Source: Acetobacterium sp. KB-1 (GTDB lineage Bacteria; Bacillota; Clostridia; Eubacteriales; Eubacteriaceae). Taken from it: a DNA stretch of 64,000 nt. The position numbers and the translations under genes are program-made. Below are positions 1 through 64,000 of the stretch, in pieces; position 1 is the stretch's first letter, and every line of letters starts with the position of its first letter. Under the pieces are notes generated by a model. That model saw nothing but the letters and a program-made list of their open reading frames with translations, searched no databases and had not been told where the DNA came from. The stretch covers positions 3,147,176-3,211,175 of the forward strand of contig NZ_CP030040.1 in NCBI RefSeq assembly GCF_003260995.1. The letters run 5' to 3'.

Positions 1-522
1 CTCCGGATTAAGGGTAATGTCGGCTGGTATGCCGGGGATGACATGATGTCCGGCGAATTGATTGTTGAAAAAAACACCGGTTGCAATATTGGGGCCTACA
101 TCAATGGCGGTACGATTGTCATTTATGGCAATACCGGCAGCCGGGTAGGCTATGGCATGAAGGGCGGTAACATCATCGTCTGCGGCTCAGCCGGAAGATG
201 GGCCGGGGTGATGGCCATGGGCGGTGACCTGATCATTCTGGGGGCGCTGGGCAAAGAATGCGGCGAATCGATGTATTCCGGAAAGATCTTCACCCGCGAT
301 CCTGAAGCGGAATCGAAAATGGGCGGGAATGTTTTTTACGACACCATTACCGCCGCCGAAACAGAAAAGCTGGATCATTTATTTAGCCAATATGAGATTG
401 CCGCCGATGGAAAAGATTTTCACGTGATCCGGCCGGTGCTCAGTGGCAGACACGAGTACGCGTTATTTAAACCGGATTTAAAACCGGAGCTGGCCAAAAA
501 ATATTTCGTAAAGAGAGGTTAA
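1..522 (+). CDS. GXGXG (GltB C-terminal-like) subunit, 5' truncated
   Basis: The frame is open from base 1, so the gene begins outside the window; 173 codons are visible. The protein is a run of short glycine-spaced repeats (G-x-x-G-x-x-x-G), as in the right-handed beta-helix at the C terminus of glutamate synthase large subunit. Stand-alone versions (GlxC, MgsB) work with a class II amidotransferase subunit and an FMN subunit. The FMN partner starts 5 nt downstream; an amidotransferase gene would be expected just to the left, outside the window. In this family the helix is a structural linker between the glutaminase and FMN synthase parts. Whether it belongs to a Glx-type or an N-methylglutamate-synthase-type complex cannot be told from sequence alone. 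Confidence 0.85.
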   Translation, partial: LRIKGNVGWYAGDDMMSGELIVEKNTGCNIGAYINGGTIVIYGNTGSRVGYGMKGGNIIVCGSAGRWAGVMAMGGDLIILGALGKECGESMYSGKIFTRDPEAESKMGGNVFYDTITAAETEKLDHLFSQYEIAADGKDFHVIRPVLSGRHEYALFKPDLKPELAKKYFVKRG

Positions 523-527
523 GGATC

Positions 528-1832
528 ATGGCAGATAAAAAACAAGTAACCATCCATAATGCTCCAAAGGCAACCTGGAATAAGGAGACCCTATCAGAAA
601 TTGACTACAAGGCCACCAATGGAAAATATCGGATCCGCGGTTGCGGTTCACCCCGACCGATGCCGAAATTTGATGATCTGATGATTTTGCCCTCGCAGCT
701 GACCCGGATGCCCATCGATACCTATCGGGAAGATTGCGAAACCCGAACTGTACTGGGGGCCCGATTTGCTAAAAAACCACTCATTATCGAAACCCCGGTG
801 ATGATTGCCGGGATGTCTTATGGGGCGCTCAGCAAAGAAGCCAAAATCGCTCTGGCCAAGGCCACCAAGCTCGTGGGAACGGTGATCAGCAATGGCGAAG
901 GTGGCATTTTACCCGAAGAACTGGAAAATTCTTACCGTCAGTCGGTTCAGATTCTAGCCAGTCGGATGGGCTTTACCCGTCGAAATATGGAAGTGGCCGA
1001 TATGCTGGAAGTGCTTTATGGCATTGGTGCCAAACCAGGACTGTCTGGTCATTTAATGGGTGAAAAAATCAGTGAAGAAATTGCTGAGGTCAGAAAAATT
1101 CCGATTGGGATTGATCTTCATTCCCATCCTCGGGCTGGGGATGCCTTTGGGGCCGATGATATGGTGGTTAAAATGCAGCAACTCCGGGAAATGACCGATT
1201 GGGAAACCCCGATTTTTTGCAAAATAGCGGCTGGCCGGGTGCGAGATGATATAAAAATCGCCATCAAGCTGGGCTTTGACGGCATTATTTTGGATGGCTG
1301 CAGTGCCGGAACCGGTGCTGCCCCAGTGATGGCGACCGATCACCTGGGCATCCCAACGATGCCCGCTCTGGTTGCGGCGGTCAGAACTCTGGAAGAAATG
1401 GGTGTCAAGGAAGAAATGAGCCTGATTGTCTCCGGCGGGATTACCAATGGCGCTGATCTCGCCAAGGCATTGGCCATTGGTGCCGATGCAGTGGCGATTG
1501 GGACCGCCGCCATGGTAGCGATGGGCTGTCGGGTTTGCATGAACTGTCAGACCGGAAAATGTGCCTTTGGCATTGGTACCCAGGACCCCGAACTGCGCCA
1601 GAATCTGGATGTTGATGAAGCCGCTGAGCGGGTGGCCAATTATATTAAAGCGATTACCGCCGAAGCGGTGCTGCTGGCCAAATCCGCGGGCAAAACCAAG
1701 CTTAAAAATCTCGAACGGGAAGACCTTCGGGCCTTGACTCTGGAAGCTTGTGCGATGACCGGAATCCCCCTGGTGGGCAGTGATCTGGTGATTGGCAAAG
1801 GATTTGGTTTTTCCGCTGATAACGGTCTATAA
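528..1832 (+). CDS. FMN-binding glutamate synthase-like subunit (GlxD/MgsC type)
   Basis: 434 aa, matching the central and FMN domains of glutamate synthase without the amidotransferase or C-terminal helix. Glycine-rich barrel segments (GMSYGALS, DGCSAGTGAAP, SGGITNGADLAKALAIGADAV) fit the FMN/2-oxoglutarate site. A cysteine cluster C334-x2-C337-x2-C340-x4-C345 is where GltB carries its iron-sulfur cluster. In the family this subunit adds ammonia or an amine to an oxo-acid using reduced FMN. It lies 5 nt after the GXGXG subunit and 24 nt before a small ferredoxin-like gene, so it is in the same operon as an HcnABC-like oxidoreductase. The pairing suggests that the released or accepted amino group passes through glutamate; the substrate is unknown. 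Confidence 0.88.
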   Translation: MADKKQVTIHNAPKATWNKETLSEIDYKATNGKYRIRGCGSPRPMPKFDDLMILPSQLTRMPIDTYREDCETRTVLGARFAKKPLIIETPVMIAGMSYGALSKEAKIALAKATKLVGTVISNGEGGILPEELENSYRQSVQILASRMGFTRRNMEVADMLEVLYGIGAKPGLSGHLMGEKISEEIAEVRKIPIGIDLHSHPRAGDAFGADDMVVKMQQLREMTDWETPIFCKIAAGRVRDDIKIAIKLGFDGIILDGCSAGTGAAPVMATDHLGIPTMPALVAAVRTLEEMGVKEEMSLIVSGGITNGADLAKALAIGADAVAIGTAAMVAMGCRVCMNCQTGKCAFGIGTQDPELRQNLDVDEAAERVANYIKAITAEAVLLAKSAGKTKLKNLEREDLRALTLEACAMTGIPLVGSDLVIGKGFGFSADNGL

Positions 1833-1856
1833 GAGTTGAAAACAGGAGGCAAGAAC

Positions 1857-2171
1857 GTGCGTATTGAAGAGCATCCCATATTGGGGAAAATAGCAAAAGG
1901 AGAGAAGGTCATCTTTGAGTTTGATGGCAAACCCTTAGAAGGTTATGCCGGGGAACCGATTGCCGCCGCATTGCGGGCGGCCGGGGTGATGACCCATCGG
2001 CATACCCAGAAATATGGAAAGCCCCGGGGGATCTTCTGTGCCATCGGCCGGTGTACCGACTGTGTGATGATGGTGGATGGAAAGCCCAATGTGAGAACCT
2101 GTGTCACCCCGTTATCTGCCGGAATGAAGGTACAAACTCAAGATGGTGTGACCGCAAAAGAATCCAACTAG
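1857..2171 (+). CDS. Small 2Fe-2S protein (HcnA / sarcosine-oxidase-like subunit)
   Basis: 104 aa from a GTG start, chosen because an AGGAGG site lies 7 nt upstream at about 1844-1849; an earlier in-frame start has no such site. Cysteines in the pattern C-x4-C-x2-C and a fourth C about 12 residues later (around CAIGRCTDC and VRTC) match the 2Fe-2S subunit of HcnABC hydrogen cyanide synthase, opine oxidases and archaeal dye-linked proline dehydrogenases. It is expected to carry electrons between the two flavoprotein subunits encoded next. The gene ends 12 nt before the FAD subunit. HCN formation is not implied, because the same subunit layout serves several amine-oxidising complexes. Confidence 0.82.
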   Translation: MRIEEHPILGKIAKGEKVIFEFDGKPLEGYAGEPIAAALRAAGVMTHRHTQKYGKPRGIFCAIGRCTDCVMMVDGKPNVRTCVTPLSAGMKVQTQDGVTAKESN

Positions 2172-2183
2172 GAGAAGAGCAAA

Positions 2184-3770
2184 ATGAAACGAGTAGAACT
2201 GATCGTAATCGGCGGCGGTCCAGCGGGTTTGAGTGCTGCCATTGAAGCCGCAAAAAGCGGTCTTAAAGTGGTGGTCTTTGATGAAAATGCCAAACCCGGC
2301 GGACAGCTGTTTAAACAAATACATAAATTTTTTGGCTCAAAAGAACATAAGGCCAAGGTAAGAGGCTATAAAATTGGCCAGGAGCTGTTGGCAGAAGCTG
2401 AAGAAACGGGTGTTGCGGTAGTCCTGGACGCAACCGTAATTGGAATTTATGAAGGCAAAGAAGTTACCGTGATGGTGGGCGATGCGATCGAGCATTACAA
2501 GGGTGATGCCCTGATTGTGGCCACCGGTGCTTCGGAAAACATGGTCACCTTTCCCGGTTGGACCCTGCCGGGGGTGATTGGGGCCGGAGCCGCTCAGACG
2601 ATGATGAATTTGCATGGGGTTAAGCCTGGTGAAAAAGTACTGATGCTGGGCTCGGGCAATGTCGGTCTGGTGGTCAGCTTTCAACTGCTGCAGGCCGGTT
2701 GTGAGGTGGTGGCGCTAGTGGATGCGGCCAAACAGGTCGGTGGCTACGGCGTTCATGCCGCCAAGGTCGCCCGCTGCGGGGTGAACTTTTATCTTTCCCA
2801 CACCATTGTTAAAGCCGAAGGTGACGACAAGGTGGAAGGGGTCATCATTGGTGCCGTTGATGAAAACTGGCAGCTGATTCCCGGCTCAGAAAAACATTTT
2901 GAGGTGGATACCATTTGTCTGGCAGTGGGATTATCACCGATGTCCCAACTCTTAAAGGTAGCCGGATGTGCGATGATTGAGGATCCTAAACGGGGTGGCA
3001 CTGTTCCGGTGATCGATGAGCGGGGCGAAACTACCATCAAAGGTATTTTTGCCGTCGGGGATGTATCCGGCATTGAAGAGGCCAGCTCGGCCATGATTGA
3101 AGGACGTATTGCCGGGGCGGCGGCCGCCAATGCCCTGGGCTACCTGTCAAATGAAGATTTCAAAGATCGGCACAAAACCGGCGAAAAGGCCTTAGATGCT
3201 TTACGGCAGGGCATGTTCGGGCCGGAAAACAAAGGCAAAAAAGATTTGACTCTAACCGAAGAAGGGCTGTTATTATCCCAATCGCTGCTTCAAAAAGGGT
3301 ATTTGGAGGAGCAAGAGATGGGGGCCTATCCCGGGGTGAAAACAGAAATCAAGGGTATTCATCCGGTGATTGAATGTACCCAGAATATTCCTTGTAATCC
3401 CTGTCAGGATGCTTGCGTGAAAGGCTGCATTAAGATTGGCGCAAACATCACGGCCCTTCCGGTTGTTGATACGCAGTTGGCTTGTACCGGCTGTGGGATG
3501 TGTGTGGCGGCCTGTTCGGGTCAGGCCATCTTTTTAGTGGATGATCACAGCGAACCGGGCTATGCGGCCATTACCATTCCCTATGAATTTTTGCCCCTGC
3601 CGGAAAAAGGGGCAATTGGTAAAGCCCTGGATCGCAGCGGCACCGAAGTCTGCCAAGCTGAGATTGTCGGCATAAAAAGTGCCAAAGTCATGGATCACAC
3701 CAGTCTTTTGACCATGAAGGTGCCGGCTGAGATGGCCATGAAGGCCCGATTTTATAAGGCAATAGGGTGA
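2184..3770 (+). CDS. FAD/NAD-binding oxidoreductase with C-terminal ferredoxin domain (HcnB-like)
   Basis: 528 aa. A dinucleotide fold starts at residue 6 ([10 protein letters not shown]), a second one with GSGNVGLVV lies near residue 158, and a third flavin motif ([10 protein letters not shown]) near residue 290. The C-terminal 120 residues hold two cysteine groups ([14 protein letters not shown] and [11 protein letters not shown]) typical of a 2[4Fe-4S] ferredoxin module. Related HcnB/SoxA-type proteins usually carry a BFD-like 2Fe-2S domain at the C terminus; here that module is a separate downstream gene, while the 4Fe-4S module is fused. It should accept electrons from the DadA-like subunit and pass them to ferredoxin or NAD. 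The stop overlaps the BFD gene region closely, indicating translational coupling. Confidence 0.85.
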
Positions 3771-3775
3771 TTTTA

Positions 3776-4132
3776 ATGAAAAAAATAATGGATCGTTCAA
3801 TCGATTTGGGTGAGTTCCTCCCGCAAGCAGATGACGAGATGATTATTTGCCGTTGTGAAGAGGTAACCAAAGGAGAAATCAGGCAAGCCGTCCACGATGG
3901 GATGCTAACCTTAACCGAAATCAGACGCTATCTAAGAACTGGCATGGGCTTATGTCAGGGGCAAACCTGTGGCAAGCTGGTTAAAAATATCGTGGCCCGC
4001 GAATTGGGGATTGCCCCGGCGGAACTGGAAAGTGCCGTTTCCCGGGCCCCGGTCAGACCGGTGGAAATGCGGGTACTGGGAAATGAAGGACTGGAAAATG
4101 AAGTGCTGACAGGAGGTGGCGGGCATGTCTAA
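3776..4132 (+). CDS. BFD-like [2Fe-2S]-binding protein
   Basis: 118 aa. Residues near the N terminus have C-x-C (CRCEEV) followed about 33 residues later by C-x4-C (GLCQGQTC), the four-cysteine signature of the bacterioferritin-associated-ferredoxin fold. In other members of this oxidase family the domain is fused to the large FAD subunit; here it stands alone, starting 5 nt after that subunit and overlapping the next gene by 8 nt. ATG at 3776 is preferred over an in-frame GTG at 3767 because GGGTGA lies at a good distance from it. The likely role is one electron-transfer centre of the same complex. Confidence 0.8.
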   Translation: MKKIMDRSIDLGEFLPQADDEMIICRCEEVTKGEIRQAVHDGMLTLTEIRRYLRTGMGLCQGQTCGKLVKNIVARELGIAPAELESAVSRAPVRPVEMRVLGNEGLENEVLTGGGGHV

Positions 4133-5249
4133 TTGTTCGGATGTCTTAATTATCGGCGGTGGCGTGATTGGTTGTGCAACCGCCTATTACCTGGCTCAAA
4201 AAGGTGTGTCGGTAACAGTACTGGAAAAAGCCCAGATTGGCGAAGGGGGTTCCAGCCGAAACGGCGGTGGCGTTCGTCAGTCGGGTCGCGATCCCCGGGA
4301 ATTGCCGCTGGCCATCAAGGCGGTGAAAAACCTCTGGCCGACTCTTTCCGAAGAACTGGGAATGGATGTTGAGTATTATAAAAAAGGTAATCTGCGGTTA
4401 GCCAAAACCGCCGGCCATATCAAAATTTTAGAAGGTCTGACCGAGCGGGCGGTGGCCAAGGGGCTGGATGTCAGGATGATTGACGCCAAGGAGGTTCGGG
4501 ATATCTGCCCCTACTTGTCCGATGAGGTGATTGGCGCCAGCTGGTGTGATACCGATGGCCACGCCAACCCGATGTTGACAACCCTGGCCTATTATAAAAA
4601 CGCCAGAAGACTGGGCGTGCGTTTTATTACCGGTGAAAACGTGGTTGAAATCCGCAAAATAAAGGGCGTAGCCCGACAGGTAATTACCGCAGACAATGTC
4701 TATGAGGCCCCGCAGATTATTCTGGCTGCGGGTTATGAGAGCCGCGCCATTGCCAATACCATTGGCATCGATATTCCGATGAATCGGGTGCTACTCGAAG
4801 CCCTGGTGACCGAGCCTCAGGTGAAAATGTTTGAGCAGATGCTGGGTACCGCCGAAGCTGATTTTTACGGTCACCAAAGCACTCATGGGTCCTTCGTTTT
4901 TGGGGGAACTTCGGGGATGGATGCTTATACCTCAGACTTCGACGTGCCGGTTAACAACAGTCGGACGGCTTCCTGTATTTGTCGGGGCATTATGAACTAT
5001 TTCCCGATCTTATCAGAAGCCAAAATTGTCCGAACCTGGGCCGGCTGGATTGACGAATGCGCCGACCATGTGCCGGTGATCAGCTTTGTCGAAGAGGTAC
5101 CGGGTTTAATTCTGGCCTGCGCCTTTACCGGCCATGGCTTTGGCATTTCGCCGATGGTGGGAACCCTCTTGTCAGAAATGGTGGTGGATAAAGAACCATC
5201 GATCGATTTAAGTGAACTACGTTATAACCGATTCAAAACTAAAATATAA
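4125..5249 (+). CDS. FAD-dependent amine/amino-acid oxidoreductase (DadA/HcnC/SoxB-like)
   Basis: 374 aa. The N terminus has the Rossmann motif GGGVIGCATAYYLA and a GGSSRNGGGVRQ segment, as in sarcosine oxidase beta and glycine oxidase. The C terminus has the second flavin contact TGHGFGISPMVG. This is the catalytic flavoprotein that would oxidise a C-N bond of an amino acid or N-alkyl amino acid to an imine. The start is the ATG at 4125, after AGGAGG at about 4111-4116 within the preceding gene. RidA directly downstream fits an imine or enamine product. The exact substrate (sarcosine, proline, N-methylglutamate, an opine) cannot be chosen from sequence alone. Confidence 0.85.
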   Translation: MSNCSDVLIIGGGVIGCATAYYLAQKGVSVTVLEKAQIGEGGSSRNGGGVRQSGRDPRELPLAIKAVKNLWPTLSEELGMDVEYYKKGNLRLAKTAGHIKILEGLTERAVAKGLDVRMIDAKEVRDICPYLSDEVIGASWCDTDGHANPMLTTLAYYKNARRLGVRFITGENVVEIRKIKGVARQVITADNVYEAPQIILAAGYESRAIANTIGIDIPMNRVLLEALVTEPQVKMFEQMLGTAEADFYGHQSTHGSFVFGGTSGMDAYTSDFDVPVNNSRTASCICRGIMNYFPILSEAKIVRTWAGWIDECADHVPVISFVEEVPGLILACAFTGHGFGISPMVGTLLSEMVVDKEPSIDLSELRYNRFKTKI

Positions 5250-5259
5250 GGAGAAAATT

Positions 5260-5661
5260 ATGGAGTTAAAACGAACCAATTATTCATCAGGAGCGCCGCT
5301 GGAAGATAAGGCGGGCTACAGTCGAATTGTAAAAGTGGGACCCTTTGTTTATGTGGGCGGTACCACTTCGGTGCAGCCGGACGGCACCGTCTACGGTGAA
5401 GGTGATCCCTATGCTCAGACCAAATATGTGCTGGAAAAATTGCTCAAATTAATGGATAAAGCTGGTTCTAAAGCCAGTGAGGTGGTAAAGGTGAAGGTTT
5501 ACGCCACCGATATGGGTCATTGCGGTGAGATTGTCCGGGCCTATTCTGAATTTTTCAAGGATATTCGCCCCTTATGCACCGTGGTGGGGACATCGGGCTT
5601 AAACCGGCCCACTCAGCTGGTGGAAATTGAATTAGACGCCGTTATTGGTGCTACGCTTTAG
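5260..5661 (+). CDS. RidA-family enamine/imine deaminase
   Basis: 133 aa, the usual length of Rid proteins. It has the N-terminal GPFVYVGGTTSV strand and the C-terminal NRPTQLVEIELDAV stretch containing the arginine that RidA members use to bind the substrate carboxylate. RidA hydrolyses reactive 2-imino or enamine acids to 2-oxo acids and ammonia. AAGGAG at 5248-5253 supports ATG 5260. It is the last gene of the amine oxidation operon, only 10 nt after the DadA-like gene, and is followed by a terminator. Its presence suggests that the upstream flavoproteins release an imine. Confidence 0.9.
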   Translation: MELKRTNYSSGAPLEDKAGYSRIVKVGPFVYVGGTTSVQPDGTVYGEGDPYAQTKYVLEKLLKLMDKAGSKASEVVKVKVYATDMGHCGEIVRAYSEFFKDIRPLCTVVGTSGLNRPTQLVEIELDAVIGATL

Positions 5662-5720
5662 TTAGAGTCCGCTGATGTTTTGGGTTGATCGACCTTATTA
5701 GTTTAAATAAATATAAAAGC

Positions 5721-5757
5721 AAAAGGCGGGCATTTTAATAGAATGTTCGCCTTTTTG
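5721..5757 (+). terminator. Rho-independent terminator of the amine oxidation operon
   Basis: Inverted repeat AAAGGCG..CATT / AATG..CGCCTTT followed by a T run, 60 nt after the ridA-like stop codon. Confidence 0.85.
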
Positions 5758-5812
5758 TTAAGATCGGATAAGTGCTATAATAAAAAGAAAATTGTTCGAC
5801 AGGAGCGTTAAA

Positions 5813-6730
5813 ATGAGCTATCTTTTTTCATATGGAACCCTAAAAAATGAACTGATACAACAAAAAATATTTGGCAGAGTGCTTAATAAAAGACACGGCG
5901 TGCTAGAAGGATTCTGTATAAAAGGTGATATCGACGGTTTTTATCATCTCGCCCCCGGATCGGGATTTGTTCCAGGAATGCTCTTGGAGGTGACGAAAGC
6001 AGACTTATTACGAGCCGACCAATGGGAAGAAGTTCCAGTTTACGAACGGGAAGAGGTGATTGTGATGGTGGATCAGAAACCACAAACAGCCTGGGTTTAT
6101 TTTAAAGACTTGATTACTCAGGAAATACCTCTTGATTTGACTGAGTCACCAGCTTGTCTTTGTAAAGAAGAACTGGAAGCACTGATTGATGGGTTTTGTA
6201 GCGTCAGGGATGAACAGCTTCCCTTTGGCGATTTGTATTTGTTGATCCTCGGTGAAATAACAAACCCCTTATTATATGGTAAAATGGCTGAATTTAAGTC
6301 ACCCATCAGAGACTATTTTTGCGAGAAGATTGGCCGGGCAGCTAAAAGTCTGGGTGATATGGTGGTAGTCTATCAGGACTATCCCGTGAAATTCAATATC
6401 TATTGGCTGGAGTCGGATTTAAAAAAGGGGTGGTTTTTGTGTGTCATGCCAGTGATCTTGGGACAGCCGGCGTTTTTTTTGGAGAACTTTGAAAAGACGT
6501 TATCGGAGTTTTCAAAAAAAAGAGGGATCGCGGTGGTCGGCAAAACCAGAGGGCATCTCTTTTCATGTAAGACCTGGAGAAACAGCTCAGGAATTCAAAA
6601 ATATTTGATGCCAGAGCTGTTTAATTATAATTATCGGATGCGCATTGAGAAAGAAGTTGCATGTTTATCTTTGGTTATCACCAAAATGATCGAGGACAGA
6701 AGGCAAATCGCTAATAAAAAAAGATTTTAA
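5813..6730 (+). CDS. Gamma-glutamylcyclotransferase-like protein with extra C-terminal domain
   Basis: 305 aa from ATG 5813, preceded by AGGAGC. The first ~115 residues have the GGCT/AIG2 fold signature: FSYGTLKN near the N terminus, then a GFYHLAPG segment and a WEEVPVYERE segment as in gamma-glutamylcyclotransferases. The remaining ~190 residues are not recognised; they contain a conserved-looking DYPVKFNIYWLESD stretch and aromatic-rich segments and probably form a separate soluble domain. GGCT proteins cleave gamma-glutamyl amines or peptides to 5-oxoproline. The gene is monocistronic, between a terminator and a secreted-protein gene. Confidence 0.65.
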   Translation: MSYLFSYGTLKNELIQQKIFGRVLNKRHGVLEGFCIKGDIDGFYHLAPGSGFVPGMLLEVTKADLLRADQWEEVPVYEREEVIVMVDQKPQTAWVYFKDLITQEIPLDLTESPACLCKEELEALIDGFCSVRDEQLPFGDLYLLILGEITNPLLYGKMAEFKSPIRDYFCEKIGRAAKSLGDMVVVYQDYPVKFNIYWLESDLKKGWFLCVMPVILGQPAFFLENFEKTLSEFSKKRGIAVVGKTRGHLFSCKTWRNSSGIQKYLMPELFNYNYRMRIEKEVACLSLVITKMIEDRRQIANKKRF

Positions 6731-6871
6731 ATAATTTTATTTTTCAAAATAATTATGTTATTTATAAAAAAAGCGGGTAAAAAGAGTAATGTAATCTATT
6801 ACTGTGTAATTTTACGCTAATCGGAGTGTGATGTACACAGAAACAATTCTCTTGAAAGGAGGAATAGTGAA

Positions 6872-8122
6872 GTGAAAAAAATGTCGAAATTGATGGCTTT
6901 GTTGCTGGTTGTGGTAATGGTGTTGATGCTTGTACCTGCGTCAGCATTTGCCGAAGAAGTGGTGGAAGAACCAACCCTGGTGGTATTAGAAGTTGAGGGT
7001 GCCCCAGTTGATGAGGTGCTAAATACTGCGGTTGAAGAACCCGTCGTCGAAGAACCAGTAGCTGAAGAAGCGGTAGTCGAAGAAGAATCGGCTGCAGTGG
7101 AAGAGCCAGTGGTTGAAGCAGCAGAAGTTCCGGTTGCGCAAGTACCTGTTGTGGATGAGCCAGTGGTTGAAACACAGGCAGCTGATGTCGGAACCATTGA
7201 AGTCAAAGCAGTTCCAGCATTAGGTTTATGGAGAGACGCGGTGACATTCATTGATGTGCTTCTTAACACTGTCGGTGCAGACTACTCTTACGATGCAGTC
7301 ACGAATGCCTTGACACTGAACAACTTTATTGGAAAACAGCTTGTTGCAGCCGATATGGGAAGTAATTTCTCCATGATTATAAACGGAACAAACATCATTG
7401 CAAACGATACCGGCAGTGCCATTGAAGTCGTTGGAGACTTGACAATGGGTGGACCTGGCGAAATAATGGCTATTGGTTCAACAAGAGCGATTCGTGTAAC
7501 AGATGGCGATCTCGTGCTTAATGATGGCGATTATGAACTGTTCGCCATGAGTGACATGGGCGACGTTGCAGCCGTTGATGTTGTAAACGGCGATTTAATT
7601 ATTAATGATGGTTGGGTTGATGCAACTGCAATCAACACAGGAACCGGTGGAGCCTGGGGACTTTGGGCTGACAATGACGTTATGATCAACGGCGGCGATG
7701 TCGATGTCATTACCGAATCAATCAGCGGTCGAAGCATGGGTATTGGAGCTGGCGATGATATCATTGTCAAAGGCGGATACACAACGGTTAAATCGACCAC
7801 CGAAACAGGTATGGCTAATGCATTACATGCAGACAGCTGGGTTGTAATCCGAGATGGTATCCTGGATTTAACTGCTGTCGGCGGTGTTAATCCGTTAGCA
7901 ATCTATGCTGGTGATGGCGTCTACATCAGTCCTGCTTACGGCGATGTAGATCTTAGTGCATCTTCTTTGTATCTTGAACCATATTATGCAAAATACACAA
8001 AATCTGACAATCCCAAAACGGGTGCCCAGGACATGGGACAAGACGCTTTAATGGCTATAATGGGACTATTGGCACTGATGGGGATGGCATATCTGATCAG
8101 CAAAAAAGAAATCAAAGCATAG
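6872..8122 (+). CDS. Secreted surface protein with NPKTG sorting signal
   Basis: 416 aa from GTG 6872, nine nt after AAGGAGG. A signal peptide covers about residues 1-27 (hydrophobic run, then PASAFAEE). Residues ~28-110 are a Val/Glu/Pro-rich acidic spacer built of imperfect EEPVVEE-type repeats. Residues ~115-370 contain repeated short strands of the form DGDLVLNDG, NGDLIINDG, NDVMINGG and GDDIIVKGG, suggesting a parallel beta-helix. The C terminus reads NPKTGA, then a hydrophobic segment and a KKEIKA tail, which is a sortase substrate layout. No sortase gene is visible in this window. Two terminators follow. A host or surface adhesion role is only inferred. Confidence 0.75.
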   Translation: MKKMSKLMALLLVVVMVLMLVPASAFAEEVVEEPTLVVLEVEGAPVDEVLNTAVEEPVVEEPVAEEAVVEEESAAVEEPVVEAAEVPVAQVPVVDEPVVETQAADVGTIEVKAVPALGLWRDAVTFIDVLLNTVGADYSYDAVTNALTLNNFIGKQLVAADMGSNFSMIINGTNIIANDTGSAIEVVGDLTMGGPGEIMAIGSTRAIRVTDGDLVLNDGDYELFAMSDMGDVAAVDVVNGDLIINDGWVDATAINTGTGGAWGLWADNDVMINGGDVDVITESISGRSMGIGAGDDIIVKGGYTTVKSTTETGMANALHADSWVVIRDGILDLTAVGGVNPLAIYAGDGVYISPAYGDVDLSASSLYLEPYYAKYTKSDNPKTGAQDMGQDALMAIMGLLALMGMAYLISKKEIKA

Positions 8123-8190
8123 ACATAATATTCAAAAAAACAGTGCATCAGATTAAAACCAGTGTTTTTATCTGAGCTGACGTGTTATTA

Positions 8191-8250
8191 AAAAAGAACT
8201 CCGATTTCGATCGATTCGTAAAGAAACGATCCGAAAAAGGGGTTCTTTTT
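8191..8250 (+). terminator. Terminator after the surface-protein gene
   Basis: AAAAAGAACtCC pairs with GGgGTTCTTTTT around an inner CGATC/GATCG-type arm and ends in T residues. Confidence 0.75.
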
Positions 8251-8296
8251 AGTTTAGCTAAAAAAACAACATCCGGAATTGTTTAATAAAATGATT

Positions 8297-8336
8297 AAAA
8301 AAGGATTTGTTATGATTAGGACAGATCCTTTTTTGA
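8297..8336 (+). terminator. Second terminator-like hairpin
   Basis: AAAAAAGGAT (8297-8306) pairs with ATCCTTTTTT (8325-8334). The rest of the 379-nt gap before the next gene (8123-8501) is AT-rich and contains only this, the first hairpin, and a TATAAT near 8444-8451. Confidence 0.6.
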
Positions 8337-8501
8337 GGGCACCCGATTGTAAACAAAAAAGTTTAATTAAAACAGGAAACAGTTAAATTGGGGGAGAATT
8401 TGTGTTATTATGTGAAAAAACAGACAGTTTTTAGACAAAGGGTATATAATAAGTTAATGCCATAGTTGTTAAGAAAGAGATAACTGAAAGGGTAAGATCA
8501 C

Positions 8502-10301
8502 ATGAAAGACAGTTTCTATAAATCTGTTGTTGAACACTCACCGGTGGGGTTTGCTTATCATAAGATTGTCTGTGATGAAGCGGGGAAGCCCTGTGATTAC
8601 GAATTCATTGAAGTTAACAAGGCCTTTGAAAGGCTGACAGGCCTCATTGGCGCAGCCATCATCGGGAAACGCATAACCCAGGTTTTACCTAATCTTTTAG
8701 AGGACACATTTGATTGGATTGGGTTTTATGGTGAGATTGCATTACACGGTGGGGAAAAAGAGTTTGAACAGTTTGCCGCCGCCCTTGATATCTGGTGTCG
8801 GGTTACCGCATATAGCCAGGAGAAAGGATATTTTGCAACTCATTTTGTTGACATCTCAAAAGAAAAGAAGCAAATGGCGGAATTGAATAATTTTTTTGAA
8901 TTGAACTTGGATTTTTTGTGCATCGCAGACATGGAAGGCTATTTTTTAAAGACGAATAAGGCCTGGGAAGAAGTATTAGGTTATACCCATGAAGAATTGA
9001 CCCGAACAAAATATTTGGATTTTGTTCATCCTGATGATCTCTTAATTACCCGGGAGGTAATGAACAAACTAAATGAACAGAATCCGGTGATTAATTTTAC
9101 AAATCGATACCGTGCCAAGGATGGAAGTTATCGCTGGATCGAATGGAGTTCCCGGCCTCAGGGTAGACTGATATATGCGGCGGCAAGGGATATCACCGAT
9201 CGGAAAAAATTGGAACAAAGTCTGGAAAAACGAATGTTGGAACTAACCAGACCACTCGAAGCAGAAGTCGATATTAATTTTGAGGAACTGATCAACTTGG
9301 AAGATATTCAAAAACTGCAGGATGAGTTTTCGGATGCAACAGGGGTAGCGTCATTAATCACCGCTATCGATGGGAAACCAATAACAAAAACCTCGAATTT
9401 TACCCGGCTTTGTCAGGATGTTATTCGCAAAACCGCAAAAGGTAGTGCAAATTGTCAAAAGTCGGATATGGTTATTGGCGCCTATTCGGAAGAGGGTCCC
9501 ATTATCAAAAGCTGTTTAAGCGGCGGCTTATGGGATGCCGGGGCGGCCATTACTGTTGGTGGCAGGCATGTGGCTAATTGGTTAATTGGTCAGGTCCGGG
9601 ATGAAAGGCTAAAAGAAGAACAACTGGCTGCCTATGCCCGGGAAATTGGGGCCGATGAAACAGAAGCAGTACGAGCGTTTCGGGAAGTTCCACAAATGTC
9701 TTTCCAGCAATTTGAAAAAATAGCAAAACTACTTTATACAATTGCCAATCAGTTGTCAAATCTGGCTTTTCAAAATCTGCTTCAGGCCCGTTTTATCAAT
9801 GAAAAAAGGCGAATAGAAGAAGAAGTGCTCTATCTTAGCTATCATGATTATTTAACCGGGCTTTATAATCGCAGGTATTACGAACAGGCACTAAAAAACC
9901 TTGATAAAAAAGAAAATTTGCCCCTAACCCTGTTGATGGGTGATGTTAATGGTTTAAAACTGGTTAATGATACCCAGGGACATCTAATGGGAGATGAGCT
10001 GCTCAAAAAGACAGCTGAAGTTATTCGTCAGGTGTGTCGAAAAGACGATATTATTGCCCGGTTGGGCGGGGATGAGTTTATTGTCATTTTACCCAAAACT
10101 GACGGCAACAAGATCGATCAAATCATCGCTAGAATGAAAAAATTAGTTGCGAAGGAAAAAATTGGCGGACAGGACCTATCCATAGCTTTTGGATATGAAA
10201 CTAAGCAAAAAGAAGAAGAGGATATCGAAGGAATTTTTAAACAGGCAGAAGATAATATGTACTGCCACAAACGATGTGAAAGTACGGTCAGAAGAAGGTA
10301 A
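8502..10301 (+). CDS. PAS-PAS-PocR-GGDEF diguanylate cyclase
   Basis: 599 aa, cytoplasmic with no membrane segment. Residues ~5-120 and ~125-245 are PAS domains (EFIEVNKAFERLTG; TNKAWEEVLGYTHEEL; YRWIEWSSRP). Residues ~260-430 match the PocR sensory domain: DEFSDATGVASLI, LCQDVIRKTAKG, ANCQKSD and the GGLWDAGAAI strand. The C-terminal ~165 residues are a GGDEF domain with RLGGDEF near residue 520, so the active-site motif is intact. PocR domains sense small alcohols or hydrocarbons and are common in Firmicutes that use such substrates. The protein should make c-di-GMP in response to a cytoplasmic ligand. Single gene, with a strong terminator directly after the stop. Confidence 0.88.
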   Translation: MKDSFYKSVVEHSPVGFAYHKIVCDEAGKPCDYEFIEVNKAFERLTGLIGAAIIGKRITQVLPNLLEDTFDWIGFYGEIALHGGEKEFEQFAAALDIWCRVTAYSQEKGYFATHFVDISKEKKQMAELNNFFELNLDFLCIADMEGYFLKTNKAWEEVLGYTHEELTRTKYLDFVHPDDLLITREVMNKLNEQNPVINFTNRYRAKDGSYRWIEWSSRPQGRLIYAAARDITDRKKLEQSLEKRMLELTRPLEAEVDINFEELINLEDIQKLQDEFSDATGVASLITAIDGKPITKTSNFTRLCQDVIRKTAKGSANCQKSDMVIGAYSEEGPIIKSCLSGGLWDAGAAITVGGRHVANWLIGQVRDERLKEEQLAAYAREIGADETEAVRAFREVPQMSFQQFEKIAKLLYTIANQLSNLAFQNLLQARFINEKRRIEEEVLYLSYHDYLTGLYNRRYYEQALKNLDKKENLPLTLLMGDVNGLKLVNDTQGHLMGDELLKKTAEVIRQVCRKDDIIARLGGDEFIVILPKTDGNKIDQIIARMKKLVAKEKIGGQDLSIAFGYETKQKEEEDIEGIFKQAEDNMYCHKRCESTVRRR

Positions 10302-10307
10302 TAAAAA

Positions 10308-10339
10308 AGAAACCCACCGTGAAAAAACGGTGGGTTTCT
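10308..10339. terminator. Bidirectional terminator
   Basis: Perfect 13-bp stem AGAAACCCACCGT / ACGGTGGGTTTCT with a GAAAAA loop, between convergent genes ending at 10301 (+) and 10381 (-). A-rich on the left and T-rich on the right. Confidence 0.88.
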
Positions 10340-10380
10340 ATTACTTAAGAGTAGCATTTATTTATTATAGATGGGTGATT

Positions 10381-11307
10381 TTATAGCTCTAAATGGCGTG
10401 GATAGGTATAATCGGCTTCCATATTCAAAAAGGTGTAACCTTCTTCCTGGAGCGTTTCTATCACAACTGACATGGCTTCCCGGCTGGACGATTTGAGTTC
10501 GGCGTGGGACAAAACAACCGAAACATCGTGTTGCCGGCAACTTTCAATAATTTTTTGAGCAATCACATCACTTGGTGGCGGATCGGCGCAGCCATCGCCG
10601 GAAGAAACATTCCAGTCACTATAATTATAGCCCCGGTCTAAGATACCTTGAATACAGGCTTCGTTAGAATTCATTGACCCACCTGGAAAACGGAAAATAC
10701 GGCTGGTATTGTCTTGAACGGTTATCTTCTTCTGGAATTGATCCAGTGCATCGACGTCAGCAAAAAACGCTTCTGGCGTATCATAGAGACCGTAGTCGTG
10801 GCTACTGGTATGATTGGCCAGGGTATGGCCTTCATCCACAATGCGGCGATACATGTTTTTGGCATGATCATTGTCGTGAAGGGTTGTAAAGAAGGTTCCT
10901 TTTATATTGTAGTCAGCGAGGGTATCTAAAAGCTCTCCGGTATCGTCGCTGGGACCATCATCGAAGGTTAGAAAGACCACTTTGATTCCGTCAGTATCTC
11001 CGCTTCGAAGACGAGATTTTATATCAGCGAAGGGATCTGCATTATTCACCTGTGGTGGCGGATCGGCCTTGATATTTTTGTTGGTTGTATTGTTTGTGGT
11101 TTCTGATTTTGGCGCATTGGTTTCCGACGAATTAGCAGAAGAAGTCTGGAGGATTTGTGCTTGAGAGTGGAAAGCCGCGGCCATTTTTGTCATTAAAAAA
11201 AATAAGGACATCATAATCATTACGATCAGAATAAGACTCAAAACAGATAATGTCAGGAATCGGGGCATGTTTTTTACTCTTAATTTTGAAGAGGAGTTCT
11301 TTCTCAT
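10381..11307 (-). CDS. NodB-type polysaccharide deacetylase, membrane-anchored
   Basis: 308 aa. After a short basic N terminus, residues ~15-37 form one hydrophobic segment (signal anchor), followed by a Ser/Thr/Asn-rich linker to about residue 95. The catalytic domain has the NodB motifs TFDDGPSDDT (metal and base aspartates), a HTSSHDY metal-binding motif and RFPGGSMNSN. Such enzymes remove N- or O-acetyl groups from peptidoglycan or exopolysaccharide outside the cell. ATG 11307 has GAGGTCGC a few nt upstream. Monocistronic. Confidence 0.9.
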   Translation of the reverse strand: MRKNSSSKLRVKNMPRFLTLSVLSLILIVMIMMSLFFLMTKMAAAFHSQAQILQTSSANSSETNAPKSETTNNTTNKNIKADPPPQVNNADPFADIKSRLRSGDTDGIKVVFLTFDDGPSDDTGELLDTLADYNIKGTFFTTLHDNDHAKNMYRRIVDEGHTLANHTSSHDYGLYDTPEAFFADVDALDQFQKKITVQDNTSRIFRFPGGSMNSNEACIQGILDRGYNYSDWNVSSGDGCADPPPSDVIAQKIIESCRQHDVSVVLSHAELKSSSREAMSVVIETLQEEGYTFLNMEADYTYPRHLEL

Positions 11308-11343
11308 TGCGACCTCAGTTTTTTTTCAATCAGGTTAAAGTGC

Positions 11344-11360
11344 CAGCATCATCGATGCTG
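11344..11360. other. Small hairpin in intergenic region
   Basis: CAGCATC-atc-GATGCTG, seven base pairs with a 3-nt loop, 37 nt upstream of the deacetylase start in the 291-nt gap 11308-11598. No other structure was recognised in that gap. Confidence 0.35.
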
Positions 11361-11598
11361 ACCTGCCAATAACTAATTGTAGCAGAAAATGAACTTAATG
11401 TGCAATTGATTTCTCGCATTTTTACAGAAATTTAAAACGCGTCTGCATCCAAGGCCTCAGAATTGTGATTTTAATATCGTAAAGAATTAAGTCAGTCTGG
11501 TAAGATAAAACGAGTTCAAAAATAAACAAGGTAATTAATAATTGGTTGAATTTAAACTAAGCTTATGATAGCCTATCTTTTATTTGAAGGAGATGCTT

Positions 11599-12516
11599 AT
11601 GAACATCAACGTAGTGATTAATCAGATGTTGGAGCTGTTTATAATTCTGACACTTGGCTATATTTCAGCAAAACGAAAGATTGTCAGCCCGAAATTCGGA
11701 GCCCAGCTTTCTAACTTTATTTTAAGCATTACCCTGCCATGTATGATGTTAGCTTCGGTGGCGTCAATGCCTAAGGATACAGATCATAAAGAGGTCGTAA
11801 TGATGTTTGTAATTGCAATTCTTTTTTATATAGTGATGCCGTTCATTGCCTATTTTATTACAAGAATACTGCTAGTAAAGAAAGAAGACCGTCATTTATA
11901 CATGTATATGACGATATGGTCTAACGTGGGTTTTATGGGTTTTCCGGTGATTGCATCAATTTTTGGTGCTGGTGCGATTTTTTATGCCACTATCTTTAAT
12001 CTTATTTTTAATGTCAGCAACTTTACCCTTGGGATCATGCTGATGTCAAAGGAAGGAAGAAAAGCACTGGATGTAAAAAAATTTTTGTCCCCGGGAATAA
12101 TGGCATCAATTGCATCAGTGATCATGTTTAGTCTCAAATTGCAACTCCCGGTGCTACTCAATGATACCGCAAAAACAGTTGGCAGTACCACGTCAGCTTT
12201 GGCTATGATTGTCATTGGCATCGCATTAGCAGAAATTCCGATTAAAAGTGTTTTTACGGAGATTCGGCTTTATCCTTACGTGATTATTAAGCAGATTCTG
12301 CTGCCTTTATTTGCCTGGATAGTATTAAAAAATGTGATTGTGAACCCTTATTTACTTGGAATTGTGATTGTGATTATTGCCATGCCCGTGGCAACATCGA
12401 CCGTTCTTTTTGCCAACCAATATGAAAATAACGTTTGCCTGGCAACCAAAGGTGTATTTATTACGACCCTGGCATCAGTTGTTACCATTCCAATGATCAG
12501 TTATCTGTTGATGTAA
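11599..12516 (+). CDS. AEC-family permease (auxin efflux carrier-like)
   Basis: 305 aa with about ten hydrophobic segments in two groups of five, split by a charged loop near residue 155 (SKEGRKALDVKKF). Motifs such as LSNFILSITLPCMMLAS and SNVGFMGFPVIASIFG match the membrane-transport AEC family, whose members move malate, malonate or other organic anions. ATG 11599 is selected because AAGGAG lies 6 nt before it; an in-frame TTG at 11584 has no good site. The substrate is unknown. It stands alone between a divergent deacetylase gene and a DUF2284 gene. Confidence 0.85.
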   Translation: MNINVVINQMLELFIILTLGYISAKRKIVSPKFGAQLSNFILSITLPCMMLASVASMPKDTDHKEVVMMFVIAILFYIVMPFIAYFITRILLVKKEDRHLYMYMTIWSNVGFMGFPVIASIFGAGAIFYATIFNLIFNVSNFTLGIMLMSKEGRKALDVKKFLSPGIMASIASVIMFSLKLQLPVLLNDTAKTVGSTTSALAMIVIGIALAEIPIKSVFTEIRLYPYVIIKQILLPLFAWIVLKNVIVNPYLLGIVIVIIAMPVATSTVLFANQYENNVCLATKGVFITTLASVVTIPMISYLLM

Positions 12517-12689
12517 GGCATTAAAATAAGTCAGTAAATTAACAGATGATAAATTTAAATATATTTAAGTGGCAGGGTATCAATTGTTATTTGAGAAAAG
12601 GCTATATTTATACGAAACAATATGCTAGAATAGTTAATAATTTAGTGGGAACTAAGAATAATTCTCACAGAAACCGGAGAAAATTTAAA

Positions 12690-13226
12690 ATGGAATTAAC
12701 AGAAGTATTAGATTTGGCAGACAAAAGCGGTTTTAGCCGAGCGGCGGAACTAAAGGTATCAACGATTGATTTAAATCCCCAGGTAAGACAAATGTGTGCT
12801 GATAATAAATGTAAAATTTATGATACCAATTGGGCATGTCCGCCGGGGTGTGGAACCTTGGACGAATGTGGTAAAAAGGTTAATAACTATCAGTATGGTG
12901 TGATTCTCCAAACGACTGGAGAATTGGAAGATAGTTTTGATTTTGAAGGCATGGAAGAAATTAAGGAAAAGCACAATGTGAGCTTTGATCAACTGGTGAA
13001 TGCATTGTTTGACAAAAAAGCCGATATGCTTCCCTTGGGAGACGGCTGTTGTTCCTTATGTAAAAAATGCACCTATCCGGATGAAGCCTGTCGTTTCCCC
13101 GAAAAGGCCTTCTCATCCATGGAAGCCTTTGGGATTCTCGTCAGTGATTTGTGTAAATTAAATAATCTGGAATATTACTACGGACCGAATACGCTTACCT
13201 ATGTGGGCTGCATATTATTTAATTAG
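12690..13226 (+). CDS. DUF2284 cysteine-rich metal-binding protein
   Basis: 178 aa from ATG 12690, nine nt after GGAGA; the open frame extends further upstream, but that part is AT-rich and lacks a site. Two cysteine groups are present: CKIYDTNWACPPGCGTLDEC and CCSLCKKCTYPDEAC, eight or more cysteines likely to bind a metal or Fe-S cluster. DUF2284 proteins are common in anaerobes and often sit near corrinoid-dependent methyltransferases; here the next operon is such a pair. The function is not established. A terminator follows. Confidence 0.75.
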   Translation: MELTEVLDLADKSGFSRAAELKVSTIDLNPQVRQMCADNKCKIYDTNWACPPGCGTLDECGKKVNNYQYGVILQTTGELEDSFDFEGMEEIKEKHNVSFDQLVNALFDKKADMLPLGDGCCSLCKKCTYPDEACRFPEKAFSSMEAFGILVSDLCKLNNLEYYYGPNTLTYVGCILFN

Positions 13227-13266
13227 CATATTGTTTAAGTAGATAGGTAGGTGAGCAAAGATAAAA

Positions 13267-13307
13267 AGTGCTCCTGATCTGAATAAGCAGATCGGGAGCA
13301 CTCTTTT
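13267..13307 (+). terminator. Terminator of the DUF2284 gene
   Basis: AGTGCTCCtGATCTG pairs with CAGATCgGGAGCACT across a 6-nt loop (15-bp stem, one mismatch), followed by CTTTTA. Confidence 0.85.
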
Positions 13308-13338
13308 ACGTTGTTTGCGCGTGCCGTTTGGGAGATAG

Positions 13339-13375
13339 AAACCAAATTGTTGGTTTAGTAAATGAAACCAGTTTC
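13339..13375. promoter_or_regulatory. Overlapping inverted repeats upstream of the corrinoid/UroD operon
   Basis: AAACCA (13339-13344), TGGTTT (13351-13356), AAACCA (13365-13370) and a GAAAC-ca-GTTTC palindrome lie in succession about 40-70 nt upstream of the -35 element. The position suits an activator site, but no regulator gene is adjacent. Confidence 0.4.
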
Positions 13376-13411
13376 CTAATTAGTAAAAATGACAAAATTT
13401 ATAAATAAAGG

Positions 13412-13440
13412 TTGACATAAACATTAAATTGATTTAAAAT
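13412..13440 (+). promoter_or_regulatory. Sigma-A type promoter for the first corrinoid/UroD operon
   Basis: TTGACA (13412-13417), 17-nt spacer, TAAAAT (13435-13440). It implies a transcript leader of roughly 240 nt before the first start codon. Confidence 0.75.
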
Positions 13441-13446
13441 TTGTTT

Positions 13447-13688
13447 AGGTTGCGGTGTGTAGCCTGGTGACAAAAGAATCAGAGAAAATTTTGGGGCACC
13501 AAGTGTAATCGATATCAGGCTGCAAAAACGATTAGCGTTTAAATCATCGTTTTCGTTATGGTTTTACCTGAAAGCCCCTGAAAAAGAAGAACAATTAACC
13601 GTTCTCGCTCACACTGGCGGGAATCGTTAATGGAACTGATATCGTATTTCGATATCATCAATAAATAATCAAACAGGAGGAAAAAAAC
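13447..13688 (+). promoter_or_regulatory. Long structured 5' leader
   Basis: The leader contains several possible hairpins: AAAACGAT/ATCGTTTT at about 13524-13554, an imperfect stem ATTAACcgTTCtCGC / GCGGGAATcGTTAAT at about 13596-13632, and TGATATCG-tattt-CGATATCA at 13637-13657 just before AGGAGG. No B12 box is recognisable, so a cobalamin riboswitch is not supported. TGATATCA also occurs in the leader of the second corrinoid operon. Confidence 0.45.
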
Positions 13689-14318
13689 ATGTCAAAAATT
13701 GAAGAAGTTAAAGCAAAGGTTGAAGCAGGAAAGTCTAAATTAGTACCAGGGCTGGTACAGGAAGCCCTTGATGAAGGCAGTGCACCAGGTGAAATTCTCC
13801 AGGCGATGGTCGATTCCATGGGTGTTGTTGGGGACAAATTCTCTTCTGGCGAAATTTTTGTTCCAGAAATGCTCATCGCTGCCAAAGCCATGTCAAAAGG
13901 GGTTGAGGTCTTAAAACCACTGATGGCTGGTGACGGCTCTGCCTCTCTGGGTACTTGTGTTATCGGTACCGTGGCTGGGGATCTTCACGATATTGGCAAA
14001 AATCTGGTATCGATGATGATCGAAAGTGCTGGGTTCGATATGGTTGATTTGGGTGTTGATGTACCGGCTGATACCTTCGTTTCCGCCGTTAAAGACAATG
14101 ACAATGTGAAAATTGTCGCGTGCTCGGGTCTTCTGACCACCACCATGCCCGCCTTAAAAGAAGCCGTAGCAACGGTAAAAGCAGCTTGCCCGGATGTAAA
14201 AGTTATTGTTGGTGGAGCCCCGGTAACACCGGAATATGCCGCCGAAGTTGGTGCTGACGGCTATGCACCAGATGCTGGCAGTGCCGCTGTCAAAGCCAAA
14301 GAACTGGTATCGGCATAA
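13689..14318 (+). CDS. Methyltransferase corrinoid protein, copy 1 (MtvC-like)
   Basis: 209 aa, a typical length for corrinoid shuttle proteins. Residues 1-~88 are the helical cap domain; the cobalamin-binding domain carries the histidine ligand motif GTVAGDLHDIGKNLV (D-x-H-x-x-G) near residue 95-105, then SGLLTTTM and GGAPVTPEYAAEVGADGYA. It takes a methyl group from its substrate methyltransferase and gives it to a tetrahydrofolate methyltransferase. AGGAGG precedes the ATG, and the partner methyltransferase starts 67 nt downstream. The protein is identical to the copy at 32108-32737 over the first 206 residues; only positions 207 and 208 differ. Confidence 0.93.
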   Translation: MSKIEEVKAKVEAGKSKLVPGLVQEALDEGSAPGEILQAMVDSMGVVGDKFSSGEIFVPEMLIAAKAMSKGVEVLKPLMAGDGSASLGTCVIGTVAGDLHDIGKNLVSMMIESAGFDMVDLGVDVPADTFVSAVKDNDNVKIVACSGLLTTTMPALKEAVATVKAACPDVKVIVGGAPVTPEYAAEVGADGYAPDAGSAAVKAKELVSA

Positions 14319-14385
14319 TAAGAATTAATAATTTGCCATAGGGTCCATTTATAATTGTTTAAACCAAAATACAGGAGGCTTAAAA

Positions 14386-15363
14386 ATGTTAACAAAACGA
14401 CAAAACCTATTAGAAACGATCAAAGGTGGAAATCCCGATCGATTTGTAAAACAATATGAGTTTATGAATCTTATCATGGAAGCGCCGCTGGGTGCGATGG
14501 TTGGTCCTGGACAAACAATCAAAAATGGTTGGGGAATTACCTTTACCTGGCCGGAAGGGCAATTGGGAGGATTTCCAGTCCATGATGATGAACATAAGGT
14601 ATTAAAGGATATTACTGACTGGAAAAATCAGGTTAAAGCACCTACGGTTGAAACTTCTGATGAGGCTTGGGCGGCAGCGGTTGCACACGCCAATGCTGTT
14701 GATCGAAATGAAGAGTTCGTAACGGCCTTTGTGGCACCAGGAATCTTTGAAATGACCCATCATTTGATGAGCATGGAAGATGCGCTGATGGCCTTGTATG
14801 AAGAGCCAGAGGATATGCATGATCTGATTGACTATCTGGTTGAGTATGAACTGGCATATGCCAAAGAAATGATTAGCCGTCTTCATCCGGATTGTATTTT
14901 CCATCATGATGATTGGGGTAGTCAGATTTCTTCTTTCGTTTCGCCGGAAATGTTTGCGGAGTTCTTTGTACCGGCCTATAAAAAAATCTATGGTTATTAT
15001 AAAGACAATGGTGTTGAACTGATTGTTCATCATAGTGACTCTTATGCTGCGAATCTGGTACCAGCCATGATTGAAATGGGAATTGACATCTGGCAGGGTG
15101 TCATGACGACCAACAACGTACCGGAGTTGATTAAAAAATACGGTGGTCAAATTTCCTTTATGGGCGATATTGATAGTGGCGTTGTCGACTTCCCTGGCTG
15201 GACTCCCGAGATCATTTTTGAAAAAACGAAAGAAGCCTGCGAGCGGTGCGGAAAACTTTATTTCATTCCCGGAGCAAGCCATGGTTTGAATTTTGGTTGC
15301 TTCCCGGGTGTTTATGAATCTAATGACGAAGCCATTGACAAAATGAGTGCGTTAATGTTTTAA
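14386..15363 (+). CDS. UroD-family corrinoid methyltransferase, copy 1 (MtvB/OdmB-like)
   Basis: 325 aa. It has the uroporphyrinogen-decarboxylase-like barrel used by MtaA/MtbA and by the O-demethylase methyltransferases I of acetogens. Candidate zinc/substrate residues are FHHDDWGSQ near residue 172 and HHSDSYAANL near 214, with MGDIDSGVVDFPGW and a C-terminal CGKLYFIPG segment. It probably transfers a methyl group from an aryl methyl ether or similar donor to the corrinoid protein encoded immediately upstream. By eye about three quarters of residues match the second copy (31043-32026), so the substrate may differ. No MtrH-type second methyltransferase is encoded beside it. Confidence 0.85.
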   Translation: MLTKRQNLLETIKGGNPDRFVKQYEFMNLIMEAPLGAMVGPGQTIKNGWGITFTWPEGQLGGFPVHDDEHKVLKDITDWKNQVKAPTVETSDEAWAAAVAHANAVDRNEEFVTAFVAPGIFEMTHHLMSMEDALMALYEEPEDMHDLIDYLVEYELAYAKEMISRLHPDCIFHHDDWGSQISSFVSPEMFAEFFVPAYKKIYGYYKDNGVELIVHHSDSYAANLVPAMIEMGIDIWQGVMTTNNVPELIKKYGGQISFMGDIDSGVVDFPGWTPEIIFEKTKEACERCGKLYFIPGASHGLNFGCFPGVYESNDEAIDKMSALMF

Positions 15364-15406
15364 AGATCCTGAAAATAAATAAAGTCAATAAACTAAAGCG
15401 AAACAT

Positions 15407-15438
15407 AAAACCGCCGGAACAATTGTTCCGGCGGTTTT
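15407..15438. terminator. Bidirectional terminator (perfect palindrome)
   Basis: AAAACCGCCGGAACAA and TTGTTCCGGCGGTTTT form an uninterrupted 16-bp palindrome between convergent genes ending at 15363 (+) and 15452 (-). Confidence 0.9.
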
Positions 15439-15451
15439 GATTTTTTGTGTT

Positions 15452-15862
15452 TTATTTGAAAGATGCGGTCGGGTTGCCATTATCAAGTTTCAGGGTGATT
15501 TCAGAAACTGAGAATAAATCGATTTTTGACCATTCAAAGGTTGTTCCCTCCGAATCAGCAATCATCAGATCCCAGTATTGTTCTTCTACCTCTGAATCGA
15601 AGACAATATCGGTAGTACTTCCGGTTGGCAAGGTATCGGTTGTTAGGATATCCTCGCCCCAGCTTTCTTCACCGGTTGGGGAAACAAAGACAGCGTAAAT
15701 TTCAATCCCGGTTTCATTGACAATGGTGAAATCCTGGGAATAAACGGTATCTTTGTCAGTGGATGAAGAATCATTCGCTGCGGATGAACTGCCACAACCT
15801 GCGAAAATAAACACCGATAAAGCAAAAACCATGAGTACACTAAAAAATTTCATTCTTTTCAT
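15452..15862 (-). CDS. Putative lipoprotein
   Basis: 136 aa from ATG 15862, six nt after GAGGTG. The N terminus is basic (MKRMKFF), followed by a hydrophobic stretch and the lipobox IFAGC, so the cysteine near residue 23 should be lipidated. After a Ser/Ala/Asp linker the mature part (about 95 residues) has a beta-rich look with FTIVNETGIEIYAVFVSPTGEESWGEDIL. It resembles small secreted domains of unknown function that begin with a neutral strand and a W-G-D segment. No enzymatic motif is seen. Monocistronic. Confidence 0.7.
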   Translation of the reverse strand: MKRMKFFSVLMVFALSVFIFAGCGSSSAANDSSSTDKDTVYSQDFTIVNETGIEIYAVFVSPTGEESWGEDILTTDTLPTGSTTDIVFDSEVEEQYWDLMIADSEGTTFEWSKIDLFSVSEITLKLDNGNPTASFK

Positions 15863-16051
15863 TTTTAACACCTCTTAAATAAATTTATGTTAGAACTATC
15901 ATACCAACAAATAGTTTTGAGAACAATTCAATTTCACGAACAAAAACAGGGTTTCACGCCACAATTATGTTGCAAACAAATTGTTAAATAAGCTTCAATA
16001 TGATAAAATTAGTAAAAATAGTTGATGATGAGTGGTCAGATGGAGGATAGC

Positions 16052-16783
16052 GTGGTTTATATCGCAGTTTGTGAAGATGAATTTGAGTATCAGAAAAAAA
16101 TTAATCATTTCATAAATAATTACGGAGTTAGCAATGGTTGCGACTTTGAAATCACTTTCTTTTCTACGGCTGAAGATTTTTGGGAAAGTTTTCAGGCTAG
16201 CTATTTTAATATCATCTTTCTGGATATTTACTTAGAAAATGGTAACGGCATTGAAATTGGAAAGGAACTTAGAAGTCTGGGGGAGGATTGCCAAATTGTA
16301 TTTATTACCTCAAGCAGAGACTATGCAATTGAAGGGTTTGAGTTAAAAGCACGACACTACATCATCAAGCCGATTTCAGAAGAAAAAATAGTTGAAGCAT
16401 TAAATCGATGTCTGGCAATGCTAACTGAGGACTGCAAAGCGATTAAAATTCCGGTTGGAAAACTTGAACGCGCGATTCGATTAAAAGATATCATTTATGT
16501 GGAAGTTTTCAATAAGGTTTCCATCATTCATACCGCTAATGAAGAAATAAAAACGTATCTGCCCTTAACCCAATTGGAAAGCGTGCTGGGCGGGTCCCCT
16601 TTTTTACGCTGTCACCGTTGCAGTATTGTAAACATGAATTGTGTTGAGGACTTTACAACGACTGATTTTATAATGAAAAATGGCGACCGGGTCGGGATAC
16701 CCAGAAGTAACAGCGTAGCAGTTCGACAGCAGTATCTGGACTTTGTGTTTTCAAAAGTACGAGGTGACATAAGTGCTAAATAG
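16052..16783 (+). CDS. LytTR-type response regulator (AgrA/ComE-like)
   Basis: 243 aa from a GTG start at 16052, five nt after GGAGG; in-frame TTG and ATG codons upstream lack a proper site. The receiver domain has the acidic pocket CEDE and phospho-acceptor D58 (IIFLDIY). From about residue 135 a LytTR DNA-binding domain begins (IRLKDIIYVEVFNKVSIIHT ... FLRCHRCSIVNMN). The stop overlaps the following sensor kinase gene by 11 nt, indicating a two-component pair. LytTR regulators bind pairs of 9-bp repeats; target sites were not identified here. Confidence 0.9.
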   Translation: MVYIAVCEDEFEYQKKINHFINNYGVSNGCDFEITFFSTAEDFWESFQASYFNIIFLDIYLENGNGIEIGKELRSLGEDCQIVFITSSRDYAIEGFELKARHYIIKPISEEKIVEALNRCLAMLTEDCKAIKIPVGKLERAIRLKDIIYVEVFNKVSIIHTANEEIKTYLPLTQLESVLGGSPFLRCHRCSIVNMNCVEDFTTTDFIMKNGDRVGIPRSNSVAVRQQYLDFVFSKVRGDISAK

Positions 16784-18158
16784 TTATCTTAACATTGCCT
16801 GGGGTATTGGTTTGTCGATACTCCCTTATTTTATTTTGGCCTTTATTCCGGTATGGAATCAGCTTCGGTATTCAAAAAAAACGGTTATTACCGCTGGAAC
16901 CCTGTGTATGCTACTAAACATCGTTTCAGTTATCCTAATTATTGAGTGGGTGCCGGATTGGAACAGTCTGCGCTTTTTTCACAGTGTTGTTTTTTTGCTT
17001 CTCTATGTAGGAGTTTACACGGCGGTGGTTAAGGGAACCCCATCAAAGTTGGTGTTTATTGCCTTTCTGGTAAAAAGCTATGCCGATTTTATTGTCAACA
17101 TGGCCAAGTTTCTGGAGGTTTCTTACCTTACCTATGGTTTGCACAAGGTTTATGTCCAGACCTCCTATTCTTTTTATTTCAACTTGTTTCAATGCGTAAT
17201 CCTAATGGTGACCTATCCGCTGGTATGGATTTTTTTCAGAAAAAAAATCAGTAAGGTCATGCAGACCCATAACAAAGCATGGCGTTATCTGTGGATTATC
17301 CCGATGGTCTACTACATTATCAGCTTGTCATTCGGGGCCATGAATGCAAAACTGATTGCCCAATGGCAGTTTCTGGTGTTTAATACGGTAGCATTTTTGG
17401 GATTTTACCTGATTTATTATGTAGTTATTGAAATGCTGGAACAATCCCAGAAAAATATGATTTTAACGGAAAGCAATGAAATCATCAAACAGCAGCTCTT
17501 GTTCCAATCAGAATACTATAAAAAATTTGGTGAGTGTATTGAAGAAACCCGGAAAGGTGAACATGATCTGCGGCATCATCTAAACACTGTGCTGGGGCTG
17601 ATCCAGCAACAGAATGACAACAAGGCTGAAAGATATATTTTCGAACTGTTAGGAAACCGATTGAGCATTTCGGATGTGCTCTACTGCGGGAATGATGCGG
17701 TTAATGCGATCCTTAGTTATTATGCCAATATCTGTAAGTCAGAAGCCATTGATTTATTCATTGAAACAATGGTTCCCGGGGATTTGGAAATTGATGAAAC
17801 GGATTTATGTGTTGTTTTTGGGAATGTGCTGGAAAATGCCCTGGAAGCCTGTCGATGCATCATCTCAGGAGATAAAATTATTAAACTGTCGTCCCAATTT
17901 ATTGGCAACAAGCTATATATTAGTGTAGACAACCGCTATGCCGGAGAAGTTCACATTAAAAATGGGGTTTTCCTTTCCAACAAAAGAGCGGAAGCTTCCG
18001 GCATTGGCATTATTTCGGTGACGGCCATTGCGAAGAAGTATGATGGGGAGGCGCGCTTTGAAGCGGGTGATCAGGAATTCAGGGTTTCTGTAGTTTTGTC
18101 CAATCAGGATCACACAAAACAGAGGAAAGCCCGAACCTTACGACCGGTTTTGGATTAA
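16773..18158 (+). CDS. AgrC-like GHKL sensor histidine kinase
   Basis: 461 aa starting with GTG 16773, with GAGGTGA just upstream inside the regulator gene. About six hydrophobic segments occupy residues 5-220, as in peptide-sensing AgrC/ComD kinases. The H box is EHDLRHHLN near residue 264, the N box is GNVLENALEAC near residue 350, and a glycine-rich ATP segment (SGIGIISVTAIAKKY) is near 410. It should phosphorylate the overlapping LytTR regulator. AgrB/AgrD-type peptide genes are absent from the immediate neighbourhood, so the signal is unknown. Confidence 0.87.
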   Translation: MLNSYLNIAWGIGLSILPYFILAFIPVWNQLRYSKKTVITAGTLCMLLNIVSVILIIEWVPDWNSLRFFHSVVFLLLYVGVYTAVVKGTPSKLVFIAFLVKSYADFIVNMAKFLEVSYLTYGLHKVYVQTSYSFYFNLFQCVILMVTYPLVWIFFRKKISKVMQTHNKAWRYLWIIPMVYYIISLSFGAMNAKLIAQWQFLVFNTVAFLGFYLIYYVVIEMLEQSQKNMILTESNEIIKQQLLFQSEYYKKFGECIEETRKGEHDLRHHLNTVLGLIQQQNDNKAERYIFELLGNRLSISDVLYCGNDAVNAILSYYANICKSEAIDLFIETMVPGDLEIDETDLCVVFGNVLENALEACRCIISGDKIIKLSSQFIGNKLYISVDNRYAGEVHIKNGVFLSNKRAEASGIGIISVTAIAKKYDGEARFEAGDQEFRVSVVLSNQDHTKQRKARTLRPVLD

Positions 18159-18296
18159 ATAATAAGTCTTGTCAGGTCGGTAATTAATCTTTATAATAAA
18201 TATAACAAAAACGTGGCTTATTTTAGAGCCAAGGTGAAATGGTGATCAGAAACCAGATTGTGTGAAATACGAAAAAAATTAAAAAGGGAGTAATAA

Positions 18297-19325
18297 ATGA
18301 GTTTTGAGTTAATCCAGGAAATTCCGTCACCCCGCGAAATTTTTAAAATGATGCCACTGTCCGAAGCGGGTAAAAGAATAAAAGTCCAACGGGACCAAAT
18401 AATCAGAAATATTTTCGAAGGAAAAGATGACCGTTTTATTTTAATTATTGGGCCCTGCTCCGCAGACAATGAAACGGCAGTAATTGATTATGTGAACCGT
18501 CTAAGTGTTATTCAAAAAGAAGTGGAAGATAAGATTGTGATAATCCCACGAATTTATACCAATAAACCGAGAACGACCGGAGAAGGTTATAAGGGAATGC
18601 TTCACCAGCCGGATGCCAACAAGAAGGCTAACATGGTAGAAGGGATTAAAGCGATTCGGCAATTGCATATCCGCTCCATTGAAGAAACGGGTTTGTCCTG
18701 TGCGGATGAGATGCTGTATCCGGAAAATTATGCCTATCTGGAAGATCTGCTCAGTTATGTGGCGATTGGGGCCCGGTCGGTTGAAAACCAGAAGCACCGT
18801 CTCACTGTCTCCGGACTGGAAATCCCGGTGGGAATGAAAAATCCAACCAGTGGCGATATCACCGTGATGCTAAATTCGATTCAGGCCGGTCAGGCAGAGC
18901 ATACTTTTATCTACCGGGGTTGGGAAGTGAAAACCTCTGGAAATCCCCTGACCCATGCCATTATGCGTGGATCAGTAGATCAGCATGGACGCAATTATCC
19001 GAATTATCATTATGAGGATATCATGCACCTGATTAGACTTTATGAAAAACGTGATTTTTCCTGTCCAGCAATTATTATTGATTTAAATCATGCCAATTCC
19101 AACAAGTGTTTTGGTGAGCAACCCCGGATCGCCCGGGAAGTACTGCGTAATCGCCATTACGATACCGATTTGAAAAAATATGTTAAGGGTCTAATGATCG
19201 AAAGCTATATAGAAGAAGGCAATCAACCGGTTGATGGTGGGGTATACGGAAAATCGATTACCGATTCCTGTCTGGGCTGGAAGGCTTCACATGAGCTAAT
19301 TCGGACCATTGCAGAAAAAGTATAA
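18297..19325 (+). CDS. aroF: 3-deoxy-7-phosphoheptulonate (DAHP) synthase, class I
   Basis: 342 aa, the usual length of AroF/G/H-type enzymes. Conserved segments include LIIGPCSADNE (phosphate and metal site), RIYTNKPRTTGEGYKGML, GMKNPTSGDI, HAIMRGS and DLNHANSNK. It condenses phosphoenolpyruvate and erythrose 4-phosphate in the first step of the shikimate pathway. No separate regulatory domain is fused. The gene is preceded by AAGGGAG and is not in an operon with other aro genes here. The family is secure; the exact paralogue letter is a convention. Confidence 0.93.
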   Translation: MSFELIQEIPSPREIFKMMPLSEAGKRIKVQRDQIIRNIFEGKDDRFILIIGPCSADNETAVIDYVNRLSVIQKEVEDKIVIIPRIYTNKPRTTGEGYKGMLHQPDANKKANMVEGIKAIRQLHIRSIEETGLSCADEMLYPENYAYLEDLLSYVAIGARSVENQKHRLTVSGLEIPVGMKNPTSGDITVMLNSIQAGQAEHTFIYRGWEVKTSGNPLTHAIMRGSVDQHGRNYPNYHYEDIMHLIRLYEKRDFSCPAIIIDLNHANSNKCFGEQPRIAREVLRNRHYDTDLKKYVKGLMIESYIEEGNQPVDGGVYGKSITDSCLGWKASHELIRTIAEKV

Positions 19326-19348
19326 CAAATAAAAAAAAGTGGCAACGT

Positions 19349-19388
19349 CGTCAAGCCTTTATTATTAAAGGTCTGACGGCTTTTTTTA
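19349..19388 (+). terminator. Terminator of the DAHP synthase gene
   Basis: CGTCAaGCCTTTA pairs with TAAAGGtcTGACG and is followed by GCTTTTTTT. Confidence 0.85.
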
Positions 19389-19503
19389 TGGAAAAATAAG
19401 GAGACATCCTGGCTTAGTGACTAAAATAGGGAACGTGGGGTATCTAATAGACAAACCCTATTGTTAAAATGATTGAAAATAGTTGCTGAAAGGGTCATGG
19501 AAT

Positions 19504-21246
19504 ATGAATAATATCCGTAAACAAAAGATCGACAAAGTGACGGGATTTATCAGAACGTTATTTAGCCACCTGAAAAGGCAAACTGTCAGAATGAAAAATA
19601 ATGGCGCTGGTTACCAGGATCTTAACGACTTAAAAAATCACTTGTTTTACATAATCACTTTTTATTTTATTTTGTTGGGCCCGGTACTCTTTTTTTATGG
19701 CGCCTATTTATTTTATCAAGAAGGCGAGTATGTAACCGCTACTCTTGAATTTTGTCTCTATTTTGTCGCGGTTTTTGTTCTGTTGAACTGGAAAATTAAT
19801 CTTCGCTTTAAAAAACTGTTCTTCCTGCTGATTTGTTATTTTGTCAGTGTGCTGGTACTTTTTGTGGCTGGACCAATGGGGGCCGGAATGGTGTGTGTAA
19901 CAGTGGTACTGGTTTTATCGGGATCTTTGCTTGACAGACGTTGGGTGCTGAAATTCATTACTTTTAATCTGTTTACTTTTGTACTCATCACTATTTTGTT
20001 GGATCGCGGTTTTTTTAATGAATTTGCCATTGCCGATTACGGTTCGATCTGGCTGATCGTTGCCGTCAGCAGCCAGGTTCTTGGCATTGGTTTATTGTTT
20101 ATTATTCAAACAATCGATGATGAGCTGGACAAACAGTCAAAAATTGTAGCCAAAGCTAAAGAGAAGCTGGAAATCAGTGAGCAGAAATACCGCTATTTAA
20201 GCTATCATGATCACTTGACCGGAGTTTATAATCGACTGTTTTGGGAAGAAGAGCAAAAACGGATTGGTAGCGAGAATCAGCTGCCCATCTCAATCATAAT
20301 CGGGGATATCAATGGGATCAAACTAATAAACGATGCATTTGGTCATGAAGCCGGGGATCGGATTATTATAGAAACAGCACGAATTATGAAAAGCTGTTGT
20401 CATGATGATGCGTTGATGGCCAGAACCGGTGGGGATGAATTTAGTATTCTAATGCCAAAAACATCCCGGGAAACGGCTTTAGAACGAATGGATGAAATTA
20501 AAGAGGCGTTTATTTTGCATAATCGCCGGATTTTGAATGAGGCTTTTCATATCAATGTGGCATTGGGATCGGGCACCAAAGAAAAGCCCCATGGCGATTT
20601 GAAGCAAACCATTAAAAGAGCTGAGCTATATATGAATAGCCGTAAGTTACTGGAACAACGAAGCTCCCACAGTACAATTATTTCATCAATCAAGGCGACA
20701 ATGTATGAGAAAAGTCATGAAACGGAGGAACATTCCGAGCGGTTGGCAGCCCTGTCCCGCATGGTTGGTGAAGCCTTAAAGCTGTCGCAGATTGAACTGG
20801 ATCATCTGGAGCTTCTGGCGACCCTTCACGATATTGGCAAGGTGGGAATTGATGATCGGATTTTAGGAAAACCGGGAAAATTGACAGATGAAGAATGGCT
20901 TGAAATGAAAAAGCATCCTGAAATCGGCTACCGGATTGCCGCGGCTTCTCCCGAGCTGGTATCAATCTCAGAGTTTATTCTTAGTCATCATGAGCATTGG
21001 GATGGCAGCGGTTACCCGAAAGGTTTAGCGGGTGAGGCGATTCCCTTACTGTCTCGGATCATTGCCGTGACGGACGCCTATGATGCGATGACGGAAAATC
21101 GTGTTTATCGGAAAGCGATGGATCGCGAAAGTGCGATAGCAGAAATCAAGAACAATGCCGGAACTCAGTTTGATCCTGAGATTGCAAAATTGTTTGCCGG
21201 AATGATGAAACAAACAGAAGAACGTATTATCGGAAGAATTGATTAA
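19504..21246 (+). CDS. Membrane GGDEF / HD-GYP protein
   Basis: 580 aa from ATG 19504, nine nt after AAAGGG. About six membrane helices lie between residues ~40 and 205, followed by a short coiled coil (KIVAKAKEKLEISEQKYRYL). A GGDEF domain follows (RTGGDEFSILM near residue 307), then an HD-GYP domain with HDIGKVGIDDRIL near 441 and HHEHWDGSGYPKGL near 495. Both motifs look intact, so the protein could both make and break c-di-GMP, or the GGDEF part may act as a GTP sensor for the phosphodiesterase. Monocistronic, with a terminator right after the stop. Confidence 0.9.
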   Translation: MNNIRKQKIDKVTGFIRTLFSHLKRQTVRMKNNGAGYQDLNDLKNHLFYIITFYFILLGPVLFFYGAYLFYQEGEYVTATLEFCLYFVAVFVLLNWKINLRFKKLFFLLICYFVSVLVLFVAGPMGAGMVCVTVVLVLSGSLLDRRWVLKFITFNLFTFVLITILLDRGFFNEFAIADYGSIWLIVAVSSQVLGIGLLFIIQTIDDELDKQSKIVAKAKEKLEISEQKYRYLSYHDHLTGVYNRLFWEEEQKRIGSENQLPISIIIGDINGIKLINDAFGHEAGDRIIIETARIMKSCCHDDALMARTGGDEFSILMPKTSRETALERMDEIKEAFILHNRRILNEAFHINVALGSGTKEKPHGDLKQTIKRAELYMNSRKLLEQRSSHSTIISSIKATMYEKSHETEEHSERLAALSRMVGEALKLSQIELDHLELLATLHDIGKVGIDDRILGKPGKLTDEEWLEMKKHPEIGYRIAAASPELVSISEFILSHHEHWDGSGYPKGLAGEAIPLLSRIIAVTDAYDAMTENRVYRKAMDRESAIAEIKNNAGTQFDPEIAKLFAGMMKQTEERIIGRID

Positions 21247-21255
21247 ATGAGTTAG

Positions 21256-21300
21256 AAAAATGCGGCAGATTCTTTAATTTAAGAACGAACCGCATTTTTT
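21256..21300. terminator. Terminator between convergent genes
   Basis: AAAAATGCGG (21256-21265) pairs with CCGCATTTTT (21290-21299) around an inner TTCTT/AAGAA arm; a T run follows. Confidence 0.8.
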
Positions 21301-21366
21301 AGAATTTTGTATAATTGAACAGCATCACTGTGAATTCACGAAGTTAAGAAAATCGATTTAAATGGC

Positions 21367-22152
21367 TCATTGATCCAGAAACAGATTGATAATTAAATGA
21401 AACTTATCCGGGTTTTGAAACATCAGACCATGTCCTGCTTCGGCAATTAAAACGAGTTTGGAGTTGGGTAGCTTGCTGGCCAGATATTGGGCATTTTCCG
21501 AGGGCAAAATAAGATCGTCTTTACCGTCAATAACCAGGGTTTCATGCTGGAGAAAGGGGATTCGATTGCAGGAACCCTCCCATTTATTGATAGCCTCGGC
21601 CTGTTTGATTATCGCATCGGGATTCATGGTCCCCAGTGGACGATAAAATATTTCCCGAATCCGATCCTGATTGTTTTTTATCCACTCTGATGGAAAAATA
21701 AGTCGTAACCATTCATGAACCTTTTCAGAAGGGGAGCTCAGGGTGTTTTCAAGTTTGGAAAGTACCTTTGGCTCCGGTGGAAAAATTTCCGGATGACAAA
21801 GCGAAGCGTAAAGGATCAGCTTGTTAACAATTTCAGGATGCCTCAAGGCTAATTCTTGGGCAATAGAGGCACCCATGGACCAGCCCAGCACATGTGCTTT
21901 TTCGATCTTTAAAGCAAGCATGAATTCATAGGTGTCCTCGGCAAATTGTTCAATCGTAAAATCCTTGTGACCAGAACTGGTTTCTCCCATGCCGCGATTA
22001 TCAAAAACAATGACTTTGTATTTTTTCGCCAGGGAACGAAGAAGCCGTTCCTCCCAAAGGTTCATGGTACCGCCATAACCCATAATTAAAAGCAGAGGAT
22101 ACCCGTCTCCGTAAGTGCGATAGCTCATATTGATGTCTTCAACTCTTACCAT
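21367..22152 (-). CDS. Alpha/beta hydrolase
   Basis: 261 aa from ATG 22152, supported by AGAGGTG upstream; the open frame continues 16 codons further but without a site. The fold is that of soluble hydrolases of the 3-oxoadipate enol-lactonase group: oxyanion-hole region MGYGGTMNLWEERL, nucleophile elbow GWSMG (Ser), acid in VIDGKDDLILP and catalytic His in EAGHGLMFQN. The substrate is unknown. It stands alone, convergent with the c-di-GMP gene and separated from the next gene by a 1 kb non-coding stretch. Confidence 0.85.
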   Translation of the reverse strand: MVRVEDINMSYRTYGDGYPLLLIMGYGGTMNLWEERLLRSLAKKYKVIVFDNRGMGETSSGHKDFTIEQFAEDTYEFMLALKIEKAHVLGWSMGASIAQELALRHPEIVNKLILYASLCHPEIFPPEPKVLSKLENTLSSPSEKVHEWLRLIFPSEWIKNNQDRIREIFYRPLGTMNPDAIIKQAEAINKWEGSCNRIPFLQHETLVIDGKDDLILPSENAQYLASKLPNSKLVLIAEAGHGLMFQNPDKFHLIINLFLDQ

Positions 22153-22364
22153 AACAACACCTCTCTTTAAGAAATTAATGATCGTATATTTAATACCCAC
22201 AAAGAAGGAGTTTATCAGCCTCTTGCTATAAATATTTGAAAAAACAGAGGGGAGTCCTGTTTCGAAAATAGCAAAATAGACCGGATTGCATATTTACAAA
22301 AGAGTTACAAACGTTTACAATGCAGCTATTTACTTATGACAGAAAGATGATACAATATAATTGA

Positions 22365-22976
22365 ATCAAGGATCAACCAATCCTTTTCCAATTGAATGAC
22401 AGGATCATTAAAAAGTAAATAAGCACTTGACTGAATGATAAGATCAAGGAGAAGATTATCCGATTATAATAATAACTCAGAGATAAGCCTCGAGGATCTG
22501 GTTTTATCGATCATAGACTCTACAATGGAAAAATTCTCATCACTATGAGAATTGGTAAGTACATTGTTAATCACAATCAGATTTATTGGAGATCGGTATT
22601 CACATTATGATACCCACATAAAAAAACTGTGGTCATAATAAAAATAATAGATCAAGGATAGGTAATCGATGCGAGAAGAGAAGATGATTTTCAATTGAAA
22701 TTCAGAGAAACAAAGGGAAAAATTTGGACGAAAGAACAGATTGTTCAGAAATTTATTTCACTTGAAAACCCCCAATGAGCTAGCTGCCAATAGGTAATAG
22801 AAGCGAAAATAAAAAGTAAGATAATCCTCAAACAAGTAGCAGATTTACAATGGGAAAGTGAAGAGGAAGATTTTTGAAAAACAGAAAGGGGTGAGTCCCC
22901 AAAAATGACAGCTGAGATTGCAAGCTGAGGCCGATTCTACATAAATAATTGTGGAATCGGCTTTCAGCTTTTTTGC
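22365..22976 (+). ncRNA. Candidate large structured non-coding RNA (~600 nt)
   Basis: The gap 22153-23204 has no credible coding frame. It begins with a promoter-like TTTACT-N16-TACAAT/TATAAT (about 22330-22360) and ends in a strong intrinsic terminator (AAGCTGA-GGCCGATTC / GAATCGGC-TTTCAGCTTTTTT, 22922-22974). Between them lie many local stems: AAGGAT/ATCCTT (22368-22385), AATGA/TCATT (22395-22409), a 9-bp tetraloop hairpin AATTCTCAT-cact-ATGAGAATT (22532-22553), GGTAT/ATACC (22595-22614), CCACA/TGTGG (22614-22632), and ATTTTT..GGGG/CCCC..AAAAAT (22870-22906). The octamer ATCAAGGA occurs three times. The strand is set by the terminator. The family is not recognised; tmRNA and RNase P RNA features are absent. 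Confidence 0.5.
22922..22974 (+). terminator. Strong terminator closing the non-coding stretch
   Basis: Stem GCCGATTC-TACA / TGTG-GAATCGGC extended by AAGCTGA / TCAGCTT and followed by TTTTTTG. There is no gene upstream on this strand for more than 1.6 kb, so it must end a non-coding transcript. Confidence 0.85.
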
Positions 22977-23204
22977 GAAGGAAATAGAATTCAAGCTTGA
23001 GAATAGAGATAATCACAGGAACTCCTACAATAAAGAGCGAACATCAAGGTGTGAGTTGCTTAAGAATAAAACAAATAAGCACTAAGAATGCATAGAATTC
23101 AAGCACCAAATTTGATATAATTAGCTGAAAATAATCTGGCGTTTATTTAATCGGCGACTGGCAATTAAATGACACAGTAACAAATTGGTGCGAGGAGATT
23201 TAGG

Positions 23205-24251
23205 ATGATTGATTATTTGAAAAACAGTGTGTTTGACATAAAATCCGATCAGATGGATGCGGAGGCCATACACACAAGTATTGTTTCAGGGGTACGGCTA
23301 AAAGGAGCGCCTCTCATTATTCTCTTTTGTGCGATCATTGTCGCATCGGTAGGTTTAAATACGAACTCAACAGCGGTGATCATCGGTGCGATGCTGATAT
23401 CACCTTTGATGAACCCTATTATTGCAATGGGTTATAGTATCGCAACCTATGATGGCCTGCTGCTTAGAAATGCCGCGATCAATTTCATCACTCAGATCAT
23501 TATTGCATTAATTGGTGCCTCGATTTATTTTTTCCTGACGCCTGTGCATGAACCAACCAGCGAACTGTTGGCGCGAACCGGGCCATCCTTTTTTGATATG
23601 CTGATCGCTTTCTTTGGCGGAACGGCAGGGGTTATCGGGATAACGCGAAAAGAAAAAACAAATGTTATTCCAGGGGTTGCCATTGCCACGGCGTTGATGC
23701 CTCCGATGTGTACGGTTGGTTATGGAATAGCGAATGGCAATGTTGACTACATTTTTTCGGCAGCTTATCTGTTTACGATCAATGCTTTTTTTATTGTTGT
23801 TGCAACCTTTATATTTTGTAAATTGCTCCAATTAAAACAAGCCGATGTTGTAAAAGAACGGTATAATAAAATTATCAAAAGATCAATCATTATCGGTGTA
23901 ATTCTGATTACGATTCCAGCAACCGTTTCGGCGGTTTATGTTTCGGCGGTTTCAATTCAAAAAAACGCGATTTATTCCAGTGTGAAAACCTTTGTAAATG
24001 GCGAGGTCAATTCATCCACTACGACTACGATGCGTGCAACGATTGACCCAGATGCAAAAAAACTACGATTGGATTTAGTGGGAGATATCTATACTTCAGA
24101 TCAGATTGACGAAATTAAGGGGAAACTGAAGGATTGTGGATTGGAAGACTACAGATTAGAAGTGATTCAGGATATTCGGACGACACTTTTTAGCTATTTC
24201 GAAAATGTGAATGGCCAAGGCATTCAAGAAAGCGAAATTGTGATTGTCTAA
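23205..24251 (+). CDS. DUF389 membrane protein
   Basis: 348 aa. After a soluble N-terminal ~35 residues there are about six hydrophobic segments to residue ~245, with the family segment GLNTNSTAVIIGAMLISPLMNPIIAMGYS and a GITRKEKTNVIPGVAIATALMPP loop. The C-terminal ~100 residues are soluble. DUF389 proteins are widespread and of unknown function. GAGGAG lies upstream of ATG 23205, and TATAAT near 23116 may be its -10 element. A small inverted repeat (ATTTAAT/ATTAAAT, 23145-23170) lies just upstream of the start. Confidence 0.85.
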   Translation: MIDYLKNSVFDIKSDQMDAEAIHTSIVSGVRLKGAPLIILFCAIIVASVGLNTNSTAVIIGAMLISPLMNPIIAMGYSIATYDGLLLRNAAINFITQIIIALIGASIYFFLTPVHEPTSELLARTGPSFFDMLIAFFGGTAGVIGITRKEKTNVIPGVAIATALMPPMCTVGYGIANGNVDYIFSAAYLFTINAFFIVVATFIFCKLLQLKQADVVKERYNKIIKRSIIIGVILITIPATVSAVYVSAVSIQKNAIYSSVKTFVNGEVNSSTTTTMRATIDPDAKKLRLDLVGDIYTSDQIDEIKGKLKDCGLEDYRLEVIQDIRTTLFSYFENVNGQGIQESEIVIV

Positions 24252-24332
24252 AAAGGGCAGATTAATTTAAAAAACACGATCACATGAGGGCAGAAAAAGC
24301 GACCTCAAATAAGTGATAACGGATAAAACAGA

Positions 24333-24374
24333 ACAGCCACAAACCTGATTGGCAGGTTTATGGCTGTTTTTTTA
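24333..24374. terminator. Bidirectional terminator
   Basis: ACAGCCAcAAACCTG pairs with CAGGTTTaTGGCTGT, then TTTTTTT; it serves the converging DUF389 and gltD genes. Confidence 0.85.
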
Positions 24375-24385
24375 CTTTGGTAGCA

Positions 24386-25861
24386 TTATTTTGTTTTTAG
24401 ATAGTGATGGCAACTTCTGGCAGCTTCCCGGCCTTCATTGATGGCCCAGACAACCAGGCTCTGACCGCGACGGATGTCGCCGGCAGCAAAGATGTTATCG
24501 ACACTGGTCTGGTAAACGCCGTAATCGGCTTTGACATTGGAGCGGGGATCCCGTTCCAGACCCAGTTGGTCAACTAACAGGTCATCCGGTCCCAGAAAGC
24601 CCATCGCCAGTAAAACCAGGTCAGCGGGCAGAACTTTTTCAGTTCCGGGAATTTCTTTCATGATCATGCGTCCGGCTTCGTCGGCCAGCCATTCAATTTC
24701 CACGGTATGCACTTCTTTGACGTGGCCGTTGGCATCACCGACAATTTTTTTAGTGGTGGTGCAGTATTGGCGGGGGTCGTTGCTATATAGGGCAACTGCT
24801 TCTTCCTGACCATAATCCAGTTTATAGGTTTTAGGCCATTCCGGCCAGGGATTATTGGCAGCTCGAGTGGCCGGTGGTTTGGGCATAATCTCTAATTGCA
24901 GCACGCTTTTGCAGCCGTGACGGATGGATGTGGCAACACAGTCGGTGCCGGTGTCGCCGCCGCCGATAATGACGACATGCTTATCCTTGGCCGAAGTATA
25001 GTTGCCATCGGCCAGGTTGGAGTCTAACAGGCTTTTGGTATTGGCTGACAAAAAGTCAATCGCAAAATCAACGCCTTGCAGTTCTCGGCCTTCTACTGGC
25101 AGATCGCGGGGTTTGGTGGCGCCGCCACATAAGACAACGGCATCGTAATCGGCTGTTAAAGCGGCTACCGGATAGTCTTTACCAACCTCGGTACTGGTGA
25201 CAAAGTTGATGCCTTCAGCGGTCATCAGGTCAACCCGACGCTGAACCACGTCGATTTTATCCAGTTTCATGTTGGGGATGCCGTACATTAACAGTCCGCC
25301 AATCCGGTCAGCCCGTTCGTAGACGGTGACGTTGTGGCCGGCTTTGTTCAGCTCGGCAGCACAGGCCAGTCCCGCCGGACCGGAACCGACCACGGCAATT
25401 TTTTTGTCAGTTCGATGTTTGGGGGGGGTGGGGGTAATCCATCCTTCTTTGAAGGCATGATCGATAATCGTGCATTCATTGACTTTAATGGTAACCTGAG
25501 GTTCATTTAGTCCCACGGTACAAGCCCCTTCACAAGGTGCCGGGCAAACCCGACCGGTGAACTCAGGGAAGTTATTGGTATTAAGCAGGCGGGCCAGCGC
25601 TTCCTTCCATAATCCTTTATAGATCATGTCATTCCATTCAGGAATTAAGTTATGAATAGGGCAGCCCGAGGCACCACCAGCAATCATCATGCCGGAGTGG
25701 CAGTAAGGTACACCGCAATCCATGCAACGGGCACCCTGGAGCTGTTGCTTTTCTTCGGGAAGTTCCAAATGAAACTCCGCCCAGTCTTTAATCCGTTCGA
25801 GCGGGGCCCGATCCTTTGGTACTTCCCGGTTATATTCTAAAAATCCTGTTGATTTTCCCAT
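24386..25861 (-). CDS. gltD: Glutamate synthase, small (beta) subunit
   Basis: 491 aa, the usual length. The N-terminal Fe-S segment has [12 protein letters not shown] and [11 protein letters not shown], followed by CPAPCEGAC. Two dinucleotide-binding folds follow: [18 protein letters not shown] (FAD) and [18 protein letters not shown] (NADPH). The C terminus has the second FAD contact [14 protein letters not shown]. It oxidises NAD(P)H and passes electrons to the large subunit. It starts 17 nt after gltB in the same orientation, so the two form an operon. The product supplies glutamate from glutamine and 2-oxoglutarate. Confidence 0.96.
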
Positions 25862-25878
25862 ATTCGTCTACCTCCTCA

Positions 25879-28800
25879 CTAATTTCCGCTTACCCGGGAC
25901 AGATCCCGGTTATTTTCGTCAAAAGCTGCCATTAAGGCTTCATCGCCGGTAAGACCAAGGGCTTTAACCCGTTCCATGGCATCCAGCATTCGTTTATAAT
26001 CGCGCGGTAAAACCTTGGTAAACTGTTTTGCATAGGTATCAAAGTCATCAAGTATTTTTTGTGCCAGTAAACTGTTGGTGTAATCCCGGTGTTTTGTTAT
26101 TAAATCTTTTAACTCGGCGCGTTCAGTGGCATCGGTAATTTTAACCAGATCGACCATCTCAGCATTACAGGATTCACAGAAGTTTTCGTCCAGATCCAGC
26201 ACATAGGCGACGCCTCCGGACATCCCGGCCGCGAAGTTTCGGCCTGTTTTTCCCAGGATGACAACCTTTCCGCCGGTCATGTATTCACAGCCATGATCCC
26301 CCACTGATTCAACCACGGCAGTAACCCCGCTGTTACGAACGCAGAAACGTTCGCCGGCGGCGCCCCTAATATAGGCTTCACCCTGGGTTGCGCCATAGAA
26401 GGCAACATTTCCAATGATGATGTTCTCTTCAGGGACAAAGGTGGCTTGCTTGGGCGGATAGATCACCATTTTTCCGCCGGATAGGCCTTTGCCGAAATAG
26501 TCATTGGCATCGCCTTCCAGTTTAATGGTGATGCCCTTAGGGATAAAGGCCCCTAAACTTTGGCCCGATGAACCCGTCAGGTTAAGCGTGATGGTATCCT
26601 CAGGCAAACCTGCTTCGCCATAACGCTTGGACACCTCATTACCAATGATGGTACCAACGACCCGATTGACATTTTTAATGGTGGTGGTGATCTCCACCTT
26701 CTCAGCTTTTTCCAGAGCCGGTTGACACAGATCCAGTAACTCGGTTAGATCCTTGGATTTTTCGATGTTGTGGTTCTGTTTGATTTGACAGTATAAACCG
26801 CCGCCTTCGGGAACTTCTGGCTGATATAAAATACTGGAGAAATCCAGACCCTTTGTTTTCCAGTGATCAATAGCGCGATTCATTTCCAGTTTATCGGAGC
26901 GGCCGACCATTTCATCAATGGTTCTAAAACCAAGTTCAGCCATAACTTCCCGGAGTTCCTGGGCAATAAACTTCATGAAATTGACAATGTGTCCGGGATC
27001 ACCGATAAACCGTTCACGCAGTTTAGGGTTTTGAGTTGCTACCCCAACCGGACAGGTATCCAGATGACAGACCCGCATCATTACACAACCAAGAATAACC
27101 AGTGGGGCGGTAGCAAAGCCATACTCTTCGGCACCTAGCAGGGTGGCAACTGCTAAATCTTTACCAGTTAACAGTTTCCCGTCAGTCTCGACTTTTACCC
27201 GGGTTCTTAAGTTGTTAAGTACCAGGGTTTGGTGGGTTTCAGCCAGCCCCAGTTCCCAGGGCAGACCGGCATGACGGATACTGGTTCGCGGTGAGGCACC
27301 AGTTCCGCCGTCATAACCACTGATTAGAATGACATCAGCTTTGGCTTTGGCGACCCCGGCAGCGATGGTGCCAACGCCGACTTCAGAAACCAGTTTAACA
27401 TTGATTCGGGCTTCCCGATTAGCGTTTTTTAAGTCATGAATCAGTTCCGCCAAATCTTCAATGGAATAGATATCATGGTGGGGTGGTGGTGAAATTAGAC
27501 CAACACCGGGTGTAGAGAACCGTGTTTTGGCGACCCAGGGATAAACCTTACGTCCTGGCAGTTGACCGCCTTCTCCCGGTTTGGCACCCTGAGCCATTTT
27601 AATTTGAATTTCCTTGGCACTGGACAGGTAATGGCTGGTAACACCAAAGCGTCCGGAGGCGACCTGTTTAATGGCACTGAGCCTGGAGTCACCGTTGTGC
27701 AAAGGAATGTGGCGTTCAGGATCCTCGCCGCCTTCGCCGGTATTACTCTTGCCGCCGATACGGTTCATGGCAATGGCCAGGCTTTCGTGGGCCTCGCTGC
27801 TTAAAGAGCCATAGGACATCGCACCGGTTTTAAAACGGGTACAGATACTTTCTACCGATTCAACCTCATCAATTGCAATCGGCTGACGGTTTTTAAAGCT
27901 CATTAGACCTCTTAAGGTACAGGTGCGTTGACTTTGTTCATCGATCAGGGCGGTGTATTCCTTATACGTTTGATAGTCGCCCATTCGACAGGCGTTTTGC
28001 AGTTTATAAACAGCTTCGGGATTGTAGGTATGATATTCACCATCGGCCCGCCATTGGAAATTTCCGCCGGATTCTAGCGCATTGGCATCGGCAAAAGGAT
28101 TGTGGTAGGCTTCGTCATGACGCATCTGGGATTCCCGGGCAATTTCATTAATCCCGATTCCTTCGATTCGCGATGGGGTGCGGGTAAAGTATTTGTCAAT
28201 CACATCTGAGTTGATCCCCACGGCTTCAAAGATCTGGGCCCCATGATAGCTCAAAATGGTAGAAATTCCCATTTTAGAAAGCACCTTGATAACACCCTTG
28301 CTGACTGTTTTGATATAGGTTTTAATGGCTTTTTCATAGCCTACATCGGTTAACAAGTCGCGATCAATCAGATCTTCCACGGTTTCAAAGGCCAAATAAG
28401 GGTTAATGGCGGTGGCGCCATAACCGATTAGCACCGCAAAATGATGAACCTCACGTGGCTCACCAGATTCTACAATCAGGCTAACCCGGGTTCGGGTTAG
28501 ATTATTGATTAAATGATGATGGAGACCGGAGATGGCCAACGCCGAGGGAATGGGAAGCATATTAGCGTTAACACCACGATCAGAAAGGATAATAATGGTG
28601 TTTCCGTCGGCAATGGCTTTGTCAGCGGCAACAAAAATATCTTCCAGAGCTTTTTCCAGACCATCACCGCCGGTGTTACTTTCAAATAAGGTTGAAAGTG
28701 TAACGGCTTTTATCCGTGGGTCATCCAGTTCCCGGATCTTTTCCAAGTCTTCATTACTGAGAATCGGCATGTCCAGGCTGATCTGATGACAACTTTGCGG

Positions 28801-30468
28801 TAAGGGGTTAATCAGATTACCTTCACCACCAAGATAAACCTCGGTACCTGTGATCAGTTCTTCCCGAAGGGCATCGATGGGGGGGTTGGTTACCTGAGCA
28901 AACATCTGCTTAAAGTAATTAAAAAGCACTTGAGATTTATCCGATAAAACTGCCAATGGAATATCATTACCCATGGCCCCAATAGGGTCGACACCGTCTT
29001 TGGCCATCGGTATAATCAGGGCTTTTAAATCTTCATAGGTATAACCAAATGATTTTTGACGTTGAACCAGGGTTTCTTTATTGGAGCTTATTTTTGTTTT
29101 TGGTACGGGCAACGTATCCAGAGTAATATTATGCTCTTCGATCCATTTGGCATAGGGTTCCTGACATGCAACGGAATGTTTGAGATCTTCATCATTAATG
29201 ATCTCGCCTTTTTCAGTATCGATCATCAACATTCGACCAGGCTTTAAACGCTCCTTACAGAGAATGTTTTCAGGCGGAATATCTAAAACGCCGACTTCAG
29301 AAGAGAGGATAACCAGATCATCTTTGGTTACATAATAACGGGATGGTCGCAAACCATTACGGTCAAGAACCGCTCCCAGTCGAATACCATCGGTGAAAGC
29401 GATGGCGGCCGGGCCGTCCCAGGGTTCCAGCATGCGGGAGTGATAATTATAGAAGGCTTTTTTCTCTGGGCTCATGGTAGTATGTTTGGACCAGGGCTCC
29501 GGGATCATCATCATCGCACTATGGGCCATGGAACGGCCAGTTAAGCTTAAAAATTCGAAGGCGTTATCAAAAATGGATGAGTCACTGCCATCGACATCAA
29601 CCACCGGAAAGGTTTTTTCCAACTCATTGCCAAAGAGATCACTTTGAAGCAGGGATTGACGGGCATACATCCAGTTAACATTGCCCCGGAGGGTGTTGAT
29701 CTCACCATTGTGGATCACGTAGCGGTTGGGATGGGCCCGTTCCCAGCTCGGGAAGGTATTGGTACTAAAACGGGAATGAACCATGGCAATAGCGGTGGTG
29801 ACATCCGGGTCTTTAAGATCCTGGTAGAACTGACCAACCTGATCTTCAGTCAGCATCCCTTTATAAACGATCGTGCGGGAAGAAAAGCTGGCTGCATAAA
29901 AAGACAGCCCTTTCTTTTTAGTTGCCTTGTCAACCTGTTTACGAATGGTATAGAGCTTTCTTTCGAAAGCCATGGAATCAGTGATTGCCGGATTTTTCTT
30001 GATAAAGACTTGTTTAAGAAACGGCATGCTTTCAATTGCTGTTTTTCCCAGGTCGCAGAGATCTACTGGGACATCCCGCCAGCCCAGCAAGGTTTGTCCT
30101 TCTTTTTTAATCGTCTCTTCCAGAATGGTTTCGCACTGTTTTCGCTGGTCGGCATCGGTGGGCATAAATAACATCCCCAAACCGTAGTCCCCGGGTTGGG
30201 GCAGGATAAAGCCTTCTTGACGGGCGGTTTTTTCCATAAACTGGTGCGGGATCTGGATCAGAATCCCGGCACCGTCACCGGTATTTTGTTCGGAGCCCCG
30301 TCCGCCCCGGTGCTGTAAATTAATAAGCGTTGTTAAAGCCTGCTTGACAATATCGTGGGATTTCTTTCCTTTGATATGGACAATTGCTCCGATGCCACAG
30401 GCATCATGTTCAAAAGTGGGATCATAAAGTCCCTGTTTTGGGGGTAAATTAGTGTGTTTCATACGCAT
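25879..30468 (-). CDS. gltB: Glutamate synthase, large (alpha) subunit
   Basis: 1529 aa, full length. The catalytic cysteine of the glutaminase domain is C24 in HDACGIG, so the first 23 residues are the propeptide removed in this family. The amidotransferase domain runs to about residue 430, then the central domain, then the FMN domain ([24 protein letters not shown]). The 3Fe-4S cluster motif [19 protein letters not shown] lies near residue 1128. The glycine-repeat beta-helix ([27 protein letters not shown]) occupies about 1260-1480. All functional parts are present. It is the complete enzyme, in contrast to the split GltB-like subunits at nt 1-1832. Confidence 0.97.
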
Positions 30469-30898
30469 TTTAACCTTCCTCAGAAAAATCTATTAATTAG
30501 TGAAGATAATAGGATGGGCCAATTGAATGTTGAATTGATTGATTGTTTTTTAACAGGGCTTTTATTTTCTTCTATTATATACACCATCGTCAAAGAAATA
30601 AAATTTTGCAAAATTGACCGTTGACACATTCCCTATTGTAATAAATAAGATGGAGTTTTATAATTATACTATAAAGTTCGACAATTATCACATAAATTTC
30701 ATGGTATTATCAGATAAAACCAAATTTTTTTGTAATGTATTTTGCAAATTAATGCAATTGTTGTTTTTACATCGCGTTCAATTGTTTTCCTAAACCGCAC
30801 AGTTATGCCCTGCATTGGTTTGCAACAATCATCTTGCTGATGTCAATGATGGCTTTATTAAAGGTTAATGTTTTTTTAAGACTTTATGGGATAGAAAT

Positions 30899-30947
30899 AG
30901 CTCTACCTCAATTAGAAATGGGATTGTTTCCTAATCGGGATAGAGCT
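30899..30947. repeat. Long interrupted inverted repeat
   Basis: AGCTCTA..C pairs with G..TAGAGCT, and inside it ATTAGaAA pairs with TTtCcTAAT. It lies between gltB (start 30468) and the UroD gene (end 31043), both on the minus strand. There is no T run on either side, so it is not a canonical terminator. The rest of the 574-nt gap 30469-31042 is AT-rich with nothing else recognised. Confidence 0.5.
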
Positions 30948-31042
30948 TACCTGGCTTGAGCAAATTCTTTATTCAATTGAGAGGTGCAGTAACAGAATGA
31001 CTAGCTTCATTTTGCTAACACTACGGTGCAAGAACGCGTTAC

Positions 31043-32026
31043 TTAGAACATTTCCCTACTGAGCTGGTCAATCACGTCGCTGGTTGCTTCATAAACCCCA
31101 GGGAAAGAGCTGATGTTTAAACCCTGACTTAAGCATGGAATAAAATAAAGCTTGCCACATTCTTCACAGGCTTTTTTTGTATCCGCATAGATTTTTTCTC
31201 GGGTCCAGCCGGGGAAATCAACGCGGCCACTGTCGATATCACCCATAAAGGTGATTTTTTCGCCGTATTTTTTAATCAGCTCCGGCACATTGTTGGTTGT
31301 CATCACACCCTGCCAGATATCAATACCCATTTCAATCATAAAGGGAACCAAATTGGCAGCATAGCTGTCACTATGGTGAATAATCAGTTCGACACCATTT
31401 GCTTTCCAGAATCCATAGACCTTCTTGTAGGCGGGAACGATGAACTCATCAAACATTTCAGGTGAAATAAAAGAAGAAATTTGGCTGCCCCAGTCGTCAT
31501 GATGGAATAATGCATCGGGATGAATGTGCTTGACCACTTCTTTCGCATAAGCCAGCTCATAGTCAACAACGTAATCAATTAGCTCTTTCATTGCTTCGGG
31601 TTCTTCATATAAGGCCATCAGGGCATCTTCCATGCTCATTAAATGATGGGTCATTTCAAAAATCCCTGGGGCGCAAAAGGCGGTGACAAATTTTTCATTT
31701 CGATTCACTGATTTTGCATGCGCTTCGGCGGCGGCCCATTCTTCATCGGTATAAAAGACAGAAGGCGCTTTGACTTGATTTTTCCAATCTGTGATATCTT
31801 TTAGTGCCTTGTGTTCTTCATCGTGCATCGGAAAGGAACCGATTTGATCGGCAGGCCAATCAAAGGTGATCCCCCATTTGTTTTTAACCCGGGTGCCGGG
31901 AGCCGGAGCCAGGGGAAGATCCATAGGGGCCTCCATAATTAGATCCATAAATTCGTATTGATTGACAAATCGGTCCGGATTTCCACCCTTTATTACTTCC
32001 ATCAAGTTTTGTCTTTTTGTTAACAT
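31043..32026 (-). CDS. UroD-family corrinoid methyltransferase, copy 2 (MtvB/OdmB-like)
   Basis: 327 aa, paralogous to 14386-15363. It keeps the FHHDDWGSQ and HHSDSYAANL motifs and the MGDIDSGRVDFPGW segment; differences cluster around residues 33-50 (a proline-rich APAPGTRVKN in place of the other copy's GAMVGPGQTIKN), residues 85-105, and the C-terminal ~30 residues. These differences may set substrate specificity. It probably transfers methyl groups from an aryl methyl ether or related donor to the corrinoid protein encoded 81 nt upstream. AGGAGG precedes the ATG. No tetrahydrofolate methyltransferase is encoded beside it. Confidence 0.85.
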   Translation of the reverse strand: MLTKRQNLMEVIKGGNPDRFVNQYEFMDLIMEAPMDLPLAPAPGTRVKNKWGITFDWPADQIGSFPMHDEEHKALKDITDWKNQVKAPSVFYTDEEWAAAEAHAKSVNRNEKFVTAFCAPGIFEMTHHLMSMEDALMALYEEPEAMKELIDYVVDYELAYAKEVVKHIHPDALFHHDDWGSQISSFISPEMFDEFIVPAYKKVYGFWKANGVELIIHHSDSYAANLVPFMIEMGIDIWQGVMTTNNVPELIKKYGEKITFMGDIDSGRVDFPGWTREKIYADTKKACEECGKLYFIPCLSQGLNISSFPGVYEATSDVIDQLSREMF

Positions 32027-32107
32027 TGCAATACCTCCTAAAATTTTGGTAGATTGATTTAAATAAATTTTGTATGAAATGCGTTTGTTTAAGGGAGCAA
32101 TAGAGAC

Positions 32108-32737
32108 TTAAGCGGTGGCCAGTTCCTTGGCTTTAACAGCCGCACTACCGGCATCTGGGGCATAACCGTCAGCACCGACTTCGGCGGCGTATTCCGGCGT
32201 TACCGGGGCCCCGCCAACAATAACTTTAACATCCGGGCAAGCCGCTTTAACGGTTGCCACGGCTTCTTTTAAGGCGGGCATAGTTGTGGTCAGCAGACCC
32301 GAACACGCGACAATTTTCACATTGTCATTATCTTTAACTGCTGAAACGAAGGTATCGGCTGGTACATCTACACCGAGATCAACCATATCGAATCCGGCAC
32401 TTTCGATCATCATCGAGACCAGATTTTTGCCAATATCGTGAAGATCTCCGGCCACGGTACCGATGACACAGGTGCCCAGGGAGGCAGAACCATCGCCGGC
32501 CATCAGTGGCTTTAAGACCTCAACCCCTTTTGACATGGCTTTAGCAGCGATGAGCATTTCTGGAACGAAAATTTCGCCAGAAGAGAATTTGTCCCCAACG
32601 ACACCCATGGAATCGACCATCGCCTGGAGAATTTCACCTGGTGCACTGCCTTCATCCAGGGCTTCCTGGACCAGACCAGGGACCAATTTAGACTTTCCTG
32701 CTTCGACCTTTGCTTTGACTTCTTCAATTTTTGACAT
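32108..32737 (-). CDS. Methyltransferase corrinoid protein, copy 2 (MtvC-like)
   Basis: 209 aa with the cobalamin motif GDLHDIGKNLV and the usual cap domain. The first 206 residues equal those of copy 1 (13689-14318); the last three read ATA instead of VSA. At the nucleotide level I counted about 16 differences in the first 250 bases, all at third codon positions, with long identical runs between them. The gene is first in a two-gene operon with the UroD methyltransferase. AGGAGG lies 7-8 nt before the ATG. A TetR-type gene lies upstream on the same strand. Confidence 0.93.
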   Translation of the reverse strand: MSKIEEVKAKVEAGKSKLVPGLVQEALDEGSAPGEILQAMVDSMGVVGDKFSSGEIFVPEMLIAAKAMSKGVEVLKPLMAGDGSASLGTCVIGTVAGDLHDIGKNLVSMMIESAGFDMVDLGVDVPADTFVSAVKDNDNVKIVACSGLLTTTMPALKEAVATVKAACPDVKVIVGGAPVTPEYAAEVGADGYAPDAGSAAVKAKELATA

Positions 32738-32765
32738 GTTTTTTCCTCCTGATTTGATTTATTTG

Positions 32766-32783
32766 TGATATCAGATGATATCA
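32766..32783. promoter_or_regulatory. Tandem TGATATCA palindromes in the leader
   Basis: Two copies of the palindrome TGATATCA separated by GA, 29-46 nt upstream of the corrinoid gene start. The same octamer, in a hairpin arrangement, is at the equivalent position before copy 1 (13637-13657). It could be an operator or a leader hairpin controlling translation. Confidence 0.45.
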
Positions 32784-32965
32784 GCTTTAGATTAGTCATT
32801 TTCATGTGTGTGCATGAAATTTGCTAATAAATGCCTTAAGCTAAGGGGTGTTTACTTGAAGTTTGTCTGATATTTTTTAACAGATCCCATAATTATCATT
32901 TTTCAATTACCTCACAGGATAAAATTAAGCACGTTGCGTCTAAATTTTGAGGCTACATTACGATG

Positions 32966-33012
32966 TTGCTTGTAAGCAATTTAAATATAAAACATCAAGA
33001 GCAAAAAGTCAA
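32966..33012 (-). promoter_or_regulatory. Promoter and candidate TetR operator for the second corrinoid/UroD operon
   Basis: On the minus strand TTGACT (33012-33007), 17-nt spacer, TATATT (32989-32984). The inverted repeat TTGCTT-gt-AAGCAA (32966-32979) begins 4 nt after the -10 and covers the expected start site, a classical repressor position. Confidence 0.6.
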
Positions 33013-33089
33013 TTAAATTCGTAAAAAAATATATATAAACTAAAAACAGACTTAAGAAAACGATTAAATACTGTGAAAAATAAAAAAAA

Positions 33090-33129
33090 GAAGAAGCTCC
33101 TATTGTTTGCAAACAATAGGAGCTTCTTC
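33090..33129 (-). terminator. 40-nt perfect palindrome, terminator of the tetR-like gene
   Basis: A 20-bp perfect stem (GAAGAAGCTCCTATTGTTTG on the left arm) with no spacer. The stop codon of the TetR gene lies inside it. On the minus strand it is followed by a T-rich run, so it works as an intrinsic terminator. Confidence 0.85.
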
Positions 33130-33792
33130 AATATATAAATAATTATTAACTTCCTTGAGTTGGGGATACTCTTCTAGTAATCGATCAATGGTGCAGTTAG
33201 CAGAACTGAGCAACGATTTAAGGAACAGGCTATTGTAATCAAATTTCAAGGAATAAAACATTTGATTGATGCACAGATCGAAGAGTTCTTCTTTTGTGAG
33301 GAGGATTTCTTTTTCATACTGCTTCATGGTCAATGCTCGAATAACCCCAAAAGATGCTGTTACCGCACAATCACAGAGCCGTTCTTTATCCGCTGTTTTT
33401 ATTTGATCGTTCTGGTTAACCAAGGTTTTATAAAGCTCAAAGAGATTTCCATCTCGGGTCGCTTTTTCCAGCAGATCAAATTTGTTCATCTCGTAAATAA
33501 ATCGATCGTAATGTGCGTCAATTTCGGTTAATTTAAAATGTAACTTAAAAAAAGTTATCAATTGCAACAGTTCATCGTCAGTGGGAAGATATTTAAGCAG
33601 ATGCGAGTACAGTGTTTCATAGTTATTATTAAGCATGTCGCTGGCGATGATATCTTTGGTCTTAAAATAATAGGTGACTAAACCCAGATTGACACCAGCT
33701 TCTTTGGCAATCATGGTGTTTGGGGTGTTGGCGTAACCATTTTCCAGGTAGAGCCGTTTGGCGGTGTTATATATTTTGTCTCTTGTGTTCAT
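33100..33792 (-). CDS. TetR-family regulator
   Basis: 230 aa. The N-terminal ~50 residues are a TetR helix-turn-helix (IYNTAKRLYLENGYANTPNTMIAKEAG in outline, then VNLGLVTYYFKTKDII). The C-terminal ligand domain is all-helical and not assigned to a subgroup. It lies 362 nt upstream of the second corrinoid/UroD operon on the same strand, with its own terminator between them, so it is a separate transcript and the natural candidate to control that operon. The last codons lie in the terminator palindrome, so the C-terminal residues (PIVCKQ) are dictated by it. Confidence 0.85.
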   Translation of the reverse strand: MNTRDKIYNTAKRLYLENGYANTPNTMIAKEAGVNLGLVTYYFKTKDIIASDMLNNNYETLYSHLLKYLPTDDELLQLITFFKLHFKLTEIDAHYDRFIYEMNKFDLLEKATRDGNLFELYKTLVNQNDQIKTADKERLCDCAVTASFGVIRALTMKQYEKEILLTKEELFDLCINQMFYSLKFDYNSLFLKSLLSSANCTIDRLLEEYPQLKEVNNYLYIEEAPIVCKQ

Positions 33793-34077
33793 GATCTGGT
33801 TATCCTCATTCTCTTGTTTTATAGTATAATAGCATAAAAAACAAAAGATCGTCCATGTCTAATTTATTTTCAGTCAGAAGATCCTAATGAAAAGTTGGTA
33901 TAAATGAATAAGTTTAAACAGGGCTGATAAGTCTGTCAGAAGCAGGCGGAAAAAGAAAATGATTGATTAGTTTATAATTGGGTAATAAAATAAAACTTAA
34001 ATCGGGCGGTAACAGATTCTGTATAATGTCCACAAATAGTTGGACACAAAATCCAGAAAATAAGATAAACTATACAC

Positions 34078-34398
34078 ATGAGTAGAAAACGACGAACCTG
34101 GACCCCAGAGGAAAAAGCAGCCATCGTGCTGGAAATCCTCAGAGAAGAAAATACGTTAGCCGAGATCTCTAAGAAGTATGATGTATCTCAGCAATTATTA
34201 AGCCGCTGGAAAACCGAATTTATCGCCAATATGTCCGCCGTCTTCAATAAGAAAAATGAAGATGTTGACAAACTCAAACAAGAGCATGAAGATGAAAAGG
34301 AGCTGCTCGTAAAGAAAATAGGCGAATTAACATTGGATGTCGATTGGCTTAAAAAAAAACAAATCCAAATCTCTCAAATGAAGAAAAAAGAACGTTAA
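34078..34398 (+). CDS. IS3-family transposase OrfA
   Basis: 106 aa. The N-terminal half is a helix-turn-helix of the transposase_8 type (RRTWTPEEKAAIVLEIL, then ISKKYDVSQQLLSRWK). The C-terminal half is a heptad-like coiled coil (KLKQEHEDEKELLVKKIGELTLDVDWLKKKQ) used for multimerisation. Near the end is a run of nine A (34351-34359) read as three Lys codons, a natural slippery site from which ribosomes can move to the -1 frame of orfB. Confidence 0.92.
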   Translation: MSRKRRTWTPEEKAAIVLEILREENTLAEISKKYDVSQQLLSRWKTEFIANMSAVFNKKNEDVDKLKQEHEDEKELLVKKIGELTLDVDWLKKKQIQISQMKKKER

Positions 34399-35231
34399 TT
34401 GATTGGAAGCACCCTTTCTTAACCATAAAAAAACAGTGCCAACTTCTGACGCTATCGCGATCAACAGCTTATCATGAACCCATAGATGTTGCGCCATCCA
34501 AAGATGAAATCAATATCAAAAACGCCATTGATCGTATTCATTTTGAGGAGCCAGCCTATGGCGTCAGACGAATCAGGAATGAATTGCATAAACTGGGCTT
34601 TCATCAAGTAGGCAGGCGTCTTGTCAGGCGTTATATGATGGAAATGGATATTGTTTGTTTCTATCCCGGCCCCAATCTGAGTAAGCGAGCCAAAGCAGCC
34701 AAAACTTATCCCTACCTGCTGAGAAATCTTGAAATTAACCAACCGAATCAGGTGTGGTCCATTGACATTACTTATATAGGAACCCCAAATGGATTTGTGT
34801 ATTTAACCGCTATTATTGACTGGTATTCCCGTTATATTGTGGGATACACCATCAGCAACACCTTGCAAACCGACATGGTCACCCGTGTTATAAAAACCGC
34901 CATTCAAACCTATGGTGCACCTGAGATCATTAACAGTGACCAGGGCAGTCAGTTTACGTCAAATGCCTATATTGACCTGATTAAAAGCTTTAAAACGACA
35001 AAAATCAGCATGGACGGTAAAGGCCGTGCTACCGACAATATTGCCATTGAACGGTTTTTTCGATCATATAAATGGGAACGCCTGTATTTGCTGTACCCGG
35101 AAACCGTCACTGAAGTGAGAGCCATGACAAAGGAATACATCGCTAAATATAACAATGAGCGAGGTCACCAGCGATTCAATTACAAAACACCGGCAGCTGT
35201 ATTCTATGAAAATATGGCATTGGCTGCCTAA
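34353..35231 (+). CDS. IS3-family transposase OrfB (DDE catalytic part)
   Basis: The -1 frame is open from the A9 run to the stop at 35231, 292 codons. No plausible independent start occurs in its first ~75 codons, so it is probably made only as an OrfAB frameshift fusion. It carries the HTH_21 region (EEPAYGVRRIRNELHKLG) and the rve integrase core with the DDE residues in SIDITYIG, NSDQGSQFTS and NIAIERFFRSYKWE. The catalytic triad looks complete. The start coordinate is the first in-frame codon after the slip, not a start codon. Confidence 0.85.
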   Translation, partial: KKTNPNLSNEEKRTLIDWKHPFLTIKKQCQLLTLSRSTAYHEPIDVAPSKDEINIKNAIDRIHFEEPAYGVRRIRNELHKLGFHQVGRRLVRRYMMEMDIVCFYPGPNLSKRAKAAKTYPYLLRNLEINQPNQVWSIDITYIGTPNGFVYLTAIIDWYSRYIVGYTISNTLQTDMVTRVIKTAIQTYGAPEIINSDQGSQFTSNAYIDLIKSFKTTKISMDGKGRATDNIAIERFFRSYKWERLYLLYPETVTEVRAMTKEYIAKYNNERGHQRFNYKTPAAVFYENMALAA

Positions 35232-35340
35232 TCAAAACGCGAAAGGAGATTTATCTAAAAATTTCTAATTTCGTGTCTTGACAAGCGTGTACATTATACT
35301 GATTCCAGTAATTTGGGTAAAGAAAGATGAGGATCATAAA

Positions 35341-35910
35341 ATGAATCGATTAAAGTTTTCTTTAGTGGTAGGAATTACCGTGACGTTGGTTTTAGTCTTG
35401 TCAGGCTGCGGCAGTAATGCGAATAGTGGTAGTGCTGGTCAGTCTAATCTTTCAAGAGATACTGTTTATGAGTTTTATGATGCGGTGCAATTGGACCAGA
35501 CAAAGCAACAGGTGGATGCGGAATTAGGCGTTACGCCAACCGAAAGCACTCAAATTGGGAATGTCTTTACGTATGTGAATAATGATACCGGTTTTGGGGT
35601 GAGTGTTATGTTTGATGAAAATGGAATGGCCACAAGTAAAACCTTGTTTTATTCACTGACTAAAGATCTGGCTTTTTTAACAACGAAAGCAGTGACTAAG
35701 GAACAGGCAGAAAGTATACCTGAGGGTGCCACATATGATGAAGTAAAAAATATTCTAGGCGGAGAGGGAACCGAAACCAGTGTCACCCAGATTCCCTTTG
35801 AAGATAATAAGTTAAGCTACATAAGGGTGTGGATCAATCAGGATGGCACTATGCTTCAGATCGTTTTTTTAACGGATGGAACGATCGGCAACGTGAAGTT
35901 TTTCAATTAA
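35341..35910 (+). CDS. Lipoprotein with two SmpA/OmlA-like repeats
   Basis: 189 aa from ATG 35341 (GAGG seven nt upstream). The signal sequence ends in the lipobox VLSGC, followed by an Asn/Ser/Gly linker. The mature part contains two related halves: one with DQTKQQVDAELGVTP and a TYVNNDTGFGVSVMF strand pair, and another with TYDEVKNILGGEG followed by a similar strand set. This is the pattern of small BLIP/SmpA-like (DUF3862-type) modules in Firmicute lipoproteins. Function unknown. The IS3 element ends 40 nt upstream, so the native promoter may have been separated from the gene. Confidence 0.75.
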   Translation: MNRLKFSLVVGITVTLVLVLSGCGSNANSGSAGQSNLSRDTVYEFYDAVQLDQTKQQVDAELGVTPTESTQIGNVFTYVNNDTGFGVSVMFDENGMATSKTLFYSLTKDLAFLTTKAVTKEQAESIPEGATYDEVKNILGGEGTETSVTQIPFEDNKLSYIRVWINQDGTMLQIVFLTDGTIGNVKFFN

Positions 35911-35920
35911 CGAGAAACCA

Positions 35921-35962
35921 AAATGTCTCAATTTGCCTTTGGGCCGATTGAGACATTTTTTT
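35921..35962 (+). terminator. Terminator of the lipoprotein gene
   Basis: AAATGTCTCAAT pairs with ATTGAGACATTT, followed by a run of T. Confidence 0.88.
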
Positions 35963-36056
35963 TGGGAAAGCGCAGTTCTTGTTGCGTCTTTGCTAATGTG
36001 CTGATATAGTAGGAAAAATAAATGTGAGAAACAAATATATATATAGGAGCAAAAAA

Positions 36057-37103
36057 ATGATAACGGTCAGTGCAACAATCATATTAATTTCAGTTATAAT
36101 AATCGGGCTTATTTTTGCTTTGACAAATGGGCTTCATGATGCCAGTTCAGTGGTAGCCACCTTTATCAATTGCGGAGCGGCCAGTCCCAAACAGGCAATT
36201 GCAGTGGCATCTTTTTTTGGATTGGTCGGAGCAGTGATTGGTGGGAACTTGGTGGCGGATGCTATCTCAGAGTTAATTGATTTGCCAACTGACACCGCCT
36301 TATTAACGGTTCTGTTTGCTGCTGTTTTTGGAGCCACCTTATGGAATTTAATTACCTGGAAATTAGGTTTGCCCTCCAGTTCCACCCATGCATTAGTTGG
36401 CGGAATAATCGGTGCTGTGATGGTATCATCAGGATACGAACACATTTTGTGGGGATGGGCGGAGCTAGTTAGCGAGGGTCACCAAATTACCGGGATTGTA
36501 AAAGTGATGATGGCCTTGTTTTTATCACCGTTTATCGGTTTTATGATTGCGTTTTTTCTGGAAAAAGTGACGAAATTTATTTTGCGAAATGCCAGGGTTT
36601 CTATTAACAGGAAGATTAATAAAATACAATGGTTAGTCGTGGCGGGTCTTTCTTATAGCCACGGATCCAATGATACCCAAAAAATTATTGGACTTTTTAC
36701 GCTGGCTTTGGCCGCGTGGAGCGGAACTGCCATTCACACGGCGCCTCTGTGGGTACGAGGGAGTGGCGGAATTGTCATGTTTCTGGGCACCCTGCTGGGT
36801 GGCTGGAGCATTATGAAGACCTTGGGGCGAGGGATTTTTGATATTAAGCCGCTGCATAGCTTAAATTCGCAATTGTCCTCGGTGGCTTCGATTTTCGGAG
36901 CAACCCTGGTTGGGGCACCGGTCTCCACCACCCATGTGGTGGTCGGCGGGATTATGGGTGTTGGCGCCGGAGATGAATACAAAATGGTGAATTGGGGAAT
37001 TGTTAAAGAAATTCTGGTCGCGTGGTGCATCACCATTCCCTTATCAGCAGTAGTATCGGCCCTGATCTATACCATAACAACGATGATTTTTAAGGTTATC
37101 TAG
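36057..37103 (+). CDS. pit: PiT-family inorganic phosphate transporter
   Basis: 348 aa from ATG 36057, seven nt after AGGAG. It is an integral membrane protein with about ten hydrophobic segments and the duplicated PiT signature: TNGLHDASSVVATFI near residue 23 and YSHGSNDTQKIIGL near residue 200, plus SSSTHALVGG and VSTTHVVVGG in the two halves. PiT proteins import metal-phosphate complexes driven by the proton or sodium gradient. The gene is followed 15 nt later by its usual DUF47 partner. Confidence 0.93.
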   Translation: MITVSATIILISVIIIGLIFALTNGLHDASSVVATFINCGAASPKQAIAVASFFGLVGAVIGGNLVADAISELIDLPTDTALLTVLFAAVFGATLWNLITWKLGLPSSSTHALVGGIIGAVMVSSGYEHILWGWAELVSEGHQITGIVKVMMALFLSPFIGFMIAFFLEKVTKFILRNARVSINRKINKIQWLVVAGLSYSHGSNDTQKIIGLFTLALAAWSGTAIHTAPLWVRGSGGIVMFLGTLLGGWSIMKTLGRGIFDIKPLHSLNSQLSSVASIFGATLVGAPVSTTHVVVGGIMGVGAGDEYKMVNWGIVKEILVAWCITIPLSAVVSALIYTITTMIFKVI

Positions 37104-37118
37104 AGGGAGAATAGAATA

Positions 37119-37742
37119 ATGGAAAAAAGAAATATTATTGATCGGATTTTTCCGATTAAGTATCATTTTCATCAGATGCTGTTGATGCAGGCGCAAAGCA
37201 ATGCATCCGGGGTGGAAGCCCTGTACAATTGGTTGAATAGTAGTGCCGACAAAGACAGCCAGGCATTGTTGGACTGCGTTAAAGAAGCGGACACCATTCG
37301 GATGGAGATGGAAAAAAACCTGACCGAAGCATTTGTTACCCCCTTTGACCGCGGTGATATTTACTCGATATCAGTTGGTATGAATCGAGTTCTAAAATAT
37401 GCCCAATCAACCCTGGTTTCAATGAAGACCTTTGATGTGAAAGCCAATGATACCATTATCAGTATGGTTGAACAATTAAAAAGAGGGGTAGAAATTTTTG
37501 CCGAAGCAGTCAGCGATCTGAAAAAGAATCATGGTAAGTCGGAAGAAGCGGTGGTTAAAATGCGAGCGACCCACCGAGAAATTGAAAAGCTCTACATGGA
37601 TGGTATGGTGTTTGTATTTGCCGGGGCTGATCCAATGACAGCGATAAAAAAACGCGAAGTCTATCATCATATCAAAGATGCGTCAACAAACCTGGAGGAA
37701 ACGGTGGATGTGTTGCACCGGATTATTGTCCGATTGTCCTAG
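37119..37742 (+). CDS. DUF47 (PhoU-like) PiT accessory protein
   Basis: 207 aa, almost entirely helical, with PhoU-like helices (LLMQAQSNASGVEALYNWL, MRATHREIEKLYMDGM, IKDASTNLEETVDVLHRIIV). DUF47 proteins are encoded beside PiT transporters in many bacteria and are thought to regulate or stabilise them. GGGAG lies upstream of the ATG. Translationally close to pit, so probably one transcript. Confidence 0.88.
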   Translation: MEKRNIIDRIFPIKYHFHQMLLMQAQSNASGVEALYNWLNSSADKDSQALLDCVKEADTIRMEMEKNLTEAFVTPFDRGDIYSISVGMNRVLKYAQSTLVSMKTFDVKANDTIISMVEQLKRGVEIFAEAVSDLKKNHGKSEEAVVKMRATHREIEKLYMDGMVFVFAGADPMTAIKKREVYHHIKDASTNLEETVDVLHRIIVRLS

Positions 37743-37927
37743 TGAGTAGTAGGAACACAGCGTTTAATATTAAAATCCTTAAGCATTATCTGAAATGATA
37801 GCAGAATATAAAGAACTTATGTTATAGTAATATATCCTAAATAGAGCAGATACGACAGAAATAAAGCATTACATCATAAAAGGATGATAAGAACAAAACC
37901 ATACCAGCGGTGCGAAGGGTGAACAGC

Positions 37928-39745
37928 ATGAATAATAAATTGTTAAAAATAACACGATGGCTGGCAATAATGATTGTTTTCTTCTTGCTGTTTCCAGCGG
38001 GAAGTCAAGCAGAAGACTTAGTTAATCCGGGTAGTCAATCCGTTTTGAAGACAACACCGGATGATCAGAGTATGTCGTTAAACGAAGGATTACAACAGGG
38101 AAGCGAAACACCCACTGAGATCAAAACCTTAGAACAGATACCAGAGATTAATACCGATGAAAACCTGGATCAGCAGATCGTTGTTATTTATAAAGAGGGT
38201 GGGGAAGATAATGTTAAAGACCTGGCTTTAACGGCCGAAACGGTTGTTGCCGGTGAGCAGGTCTCCAATCGGGTGGATCTTATTGAAGTCAGCGAAGAAA
38301 CAGATGCAGAGGCCATGATGGCGAATCTGGCACAAAATCCTAATGTGTTGGCAGTGGATAAAAACGACAAAATCGAAGTGAGCGCCCTTCCTAGCGATCC
38401 CTATGTGGTGAGTGGTGCCGCCTGGCAGTTTAGTCGGATTGGTGCTGACCAGACCTGGGATCAGATTTCGAACGCTGACCCAGTAGTGGTGGCGGTCATT
38501 GATACCGGTTTAAATCTTAGTCATCCAGATCTTATCGGCAATACCGTTACGGGATATGATTTTGTAGCCGGAAAGCCCCAGGTTGTCGATTTGTCAGGTC
38601 ACGGGACTGCGGTTAGCGGATGCATTGCAGCCGTTACTAATAATGGCGTTGGCACTGCCGGGATCTCCGGATTAGCCAATATAAAAATTGCCCCCTACCG
38701 GGCGGGTGGTACATACAGTGGCGATACTAAGCTGGACGTGGCTTATATTTGTGCGGCACTACTCGAAGCGGCAAAGCGGCCAGAGGTTAAGGTAATTAAT
38801 TTGAGTTTTGGTGGTTATGGAACCTTTTCTTCTCTGGCGGTGGCTGTCAATGAGGCTGTCAGCGCCGGGAAAATCGTGGTGGCGGCTTCAGGAAATGAAG
38901 GCGAATCCTGGAATGTCCGGGTGGGTCAGTATTCCTACCCGGCATCTTACGACCATGTCATTTCAGTGGGAGCCATCAATAAGGACAATCTCCGGGCTTC
39001 GTTTTCGCAATACAATGACCGGGTGGATTTGTGTGCTCCGGGTCAATCTGTTTTAACCACCGCCAAAAGCGGCGGGTACGAGTATGCCAGTGGTACCTCT
39101 TTTTCCAGTCCCATTGTCGCTGGAGCCTGTGCGGTGCTGATCGCAGCCGATCCCAGTTTAACGGCTGAAACAGTTGAGACCATTCTTAAAAGCACGGCCC
39201 TGGATTTAGGAACAGCAGGCAGTGATTCTTACTATGGCAGCGGCTTGATTCAGTTAAATACAGCAGTAGCCTCGATCACTTCTAATGAAACAACAGGCAT
39301 TACCTATCGCACTCATGTCCAGAATGTGGGCTGGCAAGGCTGGCGAAGTGATGGCCAGAGCAGTGGCACTTCCGGTCAGTCGTTACGGCTGGAAGGCATC
39401 GAAATCAAGACCGATAAATTAGGTTATAATCTTGGCATTGAATACCAGACTCATGTTCAAAATATTGGCTGGCAGGGTTTTAAAAGTGACGGCCAAACCA
39501 GTGGAACCTACGGTCAATCGCTACGATTAGAGGCCATTCAAATTCGGCTCACCGGAGCGGACGCACCCAACTATGATGTTTATTACCGGGTTCACAGTCA
39601 GAACTATGGTTGGCTGGACTGGGCTAAAAATGGCGCAAGTTCAGGAACGCAAGGGAAGGGCTTAAGGCTTGAAGCTATCGAAATAAAAGTTGTCCCCAAA
39701 GATGCTGCGCCGCCGGGATCAACTAGTCGACCGTTTGTTATATAA
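37928..39745 (+). CDS. Secreted subtilisin-like (S8) protease with three ChW repeats
   Basis: 605 aa from ATG 37928. A signal peptide (residues ~1-30) is followed by a propeptide with an inhibitor-I9-like QQIVVIYKEGGEDNV strand, then the S8 domain. Catalytic residues are D192 (AVIDTGLN), H225 (LSGHGTAVSG) and S391 (SGTSFSSPIVAG). The last ~150 residues are three clostridial hydrophobic W repeats (HVQNVGWQGW, HVQNIGWQGF, HSQNYGWLDW, each followed by a GQSLRLE-type strand). ChW repeats occur mainly in clostridia and are thought to attach proteins to the surface or to glycans. Monocistronic. Confidence 0.92.
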   Translation: MNNKLLKITRWLAIMIVFFLLFPAGSQAEDLVNPGSQSVLKTTPDDQSMSLNEGLQQGSETPTEIKTLEQIPEINTDENLDQQIVVIYKEGGEDNVKDLALTAETVVAGEQVSNRVDLIEVSEETDAEAMMANLAQNPNVLAVDKNDKIEVSALPSDPYVVSGAAWQFSRIGADQTWDQISNADPVVVAVIDTGLNLSHPDLIGNTVTGYDFVAGKPQVVDLSGHGTAVSGCIAAVTNNGVGTAGISGLANIKIAPYRAGGTYSGDTKLDVAYICAALLEAAKRPEVKVINLSFGGYGTFSSLAVAVNEAVSAGKIVVAASGNEGESWNVRVGQYSYPASYDHVISVGAINKDNLRASFSQYNDRVDLCAPGQSVLTTAKSGGYEYASGTSFSSPIVAGACAVLIAADPSLTAETVETILKSTALDLGTAGSDSYYGSGLIQLNTAVASITSNETTGITYRTHVQNVGWQGWRSDGQSSGTSGQSLRLEGIEIKTDKLGYNLGIEYQTHVQNIGWQGFKSDGQTSGTYGQSLRLEAIQIRLTGADAPNYDVYYRVHSQNYGWLDWAKNGASSGTQGKGLRLEAIEIKVVPKDAAPPGSTSRPFVI

Positions 39746-39775
39746 AAAATAATAAGTGGTTAAATTTTGAATAAA

Positions 39776-39804
39776 GTTGACTAACGGGGGTAAACTATCT
39801 AATA
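39776..39804 (+). promoter_or_regulatory. Promoter-like sequence
   Basis: TTGACT, 17-nt spacer, TAATAG about 50 nt upstream of the next small gene. The box set is weak, and this is only a possible promoter. Confidence 0.4.
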
Positions 39805-39851
39805 GAGATCAAATAGTGATCAAGTAAATATTAGGAAAGGAGTATCTGGAG

Positions 39852-40109
39852 ATGATTATTACCTGGGACAATATCAGTGAAGTGAACCGCCGCATTAAAG
39901 AGCGCGATCTGGACTACAAGGTTCATTTAAGTGATGCCTGTGGCGGACAGAGCATGTGGATAGAAGCTTTGAATAAGGATAATCGTTTTGACAATTTGGA
40001 TGATTTGAACGGTTTGATACAGGATTACTTTTTGGAGATTCATGCCGATGTAGAGTTCAGCTGGGACAAAAAATCCTTTTGGTCAAAAGATCGTTCCCTG
40101 ATATTTTGA
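39852..40109 (+). CDS. Small conserved-looking cytoplasmic protein, unknown function
   Basis: 85 aa with GGAG about 8 nt upstream of the ATG. It has an alpha/beta look: ITWDNISEVNRRIKERDL, a strand with HLSDACGGQSMWIE, and an acidic helical segment before a WDKKSFWSKD tail. It resembles short clostridial proteins named RDAC after a motif at the D-A-C position, but here the motif reads S-D-A-C; this assignment is from memory and weak. No membrane segment or catalytic signature. A strong bidirectional terminator follows. Confidence 0.6.
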   Translation: MIITWDNISEVNRRIKERDLDYKVHLSDACGGQSMWIEALNKDNRFDNLDDLNGLIQDYFLEIHADVEFSWDKKSFWSKDRSLIF

Positions 40110-40160
40110 TTGGAAGTCGTTTTAATTATAATTAATGGGGTGACCCATACAAATTGAGAC

Positions 40161-40212
40161 ACCACAAACAAGGAGCGTTTCCGGGCCCCTTGCTTGTGGT
40201 GTTGCTATTTTT
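40161..40212. terminator. Bidirectional terminator
   Basis: ACCACAAaCAAGG pairs with CCTTGcTTGTGGT, with further pairing of GAGC/GCCC bases; T-rich on the plus side. Shared by the 85-aa gene and the sigma-54 activator gene. Confidence 0.82.
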
Positions 40213-41623
40213 TGACATATTTATTAACCAGACGATAAGCGGTGGTTTGGCTTAAGCCCAAAGAATCGGCCAGATCGTTTATATTGTCGTAAATTTCATA
40301 ATAGTCTTCAATAATTCCGCGTTTATAATTTTCCACCAGATCATCAAAAATGATTTTCTTTTTATTAATACTTTCTTTTGTTACAAAGGCAGCTACCTGT
40401 TCAGGCAATTTGTCACTGCCAATAACACTGCCAAGACTCATGACTGCCATTTGCTCGACGGCATTTTTTAGCTGACGGACATTTCCCGGCCAGTCATATT
40501 GGATCAAGGCTTCAATAACCGGATTAGAAAAAACCTTGTTCTGATTATACTTTTTATTGTATTCCTTTAGATAATACTGGGCAATGGGGAAAATATCATC
40601 CCGCCGCTCCCGTAGTGATGGTACCGTTTGGGTGATCCCATTGATGCGCCAATACAAGTCTTCCCGAAAGACGTTTTTGGCGACCTGTTCTTCCAGATTT
40701 TTATTAGTGGCGGTAATAATTCGGGTGTTGACCATTTTTTTCTCTAATCCCCCTACCGAAGTAAAGCGCTGGTTCTCCAGGAAATCCAGGAGTTTGACCT
40801 GAATATTAGGTTGGAGTTCTCCGATTTCATCAAGAAACAAGGTACCGTGATTGGCCATTTCTACCAATCCCTTTTTGCCTTTGGGGCTGGCGCCGGTGAA
40901 GGCATAGGGAACATACCCAAAGAGTTCGCTTTCAATAAGATTGTCGGGAATCGAAGCACAATTGATGGAAATAAAGGGATTGGCTTTGCGGGGGCTGCAA
41001 TCATGAATAAATTTGGCAATCAGACTTTTACCTACCCCACTTTCACCCAGCAGTAAAATCGGAATATCCGATTTGGCGGCCTTCTTCAATTTGTGCAGAG
41101 TCTGGTAGAGAATATAACTGCGACCAACAATATTGTTACTCGCTTTGGTCCGCTCTTCCCGAGAGCCCTTTTTATCTTTAATCTCATCATCGGTTAATTT
41201 TTCCTGATTCAGGTAATCCAGATCAAACTCAACAAAAGATTCCCGCTTTAGGGTGTTATAAACCAGCATAACCAATTCGTGATCAGGATTATAAAGCGGT
41301 GTCGTAATGGTAATGTGCTCTTCGTCGGTCAGGAGAGAGCGCTGTCGGGAGATAATCGTGTGTTTTTTTTCAATGGCAGTGGCAGTGGACGGCGGTGTCC
41401 AGAAGCCCTGGAAGGAGGTTAAAAAATTAAGTTTCCACATTTTTTCTGCCGGAATCCCATGGTACTCCAGACAGGCCGGATTGGCGTAAAGAACATTACC
41501 ATCCTTATCGGTTACGGTGACTTCAATAAAACTGTTTTCCAAGATATCCAGAAAAAATTCACTGGAAAGGGTTTTTAGATAGTCCGCATATTCCGGACTA
41601 TGGTTCATTTCGTTTGTTATCAT
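40205..41623 (-). CDS. PAS-AAA+ sigma-54-dependent activator
   Basis: 472 aa. Residues ~20-130 form a PAS-type sensor (ENSFIEVTVTDKDGNVLYANPACLEYHG). The AAA+ domain covers ~155-390 with Walker A GESGVGKS, Walker B TLFLDEIGEL and the sigma-54 contact loop reading YAFTGA instead of GAFTGA. A C-terminal Fis/TyrR-like helix-turn-helix follows (INDLADSLGLSQTTAYRLVNKY). It is divergent from the betaine demethylation cluster; a 20-bp inverted repeat and a -24/-12 promoter lie between them. It should activate that cluster when its PAS domain senses a ligand, presumably a betaine or a metabolite. Confidence 0.9.
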   Translation of the reverse strand: MITNEMNHSPEYADYLKTLSSEFFLDILENSFIEVTVTDKDGNVLYANPACLEYHGIPAEKMWKLNFLTSFQGFWTPPSTATAIEKKHTIISRQRSLLTDEEHITITTPLYNPDHELVMLVYNTLKRESFVEFDLDYLNQEKLTDDEIKDKKGSREERTKASNNIVGRSYILYQTLHKLKKAAKSDIPILLLGESGVGKSLIAKFIHDCSPRKANPFISINCASIPDNLIESELFGYVPYAFTGASPKGKKGLVEMANHGTLFLDEIGELQPNIQVKLLDFLENQRFTSVGGLEKKMVNTRIITATNKNLEEQVAKNVFREDLYWRINGITQTVPSLRERRDDIFPIAQYYLKEYNKKYNQNKVFSNPVIEALIQYDWPGNVRQLKNAVEQMAVMSLGSVIGSDKLPEQVAAFVTKESINKKKIIFDDLVENYKRGIIEDYYEIYDNINDLADSLGLSQTTAYRLVNKYVKK

Positions 41624-41779
41624 GCTATTTCCTCGTTCTTATATTTATATTGGGGTCTTTATTGCCTGTTTTTTATTTAAGAGTACATCAATCAATCATT
41701 CTTATCAGTTAAAATCGTTTTCATCACTACAACTTGATGATAAATCAAATGATTCGAATTAACAAGAGCAAAAAAACAG

Positions 41780-41831
41780 TTATTTCCAATAATGAAAAAA
41801 TAAAAGCTAACTTTTTCATTATTGGAAATAA
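41780..41831. promoter_or_regulatory. Candidate activator-binding site (perfect 20-bp inverted repeat)
   Basis: Left arm TTATTTCCAATAATGAAAAA (41780-41799), 12-nt spacer, right arm its exact reverse complement (41812-41831). It ends 62 nt before the -24 element of the sigma-54 promoter, a normal distance for an upstream activating sequence, and lies between the activator gene and its likely target. Confidence 0.75.
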
Positions 41832-41892
41832 TATTTGCGTTACGAAAGACGGCAAATAGCCAGTTGATCGAAATAAGCGCTTTTATTCATGT

Positions 41893-41908
41893 TGGCACGA
41901 TTATTGCG
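41893..41908 (+). promoter_or_regulatory. Sigma-54 (-24/-12) promoter of the betaine cluster
   Basis: TGGCACG-atta-TTGCG, with GG (41894-41895) and GC (41906-41907) separated by exactly 10 nt, an almost perfect consensus. The leader to the first start codon is about 170 nt. Confidence 0.9.
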
Positions 41909-41944
41909 ATATATAACAGCAAGAATTAACATAACATCTCGTAA

Positions 41945-43012
<1,068 letters not shown>

Positions 43013-43054
43013 AAACTTTGAACCAAATCTAAAATAAGAGGAGGAGTAACTAAA

Positions 43055-44623
43055 ATGCAAGAAAAAACGACAAAGAATCGAACAGTGTTGTATATTTCAG
43101 CAGCAATCGCTATCGTTTTTGTATTAGCTAGTATGCTTTTTACTGAAGGTACTACAGCCGTATTTAATCTGTTAAATTCATTTATTACAACGTCTTTTGG
43201 ATGGTTGTATTTATTGGCAGTCGGGATATTTATTGTGTTTGCCATCGGTGTTGCCATCAGTCCATTTGGAAAAATTATATTGGGTAAGGATGATGATAAA
43301 CCTGAATTTACTAACTTCCAATGGTTTTCAATGTTATTTGGCGGTGGGATGGGAATTGGTTTGGTATTCTGGTCGGTATCGGAACCGATTATGCATTATC
43401 TGAGTCCGCCCGTTGGAGAAGGGGGAACTCAGGCAGCAATGGAAATAGCCATGCGAACCACCTTCTTCCACTGGGGATTGCATCCATGGGTAGTCTTTGC
43501 AATTGGCGGTTTGGGACTGGCATATTTTCAATTTAGAAAAGACTTGCCATTCTTGATCAGTTCAGCTTTCTATCCATTGATTGGTGAAAAAATACATGGA
43601 CCAATCGGTAAAACGATCGACATTCTGGCAGTTTTTGCAACAATTTTCGGTGTCGCAACAAGCTTGGGTTTTGGAGCAACTCAAATTGCTACTGGTTTGC
43701 AATACATATGGGGGATTCAATCCTCGCCAATGGTGATTTCGATCATTATTGCTGTGATGACAGCAATCTTTACTTTAGCAACAATATCAGGACTGCATAA
43801 GGCAATGCAAGTCGCAGCTAATATAAAAATCTGGCTTTCAATTGGATTTATGGTTTTTATCTTTATTTTTGGCGGCAGCGTGTTTATTTTAAATAATTTC
43901 ACGAATTCATTAGGCGCTTATCTGCAGAACATTGTCGGTCAAACTTTCTGGATGGGGAATGTTGAATGGTTAAACGGCTGGACCGTCTTCTATTGGGCAT
44001 GGTGGATTGCCTGGGCTCCATTTGTGGGACAGTTCGTTGCACGTGTATCTAAAGGCAGAAGCATTCGCGAATTTATTTTAGCCGTAGCCTTACTTCCTTC
44101 TGGTTTTTCTCTGATTTGGATTGCAATTTACGGCGGTGCTGCATTTAATTTAAATGCAATCTCCGGTGGCGCAATCGAAGCGGCAGTTAGTGCCGATTAT
44201 ACCACCGCACTATACGCTCTTTTGCAACAATTACCACTCTATGGCATTACGTCAATCCTAGCGATTTTCCTGATTTTAATCTGCTTTGTTGGAGCAGCGA
44301 ACTCAGCAACCTATGTTTTAGCGATGCTGACATCAGACGGAGATATGGATCCGGACAAAAAATTAAGAGGTGGCTGGGGTATTGCCCAGGGCCTAATCAC
44401 CATTATGTTAATTCTTGTGGGTGGAACTTCAGCCTTAAAAGCCTTGCAAACAGCGTCAATTGTCGCGGCATTCCCCTATATGCTGGTTATGATTGTGATG
44501 TGTTTTAGTATTCTTAAAGCGCTAAAAGCTGACTATGCTGAAACCCAGTTAAAACTTAATAAAAATGGATTTAAAGAAACGGGCGAAAGCCTACTGGCAG
44601 CAGATGTTTCAAACAAAGGTTAA
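43055..44623 (+). CDS. BCCT-family betaine transporter, first copy
   Basis: 522 aa with 12 hydrophobic segments. It has the BCCT tryptophan-rich signatures WSVSEPIMHY, HWGLHPWVVFAIGG and WAWWIAWAPFVGQFVARVSKGR. BCCT carriers import glycine betaine, carnitine or choline with sodium or protons, or exchange substrates. A short C-terminal cytosolic tail (~40 residues) is present. GAGGAG precedes ATG 43055. Between mtgA and mtgB, 42 and 26 nt away, so it supplies the substrate for the demethylation pathway. Confidence 0.92.
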   Translation: MQEKTTKNRTVLYISAAIAIVFVLASMLFTEGTTAVFNLLNSFITTSFGWLYLLAVGIFIVFAIGVAISPFGKIILGKDDDKPEFTNFQWFSMLFGGGMGIGLVFWSVSEPIMHYLSPPVGEGGTQAAMEIAMRTTFFHWGLHPWVVFAIGGLGLAYFQFRKDLPFLISSAFYPLIGEKIHGPIGKTIDILAVFATIFGVATSLGFGATQIATGLQYIWGIQSSPMVISIIIAVMTAIFTLATISGLHKAMQVAANIKIWLSIGFMVFIFIFGGSVFILNNFTNSLGAYLQNIVGQTFWMGNVEWLNGWTVFYWAWWIAWAPFVGQFVARVSKGRSIREFILAVALLPSGFSLIWIAIYGGAAFNLNAISGGAIEAAVSADYTTALYALLQQLPLYGITSILAIFLILICFVGAANSATYVLAMLTSDGDMDPDKKLRGGWGIAQGLITIMLILVGGTSALKALQTASIVAAFPYMLVMIVMCFSILKALKADYAETQLKLNKNGFKETGESLLAADVSNKG

Positions 44624-44649
44624 AAAATTTAGAAAAGAGGTATTACAAT

Positions 44650-46080
44650 ATGTTACCAAAATTTGATGTCTTGACAGATGAACAAATTGATAAGATTCAT
44701 AAAAACAGCCTGAAAATTCTTCAGGAAATTGGTGTTGAATTCTCTTATGATCCAGCTATTGAAGTGTTTAAAAAACATGGTCAGCGGGTTGAAGGTCATC
44801 GGGTATTTTTAGATCCGGACTTTGTCGAGAACATGGTTGAAAAAGCACCCGCTCAATTTACCCTCCATGCCCGTAATCCCAAGCACAATTTAATTTGTGG
44901 TGGCAAAAACATTATGTATATGCCCGGTTATGGGGCACCCTTCGTCTATGATGCCGATGGCGGCAAACGGGATGCCACGATGGAAGATTACAACAATTTT
45001 GTTAAACTGGCCGGAGCCAGCAAAAACTTGCACATGACCGGCGGGACCGTGGTTGAACCAAGTGATGTTGAAGATGAGATCAGACATTTAAAAATGGCTT
45101 ATAGTCATATCATTAATTCAGATAAATGTTTTATGGGCAGTTCTTCTGGTTATGAACACGCCCGAGATTGCATTGAATTAACGGCAGTCCTCCATGGCGG
45201 TTTGGATGTGATTAAGGAAAAACCAGCCCTGATCTGCTTAGTTAACTCGGTGACGCCCCTTAAATATGATGACCGGATGCTTGGTGGATTAATGGCCTAT
45301 GCCGAAGCTGGACAGCCGATGGTAATTGCTTCACTGGTTATGGCAGGATCAACCGGTCCGGCAACGCTGGCTGGAGCCATGTCGCTTCAGAATGCGGAAG
45401 TACTGGCCGGGATTACCCTGACTCAGTGCATTAATCCGGGGACACCAGTGGTTTATGGCTCAACCTCGGCAGTAACCGATATGTCAACCGGATCGTTATC
45501 GATCGGAAATCCGGAGAATGCCTTGTTTACATCAGCCAGTGCCCAGTTCTCACGATTCTACGGCGTACCATGCCGAGGTGGCGGGGGCTTAACTGATGCT
45601 AAAACTGTTGATGCTCAGGCTGGTTATGAATCGATGATGGTTCTCTTTGCCGCCAGCACCACAGGAGTGAATTTCGTTCTGCATACAGCCGGAATTCTTC
45701 AATACTACATGGCGATGTCTTATGAAAAGTTTATGGTCGACGATGAAATCGCCGGGATGGTGCTACGTTACCTCAAAGGATTTGATACTGATAGTGATGA
45801 AAAAATGGCCTATGATGTGATTGAAACGGTTGGCCCAGGTGGTCACTTCCTGACGCAGAAACACACTCGTAAGAACTTTAAGACAGAATTTTTCAGACCT
45901 GCACTGAGTGACCGTCAATCCTTTGATGGCTGGTCAAAGGATTCGCTTGATACCAATCAACGGGCAAAATTAAAATGGCAGGAAGTTCTGGCCAGTTACA
46001 CTCCGCCTGAACTGGATCCGGTAATCAAAGAAAAAGTTGAAGCATTCATTGAAAAACGATCGAAAGAATTATTGAAATAA
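44650..46080 (+). CDS. mtgB: Non-pyrrolysine MttB-family betaine:corrinoid methyltransferase
   Basis: 476 aa, one uninterrupted frame without internal TAG, so it belongs to the MttB superfamily branch that lacks pyrrolysine. Characteristic segments are LPKFDVLTDEQIDKIHKNSLKILQEIG-type N terminus, MYMPGYGAPFVYD, TGGTVVEPSDVE, PGTPVVYGSTSAVTDM and the C-terminal VETVGPGGHFLTQKHTRKNF. Characterised relatives demethylate glycine betaine, and others use proline betaine, carnitine or butyrobetaine. Flanked by BCCT transporters and followed by its corrinoid protein 30 nt later. Glycine betaine is the most likely substrate, but not proven. Confidence 0.88.
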   Translation: MLPKFDVLTDEQIDKIHKNSLKILQEIGVEFSYDPAIEVFKKHGQRVEGHRVFLDPDFVENMVEKAPAQFTLHARNPKHNLICGGKNIMYMPGYGAPFVYDADGGKRDATMEDYNNFVKLAGASKNLHMTGGTVVEPSDVEDEIRHLKMAYSHIINSDKCFMGSSSGYEHARDCIELTAVLHGGLDVIKEKPALICLVNSVTPLKYDDRMLGGLMAYAEAGQPMVIASLVMAGSTGPATLAGAMSLQNAEVLAGITLTQCINPGTPVVYGSTSAVTDMSTGSLSIGNPENALFTSASAQFSRFYGVPCRGGGGLTDAKTVDAQAGYESMMVLFAASTTGVNFVLHTAGILQYYMAMSYEKFMVDDEIAGMVLRYLKGFDTDSDEKMAYDVIETVGPGGHFLTQKHTRKNFKTEFFRPALSDRQSFDGWSKDSLDTNQRAKLKWQEVLASYTPPELDPVIKEKVEAFIEKRSKELLK

Positions 46081-46110
46081 AAAATATTAAAAGAAAAAAG
46101 GAGAAAAATA

Positions 46111-46758
46111 ATGAACCCAATATTTGAAGAAATTAAAGATGCAATTGTCGATGGTGATGAGGATTTAGCAATTGAGCTGGCCGAAAAGGTTGTTGCCGAA
46201 AAAATCGATCCGGTTCAGGCGGTACAGCTTGGTTTTATTAAAGGAATTGAAGAAGTTGGGGCAGCGTGGACCAGTGGCGAAGCCTTTCTACCCGATGTAA
46301 TGATGGCCGCTGATGCCATGAAAGCGGGAATGGATGTGCTGGAAGATGTTCTGGCAGCAGGAGAAGGCGAAGGCGCTTATGAAGATAAGGGTAAGATTGT
46401 TCTTGGCACCGTCGAAGGGGATATCCACGATATCGGGAAAAATATTGTCGGCGCGCTATTAACCTCTGCTGGTTTTAAAGTCTATGATATCGGCATCGAT
46501 CAGAAGGCTGAAGACTTTGTAGCCAAAGCAGATGAGATTGGGGCTAAGATTATCGCTGCCAGCGCATTATTGACAACTACGATGAAGTCTCAAAAAGTAC
46601 TGGTCGAATATCTGGATCAAAAAGGCTTGCGTGATCAATATAAAATTATCATTGGTGGCGGACCAACCAGTGAAAAATGGGGTGAAGACATTGGTGCTGA
46701 TGGTTGGGCCGAAACAGCCGATGAAGCCGTGGAACTCTGCAAACAACTACTGGGATAG
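46111..46758 (+). CDS. mtgC: Corrinoid protein partner of MtgB
   Basis: 215 aa. Helical cap (residues ~1-90) and cobalamin-binding domain with the ligand motif GTVEGDIHDIGKNIVG near residue 107, then SALLTTTM and GGGPTSEKWGEDIGADGWA. It accepts the methyl group from MtgB and donates it to MtgA. It differs clearly from the two 209-aa corrinoid proteins elsewhere in the window (acidic VDGDEDLAIELAEKV start and longer linker). A hairpin about 40 nt after the stop may reduce read-through into the second transporter. Confidence 0.92.
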   Translation: MNPIFEEIKDAIVDGDEDLAIELAEKVVAEKIDPVQAVQLGFIKGIEEVGAAWTSGEAFLPDVMMAADAMKAGMDVLEDVLAAGEGEGAYEDKGKIVLGTVEGDIHDIGKNIVGALLTSAGFKVYDIGIDQKAEDFVAKADEIGAKIIAASALLTTTMKSQKVLVEYLDQKGLRDQYKIIIGGGPTSEKWGEDIGADGWAETADEAVELCKQLLG

Positions 46759-46794
46759 AAAAAAAGATGATACAATAAAGAATTATTACAGAAC

Positions 46795-46832
46795 AGGTGC
46801 CAGAATTTTATTAAAATTTTGGCGCCTTTCTA
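46795..46832 (+). terminator. Hairpin between mtgC and the second BCCT gene
   Basis: AGGtGCCAgAATTTT pairs with AAAATTtTGGCgCCT, followed by a T-rich TTTCTATC. The T run is short, so it could be a partial terminator or an RNA stabiliser. Confidence 0.55.
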
Positions 46833-46861
46833 TCATATAACGAAGTAGAAAGGAAGTGAAT

Positions 46862-48322
46862 ATGATGGTATTTTACATATCAATTGGTCTTATTCTGCTG
46901 TTTCTCATTTTTGGTTTTTTATTTCCGGAACAATTGCTGGAGATTACCAGTCAGATGTTTTCTTTTATCACCAATGATTTGGGCTGGCTTTATCTGGCAA
47001 CGGTTCTGGGAATCTTAATTTTTTCTCTTTATCTGGCGTTTGGCAGGTTTGGAAAAATTCGCCTGGGTAGTGATGATGATCGTCCCGAGTATTCGAATTT
47101 TTCCTGGTTTGCCATGCTCTTTAGTGCTGGTATGGGGATTGGGCTGGTTTTCTGGGGTGTTGCTGAACCGGTTTTTCATTATGCCGAACCGCCGATGGGG
47201 ATTGAACCGTCCTCTACTGAGTCAGCCATGATGGCTTTTCGCTATACTTTTTTACATTGGGGGCTTCACCCCTGGGCGATTTATGCTATCGTCGGATTGG
47301 CGCTGGCTTATGTTACCTTTCGAAAAAAAATGCCGTGTTTAATCAGTTCAACCCTCTACCCCCTGCTGGGTGAAAAGACCAAGGGGCCGATTGGACAGGG
47401 GATTGATATCCTGGCCTTGATTTTAACAGTAATTGGCGTTGCCACCTCCTTGGGGATGGGAGCCTTGCAAGTAAATGGTGGTTTAAATACCCTCTTTAAT
47501 GTTCCCAACTCAATCGGCAGCCAGGTTATTATTATCGCTGTTATTACGGTTTTATTTTTAATCTCCGCGGCAACCGGTATCGATAAAGGCATAAAAATAC
47601 TCAGCAACACCAATATTATTATTGCTGTGTTGCTGTTGCTGTTTTTATTTTTATTTGGTCCAACCGTTTTTATTCTCGACACCTTCTTTGTCAGTCTTAG
47701 CGGTTATATTCAGAACTTACTGCCAATGAGTTTGGCCTTATCACCGTTTGAAAAAGATCCCTGGGTTGGCGCATGGACGATTTTTTATTGGGCCTGGTGG
47801 CTTTCCTGGGGGCCGTTTGTGGGAACCTTTATTGCTCGAATATCGAAAGGCCGAACGGTGAAAGAATTTATTCTGGGTGTGATTATTCTGCCCGCCGTTT
47901 TTTGCTGTCTCTGGTTTACCGTTTTTGGCGGAACGGCCTTGTATTTCGAAATCTTTGTGGGTGTTGATATTGTTTCCCAGGTTATAAATGATATGACGGT
48001 GGGTTTGTTTGCCACCTTATCTTATTTGCCGATGGGGAAAATCGTCTCCTTTGTTGCAACGATACTGATTGTCACATTCTTTGTAACATCGGCAGATTCA
48101 GCAACTTTTGTCATCAGTATGTTCTCTCGAAACGGGGATTTGAATCCGGATACTAAAATTAAAATGATCTGGGGGACCTTGTTGTCATTAATGGCGATTG
48201 TACTGCTTTTTAGTGGTGGACTGGTCGCCATGAGAAATACCTCCATTATTATGGCACTGCCATTTTTAGGCATTATTATTTTAATGTGTGTGGCTATTTT
48301 TAAAGCGTTTAATAATGAATAG
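46862..48322 (+). CDS. BCCT-family betaine transporter, second copy
   Basis: 486 aa from ATG 46862, chosen because AGGA is seven nt upstream (GTG 46856 would be too close). Twelve hydrophobic segments and BCCT signatures (FWGVAEPVFHYAEPP, WAWWLSWGPFVGTFIARISKGR). It lacks the long C-terminal tail of the first copy. Placement at the end of the cluster suggests a second carrier of different affinity, or an exporter of the demethylated product such as dimethylglycine; both are inference. Confidence 0.9.
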   Translation: MMVFYISIGLILLFLIFGFLFPEQLLEITSQMFSFITNDLGWLYLATVLGILIFSLYLAFGRFGKIRLGSDDDRPEYSNFSWFAMLFSAGMGIGLVFWGVAEPVFHYAEPPMGIEPSSTESAMMAFRYTFLHWGLHPWAIYAIVGLALAYVTFRKKMPCLISSTLYPLLGEKTKGPIGQGIDILALILTVIGVATSLGMGALQVNGGLNTLFNVPNSIGSQVIIIAVITVLFLISAATGIDKGIKILSNTNIIIAVLLLLFLFLFGPTVFILDTFFVSLSGYIQNLLPMSLALSPFEKDPWVGAWTIFYWAWWLSWGPFVGTFIARISKGRTVKEFILGVIILPAVFCCLWFTVFGGTALYFEIFVGVDIVSQVINDMTVGLFATLSYLPMGKIVSFVATILIVTFFVTSADSATFVISMFSRNGDLNPDTKIKMIWGTLLSLMAIVLLFSGGLVAMRNTSIIMALPFLGIIILMCVAIFKAFNNE

Positions 48323-48482
48323 AAGATATAAAAGTTGACTTATTTAACGGGTAGAATAAGTGACTAAAGTTAATGAAGGACTTATCGTTTAGTTTAGCAA
48401 ATCGTTTTCGCTATGAGTGAAAGTACTGTTTAACAACTTCGACTAGAAGTTTGTCTTTTATAAAAAATTTAACATAAATGCA

Positions 48483-48512
48483 TTGCTGATAAGAACTACC
48501 ATAATATATAAT
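48483..48512 (+). promoter_or_regulatory. Promoter-like sequence upstream of the chemoreceptor
   Basis: TTGCTG, 18-nt spacer, TATAAT, about 45 nt before the start codon. The -10 is perfect and the -35 is weak. Confidence 0.5.
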
Positions 48513-48560
48513 GAGTGAAATAAATTTAGAGTCATCGAAGCAAAAGAAAGAGGTTGAGGT

Positions 48561-51500
48561 TTGAAAGGGAATAAAAGTCATTTGAGAAAATCAAAGTCTA
48601 TTCGGACAAGGCTGTTAATTGTACCACTGATTTGCGTACTGGCAGGGGTCTTTTTAATTGGTGCAATATCTTCGTATTTGACCAGAGACAGCTTGTTGGC
48701 TGAAATGAGAGAGAATGGATTTTCATCATCGCAGCGTTTTGTTGATCGAATTGAAGACAATACTGAAGCCGTTAAAACCATGAATGAAATGCTAGAAACC
48801 CAGATTCGCAGTGTCGGAAATATCATTTTTGCCAATCGGGACCGGGTCAACGATGAATATTTAACACAGTTGTCGGAACAAACCGGAATTAATCCCATTT
48901 ATCTGTATAATCCGACAGGAACTATTTTTAATGCCGCTTACGGTGAATATATGGGATGGACAGTCCCCGCCGATCACCCCATTCATGATTTTATGGTCAG
49001 CGGGGCAACAGAACTGATGGAAGAAATCCGAGCTGACAGTGAAACCGGTAATCTGTTTAAATATGGTTATGTGCGAAATAGTAGCGGTGAATTTATTCAA
49101 GCTGGAGTATCGGCTGATCGGGTGCTGGAATTAACTGAAAAATTCGGGTATCAGGCCTTGATTGATGAATTGGTGTCGGACGAGAGCATTGTTTATGCGA
49201 GCTTTATTGACAGAGATTTGATCGGCGTGGCGGATAACAACAAGGATGACATTGGCGAAAGTTATCAGGACGATGAGACCATAAAAAAGGTCGCGCTTGA
49301 TGGTGAAATGAGTGCCAAAGAGTTTTTTGATGAAGTGGAAAATGCCAACGTTTATGATGTCTTATATCCCGTTGTGATCAATGGGGAACTCGAAGGGGCT
49401 TTGAATATAGGCTATTCGATGAATAATGTTCAAGCCGCAATCACAAAAAATATTATGCTCATTGCTCTGGCGGGATTGTTTGTTTTTCTCATTTTGGGAG
49501 TAATCTTATATAAACTGTCAACGTCAATCACCAAACCCATTGCCAGTGTGAACCATATGATCAAAGAGATGGGAAAAGGTCATCTGGGCATTCGCCTAAA
49601 CATGGATGCACAAGACGAGATTGGTGAAATGGCCATGACCATGGATACCTTTGCTGATGAACTTCAGAATGTTGTCATTGGCACGATGAATCAGATTTCT
49701 TCGGGTGATGTTTCAGCCGATATTGAAGAAAAAGACGAATTGGACGAAATTACCCCGGCCTTAAAACACACCATCAAAACCATCCGCGGCTTAATTGAGG
49801 AAGCAACCCGCCTGTCTCAAGCTGCTGTGGCCGGTAAGCTCGAGACAAGAGGTAATACAAAGGCTTTTGAAGGTGGTTTTAAAGATATTGTTGAAGGCGT
49901 CAATGCCACGCTTGATGCTGTGGTTGGACCGATCAATACGGCAGCGGAATATGTGGATCGGATTGGAAAAGGAGAAATTCCGGAAAAAATTACGCAAACT
50001 TATGCCGGCGACTTTGATAAACTCAAGCTAAGTATCAACGCCTGTATTGATGGCTTGGGGGCCCTGAAAGAAGGGAATCGCGTGTTGTCATTAATGAGTC
50101 AGAATGACTTAAGTCAGAGTATTGATACGCACTATCTGGGGATTTATGGAGAAATAGGCGAAGGGATTAATGCGGTTCACGGACAGCTGGTAAAAATTGT
50201 CAATATTGCGAATCATATTGAAGACGGCGAACTCAGTGACCTAAGAGAATTAAAATCCATTGGTAAACGAAGCGACAATGATACCCTGATTCCGAGCTTG
50301 ATTGGTATGATGGAAAATATTGTTTTGCTGGTGGAAGAAACCCAAAAAATGACTGCTACGGCAGTCAAGGGGGATTTGCGTTTCAGAGGTGATCAAACAC
50401 GCTTTACCGGGGAGTATGCAAAAGTCATTGAAGGATTCAACGAGACGTTGGATGCTGTAATTCGTCCAATCAGCGAAGCGTCAGAAACGCTAAAAGAGCT
50501 GGCGGCAGGCAATTTAAATACATCAATGCGCGGCGATTATCAGGGGGATCATGCCATTATTAAAGAAGATATGAACCAGACCATTGTTAATTTAAAGCGT
50601 TACGTCAATGAAATTACTTGTACCCTTGAAGAAATAAGCCGGGGAAACTTAGATCAAGAAATAACCTCTGTTTATACCGGCGACTTTCTGGCTATAAAAG
50701 AAGCGTTAAATGGTATTAGTTCCAGTCTAAGTACAACCATGACGGATATTGATGTGGCCGCAGCGCATGTAGAAATTGGTGCCAGACAGATTTCAGATGG
50801 GGGTCAGGCACTGGCTCAGGGAACCACTGAGCAGGCCAGCTCAATTCAGGAATTGACCGCTTCCATTGAAGAAGTAGCTGGTGAAACCAAGCAGAATGCC
50901 ATCCGAGCGAGCGACGCCAATGAGCTGGCAGTAAGAGTCCGAAAAAATGCCGAAGTTGGTAATGGGCAAATGGCAAAAATGATTTCAGCGATGGGGGACA
51001 TTGATGAATCGTCCAGTAATATTTCTAAAATTATTAAGGTCATCGATGATATCGCCTTCCAGACAAACATTCTGGCGTTAAATGCTGCGGTTGAAGCAGC
51101 CCGGGCCGGGCAGCATGGCAAAGGTTTTGCTGTCGTTGCTGAAGAAGTTAGAAGCCTGGCAGCACGGAGTGCCGAAGCCGCCAAAGAAACGACTGGACTC
51201 ATTGAAGGATCGATCGAAAAGGTTGGAGTCGGGACGAAAATTGCCGATCAAACAGCAGAAAGTTTAAAAGAAATATTAGACGAAATTGAAAAGGTGACCA
51301 GTTTGGTGGGGAACATTGCCAGAGCTTCCAACGATCAGGCCGCCGAAATTGCCCAGATTACCCAGGGCATTGAGCAGGTTTCCGAGGTGGTTCAAACGAA
51401 TTCAGCGACTGCCGAAGAAAGTGCTGCATCCAGTGAAGAATTATCGGGGCAGGCAGAAATGCTTAAGGTGATGGTCGGAGCCTTTAAGCTTAAGGATCAA

Positions 51501-51605
51501 ACCAAGCAGAGAAATGAGAGCTACCTTGACAAGACTGATGATAAAAAAGAGGCGCGATCGCAGCCAAAGATTGTTTTAGACGACTTGGAACTTGATAAAT
51601 ACTAG
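48561..51605 (+). CDS. Methyl-accepting chemotaxis protein with extended HAMP array
   Basis: 1014 aa, unusually long, starting with TTG 48561 seven nt after GAGG. Membrane segments are at about residues 17-40 and 297-320, enclosing a Cache-like ligand domain (~250 residues). After a HAMP domain (~320-375) come further HAMP-like repeats to ~720 (repeats of the form [22 protein letters not shown] and [21 protein letters not shown]). The signalling domain has [22 protein letters not shown]-type hairpin tip near 860. It lies directly downstream of the betaine cluster, so it may sense betaines, but it has its own promoter. Confidence 0.9.
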
Positions 51606-51699
51606 AAACTAAAGTAGTCAATTGAAGAAGGCGATCAATCAAAGAGTACGCTTTTACGATACGAGTCAAGTATGTGTGTAGCATCTAGGTCGATAAAAA

Positions 51700-51732
51700 A
51701 CAGAGACTATCCCTACAAGGGATAGTCTCTGT
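51700..51732 (-). terminator. Terminator of the PH/SHOCT gene
   Basis: Perfect 15-bp stem ACAGAGACTATCCCT / AGGGATAGTCTCTGT with a 3-nt loop; a T run follows on the minus strand. Confidence 0.88.
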
Positions 51733-51739
51733 TCAGGCT

Positions 51740-51785
51740 GTCAAAAAAGATAACCGGCAATTGGTCGGTGCGGTAGTTTATTAAC
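51740..51785. repeat. Short dispersed repeat, copy 1
   Basis: CAATTGGTCGGT-gcg-GTAGTTTATT. An inverted near-copy (AATAAACTACCGACCAATTG) lies at about 56710-56730. Each lies close to a terminator in the 3' region of a minus-strand gene. Confidence 0.45.
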
Positions 51786-51797
51786 AACCTCCGCTGT

Positions 51798-53018
51798 TTA
51801 TAATTTGGCCAGGAGTTGTTCTTTCTTCTGGTTGAATTCTTCCTCACTGATAATGCCCTTTTCTTTTAGAACCGCTAATTTTTCGATCAGCGCAATCGGA
51901 TCTTCTTGAGCCGGTGGAGTGGCTTGAGGGACAGTTTCAAAGGCTTCAGAAGCGGACGAATCGGGAGCATCCGGGGTAACTTCAGCCGGCTTGTAGGTGT
52001 TATAAATCGCTTTAAGCCGCTCGGCTTCGCCAGCATAGAGGATGCTGATGGTTTCGATCGCATCGGCTGTTTTTATTTCAGTATCATTGGGGTTCATCCC
52101 CAGGGTGAGTGATAAATCCAGAAAAGAAACCGTGCTCAGTTGGGTGGTCAGAGACAAAATCTGGTCATAAGGAAAACTTTTTTTCGTCTCTAAATCGCGG
52201 TCATAGAGCACAATTTTGCGATTCGTACAGGTGATGAACTTTTTGGAAACCAGGCTACCCATCCCCCAGGCAAAATAGACCAGTTTTTCGTCGGGTTCTA
52301 GAAAGCTTTTAACAATTTCCAGGGTGGTGGGATCCAGTTTGGAAGCAATGAAAGCATCAACCTGGGCATCATCAATGACAAAATCATTGTTTTTCAGACG
52401 CCCGAGATATTCAGTCAAAGTGATGATGTCGATGGATTTGATTTCTTCGGCCGGGGTGGTGATCAGGGTGATGGCGTTAACAAGGAGGCTGCAGTGGGCA
52501 TCGCCCTTATTAATGGTGATGCAAAAGAGCTTTTCACGGGGAATGGAGCCTATCGCAAAAAATGACGGGTTTTCCGGGAAAAGAATTTTAAAATAAAGAT
52601 GACTGGTGGTGAGTAGGATTATCTGACCTTTGGAATCTTTGAATTGAAATAAGAACTGTTCCTGCATGGAATAGGTTGGAAAATTTTTTAAGACATTTTT
52701 CAAAGCTTTTTCGTCATTGGGGTACATCTCAATTTTGGTTGCAACGGGGCTGTTGGCAGGTAGCAAGAGTTTATCAGAGAAATTTCTGGTAAACATCGTG
52801 ACCTCATCATCCCCGGCATTGATCAGTGGGCTGGCAGGAGCCTCCACCGGATTAAGCAGCTGCTCGACCAGGGTATCGGTATAGGTTTTGATTCGCTGAT
52901 CCATTTCAGCTCTTAACCGTTCCTGTTCTTCTTTTTTAAGAGCTAAATCTGCTTGAATTGAATCAATACTTTCCTTGGCCAGATCGGTAACATCTTTAAA
53001 TAGATCTTTTAGTCCCAT
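51798..53018 (-). CDS. PH-domain and SHOCT-domain protein
   Basis: 406 aa, soluble. The N-terminal ~45 residues are a charged coiled coil (ALKKEEQERLRAEMDQRIKTYTD). Two bacterial PH-like segments follow (around 80-190 and around 240-330; the second has FAWGMGSLVSKKFITCTNRKIVLYDRD-type strands). After a Pro/Ala/Ser linker the C terminus is a SHOCT domain (LAVLKEKGIISEEEFNQKKEQLL), a short helical hairpin for oligomerisation. Such proteins are common in Firmicutes, with unknown function. AAAGGAG upstream of the ATG. Monocistronic. Confidence 0.82.
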   Translation of the reverse strand: MGLKDLFKDVTDLAKESIDSIQADLALKKEEQERLRAEMDQRIKTYTDTLVEQLLNPVEAPASPLINAGDDEVTMFTRNFSDKLLLPANSPVATKIEMYPNDEKALKNVLKNFPTYSMQEQFLFQFKDSKGQIILLTTSHLYFKILFPENPSFFAIGSIPREKLFCITINKGDAHCSLLVNAITLITTPAEEIKSIDIITLTEYLGRLKNNDFVIDDAQVDAFIASKLDPTTLEIVKSFLEPDEKLVYFAWGMGSLVSKKFITCTNRKIVLYDRDLETKKSFPYDQILSLTTQLSTVSFLDLSLTLGMNPNDTEIKTADAIETISILYAGEAERLKAIYNTYKPAEVTPDAPDSSASEAFETVPQATPPAQEDPIALIEKLAVLKEKGIISEEEFNQKKEQLLAKL

Positions 53019-53102
53019 GATTGGTCTCCTTTTGATTGATGAATTACTTTTTGATTAATTATTTTCATTTTACCTAAGGATGAGTAAAATAGCAAATTAA
53101 AA

Positions 53103-53145
53103 CAGCCGCCTGAATCGATCTTTAAGATTAATTCAGACGGCTGAA
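53103..53145 (-). terminator. Terminator of the orphan FMN glutamate-synthase-like gene
   Basis: CAGCCGcCTGAAT pairs with ATTCAGaCGGCTG around a shorter ATCTTTAAGAT hairpin; TTTTAATTT follows on the minus strand. Confidence 0.82.
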
Positions 53146-53166
53146 AAAATATTTAGTTAAGGAGGA

Positions 53167-54759
53167 CTAGCCTTTTAAAATAGAAAGTGCTTCTTCCCGG
53201 CCGCATTCCATCAGGTAAGGAATTCTGGTGACTTTAGCACATTCTTCAGTTAACGACATCAGTTCGTTGCGGGTGATGCTTTCAGTACTAAAACATCGGG
53301 CACCGGCCATTAATTGTTGTAAGCCAACCCGGATTTTGTCGGAGTAGCTGTAAATACCAATAGCCCCCAAGGGGATATTTTTAATTTCTTTGGCTCCAAC
53401 GATGTCTTTGACCGCTTCGTAACAGACAAAAATTTCTTCTGGTGTGGAACCGAATTCGCTAACGGTTTTGGGCAGCTTATTTTCTTTGATCCATTGGTCA
53501 ATGTTTTTACCAACCATCCCAGGAATCATCAGGGCACGGCCCATACAAACCGCTTTGACATAGGGTGCACCGAGGGCTAAGGCTTTGAAAACCCCGTCTT
53601 CACTACTGAATCCGCCGGCAAAGGCCAGGTCAGGAACGCGCTCGCCCTGGGATTCCAGAATCTGGGCAAATTCAACGGCTGCTGAATGCAGGTAAATGGA
53701 AGGCATCCCCCATTCTTCCATCATTCGCCAGGGACTCATGCCGGTTCCGCCGGGGGCACCATCAATGGTCAACAGGTCGATCTTAGCTTTTGAACACCAT
53801 TTCATGGCCATTGCCAGTTCTCTTAAGCCATAGGCACCGGTTTTTAAGGTGATTCGTTTATAACCTAAGGCTCGTAAACGCTCAACTTCAGCCATAAAGC
53901 TTTCTTCACTGATAAAACCAAGACGACTGTGACGTTCAAATTCTTTAATGGCACCATCGTTAAAAGCGGCTTGAATAACTGGATCCATCGGGTCCGGGGT
54001 GACGATGTAGCCACGTTTTTGCAGTTCCATGGCTCGTTCGATGGTATTAACTTTGATTTCGCCACCGATACATTTAGCACCCTGGCCCCATTTCAGCTCA
54101 ATGGTTTCAATGTTGTGTTTGTTGATGATGTATTCGGCCACGCCTAAACGAGTATCTTCAACATTCATTTGAATGAGAATTTCGCCCTTGCCGGAGTGAT
54201 ATCGTTTATAGGCTTCAATGCGGCGGTCCATGTCAGGAGCCTCAATAACCATATTGTTTTTGTTAAGAACCAGTCGGGGGTCAATCCCACAGACGTTTTC
54301 ACCACAAACAATGGTAACACCAGAAATAGCGGCACCAACGGCGAAATGATCCCAGTTTTTGCGGGCGATTTCGGTGGAACCTAAAGCACCTGTAAAAATC
54401 GGAACAGCCATGGTCACTTTGCTATCCCAGCCATAGGCGCATTCGGTGCTGACATTTGGAAAACGGGCATTGTCAGGTGTGCCCACTTCGCCGTTAGGTA
54501 AACCTTTTGCACCGAGGGCATAACCCTGAATATTTAAATGAGAATAATCGACCGGATAATCCTTGTCACCACCGGCGGTTACATCACCGAAGGGACCTGG
54601 ATAAATCAGTTCCCGGCCTCTGAAAGTGGCTTTGAAAACTTCACAATTACCCCGACATCCATCCACACAGCGTGAACAGATTCCAGAACAGGGTACAACA
54701 CTTTTGGAACGGTTGAAAGTTTCGGTGGCATCGTTGCCATTGGGTCTTTGAAGATTCAT
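53167..54759 (-). CDS. Orphan FMN-binding glutamate synthase-like protein with N-terminal cysteine cluster
   Basis: 530 aa from ATG 54759, preceded by a GGGGG site about 7 nt upstream. Near the N terminus is a dense cysteine motif, C-x3-C-x2-C-x3-C-x3-C (around CSGICSRCVDGCRGNC), likely an Fe-S site. The rest follows the archaeal-type GltB FMN domain (VAIPIFTGALGS-like start, GEILIQMNVEDTR, KWGQGAKCIGGEI, TLKTGAYGLRELAMA, DGAPGGTGMSPWRMMEEWG). It has no amidotransferase domain and no neighbouring partner genes, unlike the split set at nt 1-1832. The real donor of nitrogen, and whether it makes glutamate at all, are unknown. Confidence 0.85.
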   Translation of the reverse strand: MNLQRPNGNDATETFNRSKSVVPCSGICSRCVDGCRGNCEVFKATFRGRELIYPGPFGDVTAGGDKDYPVDYSHLNIQGYALGAKGLPNGEVGTPDNARFPNVSTECAYGWDSKVTMAVPIFTGALGSTEIARKNWDHFAVGAAISGVTIVCGENVCGIDPRLVLNKNNMVIEAPDMDRRIEAYKRYHSGKGEILIQMNVEDTRLGVAEYIINKHNIETIELKWGQGAKCIGGEIKVNTIERAMELQKRGYIVTPDPMDPVIQAAFNDGAIKEFERHSRLGFISEESFMAEVERLRALGYKRITLKTGAYGLRELAMAMKWCSKAKIDLLTIDGAPGGTGMSPWRMMEEWGMPSIYLHSAAVEFAQILESQGERVPDLAFAGGFSSEDGVFKALALGAPYVKAVCMGRALMIPGMVGKNIDQWIKENKLPKTVSEFGSTPEEIFVCYEAVKDIVGAKEIKNIPLGAIGIYSYSDKIRVGLQQLMAGARCFSTESITRNELMSLTEECAKVTRIPYLMECGREEALSILKG

Positions 54760-54991
54760 TAATTTTCCCCCTTGAAAATTTTGGTTTTGTAAAACATGTA
54801 AATTTCTGTTGATAATTTGCACCTTTGAAAATTATCAATTTATCCTTATTCAGGACAAAAAACTTACTTTATCATTATAAATCAAATAAGAAGATTGTCA
54901 ATAGAACCCCAATCTGAGCAAAGCAAAACGGATACAGTGACTTGATTATATTGTGTTGTTGTAGTAACGACAAAGATAAAAAAAAACAACC

Positions 54992-55036
54992 ATTGCGCTA
55001 TAAGTGTACTAATGTGGCGTACATTTATAGCACAAT
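54992..55036 (-). terminator. Terminator of the DUF4956/VTC operon
   Basis: A 19-bp stem (CATTGtGCTATAAaTGTAC / GTACacTTATAGCgCAATG, two wobble positions) with a 9-nt loop, followed on the minus strand by GTTGTTTTTTTTT. Confidence 0.88.
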
Positions 55037-55071
55037 GGTACGTGTAAATAGCCCCATTTCGTGATAAAAAA

Positions 55072-55761
55072 TTAAATATAAACTTTTTCATCAATGACTT
55101 CTGTATTAAGAACAATGCTTAAATTGCCGTTTCGACATCGTAATTTGTCAATGAATTCTTTTTGATCGGTATTATTTTTCAACGTAATGGTGTAGTTAAT
55201 TTCAAAAAGAGAGCCAAAATCACTGGTTTTAACCCGCTGAATTTTGTGACTGCTCGTATAGTGCTTTAGAATATCATTAAAACAGTTCTGAAAATCAATA
55301 TCTTCGGGGATCGTGATTTTTAACTGCATATTTTTAACCTTGGGTTTGCCATAGTTTGAGATGCTTAAGATTACCATCACCGTGCAGAGAATAATCGCAA
55401 AGATAGCCCCATATAAAATGTAACCCATACCGCAGGCAAGACCTACCGCCAGGGTAAAGAACACATAAGAGATATCAATGGGATCTCCCGGGGCACTTCG
55501 GAAACGGATCAAGCTGAAAGCGCCAGCCAGACTGAAGGCCCGGGCAACGTTATTGCCGACTAATAAAATGATGATAGAAATAATTGCCGGCAGCATAATC
55601 AATGTGACCACAAAGCCTGGGGAATAGCCGTCTTTGCCTCGGGTCCGGACATAGACGAAGCTGATAAACAAACCCATCGCCAGAGCGGCGAAAATGACGC
55701 TTAAGGTGCTCTCAATCGTTAGGGTTTCGGTCAGGGTGGTGGAAAAAAGTGATTCAATCAT
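55072..55761 (-). CDS. DUF4956 membrane protein
   Basis: 229 aa. Three or four hydrophobic segments lie in the first ~140 residues (with GNNVARAFSLAGAFSLIRFRSAPGDPIDI, the family hallmark), followed by a soluble C-terminal domain of ~90 residues (LKITIPEDIDFQNCFNDILKHY). DUF4956 genes often accompany a VTC-like polyphosphate polymerase domain protein, and sometimes CotH-type kinases. Here the VTC gene is 12 nt upstream, so they form an operon. AAAGGAG lies before the ATG. Function unknown; a membrane partner for polyphosphate or surface-polymer synthesis is an inference. Confidence 0.85.
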   Translation of the reverse strand: MIESLFSTTLTETLTIESTLSVIFAALAMGLFISFVYVRTRGKDGYSPGFVVTLIMLPAIISIIILLVGNNVARAFSLAGAFSLIRFRSAPGDPIDISYVFFTLAVGLACGMGYILYGAIFAIILCTVMVILSISNYGKPKVKNMQLKITIPEDIDFQNCFNDILKHYTSSHKIQRVKTSDFGSLFEINYTITLKNNTDQKEFIDKLRCRNGNLSIVLNTEVIDEKVYI

Positions 55762-55773
55762 GAGTGGTCTCCT

Positions 55774-56565
55774 TTAGTTATTAACACAGGGTGTCAATTT
55801 GCTATTGATCTGATCATTAGTGTAAATGGGAAGGTTAATCAACTTGCCAATACTTTGCTGGCGGTAATCCTTATAAGCTTTTCCGTATTTGGAAAAACTG
55901 CTGCTGTAAATTTCTAATTCGGTTAAGGCGTGAGTCAGCCAGAGAGGAATGGCTCCCAGAATTTTTATCTCCATCAGATAGTGATCGGCTGGGATAAGAG
56001 AATGTCCGAAATCTCCTTTTTCGAGGGACAGACTATGCTGTCGACTTTTCAGATTGTAGTCAAAGGTCACTCGGAGCTCAGGGTCGTTTTTTCCGACAAA
56101 AGCAATCCGCTGATAGCCGATGTAGGTCTTGGGCGTGACCAGATGATTTTTTAAGAAAAACTCAATCTCTTCCAGGACCAGCCGATTTATGGTATTAAGT
56201 TCTTTGGGGTATTCCAGCTTTGAAACAAAACGGGATGCTTCATTAAGACGAAGGATCGCCCGCCGTTTATTGACAACACCGCCGATTTTCTTTTTGAGTT
56301 CCAGGAAAACCTGATCATCGGGAGATGTGGGGATCGTATAGCTTCGCAAACGAAGCTTTTCCTTGTAATAGGGTTTGGCAAGGGAATGGCGGATAATGTC
56401 GTAATTTTCGGTGTCATAATAGATATTGTAAATGGAATAGCCGTCATTTTTTTTTGTATAGTCATCGGGTTTCATCTGGGTTAAAAGCAAAGGCATCAGT
56501 TGTTTGAGTTGGCTAGCACTTAACTGATATTTATTTTCAAAGCGTTTAAAAGTTTTTGTGATCAT
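55774..56565 (-). CDS. VTC-domain (polyphosphate polymerase-like) protein
   Basis: 263 aa with the tunnel-fold VTC domain. Basic and acidic strand residues are present: RFENKYQLS, SIYNIYYDTENYDIIRHSL, KEKLRLRSYT, FLELKKKIGGVVNKRRA, RVTFDYNLKSR and YLMEIKILGAIPLWL. These match the basic and acidic residues lining the active tunnel in VTC4. Bacterial VTC-like proteins are not always polymerases. GGAGGTA lies upstream of ATG 56565. First gene of the two-gene operon with DUF4956. Confidence 0.85.
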   Translation of the reverse strand: MITKTFKRFENKYQLSASQLKQLMPLLLTQMKPDDYTKKNDGYSIYNIYYDTENYDIIRHSLAKPYYKEKLRLRSYTIPTSPDDQVFLELKKKIGGVVNKRRAILRLNEASRFVSKLEYPKELNTINRLVLEEIEFFLKNHLVTPKTYIGYQRIAFVGKNDPELRVTFDYNLKSRQHSLSLEKGDFGHSLIPADHYLMEIKILGAIPLWLTHALTELEIYSSSFSKYGKAYKDYRQQSIGKLINLPIYTNDQINSKLTPCVNN

Positions 56566-56678
56566 GATAGTACCTCCATAAAGTTTTCTTCATATCGTTG
56601 CTTTTCTAAAGTATACTCGACCCGTTTGTTAAGCGTTTGTTAATTTTGTGTTTTTTTTGTGAACGTTCTGAAAATAAA

Positions 56679-56703
56679 AAAGATGCACCCAAGGTGCATC
56701 TTT
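56679..56703 (-). terminator. Terminator downstream of the histidine kinase gene
   Basis: AAAGATGCACC pairs with GGTGCATCTTT (11-bp stem, 3-nt loop); T-rich follows on the minus strand. Confidence 0.85.
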
Positions 56704-56930
56704 GAGGCAGTCAATAAACTACCGACCAATTGTTAATCTGTTGTTTGCTTCGCCATGCGAAAATCGCTACGCTACTTTCGCATTGGTCGCGGGTAGCCGC
56801 CAACTATAAACAAGCTTATGATTGGCTCGTTGCCTGCGCCCAGAATCAGACAGGCTCTGCCATATCCGCTCCGATACGTACAACATGCGAACAATTGTCG
56901 GTACTGGGCTATCTTTCTTATTGTACAGTA
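56704..56930. repeat. GC-richer intergenic segment with inverted repeats (short dispersed repeat, copy 2)
   Basis: The 227 nt between the kinase stop and its terminator are richer in GC than the flanks and contain no good frame. They hold AATAAACTACCGACCAATTG (inverted relative to 51740-51785), an 8-bp hairpin ATGCGAAA / TTTCGCAT (about 56755-56783), and a second CAATTGTCGGTA near 56893-56905. It looks like the remnant of a small repeat element in the 3' untranslated region of the kinase transcript. Confidence 0.4.
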
Positions 56931-58466
56931 CTAAATTTTTAGCGTAAACCAGAAAATCGAGCCTTCATTAAGCTTTGAGGTGACACCGTAATCTCCGTGG
57001 TGGATATCGAGGATGGATTTGACGATGGATAGACCCAGACCAGTGCCGGTGACTGCCCGTTTGTGGGTTTTATCGACCTTATAATAGCGATCCCAAATAT
57101 AGGGGAGATCTTCAGCGGCGATTCCTTCGCCGGAATCAGCCACTTCGATCTTAACCCAGTTGGTCAGATCGTCGGCCGGATTTTGAAAGATCGTCTGGGT
57201 GACGGTGATTTTTTTATCGTCTCCGGTATAATTGATGGCATTGGTTAACAGGTTGTAAAACGCCTGAGAAATTCGGGTTTCATCCGCCGTCAGGGTAACC
57301 TCCCGGTCAGCGATAAAATCAATCTGGTAGCCATCGAGTTCCATCATTTTATTCATTCTGTTAATGGAGTTGCTCAAGCTGACGGTCACGTTATAGGGCT
57401 GAAGATGGACATTGATGTTGCCAGTTTGCAGCTTGGAAATGTCCATGACATCATTAACCAGGGTGGTTAACCGTTTGGTTTCATCCACAATAATCTGGGC
57501 ATTTTCGGAATTGTTTTCATCCGGTAAATCCCGCATTGCTTCAGCATAGCCGCTGATTAAGGTTAGAGGGGTGCGCAAATCGTGGGAGATATTGGCAATT
57601 AGTTCCTGACGTAGTAGCTCAACCTTTGAAAGCTCTTTGGCGGTAAAGTTCAAGGTGTCTGAGAGCTCGGCAATTTCTTTGTAGCCTGTTCCCTTAAACT
57701 GGGTTGAATAGTCACCAGTGGCCAGCATTTTAGCACTTTCGTTGATGGCTTCAATAGGTCGGGAGATCCATTTGGCAATGATAAAAGCCAGGATTACCGA
57801 AAACAGAATCATAAAGGCTGTAATATAATAAAGTTGCACCCGTAGGGTATTAACCGTCGCATTCACCGGCGAAATCAGTGAGTTGAGTACCAAAATTAAT
57901 TCGTTATTGTTCGCATCGATGATGGTTTTAGAGTAAATAAGGGTATCCTTTTCTTTTTCCTCCGCTGGCGGTTTATCCTGAATTTGAGTGTTTTCAGGTT
58001 GAACAGAATCAGGCTCTGTTTCTCTGGCGTAGCCATCATGATTATAATACTGAAACAATTCGCCGTCATTGTTGGTCACTTCGGAATGAAGCGCTTTTTC
58101 ATCAAAGGTTGGCTTACTGTGAATGATGCATCCCTTGACAACATGGGAAGAGTAGATGGTATCTCCGGAACTTGACAAAACCTTGATGCAAATATCTTTA
58201 TTTTCAGAAACGGTGGAAATGATGGTGGCAATATTCTCGTCATTAATACTCTTTTCAATGGTGTTGGCAGTGGCTTTGATTTCATTGATTTTGATGCTTT
58301 TATAAAAACTGTTCAGAAAAACGACCTGAAAAAGCCAGAGCAGTATCAGTAACACCCCGCAAAAGCCAAGCAGAAATAGAAAAATTTTCCATTTGATAGT
58401 GATCTGTCGGGATTTATTTTTTTGGGGGAAAAATGACTTGCTTTTTTTCAATGGTTTAACCTTCAA
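56931..58466 (-). CDS. Membrane sensor histidine kinase (OmpR-type partner)
   Basis: 511 aa. Membrane segments at ~29-52 and ~205-230 enclose an extracytoplasmic sensor of ~150 residues rich in charged residues (with a QPENTQIQDKPPAEEKEKD linker). After a HAMP domain comes the H box ELIANISHDLRTPLT with the phospho-acceptor His near residue 295, then N box (QAFYNLLTNAINY), G1 (VADSGEGIAAEDLP) and G2 (GTGLGLSIV). It overlaps the regulator gene by 11 nt, so they form one transcript. The stimulus is unknown; the next downstream genes encode the VTC/DUF4956 pair. Confidence 0.92.
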   Translation of the reverse strand: MKVKPLKKSKSFFPQKNKSRQITIKWKIFLFLLGFCGVLLILLWLFQVVFLNSFYKSIKINEIKATANTIEKSINDENIATIISTVSENKDICIKVLSSSGDTIYSSHVVKGCIIHSKPTFDEKALHSEVTNNDGELFQYYNHDGYARETEPDSVQPENTQIQDKPPAEEKEKDTLIYSKTIIDANNNELILVLNSLISPVNATVNTLRVQLYYITAFMILFSVILAFIIAKWISRPIEAINESAKMLATGDYSTQFKGTGYKEIAELSDTLNFTAKELSKVELLRQELIANISHDLRTPLTLISGYAEAMRDLPDENNSENAQIIVDETKRLTTLVNDVMDISKLQTGNINVHLQPYNVTVSLSNSINRMNKMMELDGYQIDFIADREVTLTADETRISQAFYNLLTNAINYTGDDKKITVTQTIFQNPADDLTNWVKIEVADSGEGIAAEDLPYIWDRYYKVDKTHKRAVTGTGLGLSIVKSILDIHHGDYGVTSKLNEGSIFWFTLKI

Positions 58467-59127
58467 ACCGATAGCCCACGCCCCGCAGGGTAGTGATCAG
58501 TCGGGCATATTCTCCAAGACTTTTGCGGAGTAATTTAATATGGGTATCCAGGGTTCGGTCATCCCCGTAGAAATCATAGCCCCAAACTTCAGTAATCAGT
58601 TTTTCTCGGGTCAAAGCGATGTTTTTGTTACGGATCAGATAAAAAATAAGGTCAAATTCTTTTGGCGACATATCGATGCTTTCGTTATCGATAAGGATTC
58701 TTCTGGCGGTAAAGTCAGCGGTCAGGCCATCCTTCACAAAGATATCATGTTCCAAAGACTGATCCCGGGCGGCCCGCTTCATGATGGCATCGATGCGCAT
58801 CATCAGTTCTTTGGGCGAAAAAGGTTTTACCACATAATCGTCGATGCCCAGTTCAAAGCCATGAATCTTGTCATATTCTTCACCTCGGGCAGAAAGCATC
58901 AAGACCGGAATGTTTTGGGTTTTTCTAATTTCTTTGACGGCAGAAAAACCATCCAGTTCCGGCATCATAATATCCATAATAATAATATCAAAGGTTTCGT
59001 TGCGGCAGCGTTCAACGGCTTCCATCCCGTTTGAGGCTTCAACCGCCGTATGACCTTCAAAAATTGCGTATTTTTTAATCAGTACTCGGATTTTTTCTTC
59101 ATCATCCGTTATTAATAGTTTATACAT
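58456..59127 (-). CDS. OmpR/PhoB-family response regulator
   Basis: 223 aa from ATG 59127, six nt after AGAGGTG. Receiver domain with the acidic pair DD (8-9), phospho-acceptor D52 (IIIMDIMMP) and the conserved Lys in DDYVVKPFSPKEL. The winged-helix DNA-binding domain (LTADFTARRILIDNESIDMSPKEFDLIFYLI; TLDTHIKLLRKSLGE) follows. It should be phosphorylated by the overlapping kinase. Target genes are not identified, though the downstream VTC/DUF4956 genes are candidates. Confidence 0.93.
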   Translation of the reverse strand: MYKLLITDDEEKIRVLIKKYAIFEGHTAVEASNGMEAVERCRNETFDIIIMDIMMPELDGFSAVKEIRKTQNIPVLMLSARGEEYDKIHGFELGIDDYVVKPFSPKELMMRIDAIMKRAARDQSLEHDIFVKDGLTADFTARRILIDNESIDMSPKEFDLIFYLIRNKNIALTREKLITEVWGYDFYGDDRTLDTHIKLLRKSLGEYARLITTLRGVGYRFEG

Positions 59128-59344
59128 CCACGTCACCTCTTTTTCTCATTATAATATAAACAGGATAATATTGCTAAGTGTTTATTGCGTGAACAAGTTC
59201 TGATTTATGGCTGAAAAATCTTTAGAAAGCTGATGATTTATGTGACATCATCACAGAAAAAAAACGGCAAAGGCGATAAGATAATAACATAATAAAGAAG
59301 TATTAAAATTTACACCAATAAATTATATAAAGGAAGGTTTTATT

Positions 59345-59695
59345 ATGTTAAACTTATTATCAAGAAAATCAGAGTCAAAAAATTCAGTAAAAAGAATATC
59401 CCCGGCTGAGGCCAAAAAACGATTGGATGCCAATGAACCAATCGTGCTTCTCGATGTGAGAGAAAAAAATGAATATGCCGGCCAACATATTCCGAATAGT
59501 ATTAATCTACCATTAGGCCAGATTCAGACGGTGGATAAAATCGTTCCGGATAAAAATGCTACGATCTTTGTTTACTGTTTGAGTGGCGGCAGATCTCAAA
59601 GTGCTGCGAGTCAGATGGTCAAAATGGGATATCAGAACATTTATAATCTTGGCGGCATCGGCGGTTGGAAATATGGAACCGTTAGCAGTCATTAA
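59345..59695 (+). CDS. Rhodanese-like sulfurtransferase
   Basis: 116 aa, a single rhodanese domain with the active-site loop CLSGGR (Cys near residue 79), preceded by LLDVREKNEYAGQHIPNSINLPL. Such proteins carry persulfide sulfur or act in redox sensing. GGAAGG lies upstream of the ATG. It ends 18 nt before the ASKHA-type gene and is probably co-transcribed with it, which is an unusual pairing. A hydrophilic N-terminal ~18 residues has no signal peptide, so it is cytoplasmic. Confidence 0.9.
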   Translation: MLNLLSRKSESKNSVKRISPAEAKKRLDANEPIVLLDVREKNEYAGQHIPNSINLPLGQIQTVDKIVPDKNATIFVYCLSGGRSQSAASQMVKMGYQNIYNLGGIGGWKYGTVSSH

Positions 59696-59713
59696 TTAAA
59701 ACTTGAGGTGGGT

Positions 59714-61273
59714 ATGGGAGATCAAGAAATTCAGGCGTTATCCAGAAAAATATTTTTAACCATTTCACCACCCGGAAATGGGGATATTATCGGTGATCAG
59801 GAACGCATTCTTAACGCATTGACTCCAGATTTTGGAGCGGTGCGTTTTTCTCGACGCCTACTAAAAAAAATATACCCCTTGTGCCGGGAAGCCAATTGGG
59901 AGATTACGCTGACGCTGGTAAAAAGCGGCGCAACCTGGGAGCTGGTGGAACTGGAACCCGGGGATTGGCGGCATCGCCATTTTGGGTTGGCCGTCGATTT
60001 GGGCAGTACCTCCGTGGCAATGAGGATGGTGGATTTAAATACCGGTAAGGTCCTGGGTGAAGAAAGTATCCTAAATCATCAGATTGCGTATGGTGATGAT
60101 ATTCTCAGTCGTATCTTTTATGCCAAAAATAAACCGGCTCATCTTCTGGCTGTGCAGGAAGCAACGATTGGTACCTTTAATGCCCTGATGAATCGACTGG
60201 AAGAAACAACTGGAATCAATGCTCAGAAATCCTGTATCATGGTTGTTTCTGGCAATACCACGATGATCCATTTTTTATTGGGTATTGATCCCTGGCCCAT
60301 TTTCGAGTATCCTTTTGCGCCGGTGTTTAATCATACCGGTTATCTTGACGCCTGGGATCTGGGGCTTAATACCAGTGGCTATCTTTATTGTATGCCCTCG
60401 GTTGCGAACTATTTAGGCGGTGATACTATCAGCGGTTTGCTGCTGGCCGGTCTTCACGAAAAAGATGAATTGGGATTATTTATCGATATTGGTACCAACG
60501 GTGAAATGGTCTTAGGAAATAAGAACTTTTTGGTGGCCGGAGCCGGAGCAGCCGGACCGGCATTAGAAGGCGGTATCAGTAAAAACGGCATGAAGGCCAC
60601 CGCTGGGGCTGTGGATTCGGTTATTATTGTCGAAAATGAGCTCAGACTGACAACCATCGGCGGTCATCGGCCCCTGGGTATTTGTGGGTCGGGGATTGTT
60701 GATCTGATTGCCCAGATGCTGTTAAGCGGCTGGATTGATTTCTCAGGTCGCTTTAATCCCGAGAAATCCCGCCGGATTGTTAAACGTGGCGAAGAATATG
60801 GGGTTCTATACGCCACCCGGGATGAGTCCGGTAGTGGTGAAGAACTGCTTTTTACGCAAAAGGATATGAGCCAATTTATCGATACGAAAGCTGCCGCCAG
60901 CACCATGGTTGCCTATCTGCTGGAACGGTTGGGTGTTGAGGCCATGGATGTTGATCGGCTGTATGTTTCTGGGGCTTTTGGGACTTACATTAATCTGGAG
61001 TCAGCGATCACCATCGGTCTTTATCCGGATTTACCCCGAGAACGTTTTGTTTCGTTGGGAAATAGTTCCTTAAATGGGGCTTATGCCCTACTAACCAACG
61101 GTGATAAAATGGAAACGGTCACGATGCTTCAGGAACGGATCGAGTATCTGGAGTTTGGAGCGGCCACTGATTTTATTTCCCGGATGTATGCCGCCCGGTT
61201 TTTGCCCCATACGGATTTTGATCTCTATCCCACCGTTAAGGCGGCACTAAAAAAACAGGGACGCTTGCGATAG
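59714..61273 (+). CDS. RamA-like ASKHA protein lacking the N-terminal ferredoxin domain
   Basis: 519 aa from ATG 59714, with GAGGTG upstream. Corrinoid activation enzymes (RamA, RACE type) normally start with a 2Fe-2S or 4Fe-4S ferredoxin domain and are about 600-640 aa. This one begins directly in the middle linker (IFLTISPPGNGDIIGDQERIL) and goes into the ASKHA ATPase domain (GLAVDLGSTSVAMRMVDL, VVSGNTTMIHFLLG, GLFIDIGTNGEMVLG, GGHRPLGICGSGIVD, VSGAFGTYINLESA). There is no N-terminal cysteine cluster. It may reductively activate corrinoid proteins with electrons from a separate protein, or do something else. Confidence 0.82.
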   Translation: MGDQEIQALSRKIFLTISPPGNGDIIGDQERILNALTPDFGAVRFSRRLLKKIYPLCREANWEITLTLVKSGATWELVELEPGDWRHRHFGLAVDLGSTSVAMRMVDLNTGKVLGEESILNHQIAYGDDILSRIFYAKNKPAHLLAVQEATIGTFNALMNRLEETTGINAQKSCIMVVSGNTTMIHFLLGIDPWPIFEYPFAPVFNHTGYLDAWDLGLNTSGYLYCMPSVANYLGGDTISGLLLAGLHEKDELGLFIDIGTNGEMVLGNKNFLVAGAGAAGPALEGGISKNGMKATAGAVDSVIIVENELRLTTIGGHRPLGICGSGIVDLIAQMLLSGWIDFSGRFNPEKSRRIVKRGEEYGVLYATRDESGSGEELLFTQKDMSQFIDTKAAASTMVAYLLERLGVEAMDVDRLYVSGAFGTYINLESAITIGLYPDLPRERFVSLGNSSLNGAYALLTNGDKMETVTMLQERIEYLEFGAATDFISRMYAARFLPHTDFDLYPTVKAALKKQGRLR

Positions 61274-61286
61274 CAGTCAAAAAAAC

Positions 61287-61331
61287 AGGCCGCCAGACAA
61301 TGGATGTCATCCATTGTCTGGCGGCCTTTAT
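61287..61331. terminator. Bidirectional terminator (19-bp perfect stem)
   Basis: AGGCCGCCAGACAATGGAT pairs with its exact complement across a GTC loop; T runs follow on both strands, between convergent genes. Confidence 0.92.
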
Positions 61332-61342
61332 TCTATGAGTCG

Positions 61343-62716
61343 TTATTTTTGTTCGACTTGGGGCAGACTGTCAAAACCGATTTGAAGATCTTCATCAGTA
61401 GGAATATAGTCGGTCATGTTGCCAGCGTTGTAGTTCATATAGGCAGTCATATCAAAGTAGCCGGTGCCGGTTAAGCCAAAGACGATGACTTTCTTTTCGC
61501 CGGATGCCTTGCAGGCCACAGCTTCATCAATAGCGGCTTTAATGGCATGAGCTGATTCGGGGGCAGGCAGGATGCCTTCGATTCGGGCAAACTGGGTGGC
61601 CGCTTCAAAAACTTCATTCTGGGTATAAGATTTAGCGCGGATATAGCCGTCATGGTAAAGCTTGGAAATAATTGGGCTCATCCCGTGGTAGCGTAATCCA
61701 CCAGCGTGGTTGGGTGAAGGCATGAAGCCGCTGCCTAGGGTGTACATCCGAATGAGTGGAGTGGTTTTCCCGGTGTCGCCAAAGTCCAGGGCATAACGTC
61801 CCCGGGTTAACGATGGGCAGGATGCTGGCTCAATAGCAACAAAGTCGATGTCATTCTTGCCTTCAATTTTGTCGGCCATAAACGGCGCAATCAGACCCAG
61901 TAAATTGGACCCGCCTCCGGCGCAGCCAATGATGATATCCGGTTTGATGTCATATTTGTCACAGGCAATCTGGGTTTCTAACCCAATGATAGATTGATGC
62001 AGACCGACATGGTTTAAAACGCTGCCCAGGACATATTTGCAACTGTCGGTGGTGACGGCCACCTCAATGGCTTCGCTGATGGCACAACCTAACGAGCCGT
62101 TGGTGTCTGGGGTTTCAGCTAGAATTTTTCGTCCGGCGTTGGTGGTGTTGGAAGGGGAGGCAATCACCTTGGCGCCATAGGTTTCCATGACTGCCCGGCG
62201 ATGGGGTTTTTGCTCCGCTGAAACCTTAACCATATAAACGGATAAGTCCAGATTAAAGTAGGCACAGGCCATTGACAGAGCAGTGCCCCATTGTCCGGCA
62301 CCGGTTTCGGTGGTTAATGCGGCTAAGCCCTGTTTTTTGGCGTAATAGGCCTGGGCAGCAGCAGAGTTTAACTTATGGGAACCGGAGGTGTTGGTTCCTT
62401 CATATTTATAATAGATCTCAGCCGGAGTATCCAGCTCTTTTTCCAGGCAATAGGCCCGGACCAGGGGCGAGGGTCGGTACATTTTATAGAAATCACGGAT
62501 TTCTTCGGGAATTTCAATGTACTGCTCGGTGGTATTAAGTTCCTGATCCACCAGTTCTTCGCAGAACACAGGCAGCAGTTCCTCTTTGGTACAGTATTCA
62601 CCAGTGCCGGGATTTACAAAAGGCTCAGGCAGCTCCTTCATTTTGGCCCGGAGATTGAACCAGTATTTCGGCATCTCATCTTCACTTAAATAAATCTTAT
62701 AGGGTATCTTTTTCAT
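61343..62716 (-). CDS. trpB: Tryptophan synthase beta-like protein (TrpB2 type)
   Basis: 457 aa, about 60 residues longer than classical TrpB and matching the TrpB2 subgroup. The PLP-binding lysine is in GSHKLNSA; the phosphate loop is GCAGGGSN. The N-terminal extension (KIYLSEDEMPKYWFNLRAKM) and long C terminus are also of the TrpB2 type. TrpB2 joins indole and serine to tryptophan and is often encoded apart from trpA, as here. A T-box leader directly upstream indicates control by charged tRNA, most likely tRNA-Trp. Confidence 0.92.
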   Translation of the reverse strand: MKKIPYKIYLSEDEMPKYWFNLRAKMKELPEPFVNPGTGEYCTKEELLPVFCEELVDQELNTTEQYIEIPEEIRDFYKMYRPSPLVRAYCLEKELDTPAEIYYKYEGTNTSGSHKLNSAAAQAYYAKKQGLAALTTETGAGQWGTALSMACAYFNLDLSVYMVKVSAEQKPHRRAVMETYGAKVIASPSNTTNAGRKILAETPDTNGSLGCAISEAIEVAVTTDSCKYVLGSVLNHVGLHQSIIGLETQIACDKYDIKPDIIIGCAGGGSNLLGLIAPFMADKIEGKNDIDFVAIEPASCPSLTRGRYALDFGDTGKTTPLIRMYTLGSGFMPSPNHAGGLRYHGMSPIISKLYHDGYIRAKSYTQNEVFEAATQFARIEGILPAPESAHAIKAAIDEAVACKASGEKKVIVFGLTGTGYFDMTAYMNYNAGNMTDYIPTDEDLQIGFDSLPQVEQK

Positions 62717-62776
62717 GGCATTTCCTTTCTTTCTGTTGTTAAATCATTACAGACTAGACGTCTGTAAATACAAAAA

Positions 62777-63045
62777 ACTCGTCCTCTACTAAACGTAAAG
62801 GACGAGTATAACGACTCGTGGTGCCACCTTTTTTCACAGGATCAGACCTATCTCTGCAGAATACCAACATATTCCTCAACACTTACGTAGTTGTCACGTC
62901 ATGGAATACTCGGCCGAAACCTTTGACCATGCCCTCAGCGGTCCATTTGATGGATTGCGTTCTGCAAGGCTCTCAGCCTACCTCGCTCTCTGTTAGTGCA
63001 TCTTCCACCGTTATCTCCGCATCAATGGTTTGTTTTTATTTAATT
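62777..63045 (-). promoter_or_regulatory. T-box riboswitch leader of trpB2
   Basis: On the minus strand the leader contains the T-box sequence GGTGGCACCACGAG (62828-62815). It is followed by a terminator hairpin ACTCGTCCT / AGGACGAGT (62807-62799 / 62785-62777) and a T run. Stem I features (GGAGATAACGG, AGAGAG) lie further upstream. A candidate specifier TGG (tryptophan) occurs in CAAATGGACC at 62945-62943. Uncharged tRNA should favour the antiterminator and expression. Confidence 0.9.
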
Positions 63046-63051
63046 AGCTAT

Positions 63052-63080
63052 ATTCTAAATGAAAAATTAAGAAAAGTCAA
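63052..63080 (-). promoter_or_regulatory. Promoter of the T-box/trpB2 transcript
   Basis: On the minus strand TTGACT (63080-63075), 17-nt spacer, TAGAAT (63057-63052), placing the start at the 5' end of the T-box. Confidence 0.78.
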
Positions 63081-63096
63081 TTAGTAAATTCTAATC

Positions 63097-63125
63097 TTGA
63101 CAATTATCCGGAAATGAAGTACAAT
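63097..63125 (+). promoter_or_regulatory. Promoter of the G5/DUF348 gene
   Basis: TTGACA (63097-63102), 17-nt spacer, TACAAT (63120-63125). Divergent from the T-box promoter, with less than 20 nt between the -35 elements. Confidence 0.8.
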
Positions 63126-63192
63126 CGAATTGTAAAGAAATTGTAACGAAACGGAGTTTCGATCTGAGGATTGAAATCGAAATGGAGGTTTT

Positions 63193-64000
63193 ATGATAGA
63201 AAAAAAGAATCAGAGTTCGAATAAAAGAAAAAAGTCGATTCTTAAGATCGGGATGGCCAGTGTGATCATCACCTGTGTGGTAGGAACGGCCAGTTCTTTT
63301 GTTTTTGCTAAGGAGATCAAAGTAACCGTTGATGACAACGAGAGAATGCTCAGCGGTGGCATATTCCAAAATGTTGGCGATGTGCTTGAAGACAACGGGA
63401 TAAAACTGGGTGATCAATATTCTGTCAATGTGAATACCAAATCGGTACTGTTTACGGTTGATAATATCGAAGTGAAAAGCAAAGCCAGTGGTGAGCTGGC
63501 TTTTGACGGGAAAACCATTATTTATCAGACAGAAGCAAAAACTGTGGGTGATTTACTCAAAGAGTATCAGATCGAACTAGAAGATCTTGACCGGGTTGAA
63601 CCTGGCAAATCGACGCGCTTAGAAGATGCAAAGAAAATTAAGGTGATCCGGGTTCAGGTTGAAGAATTGCCAAGCCGACAGGTTGTCACCTATACTACCC
63701 AGAATAAAGATAATCCGGAAATGGAAGTTGGTAAAAGCAAGACTGTTCAGGTTGGGGTTGATGGCGAATCCAGTCAGGTTGAACGGGTGCTTTATGAAAA
63801 TGGTGTGGAAGTTAAACGAGAAATTATTTTTGATGAAATTGTAACCGCACCGACACCTGAAATTGTGGAAGTGGGAACAAAAGCAGTGGTTGAAACCCCA
63901 GCAGCGGTGGCAGAAACTCCGGCAGTGGTAAAACCCCCGGCAGTGGTCGAGACTCCCGTGGTTGAAACACCAGTAGTAAAAGAGCCGGTTCCAGCTCCGG
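63193..64000 (+). CDS. Secreted DUF348/G5 cell-wall protein (YabE/Rpf-like), 3' truncated
   Basis: ATG 63193 follows GGAGG at 63184-63188; the frame is open to the window end (269 codons visible). A basic N terminus and one hydrophobic segment (~17-38, ending SSFVFAKE) form a signal peptide or anchor. Two DUF348 repeats (VTVDDNERMLSGGIFQNVGDVLEDNGI; KTIIYQTEAKTVGDLLKEYQI) are followed by a G5 domain (residues ~150-220, with TTQNKDNPEMEVGKSKTVQVGVDG). A Val/Pro/Thr/Glu-rich repeat stretch (VETPAVV units) starts near 225. Relatives often end in a 3D lytic domain, which would be outside the window. Confidence 0.85.
   Translation, partial: MIEKKNQSSNKRKKSILKIGMASVIITCVVGTASSFVFAKEIKVTVDDNERMLSGGIFQNVGDVLEDNGIKLGDQYSVNVNTKSVLFTVDNIEVKSKASGELAFDGKTIIYQTEAKTVGDLLKEYQIELEDLDRVEPGKSTRLEDAKKIKVIRVQVEELPSRQVVTYTTQNKDNPEMEVGKSKTVQVGVDGESSQVERVLYENGVEVKREIIFDEIVTAPTPEIVEVGTKAVVETPAAVAETPAVVKPPAVVETPVVETPVVKEPVPAP

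Follow-up and report, generated by a model that had tools for sequence, protein, structure and literature searches.

The predicted RNA gene and its surroundings

The window analysed here is a 64,000-nt stretch of the genome of Acetobacterium sp. KB-1. It holds a predicted RNA gene whose neighbours are an alpha/beta hydrolase-like gene and a gene for a DUF389 protein, the latter starting 231 nt past the terminator of the unit. The features that we assign to the unit are collected in Table 1; the start, the end and the translation of the RNA are predictions, and the predicted 5' edge of the copies carries the conserved sequence AATCAAAG. The initial annotation had described the gap as free of coding frames, and in 22200-22828 we found no ORF of 40 aa or more beginning with ATG, GTG or TTG. 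The description fails further downstream, where a seven-codon ORF with a Shine-Dalgarno sequence is conserved in the copies read. Three listed ORFs also overlap the 3' end of the RNA (22828-23016 and 22845-22994 on the minus strand, 22951-23085 on the plus strand).

Table 1. Features of the predicted RNA gene, in positions of the window
Feature	Position	Strand	Basis or remark
Private promoter element TACAAACGTTTACA	22306..22319	+	9 bp before the -35 box; putative site for an activator
Promoter TTTACT, 16 bp, TACAAT, with TG before TACAAT	22329..22356	+	consensus scan
Predicted RNA	22364..22974	+	611 nt; start from promoter and conserved 5' edge, end from terminator
P1, 5' strand UCAAGGAUC	22366..22374	+	5' end of the RNA; pairs with 22869-22877; covariation among diverged copies
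Second long-range helix, 5' strand GUAAAU	22415..22420	+	pairs with 22843-22848; consensus fold, 9 orthologs
Local hairpin, 9 bp, CACU loop	22532..22553	+	from sequence
Local hairpin AUUAUGA/UCAUAAU, variable loop	22604..22639	+	consensus fold, 9 orthologs
Second long-range helix, 3' strand AUUUAC	22843..22848	+	consensus fold
P1, 3' strand GAUUUUUGA	22869..22877	+	7 nt upstream of the Shine-Dalgarno sequence; duplex permutation test
Shine-Dalgarno sequence AAAGGGGUGA	22885..22894	+	conserved in the 3' module alignment
Seven-codon ORF MTAEIAS-stop (ATG ACA GCT GAG ATT GCA AGC TGA)	22905..22928	+	positional conservation
Terminator hairpin and T-run	22924..22974	+	scan and consensus fold; stem starts in the last sense codon

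The elements that had been noticed in the gap were mostly recovered. The promoter-like element is present with its TG, but the match to the consensus is weak when taken alone (7 versus 3.9 expected). The terminator consists of a stem at 22927-22964 and a T-run, and the terminator scan gave 1 versus 0.4 expected; the nine-base-pair tetraloop hairpin is present as well. The three copies of ATCAAGGA lie at 22365, 22443 and 22651, but the triple is not conserved, in that only the first is part of the 5' helix and the other two vary among orthologs. The folding energy of the unit has a z of -4.8, with none of 20 shuffles as low in a sample of only 20. By composition and folding alone the window unit would be unremarkable, and its weight comes from comparison: conservation at the same place in other Acetobacterium genomes, together with diverged copies elsewhere, is stronger evidence than either the scans or the folding.

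We found the unit at the same place in eight other Acetobacterium genomes, opposite the hydrolase gene in 8/8 and upstream of the DUF389 gene in 7/8, the contig ending in the eighth. The orthologs of 22364-22974 were aligned across nine genomes. A mobile element was rejected as an explanation, since the orthologs are syntenic and there was no plasmid, phage or viral match: the window copy had none in plasmids or phages, and an exact 29-base pattern of the family had none in viral contigs. The earlier reading as a discrete non-coding RNA gene holds in so far as the unit is a discrete, structured predicted RNA gene that has a promoter and a terminator to itself, whereas "non-coding" in the strict sense is not borne out, with a tiny ORF inside. 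A conserved small ORF in the gap had been named as evidence against such an RNA, and the seven-codon ORF is one; we take it to be one part of the structured RNA and not a replacement for it.

Related copies in the Eubacteriaceae

A BLASTN search with the gap gave matches in 21 of 61 related genomes, including 18 of the 19 of the same genus (the window genome counted), and also recovered further copies in the window genome. A covariance model of the 3' end of the family, built from 75 copies and referred to here as R1, detects five copies in the window genome at E 6.5e-23 or better. Across the order, R1 matches occur in 27/67 genomes, namely in 18/19 of Acetobacterium and in 5/5, 2/2, 1/1 and 1/1 of four other genera of the family. 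Four further genera of the family (0/12 genomes) and four other families (0/27) gave no match, zeros that are unsafe as evidence of absence, as R1 with a cut-off of E ≤ 0.001 fails to detect some true members. In a genus labelled g3, two genomes with no R1 match had a BLASTN match of 35-36 bases, and each proved to carry one family member with a TTTACA/TGnTATAAT promoter, a Shine-Dalgarno sequence, an eight-codon ORF (MISEEVSA, MISEDVSA) and a terminator. R1 missed these members, and the spread therefore extends to at least six genera. Judged by the sequences, this is an RNA family present in at least six genera of one bacterial family, comprising Acetobacterium, Eubacterium and relatives.

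Among the 18 Acetobacterium genomes with any R1 match, 17 have 4-9, a count that includes weak, 3'-module-only or wrong-strand matches, and one fragmented genome has a single match. The copies measured in this genus are 332-1096 nt long. The class-wide search returned 8 of 391 genomes, seven of them in the same family. The eighth match (G277, E 3.4e-4) looks like chance, as does a short BLASTN match in G042, neither having a Shine-Dalgarno sequence, an ORF or a terminator. In a collection of named genomes (257 billion bases), the exact 29-base pattern, which misses some members, was found in 17 stretches, the hosts being Acetobacterium, Eubacterium (E. callanderi, E. barkeri and E. aggregans) and MAGs labelled Eubacteriaceae, Bacillota or Firmicutes. 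The family is also present in A. bakii DSM 8239. We regard the existence of the RNA family itself as well supported by these comparisons.

A promoter element confined to the family

The promoter element TACAAACGTTTACA, which can be read as a direct repeat TTACA-N5-TTACA, was compared across 74 Acetobacterium copies. It has no mismatch in 45 of them, one in 20, two in eight and three in one; its distance to the -10 box is 45 nt in 63 copies, 50 nt in ten and 44 nt in one, and 72 of the 74 match the -10 pattern TGnTA[TC]A. The window genome (3.99 Mb) contains four matches to TACAAACGTTTACA at ≤1 mismatch, all at family promoters (reversed control, 1), and its fifth copy has a weaker version. In the 19 genomes of the genus there are 53 exact matches, and 53/53 lie upstream of a same-strand family match, taken as an R1 match within 1.3 kb downstream with 98 of the 103 R1 hits of the genus used; the reversed control gave 0. 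The sole genus genome without an R1 match, G007, also lacks TACAAACGTTTACA. None of 12 loci in other genera has the exact element; related GTTTAC repeats are in part visible there by eye.

As in sRNA sets of the csRNA/LhrC type, a box is thus shared by several paralogs per genome and by few or no other genes. We infer that one dedicated regulator acts through TACAAACGTTTACA, and it would probably be an activator because of the position of the element. Our search of the neighbouring genes for this regulator returned a Crp-type gene near some copies only.

Predicted fold-back of the 5' end toward the Shine-Dalgarno sequence

The first ~26 nt of the RNA are predicted to pair, at -10 kcal/mol or below in 88 of 90 copies, with a segment that lies ~25-55 nt ahead of the start codon. 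The resulting helix, P1, continues with gaps to about 22389 in the window copy. It is poor in copy D of the window genome (-6.9 kcal/mol) and in one E. barkeri copy (-7.8). RNAalifold, applied to the joined 5' and 3' alignment (86 copies; 54 representatives), gave 0.0 and no structure, and duplex and permutation tests of P1 were used in its place. In 22 divergent copies, the mean duplex energy is -14.6 kcal/mol for cognate versus -9.5 kcal/mol for non-cognate strands, and 0 of 20,000 permutations reach the observed value; in just 11 of the 22 does the cognate strand score best. A broader form of the test over all 86 copies gave -32.2 for cognate versus -26.4 for non-cognate strands. The two partners also change together, as UCAAAGAUC/GAUUUUUGA in many Acetobacterium copies, UCAAACAGU/ACUGUUUGA in L147, UCAAACAG/CUGUUUGA in L153 and ACAGA/UCUGU in L139, with a different extension in L141. 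We consider this predicted fold-back helix well supported.

The nine orthologs of the window RNA have a consensus fold in common, with -93.6 kcal/mol and 149 pairs, eight of which show two-sided changes. Owing to the similarity of the orthologs, covariation contributes only a small term (-1.0), and covariation counts are inflated by the relatedness of the copies. Beside the second long-range helix, ACUUG at 22425-22429 pairs with CAAGU at 22833-22837, and in two Eubacterium copies (L134, L138) other complementary sequences can be seen by eye in the place of this helix. The hairpin at 22532-22553 has two-sided changes at some pairs and is partly missing in two of the nine orthologs.

The interiors of some copies contain further repeated elements. 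Three copies that adjoin ndk-like genes (L055, L062 and L065, in G002, G005 and G011) are predicted RNAs of ~1.1 kb with an extra stretch, in which 3-5 spaced, hairpin-like copies of AGAAGAAAGACCATTCCT (≤4 mismatches) lie mostly ~86 nt apart; five other copies have one or two weaker matches to AGAAGAAAGACCATTCCT. Eubacterium-type interiors (L134, L140, L141) share the motif ACUUAUAGCAUAUAGAGACUUAAG, which occurs twice in L140, and its core GCAUAUAGAGAC was seen by eye in the two g3 copies (L019 and L021) as well.

A seven-codon reading frame that ends in the terminator

The ORF has seven codons in 88 of the 90 counted copies and eight in the other two, a count that is conditional because the searches favoured short frames near a Shine-Dalgarno sequence, and that is inflated by relatedness. 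On a first pass, a frame of this kind was present at 76/76 3' ends, a number that includes L044 and L075, which are not full copies. Outside the 90, one g2 copy has the seven-codon frame MTKESQD (by eye), and the two g3 copies have eight codons. All three stop codons are in use (TAG 38, TGA 36 and TAA 16 over the 90 copies), and a 3-nt insertion preserves the frame in two copies. Among 57 distinct seven-codon ORFs, codon 4 specifies Glu in 51, with both GAA and GAG used, and its third base has an entropy of 0.98 bits versus 0.22 and 0.35 for the other two. When columns were drawn independently, the stop was kept in 86% and inner stops were avoided in 84% of draws. Selection on the seven-codon ORF is, in our view, well supported by these patterns.

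The 57 ORFs encode 39 peptides with the loose consensus M-T-T/S-E-I-x-x, and the 24 ORF pairs that are one base apart divide into 12 synonymous and 12 not. For these two reasons, selection on the peptide sequence would be modest at best, and the first five residues do not appear to be free either. Positions 6 and 7 seem, by eye, to follow the terminator stem. The peptides, of 7-8 aa, are mostly polar or charged, and they differ strongly from genus to genus, those of other genera including MLTEIER, MLTESER, MLTESEN, MKPESEH, MKPESER, MVIEQHC and MQTEPKN.

The ORF ends with its stop codon within the base of the terminator stem, and by this geometry a terminating ribosome would have to open the stem. 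Two-sided changes are kept at 6 of the 12 consensus stem pairs (75 copies). The conserved terminator pattern occurs twice in the window genome, both times in this RNA family; a common terminator was rejected on this ground, despite a mild excess of the terminator 12-mer in the window (11 versus 5.0 expected at ≤2 mismatches). In the window copy, the GGGG of the Shine-Dalgarno sequence pairs with CCCC at 22897-22900 at a predicted probability near 1.

These observations bear on two explanations that centre on the reading frame. In the first, the unit is there to make the heptapeptide: the RNA serves as an mRNA whose regulatory 5' part is very long, and the several, slightly differing heptapeptides of a genome would work as signals or effectors on a receptor of their own. 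This receptor might also be the protein that recognises TACAAACGTTTACA, which would form a feedback loop. Very short peptides are receptor ligands or gene products in PlcR-PapR, Rgg-SHP and microcin C7 (mccA), and such precedents favour a peptide product here, as do the promoter element common to the copies and an ORF kept in every counted copy with a loose consensus and both Glu codons at position 4. The apparent dependence of the last two residues on the stem and differences between genera as strong as those of MTTEILD, MLTEIER, MKPESEH and MVIEQHC argue against it; moreover, a folded domain of hundreds of bases is superfluous for making a peptide, and no gene family accompanies the copies, so that the two closest genes on either side include no candidate for processing or export. 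We regard the peptide as a serious rival, if on the whole a rather improbable one.

The second explanation is a minigene inhibited by fold-back, for which hok-type mRNAs and peptidyl-tRNA drop-off minigenes are the models: pairing of the 5' and 3' ends would close translation, and processing or unfolding would release a minigene that slows growth. Pairing beside the Shine-Dalgarno sequence in nearly all copies, the very short ORF and the presence of several copies fit this scheme. Nevertheless, the Shine-Dalgarno sequence lies outside P1, the peptides are mostly polar or charged, and the copies are kept in place across species, and we find the scheme unlikely.

Reduced relatives of the 3' module exist as well. 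At seven inspected loci with a weak 3'-module-only match, whose promoter and 5' domain were not recognised and which may form one orthologous group, a seven-codon frame is present in three, an ATG without the stop at that place in two and no such frame in two. Such relatives (L044:5044-5178, L152:8819-8948, L094:388-510, L059 and L056) lie directly after another gene, and species differ in whether they have retained or lost the tiny ORF. At L075:5037-5108, a copy appears to have been reduced by deletion, so that the promoter element almost directly abuts the seven-codon ORF; it has no recognisable -10 box, 5' domain or Shine-Dalgarno sequence.

Genomic setting of the copies

Neighbouring genes, as called by an ORF script, were counted for the 75 of 77 hit clusters that have a neighbour. 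The nearest downstream gene is on the same strand in 50/75 and convergent in 25/75, and the downstream genes fall into 26 family/orientation classes, ndk-like, DUF389 and Usp genes among them. Within two genes on either side, the copies have no gene family as a constant companion. A very large cis leader, either an attenuator or a riboswitch, in which translation of the seven codons would prevent the terminator and let transcription enter the next gene, accords with the stop codon inside the terminator stem, with the riboswitch-like closing helix and with the place of the DUF389 gene after the window terminator. The two-thirds of nearest downstream genes on the same strand point the same way, since a cis role for some copies would give such a share. 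A cis leader or riboswitch should, however, lie at a consistent place upstream of a same-strand gene, and the copies have a convergent gene in the remaining third and a multitude of downstream classes. With so many convergent and differing neighbours, a cis leader is therefore unlikely as the general role of the family, and we judge it a very improbable account of the window RNA. Single copies may nonetheless act as a cis leader or as a closed minigene.

One copy lies directly after a TIGR03936-type gene, which is preceded by a TIGR03960-type radical-SAM gene, in Acetobacterium and in genera g5, g8 and g2; the two g3 copies each lie just downstream of a TIGR03936-like gene, and a g9 copy is one opposite-strand gene away. 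These gene assignments were confirmed by NCBIfam in Acetobacterium and g5 and made by sequence likeness elsewhere. The copy that adjoins TIGR03936 probably marks the ancestral locus, the others being later copies.

We also noticed GGDEF/EAL/HD-type signalling genes near many copies (window 19483-21246, L041:5780-6844, L150 and others), filling 37 neighbour slots in one domain-chained cluster. In the window genome, where 48 GGDEF matches exceed the cut-off, 4/5 copies (3/4 loci) are ≤5 kb from a GGDEF match, versus 9.7% of random positions. A link to cyclic-di-GMP, noticed after the fact, is possible. A 440-aa protein (L041:7549-8871) is encoded between two RNA copies, likewise in several other genomes; it has no NCBIfam match, and its homolog in L069 no Pfam match.

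Another observation concerns RNase E/G (PF10150), which among the 67 genomes of the order is absent in 40/40 of the family and in 18/18 of families f3 and f4, and present in 9/9 of families f2 and f5. A TIGR03936-like gene lies just upstream in 3/8 rng loci, which is the place of the ancestral-type RNA copy. A link between the RNA family and the loss of RNase E/G is suggestive only.

Comparison with known RNA classes

Rfam at gathering thresholds gave no match across the whole window, which agrees with the initial suggestion of an unassigned family and sets the RNA apart from ROOL, GOLLD, raiA, 6S, tmRNA and RNase P, the models of which are presumably all in the library. At E ≤ 5 on the gap there were five chance-level matches only, at E ≤ 2 on a Eubacterium copy again only chance-level matches, and for ten relative loci only an L21 leader elsewhere. 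No tRNA or tmRNA was found in the window. OLE (RF01071) was rejected, with no covariance match in the window or in G000; the same search finds OLE in 5 of the 19 genus genomes, with E values between about 1e-134 and 1e-137, and not in the other 14, the window's included. OLE there is a separate locus, one each in G007, G009, G013, G016 and G017 (L189-L191), and four of the five carry the new family too.

OLE forms an operon with an OapA-type membrane protein. The new RNA resembles it in being about 600 nt long and structured and in its occurrence in Firmicutes, some Acetobacterium among them, and differs from it in its multiple copies, private promoter element and tiny ORF; OLE is not known to contain a tiny ORF. 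ROOL and GOLLD are large structured RNAs of a size comparable to the window RNA, unlike which the new family has a tiny ORF, several copies under one promoter element and no Rfam match. An RNA that is purely structural and non-coding, like OLE or ROOL, and has an ORF only by chance would suit the size, the dense folding and the Firmicutes host. Against it stand the retention of the ORF, the use of three stop codons, the in-frame indel, the lack of an Rfam match and the presence of OLE at a locus of its own, mostly in genomes that also carry the new family; we hold this to be highly improbable.

In organisation the family resembles the streptococcal csRNAs (CiaRH) and the LhrC RNAs of Listeria (LisRK), of which a genome is reported to encode several paralogs governed by a single regulator. 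These are short sRNAs, whereas the new family measures 332-1096 nt in Acetobacterium and has a fixed tiny ORF. RNAIII (hld) and SgrS (sgrT) are regulatory RNAs that also carry a small ORF, and here, too, a small ORF is conserved, its translation being predicted and the regulatory action of the RNA putative; unlike theirs, it has only seven (eight) codons, is always at the 3' end and has its stop inside the terminator stem. In hok-type mRNAs and lambda-type minigenes, 5'-3' pairing near the Shine-Dalgarno sequence and a very short frame are found; the new family differs from the hok type in that no hydrophobic toxin is seen and P1 leaves the Shine-Dalgarno sequence outside. A type I toxin mRNA was likewise rejected, as the 7-8 aa peptides are not small hydrophobic membrane peptides. 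A CsrA sponge, suggested by ATCAAGGA, was dropped because the GGA motif is not conserved between copies.

Proposed role of the RNA

Our preferred, though still tentative, explanation is that the window RNA belongs, with four others in its genome, to a family of structured RNAs that the Eubacteriaceae transcribe independently, in which the ORF ties the RNA to the ribosome and the RNA acts in trans. Overall, the most likely description seems to be a set of structured RNAs that are regulated together and each coupled to a translated minigene; the dedicated regulator, the tethering to the ribosome and the action in trans are guesses. A dedicated regulator would turn on all copies together, and the folded domain, as the working part, would present its 3' tail for ribosome binding. 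A ribosome would then translate the seven codons of the tail and leave at the terminator hairpin. The footprint of a ribosome exceeds the 24 nt of the ORF, so that the tail would have room for only a single ribosome at once, at which the RNA would be held or stabilised. The interiors, which vary among the copies, could act on different partners in trans, and opening and closing of P1 could set access to the Shine-Dalgarno sequence. The predicted pairing of the Shine-Dalgarno sequence in the window copy counts against this explanation.

We can also imagine, with less confidence, a self-contained RNA-minigene control system, in which a dedicated factor serves only this family and either the visit of the ribosome, in place of an ordinary protein, is the output or the heptapeptide feeds back on the factor. 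Such a system would couple a large folded domain to obligatory seven-codon translation at the terminator, and we think it somewhat unlikely.

Significance

In the portions available to us of the literature on acetogen transcriptomes and ncRNAs, as well as on large RNAs, minigenes and multi-copy sRNAs, we found no description of this RNA family, nor of any RNA family with such a fixed architecture. The dRNA-seq studies list 69 intergenic TSSs for A. bakii (PMC6239172) and 100 for E. limosum (PMC5651825), and a term search of the main text of the E. limosum Ribo-seq study (PMC6260860) returned no mention of small ORFs or ncRNA.

Acetogens of the genera Acetobacterium and Eubacterium are studied for gas fermentation, and they carry here a multi-copy RNA that has no match in Rfam 15. 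The element TACAAACGTTTACA appears specific enough to fish out the regulator of the set. A large structured RNA with a persistently kept seven-codon ORF would blur the line between coding and non-coding, and may offer a clean, testable case of it.
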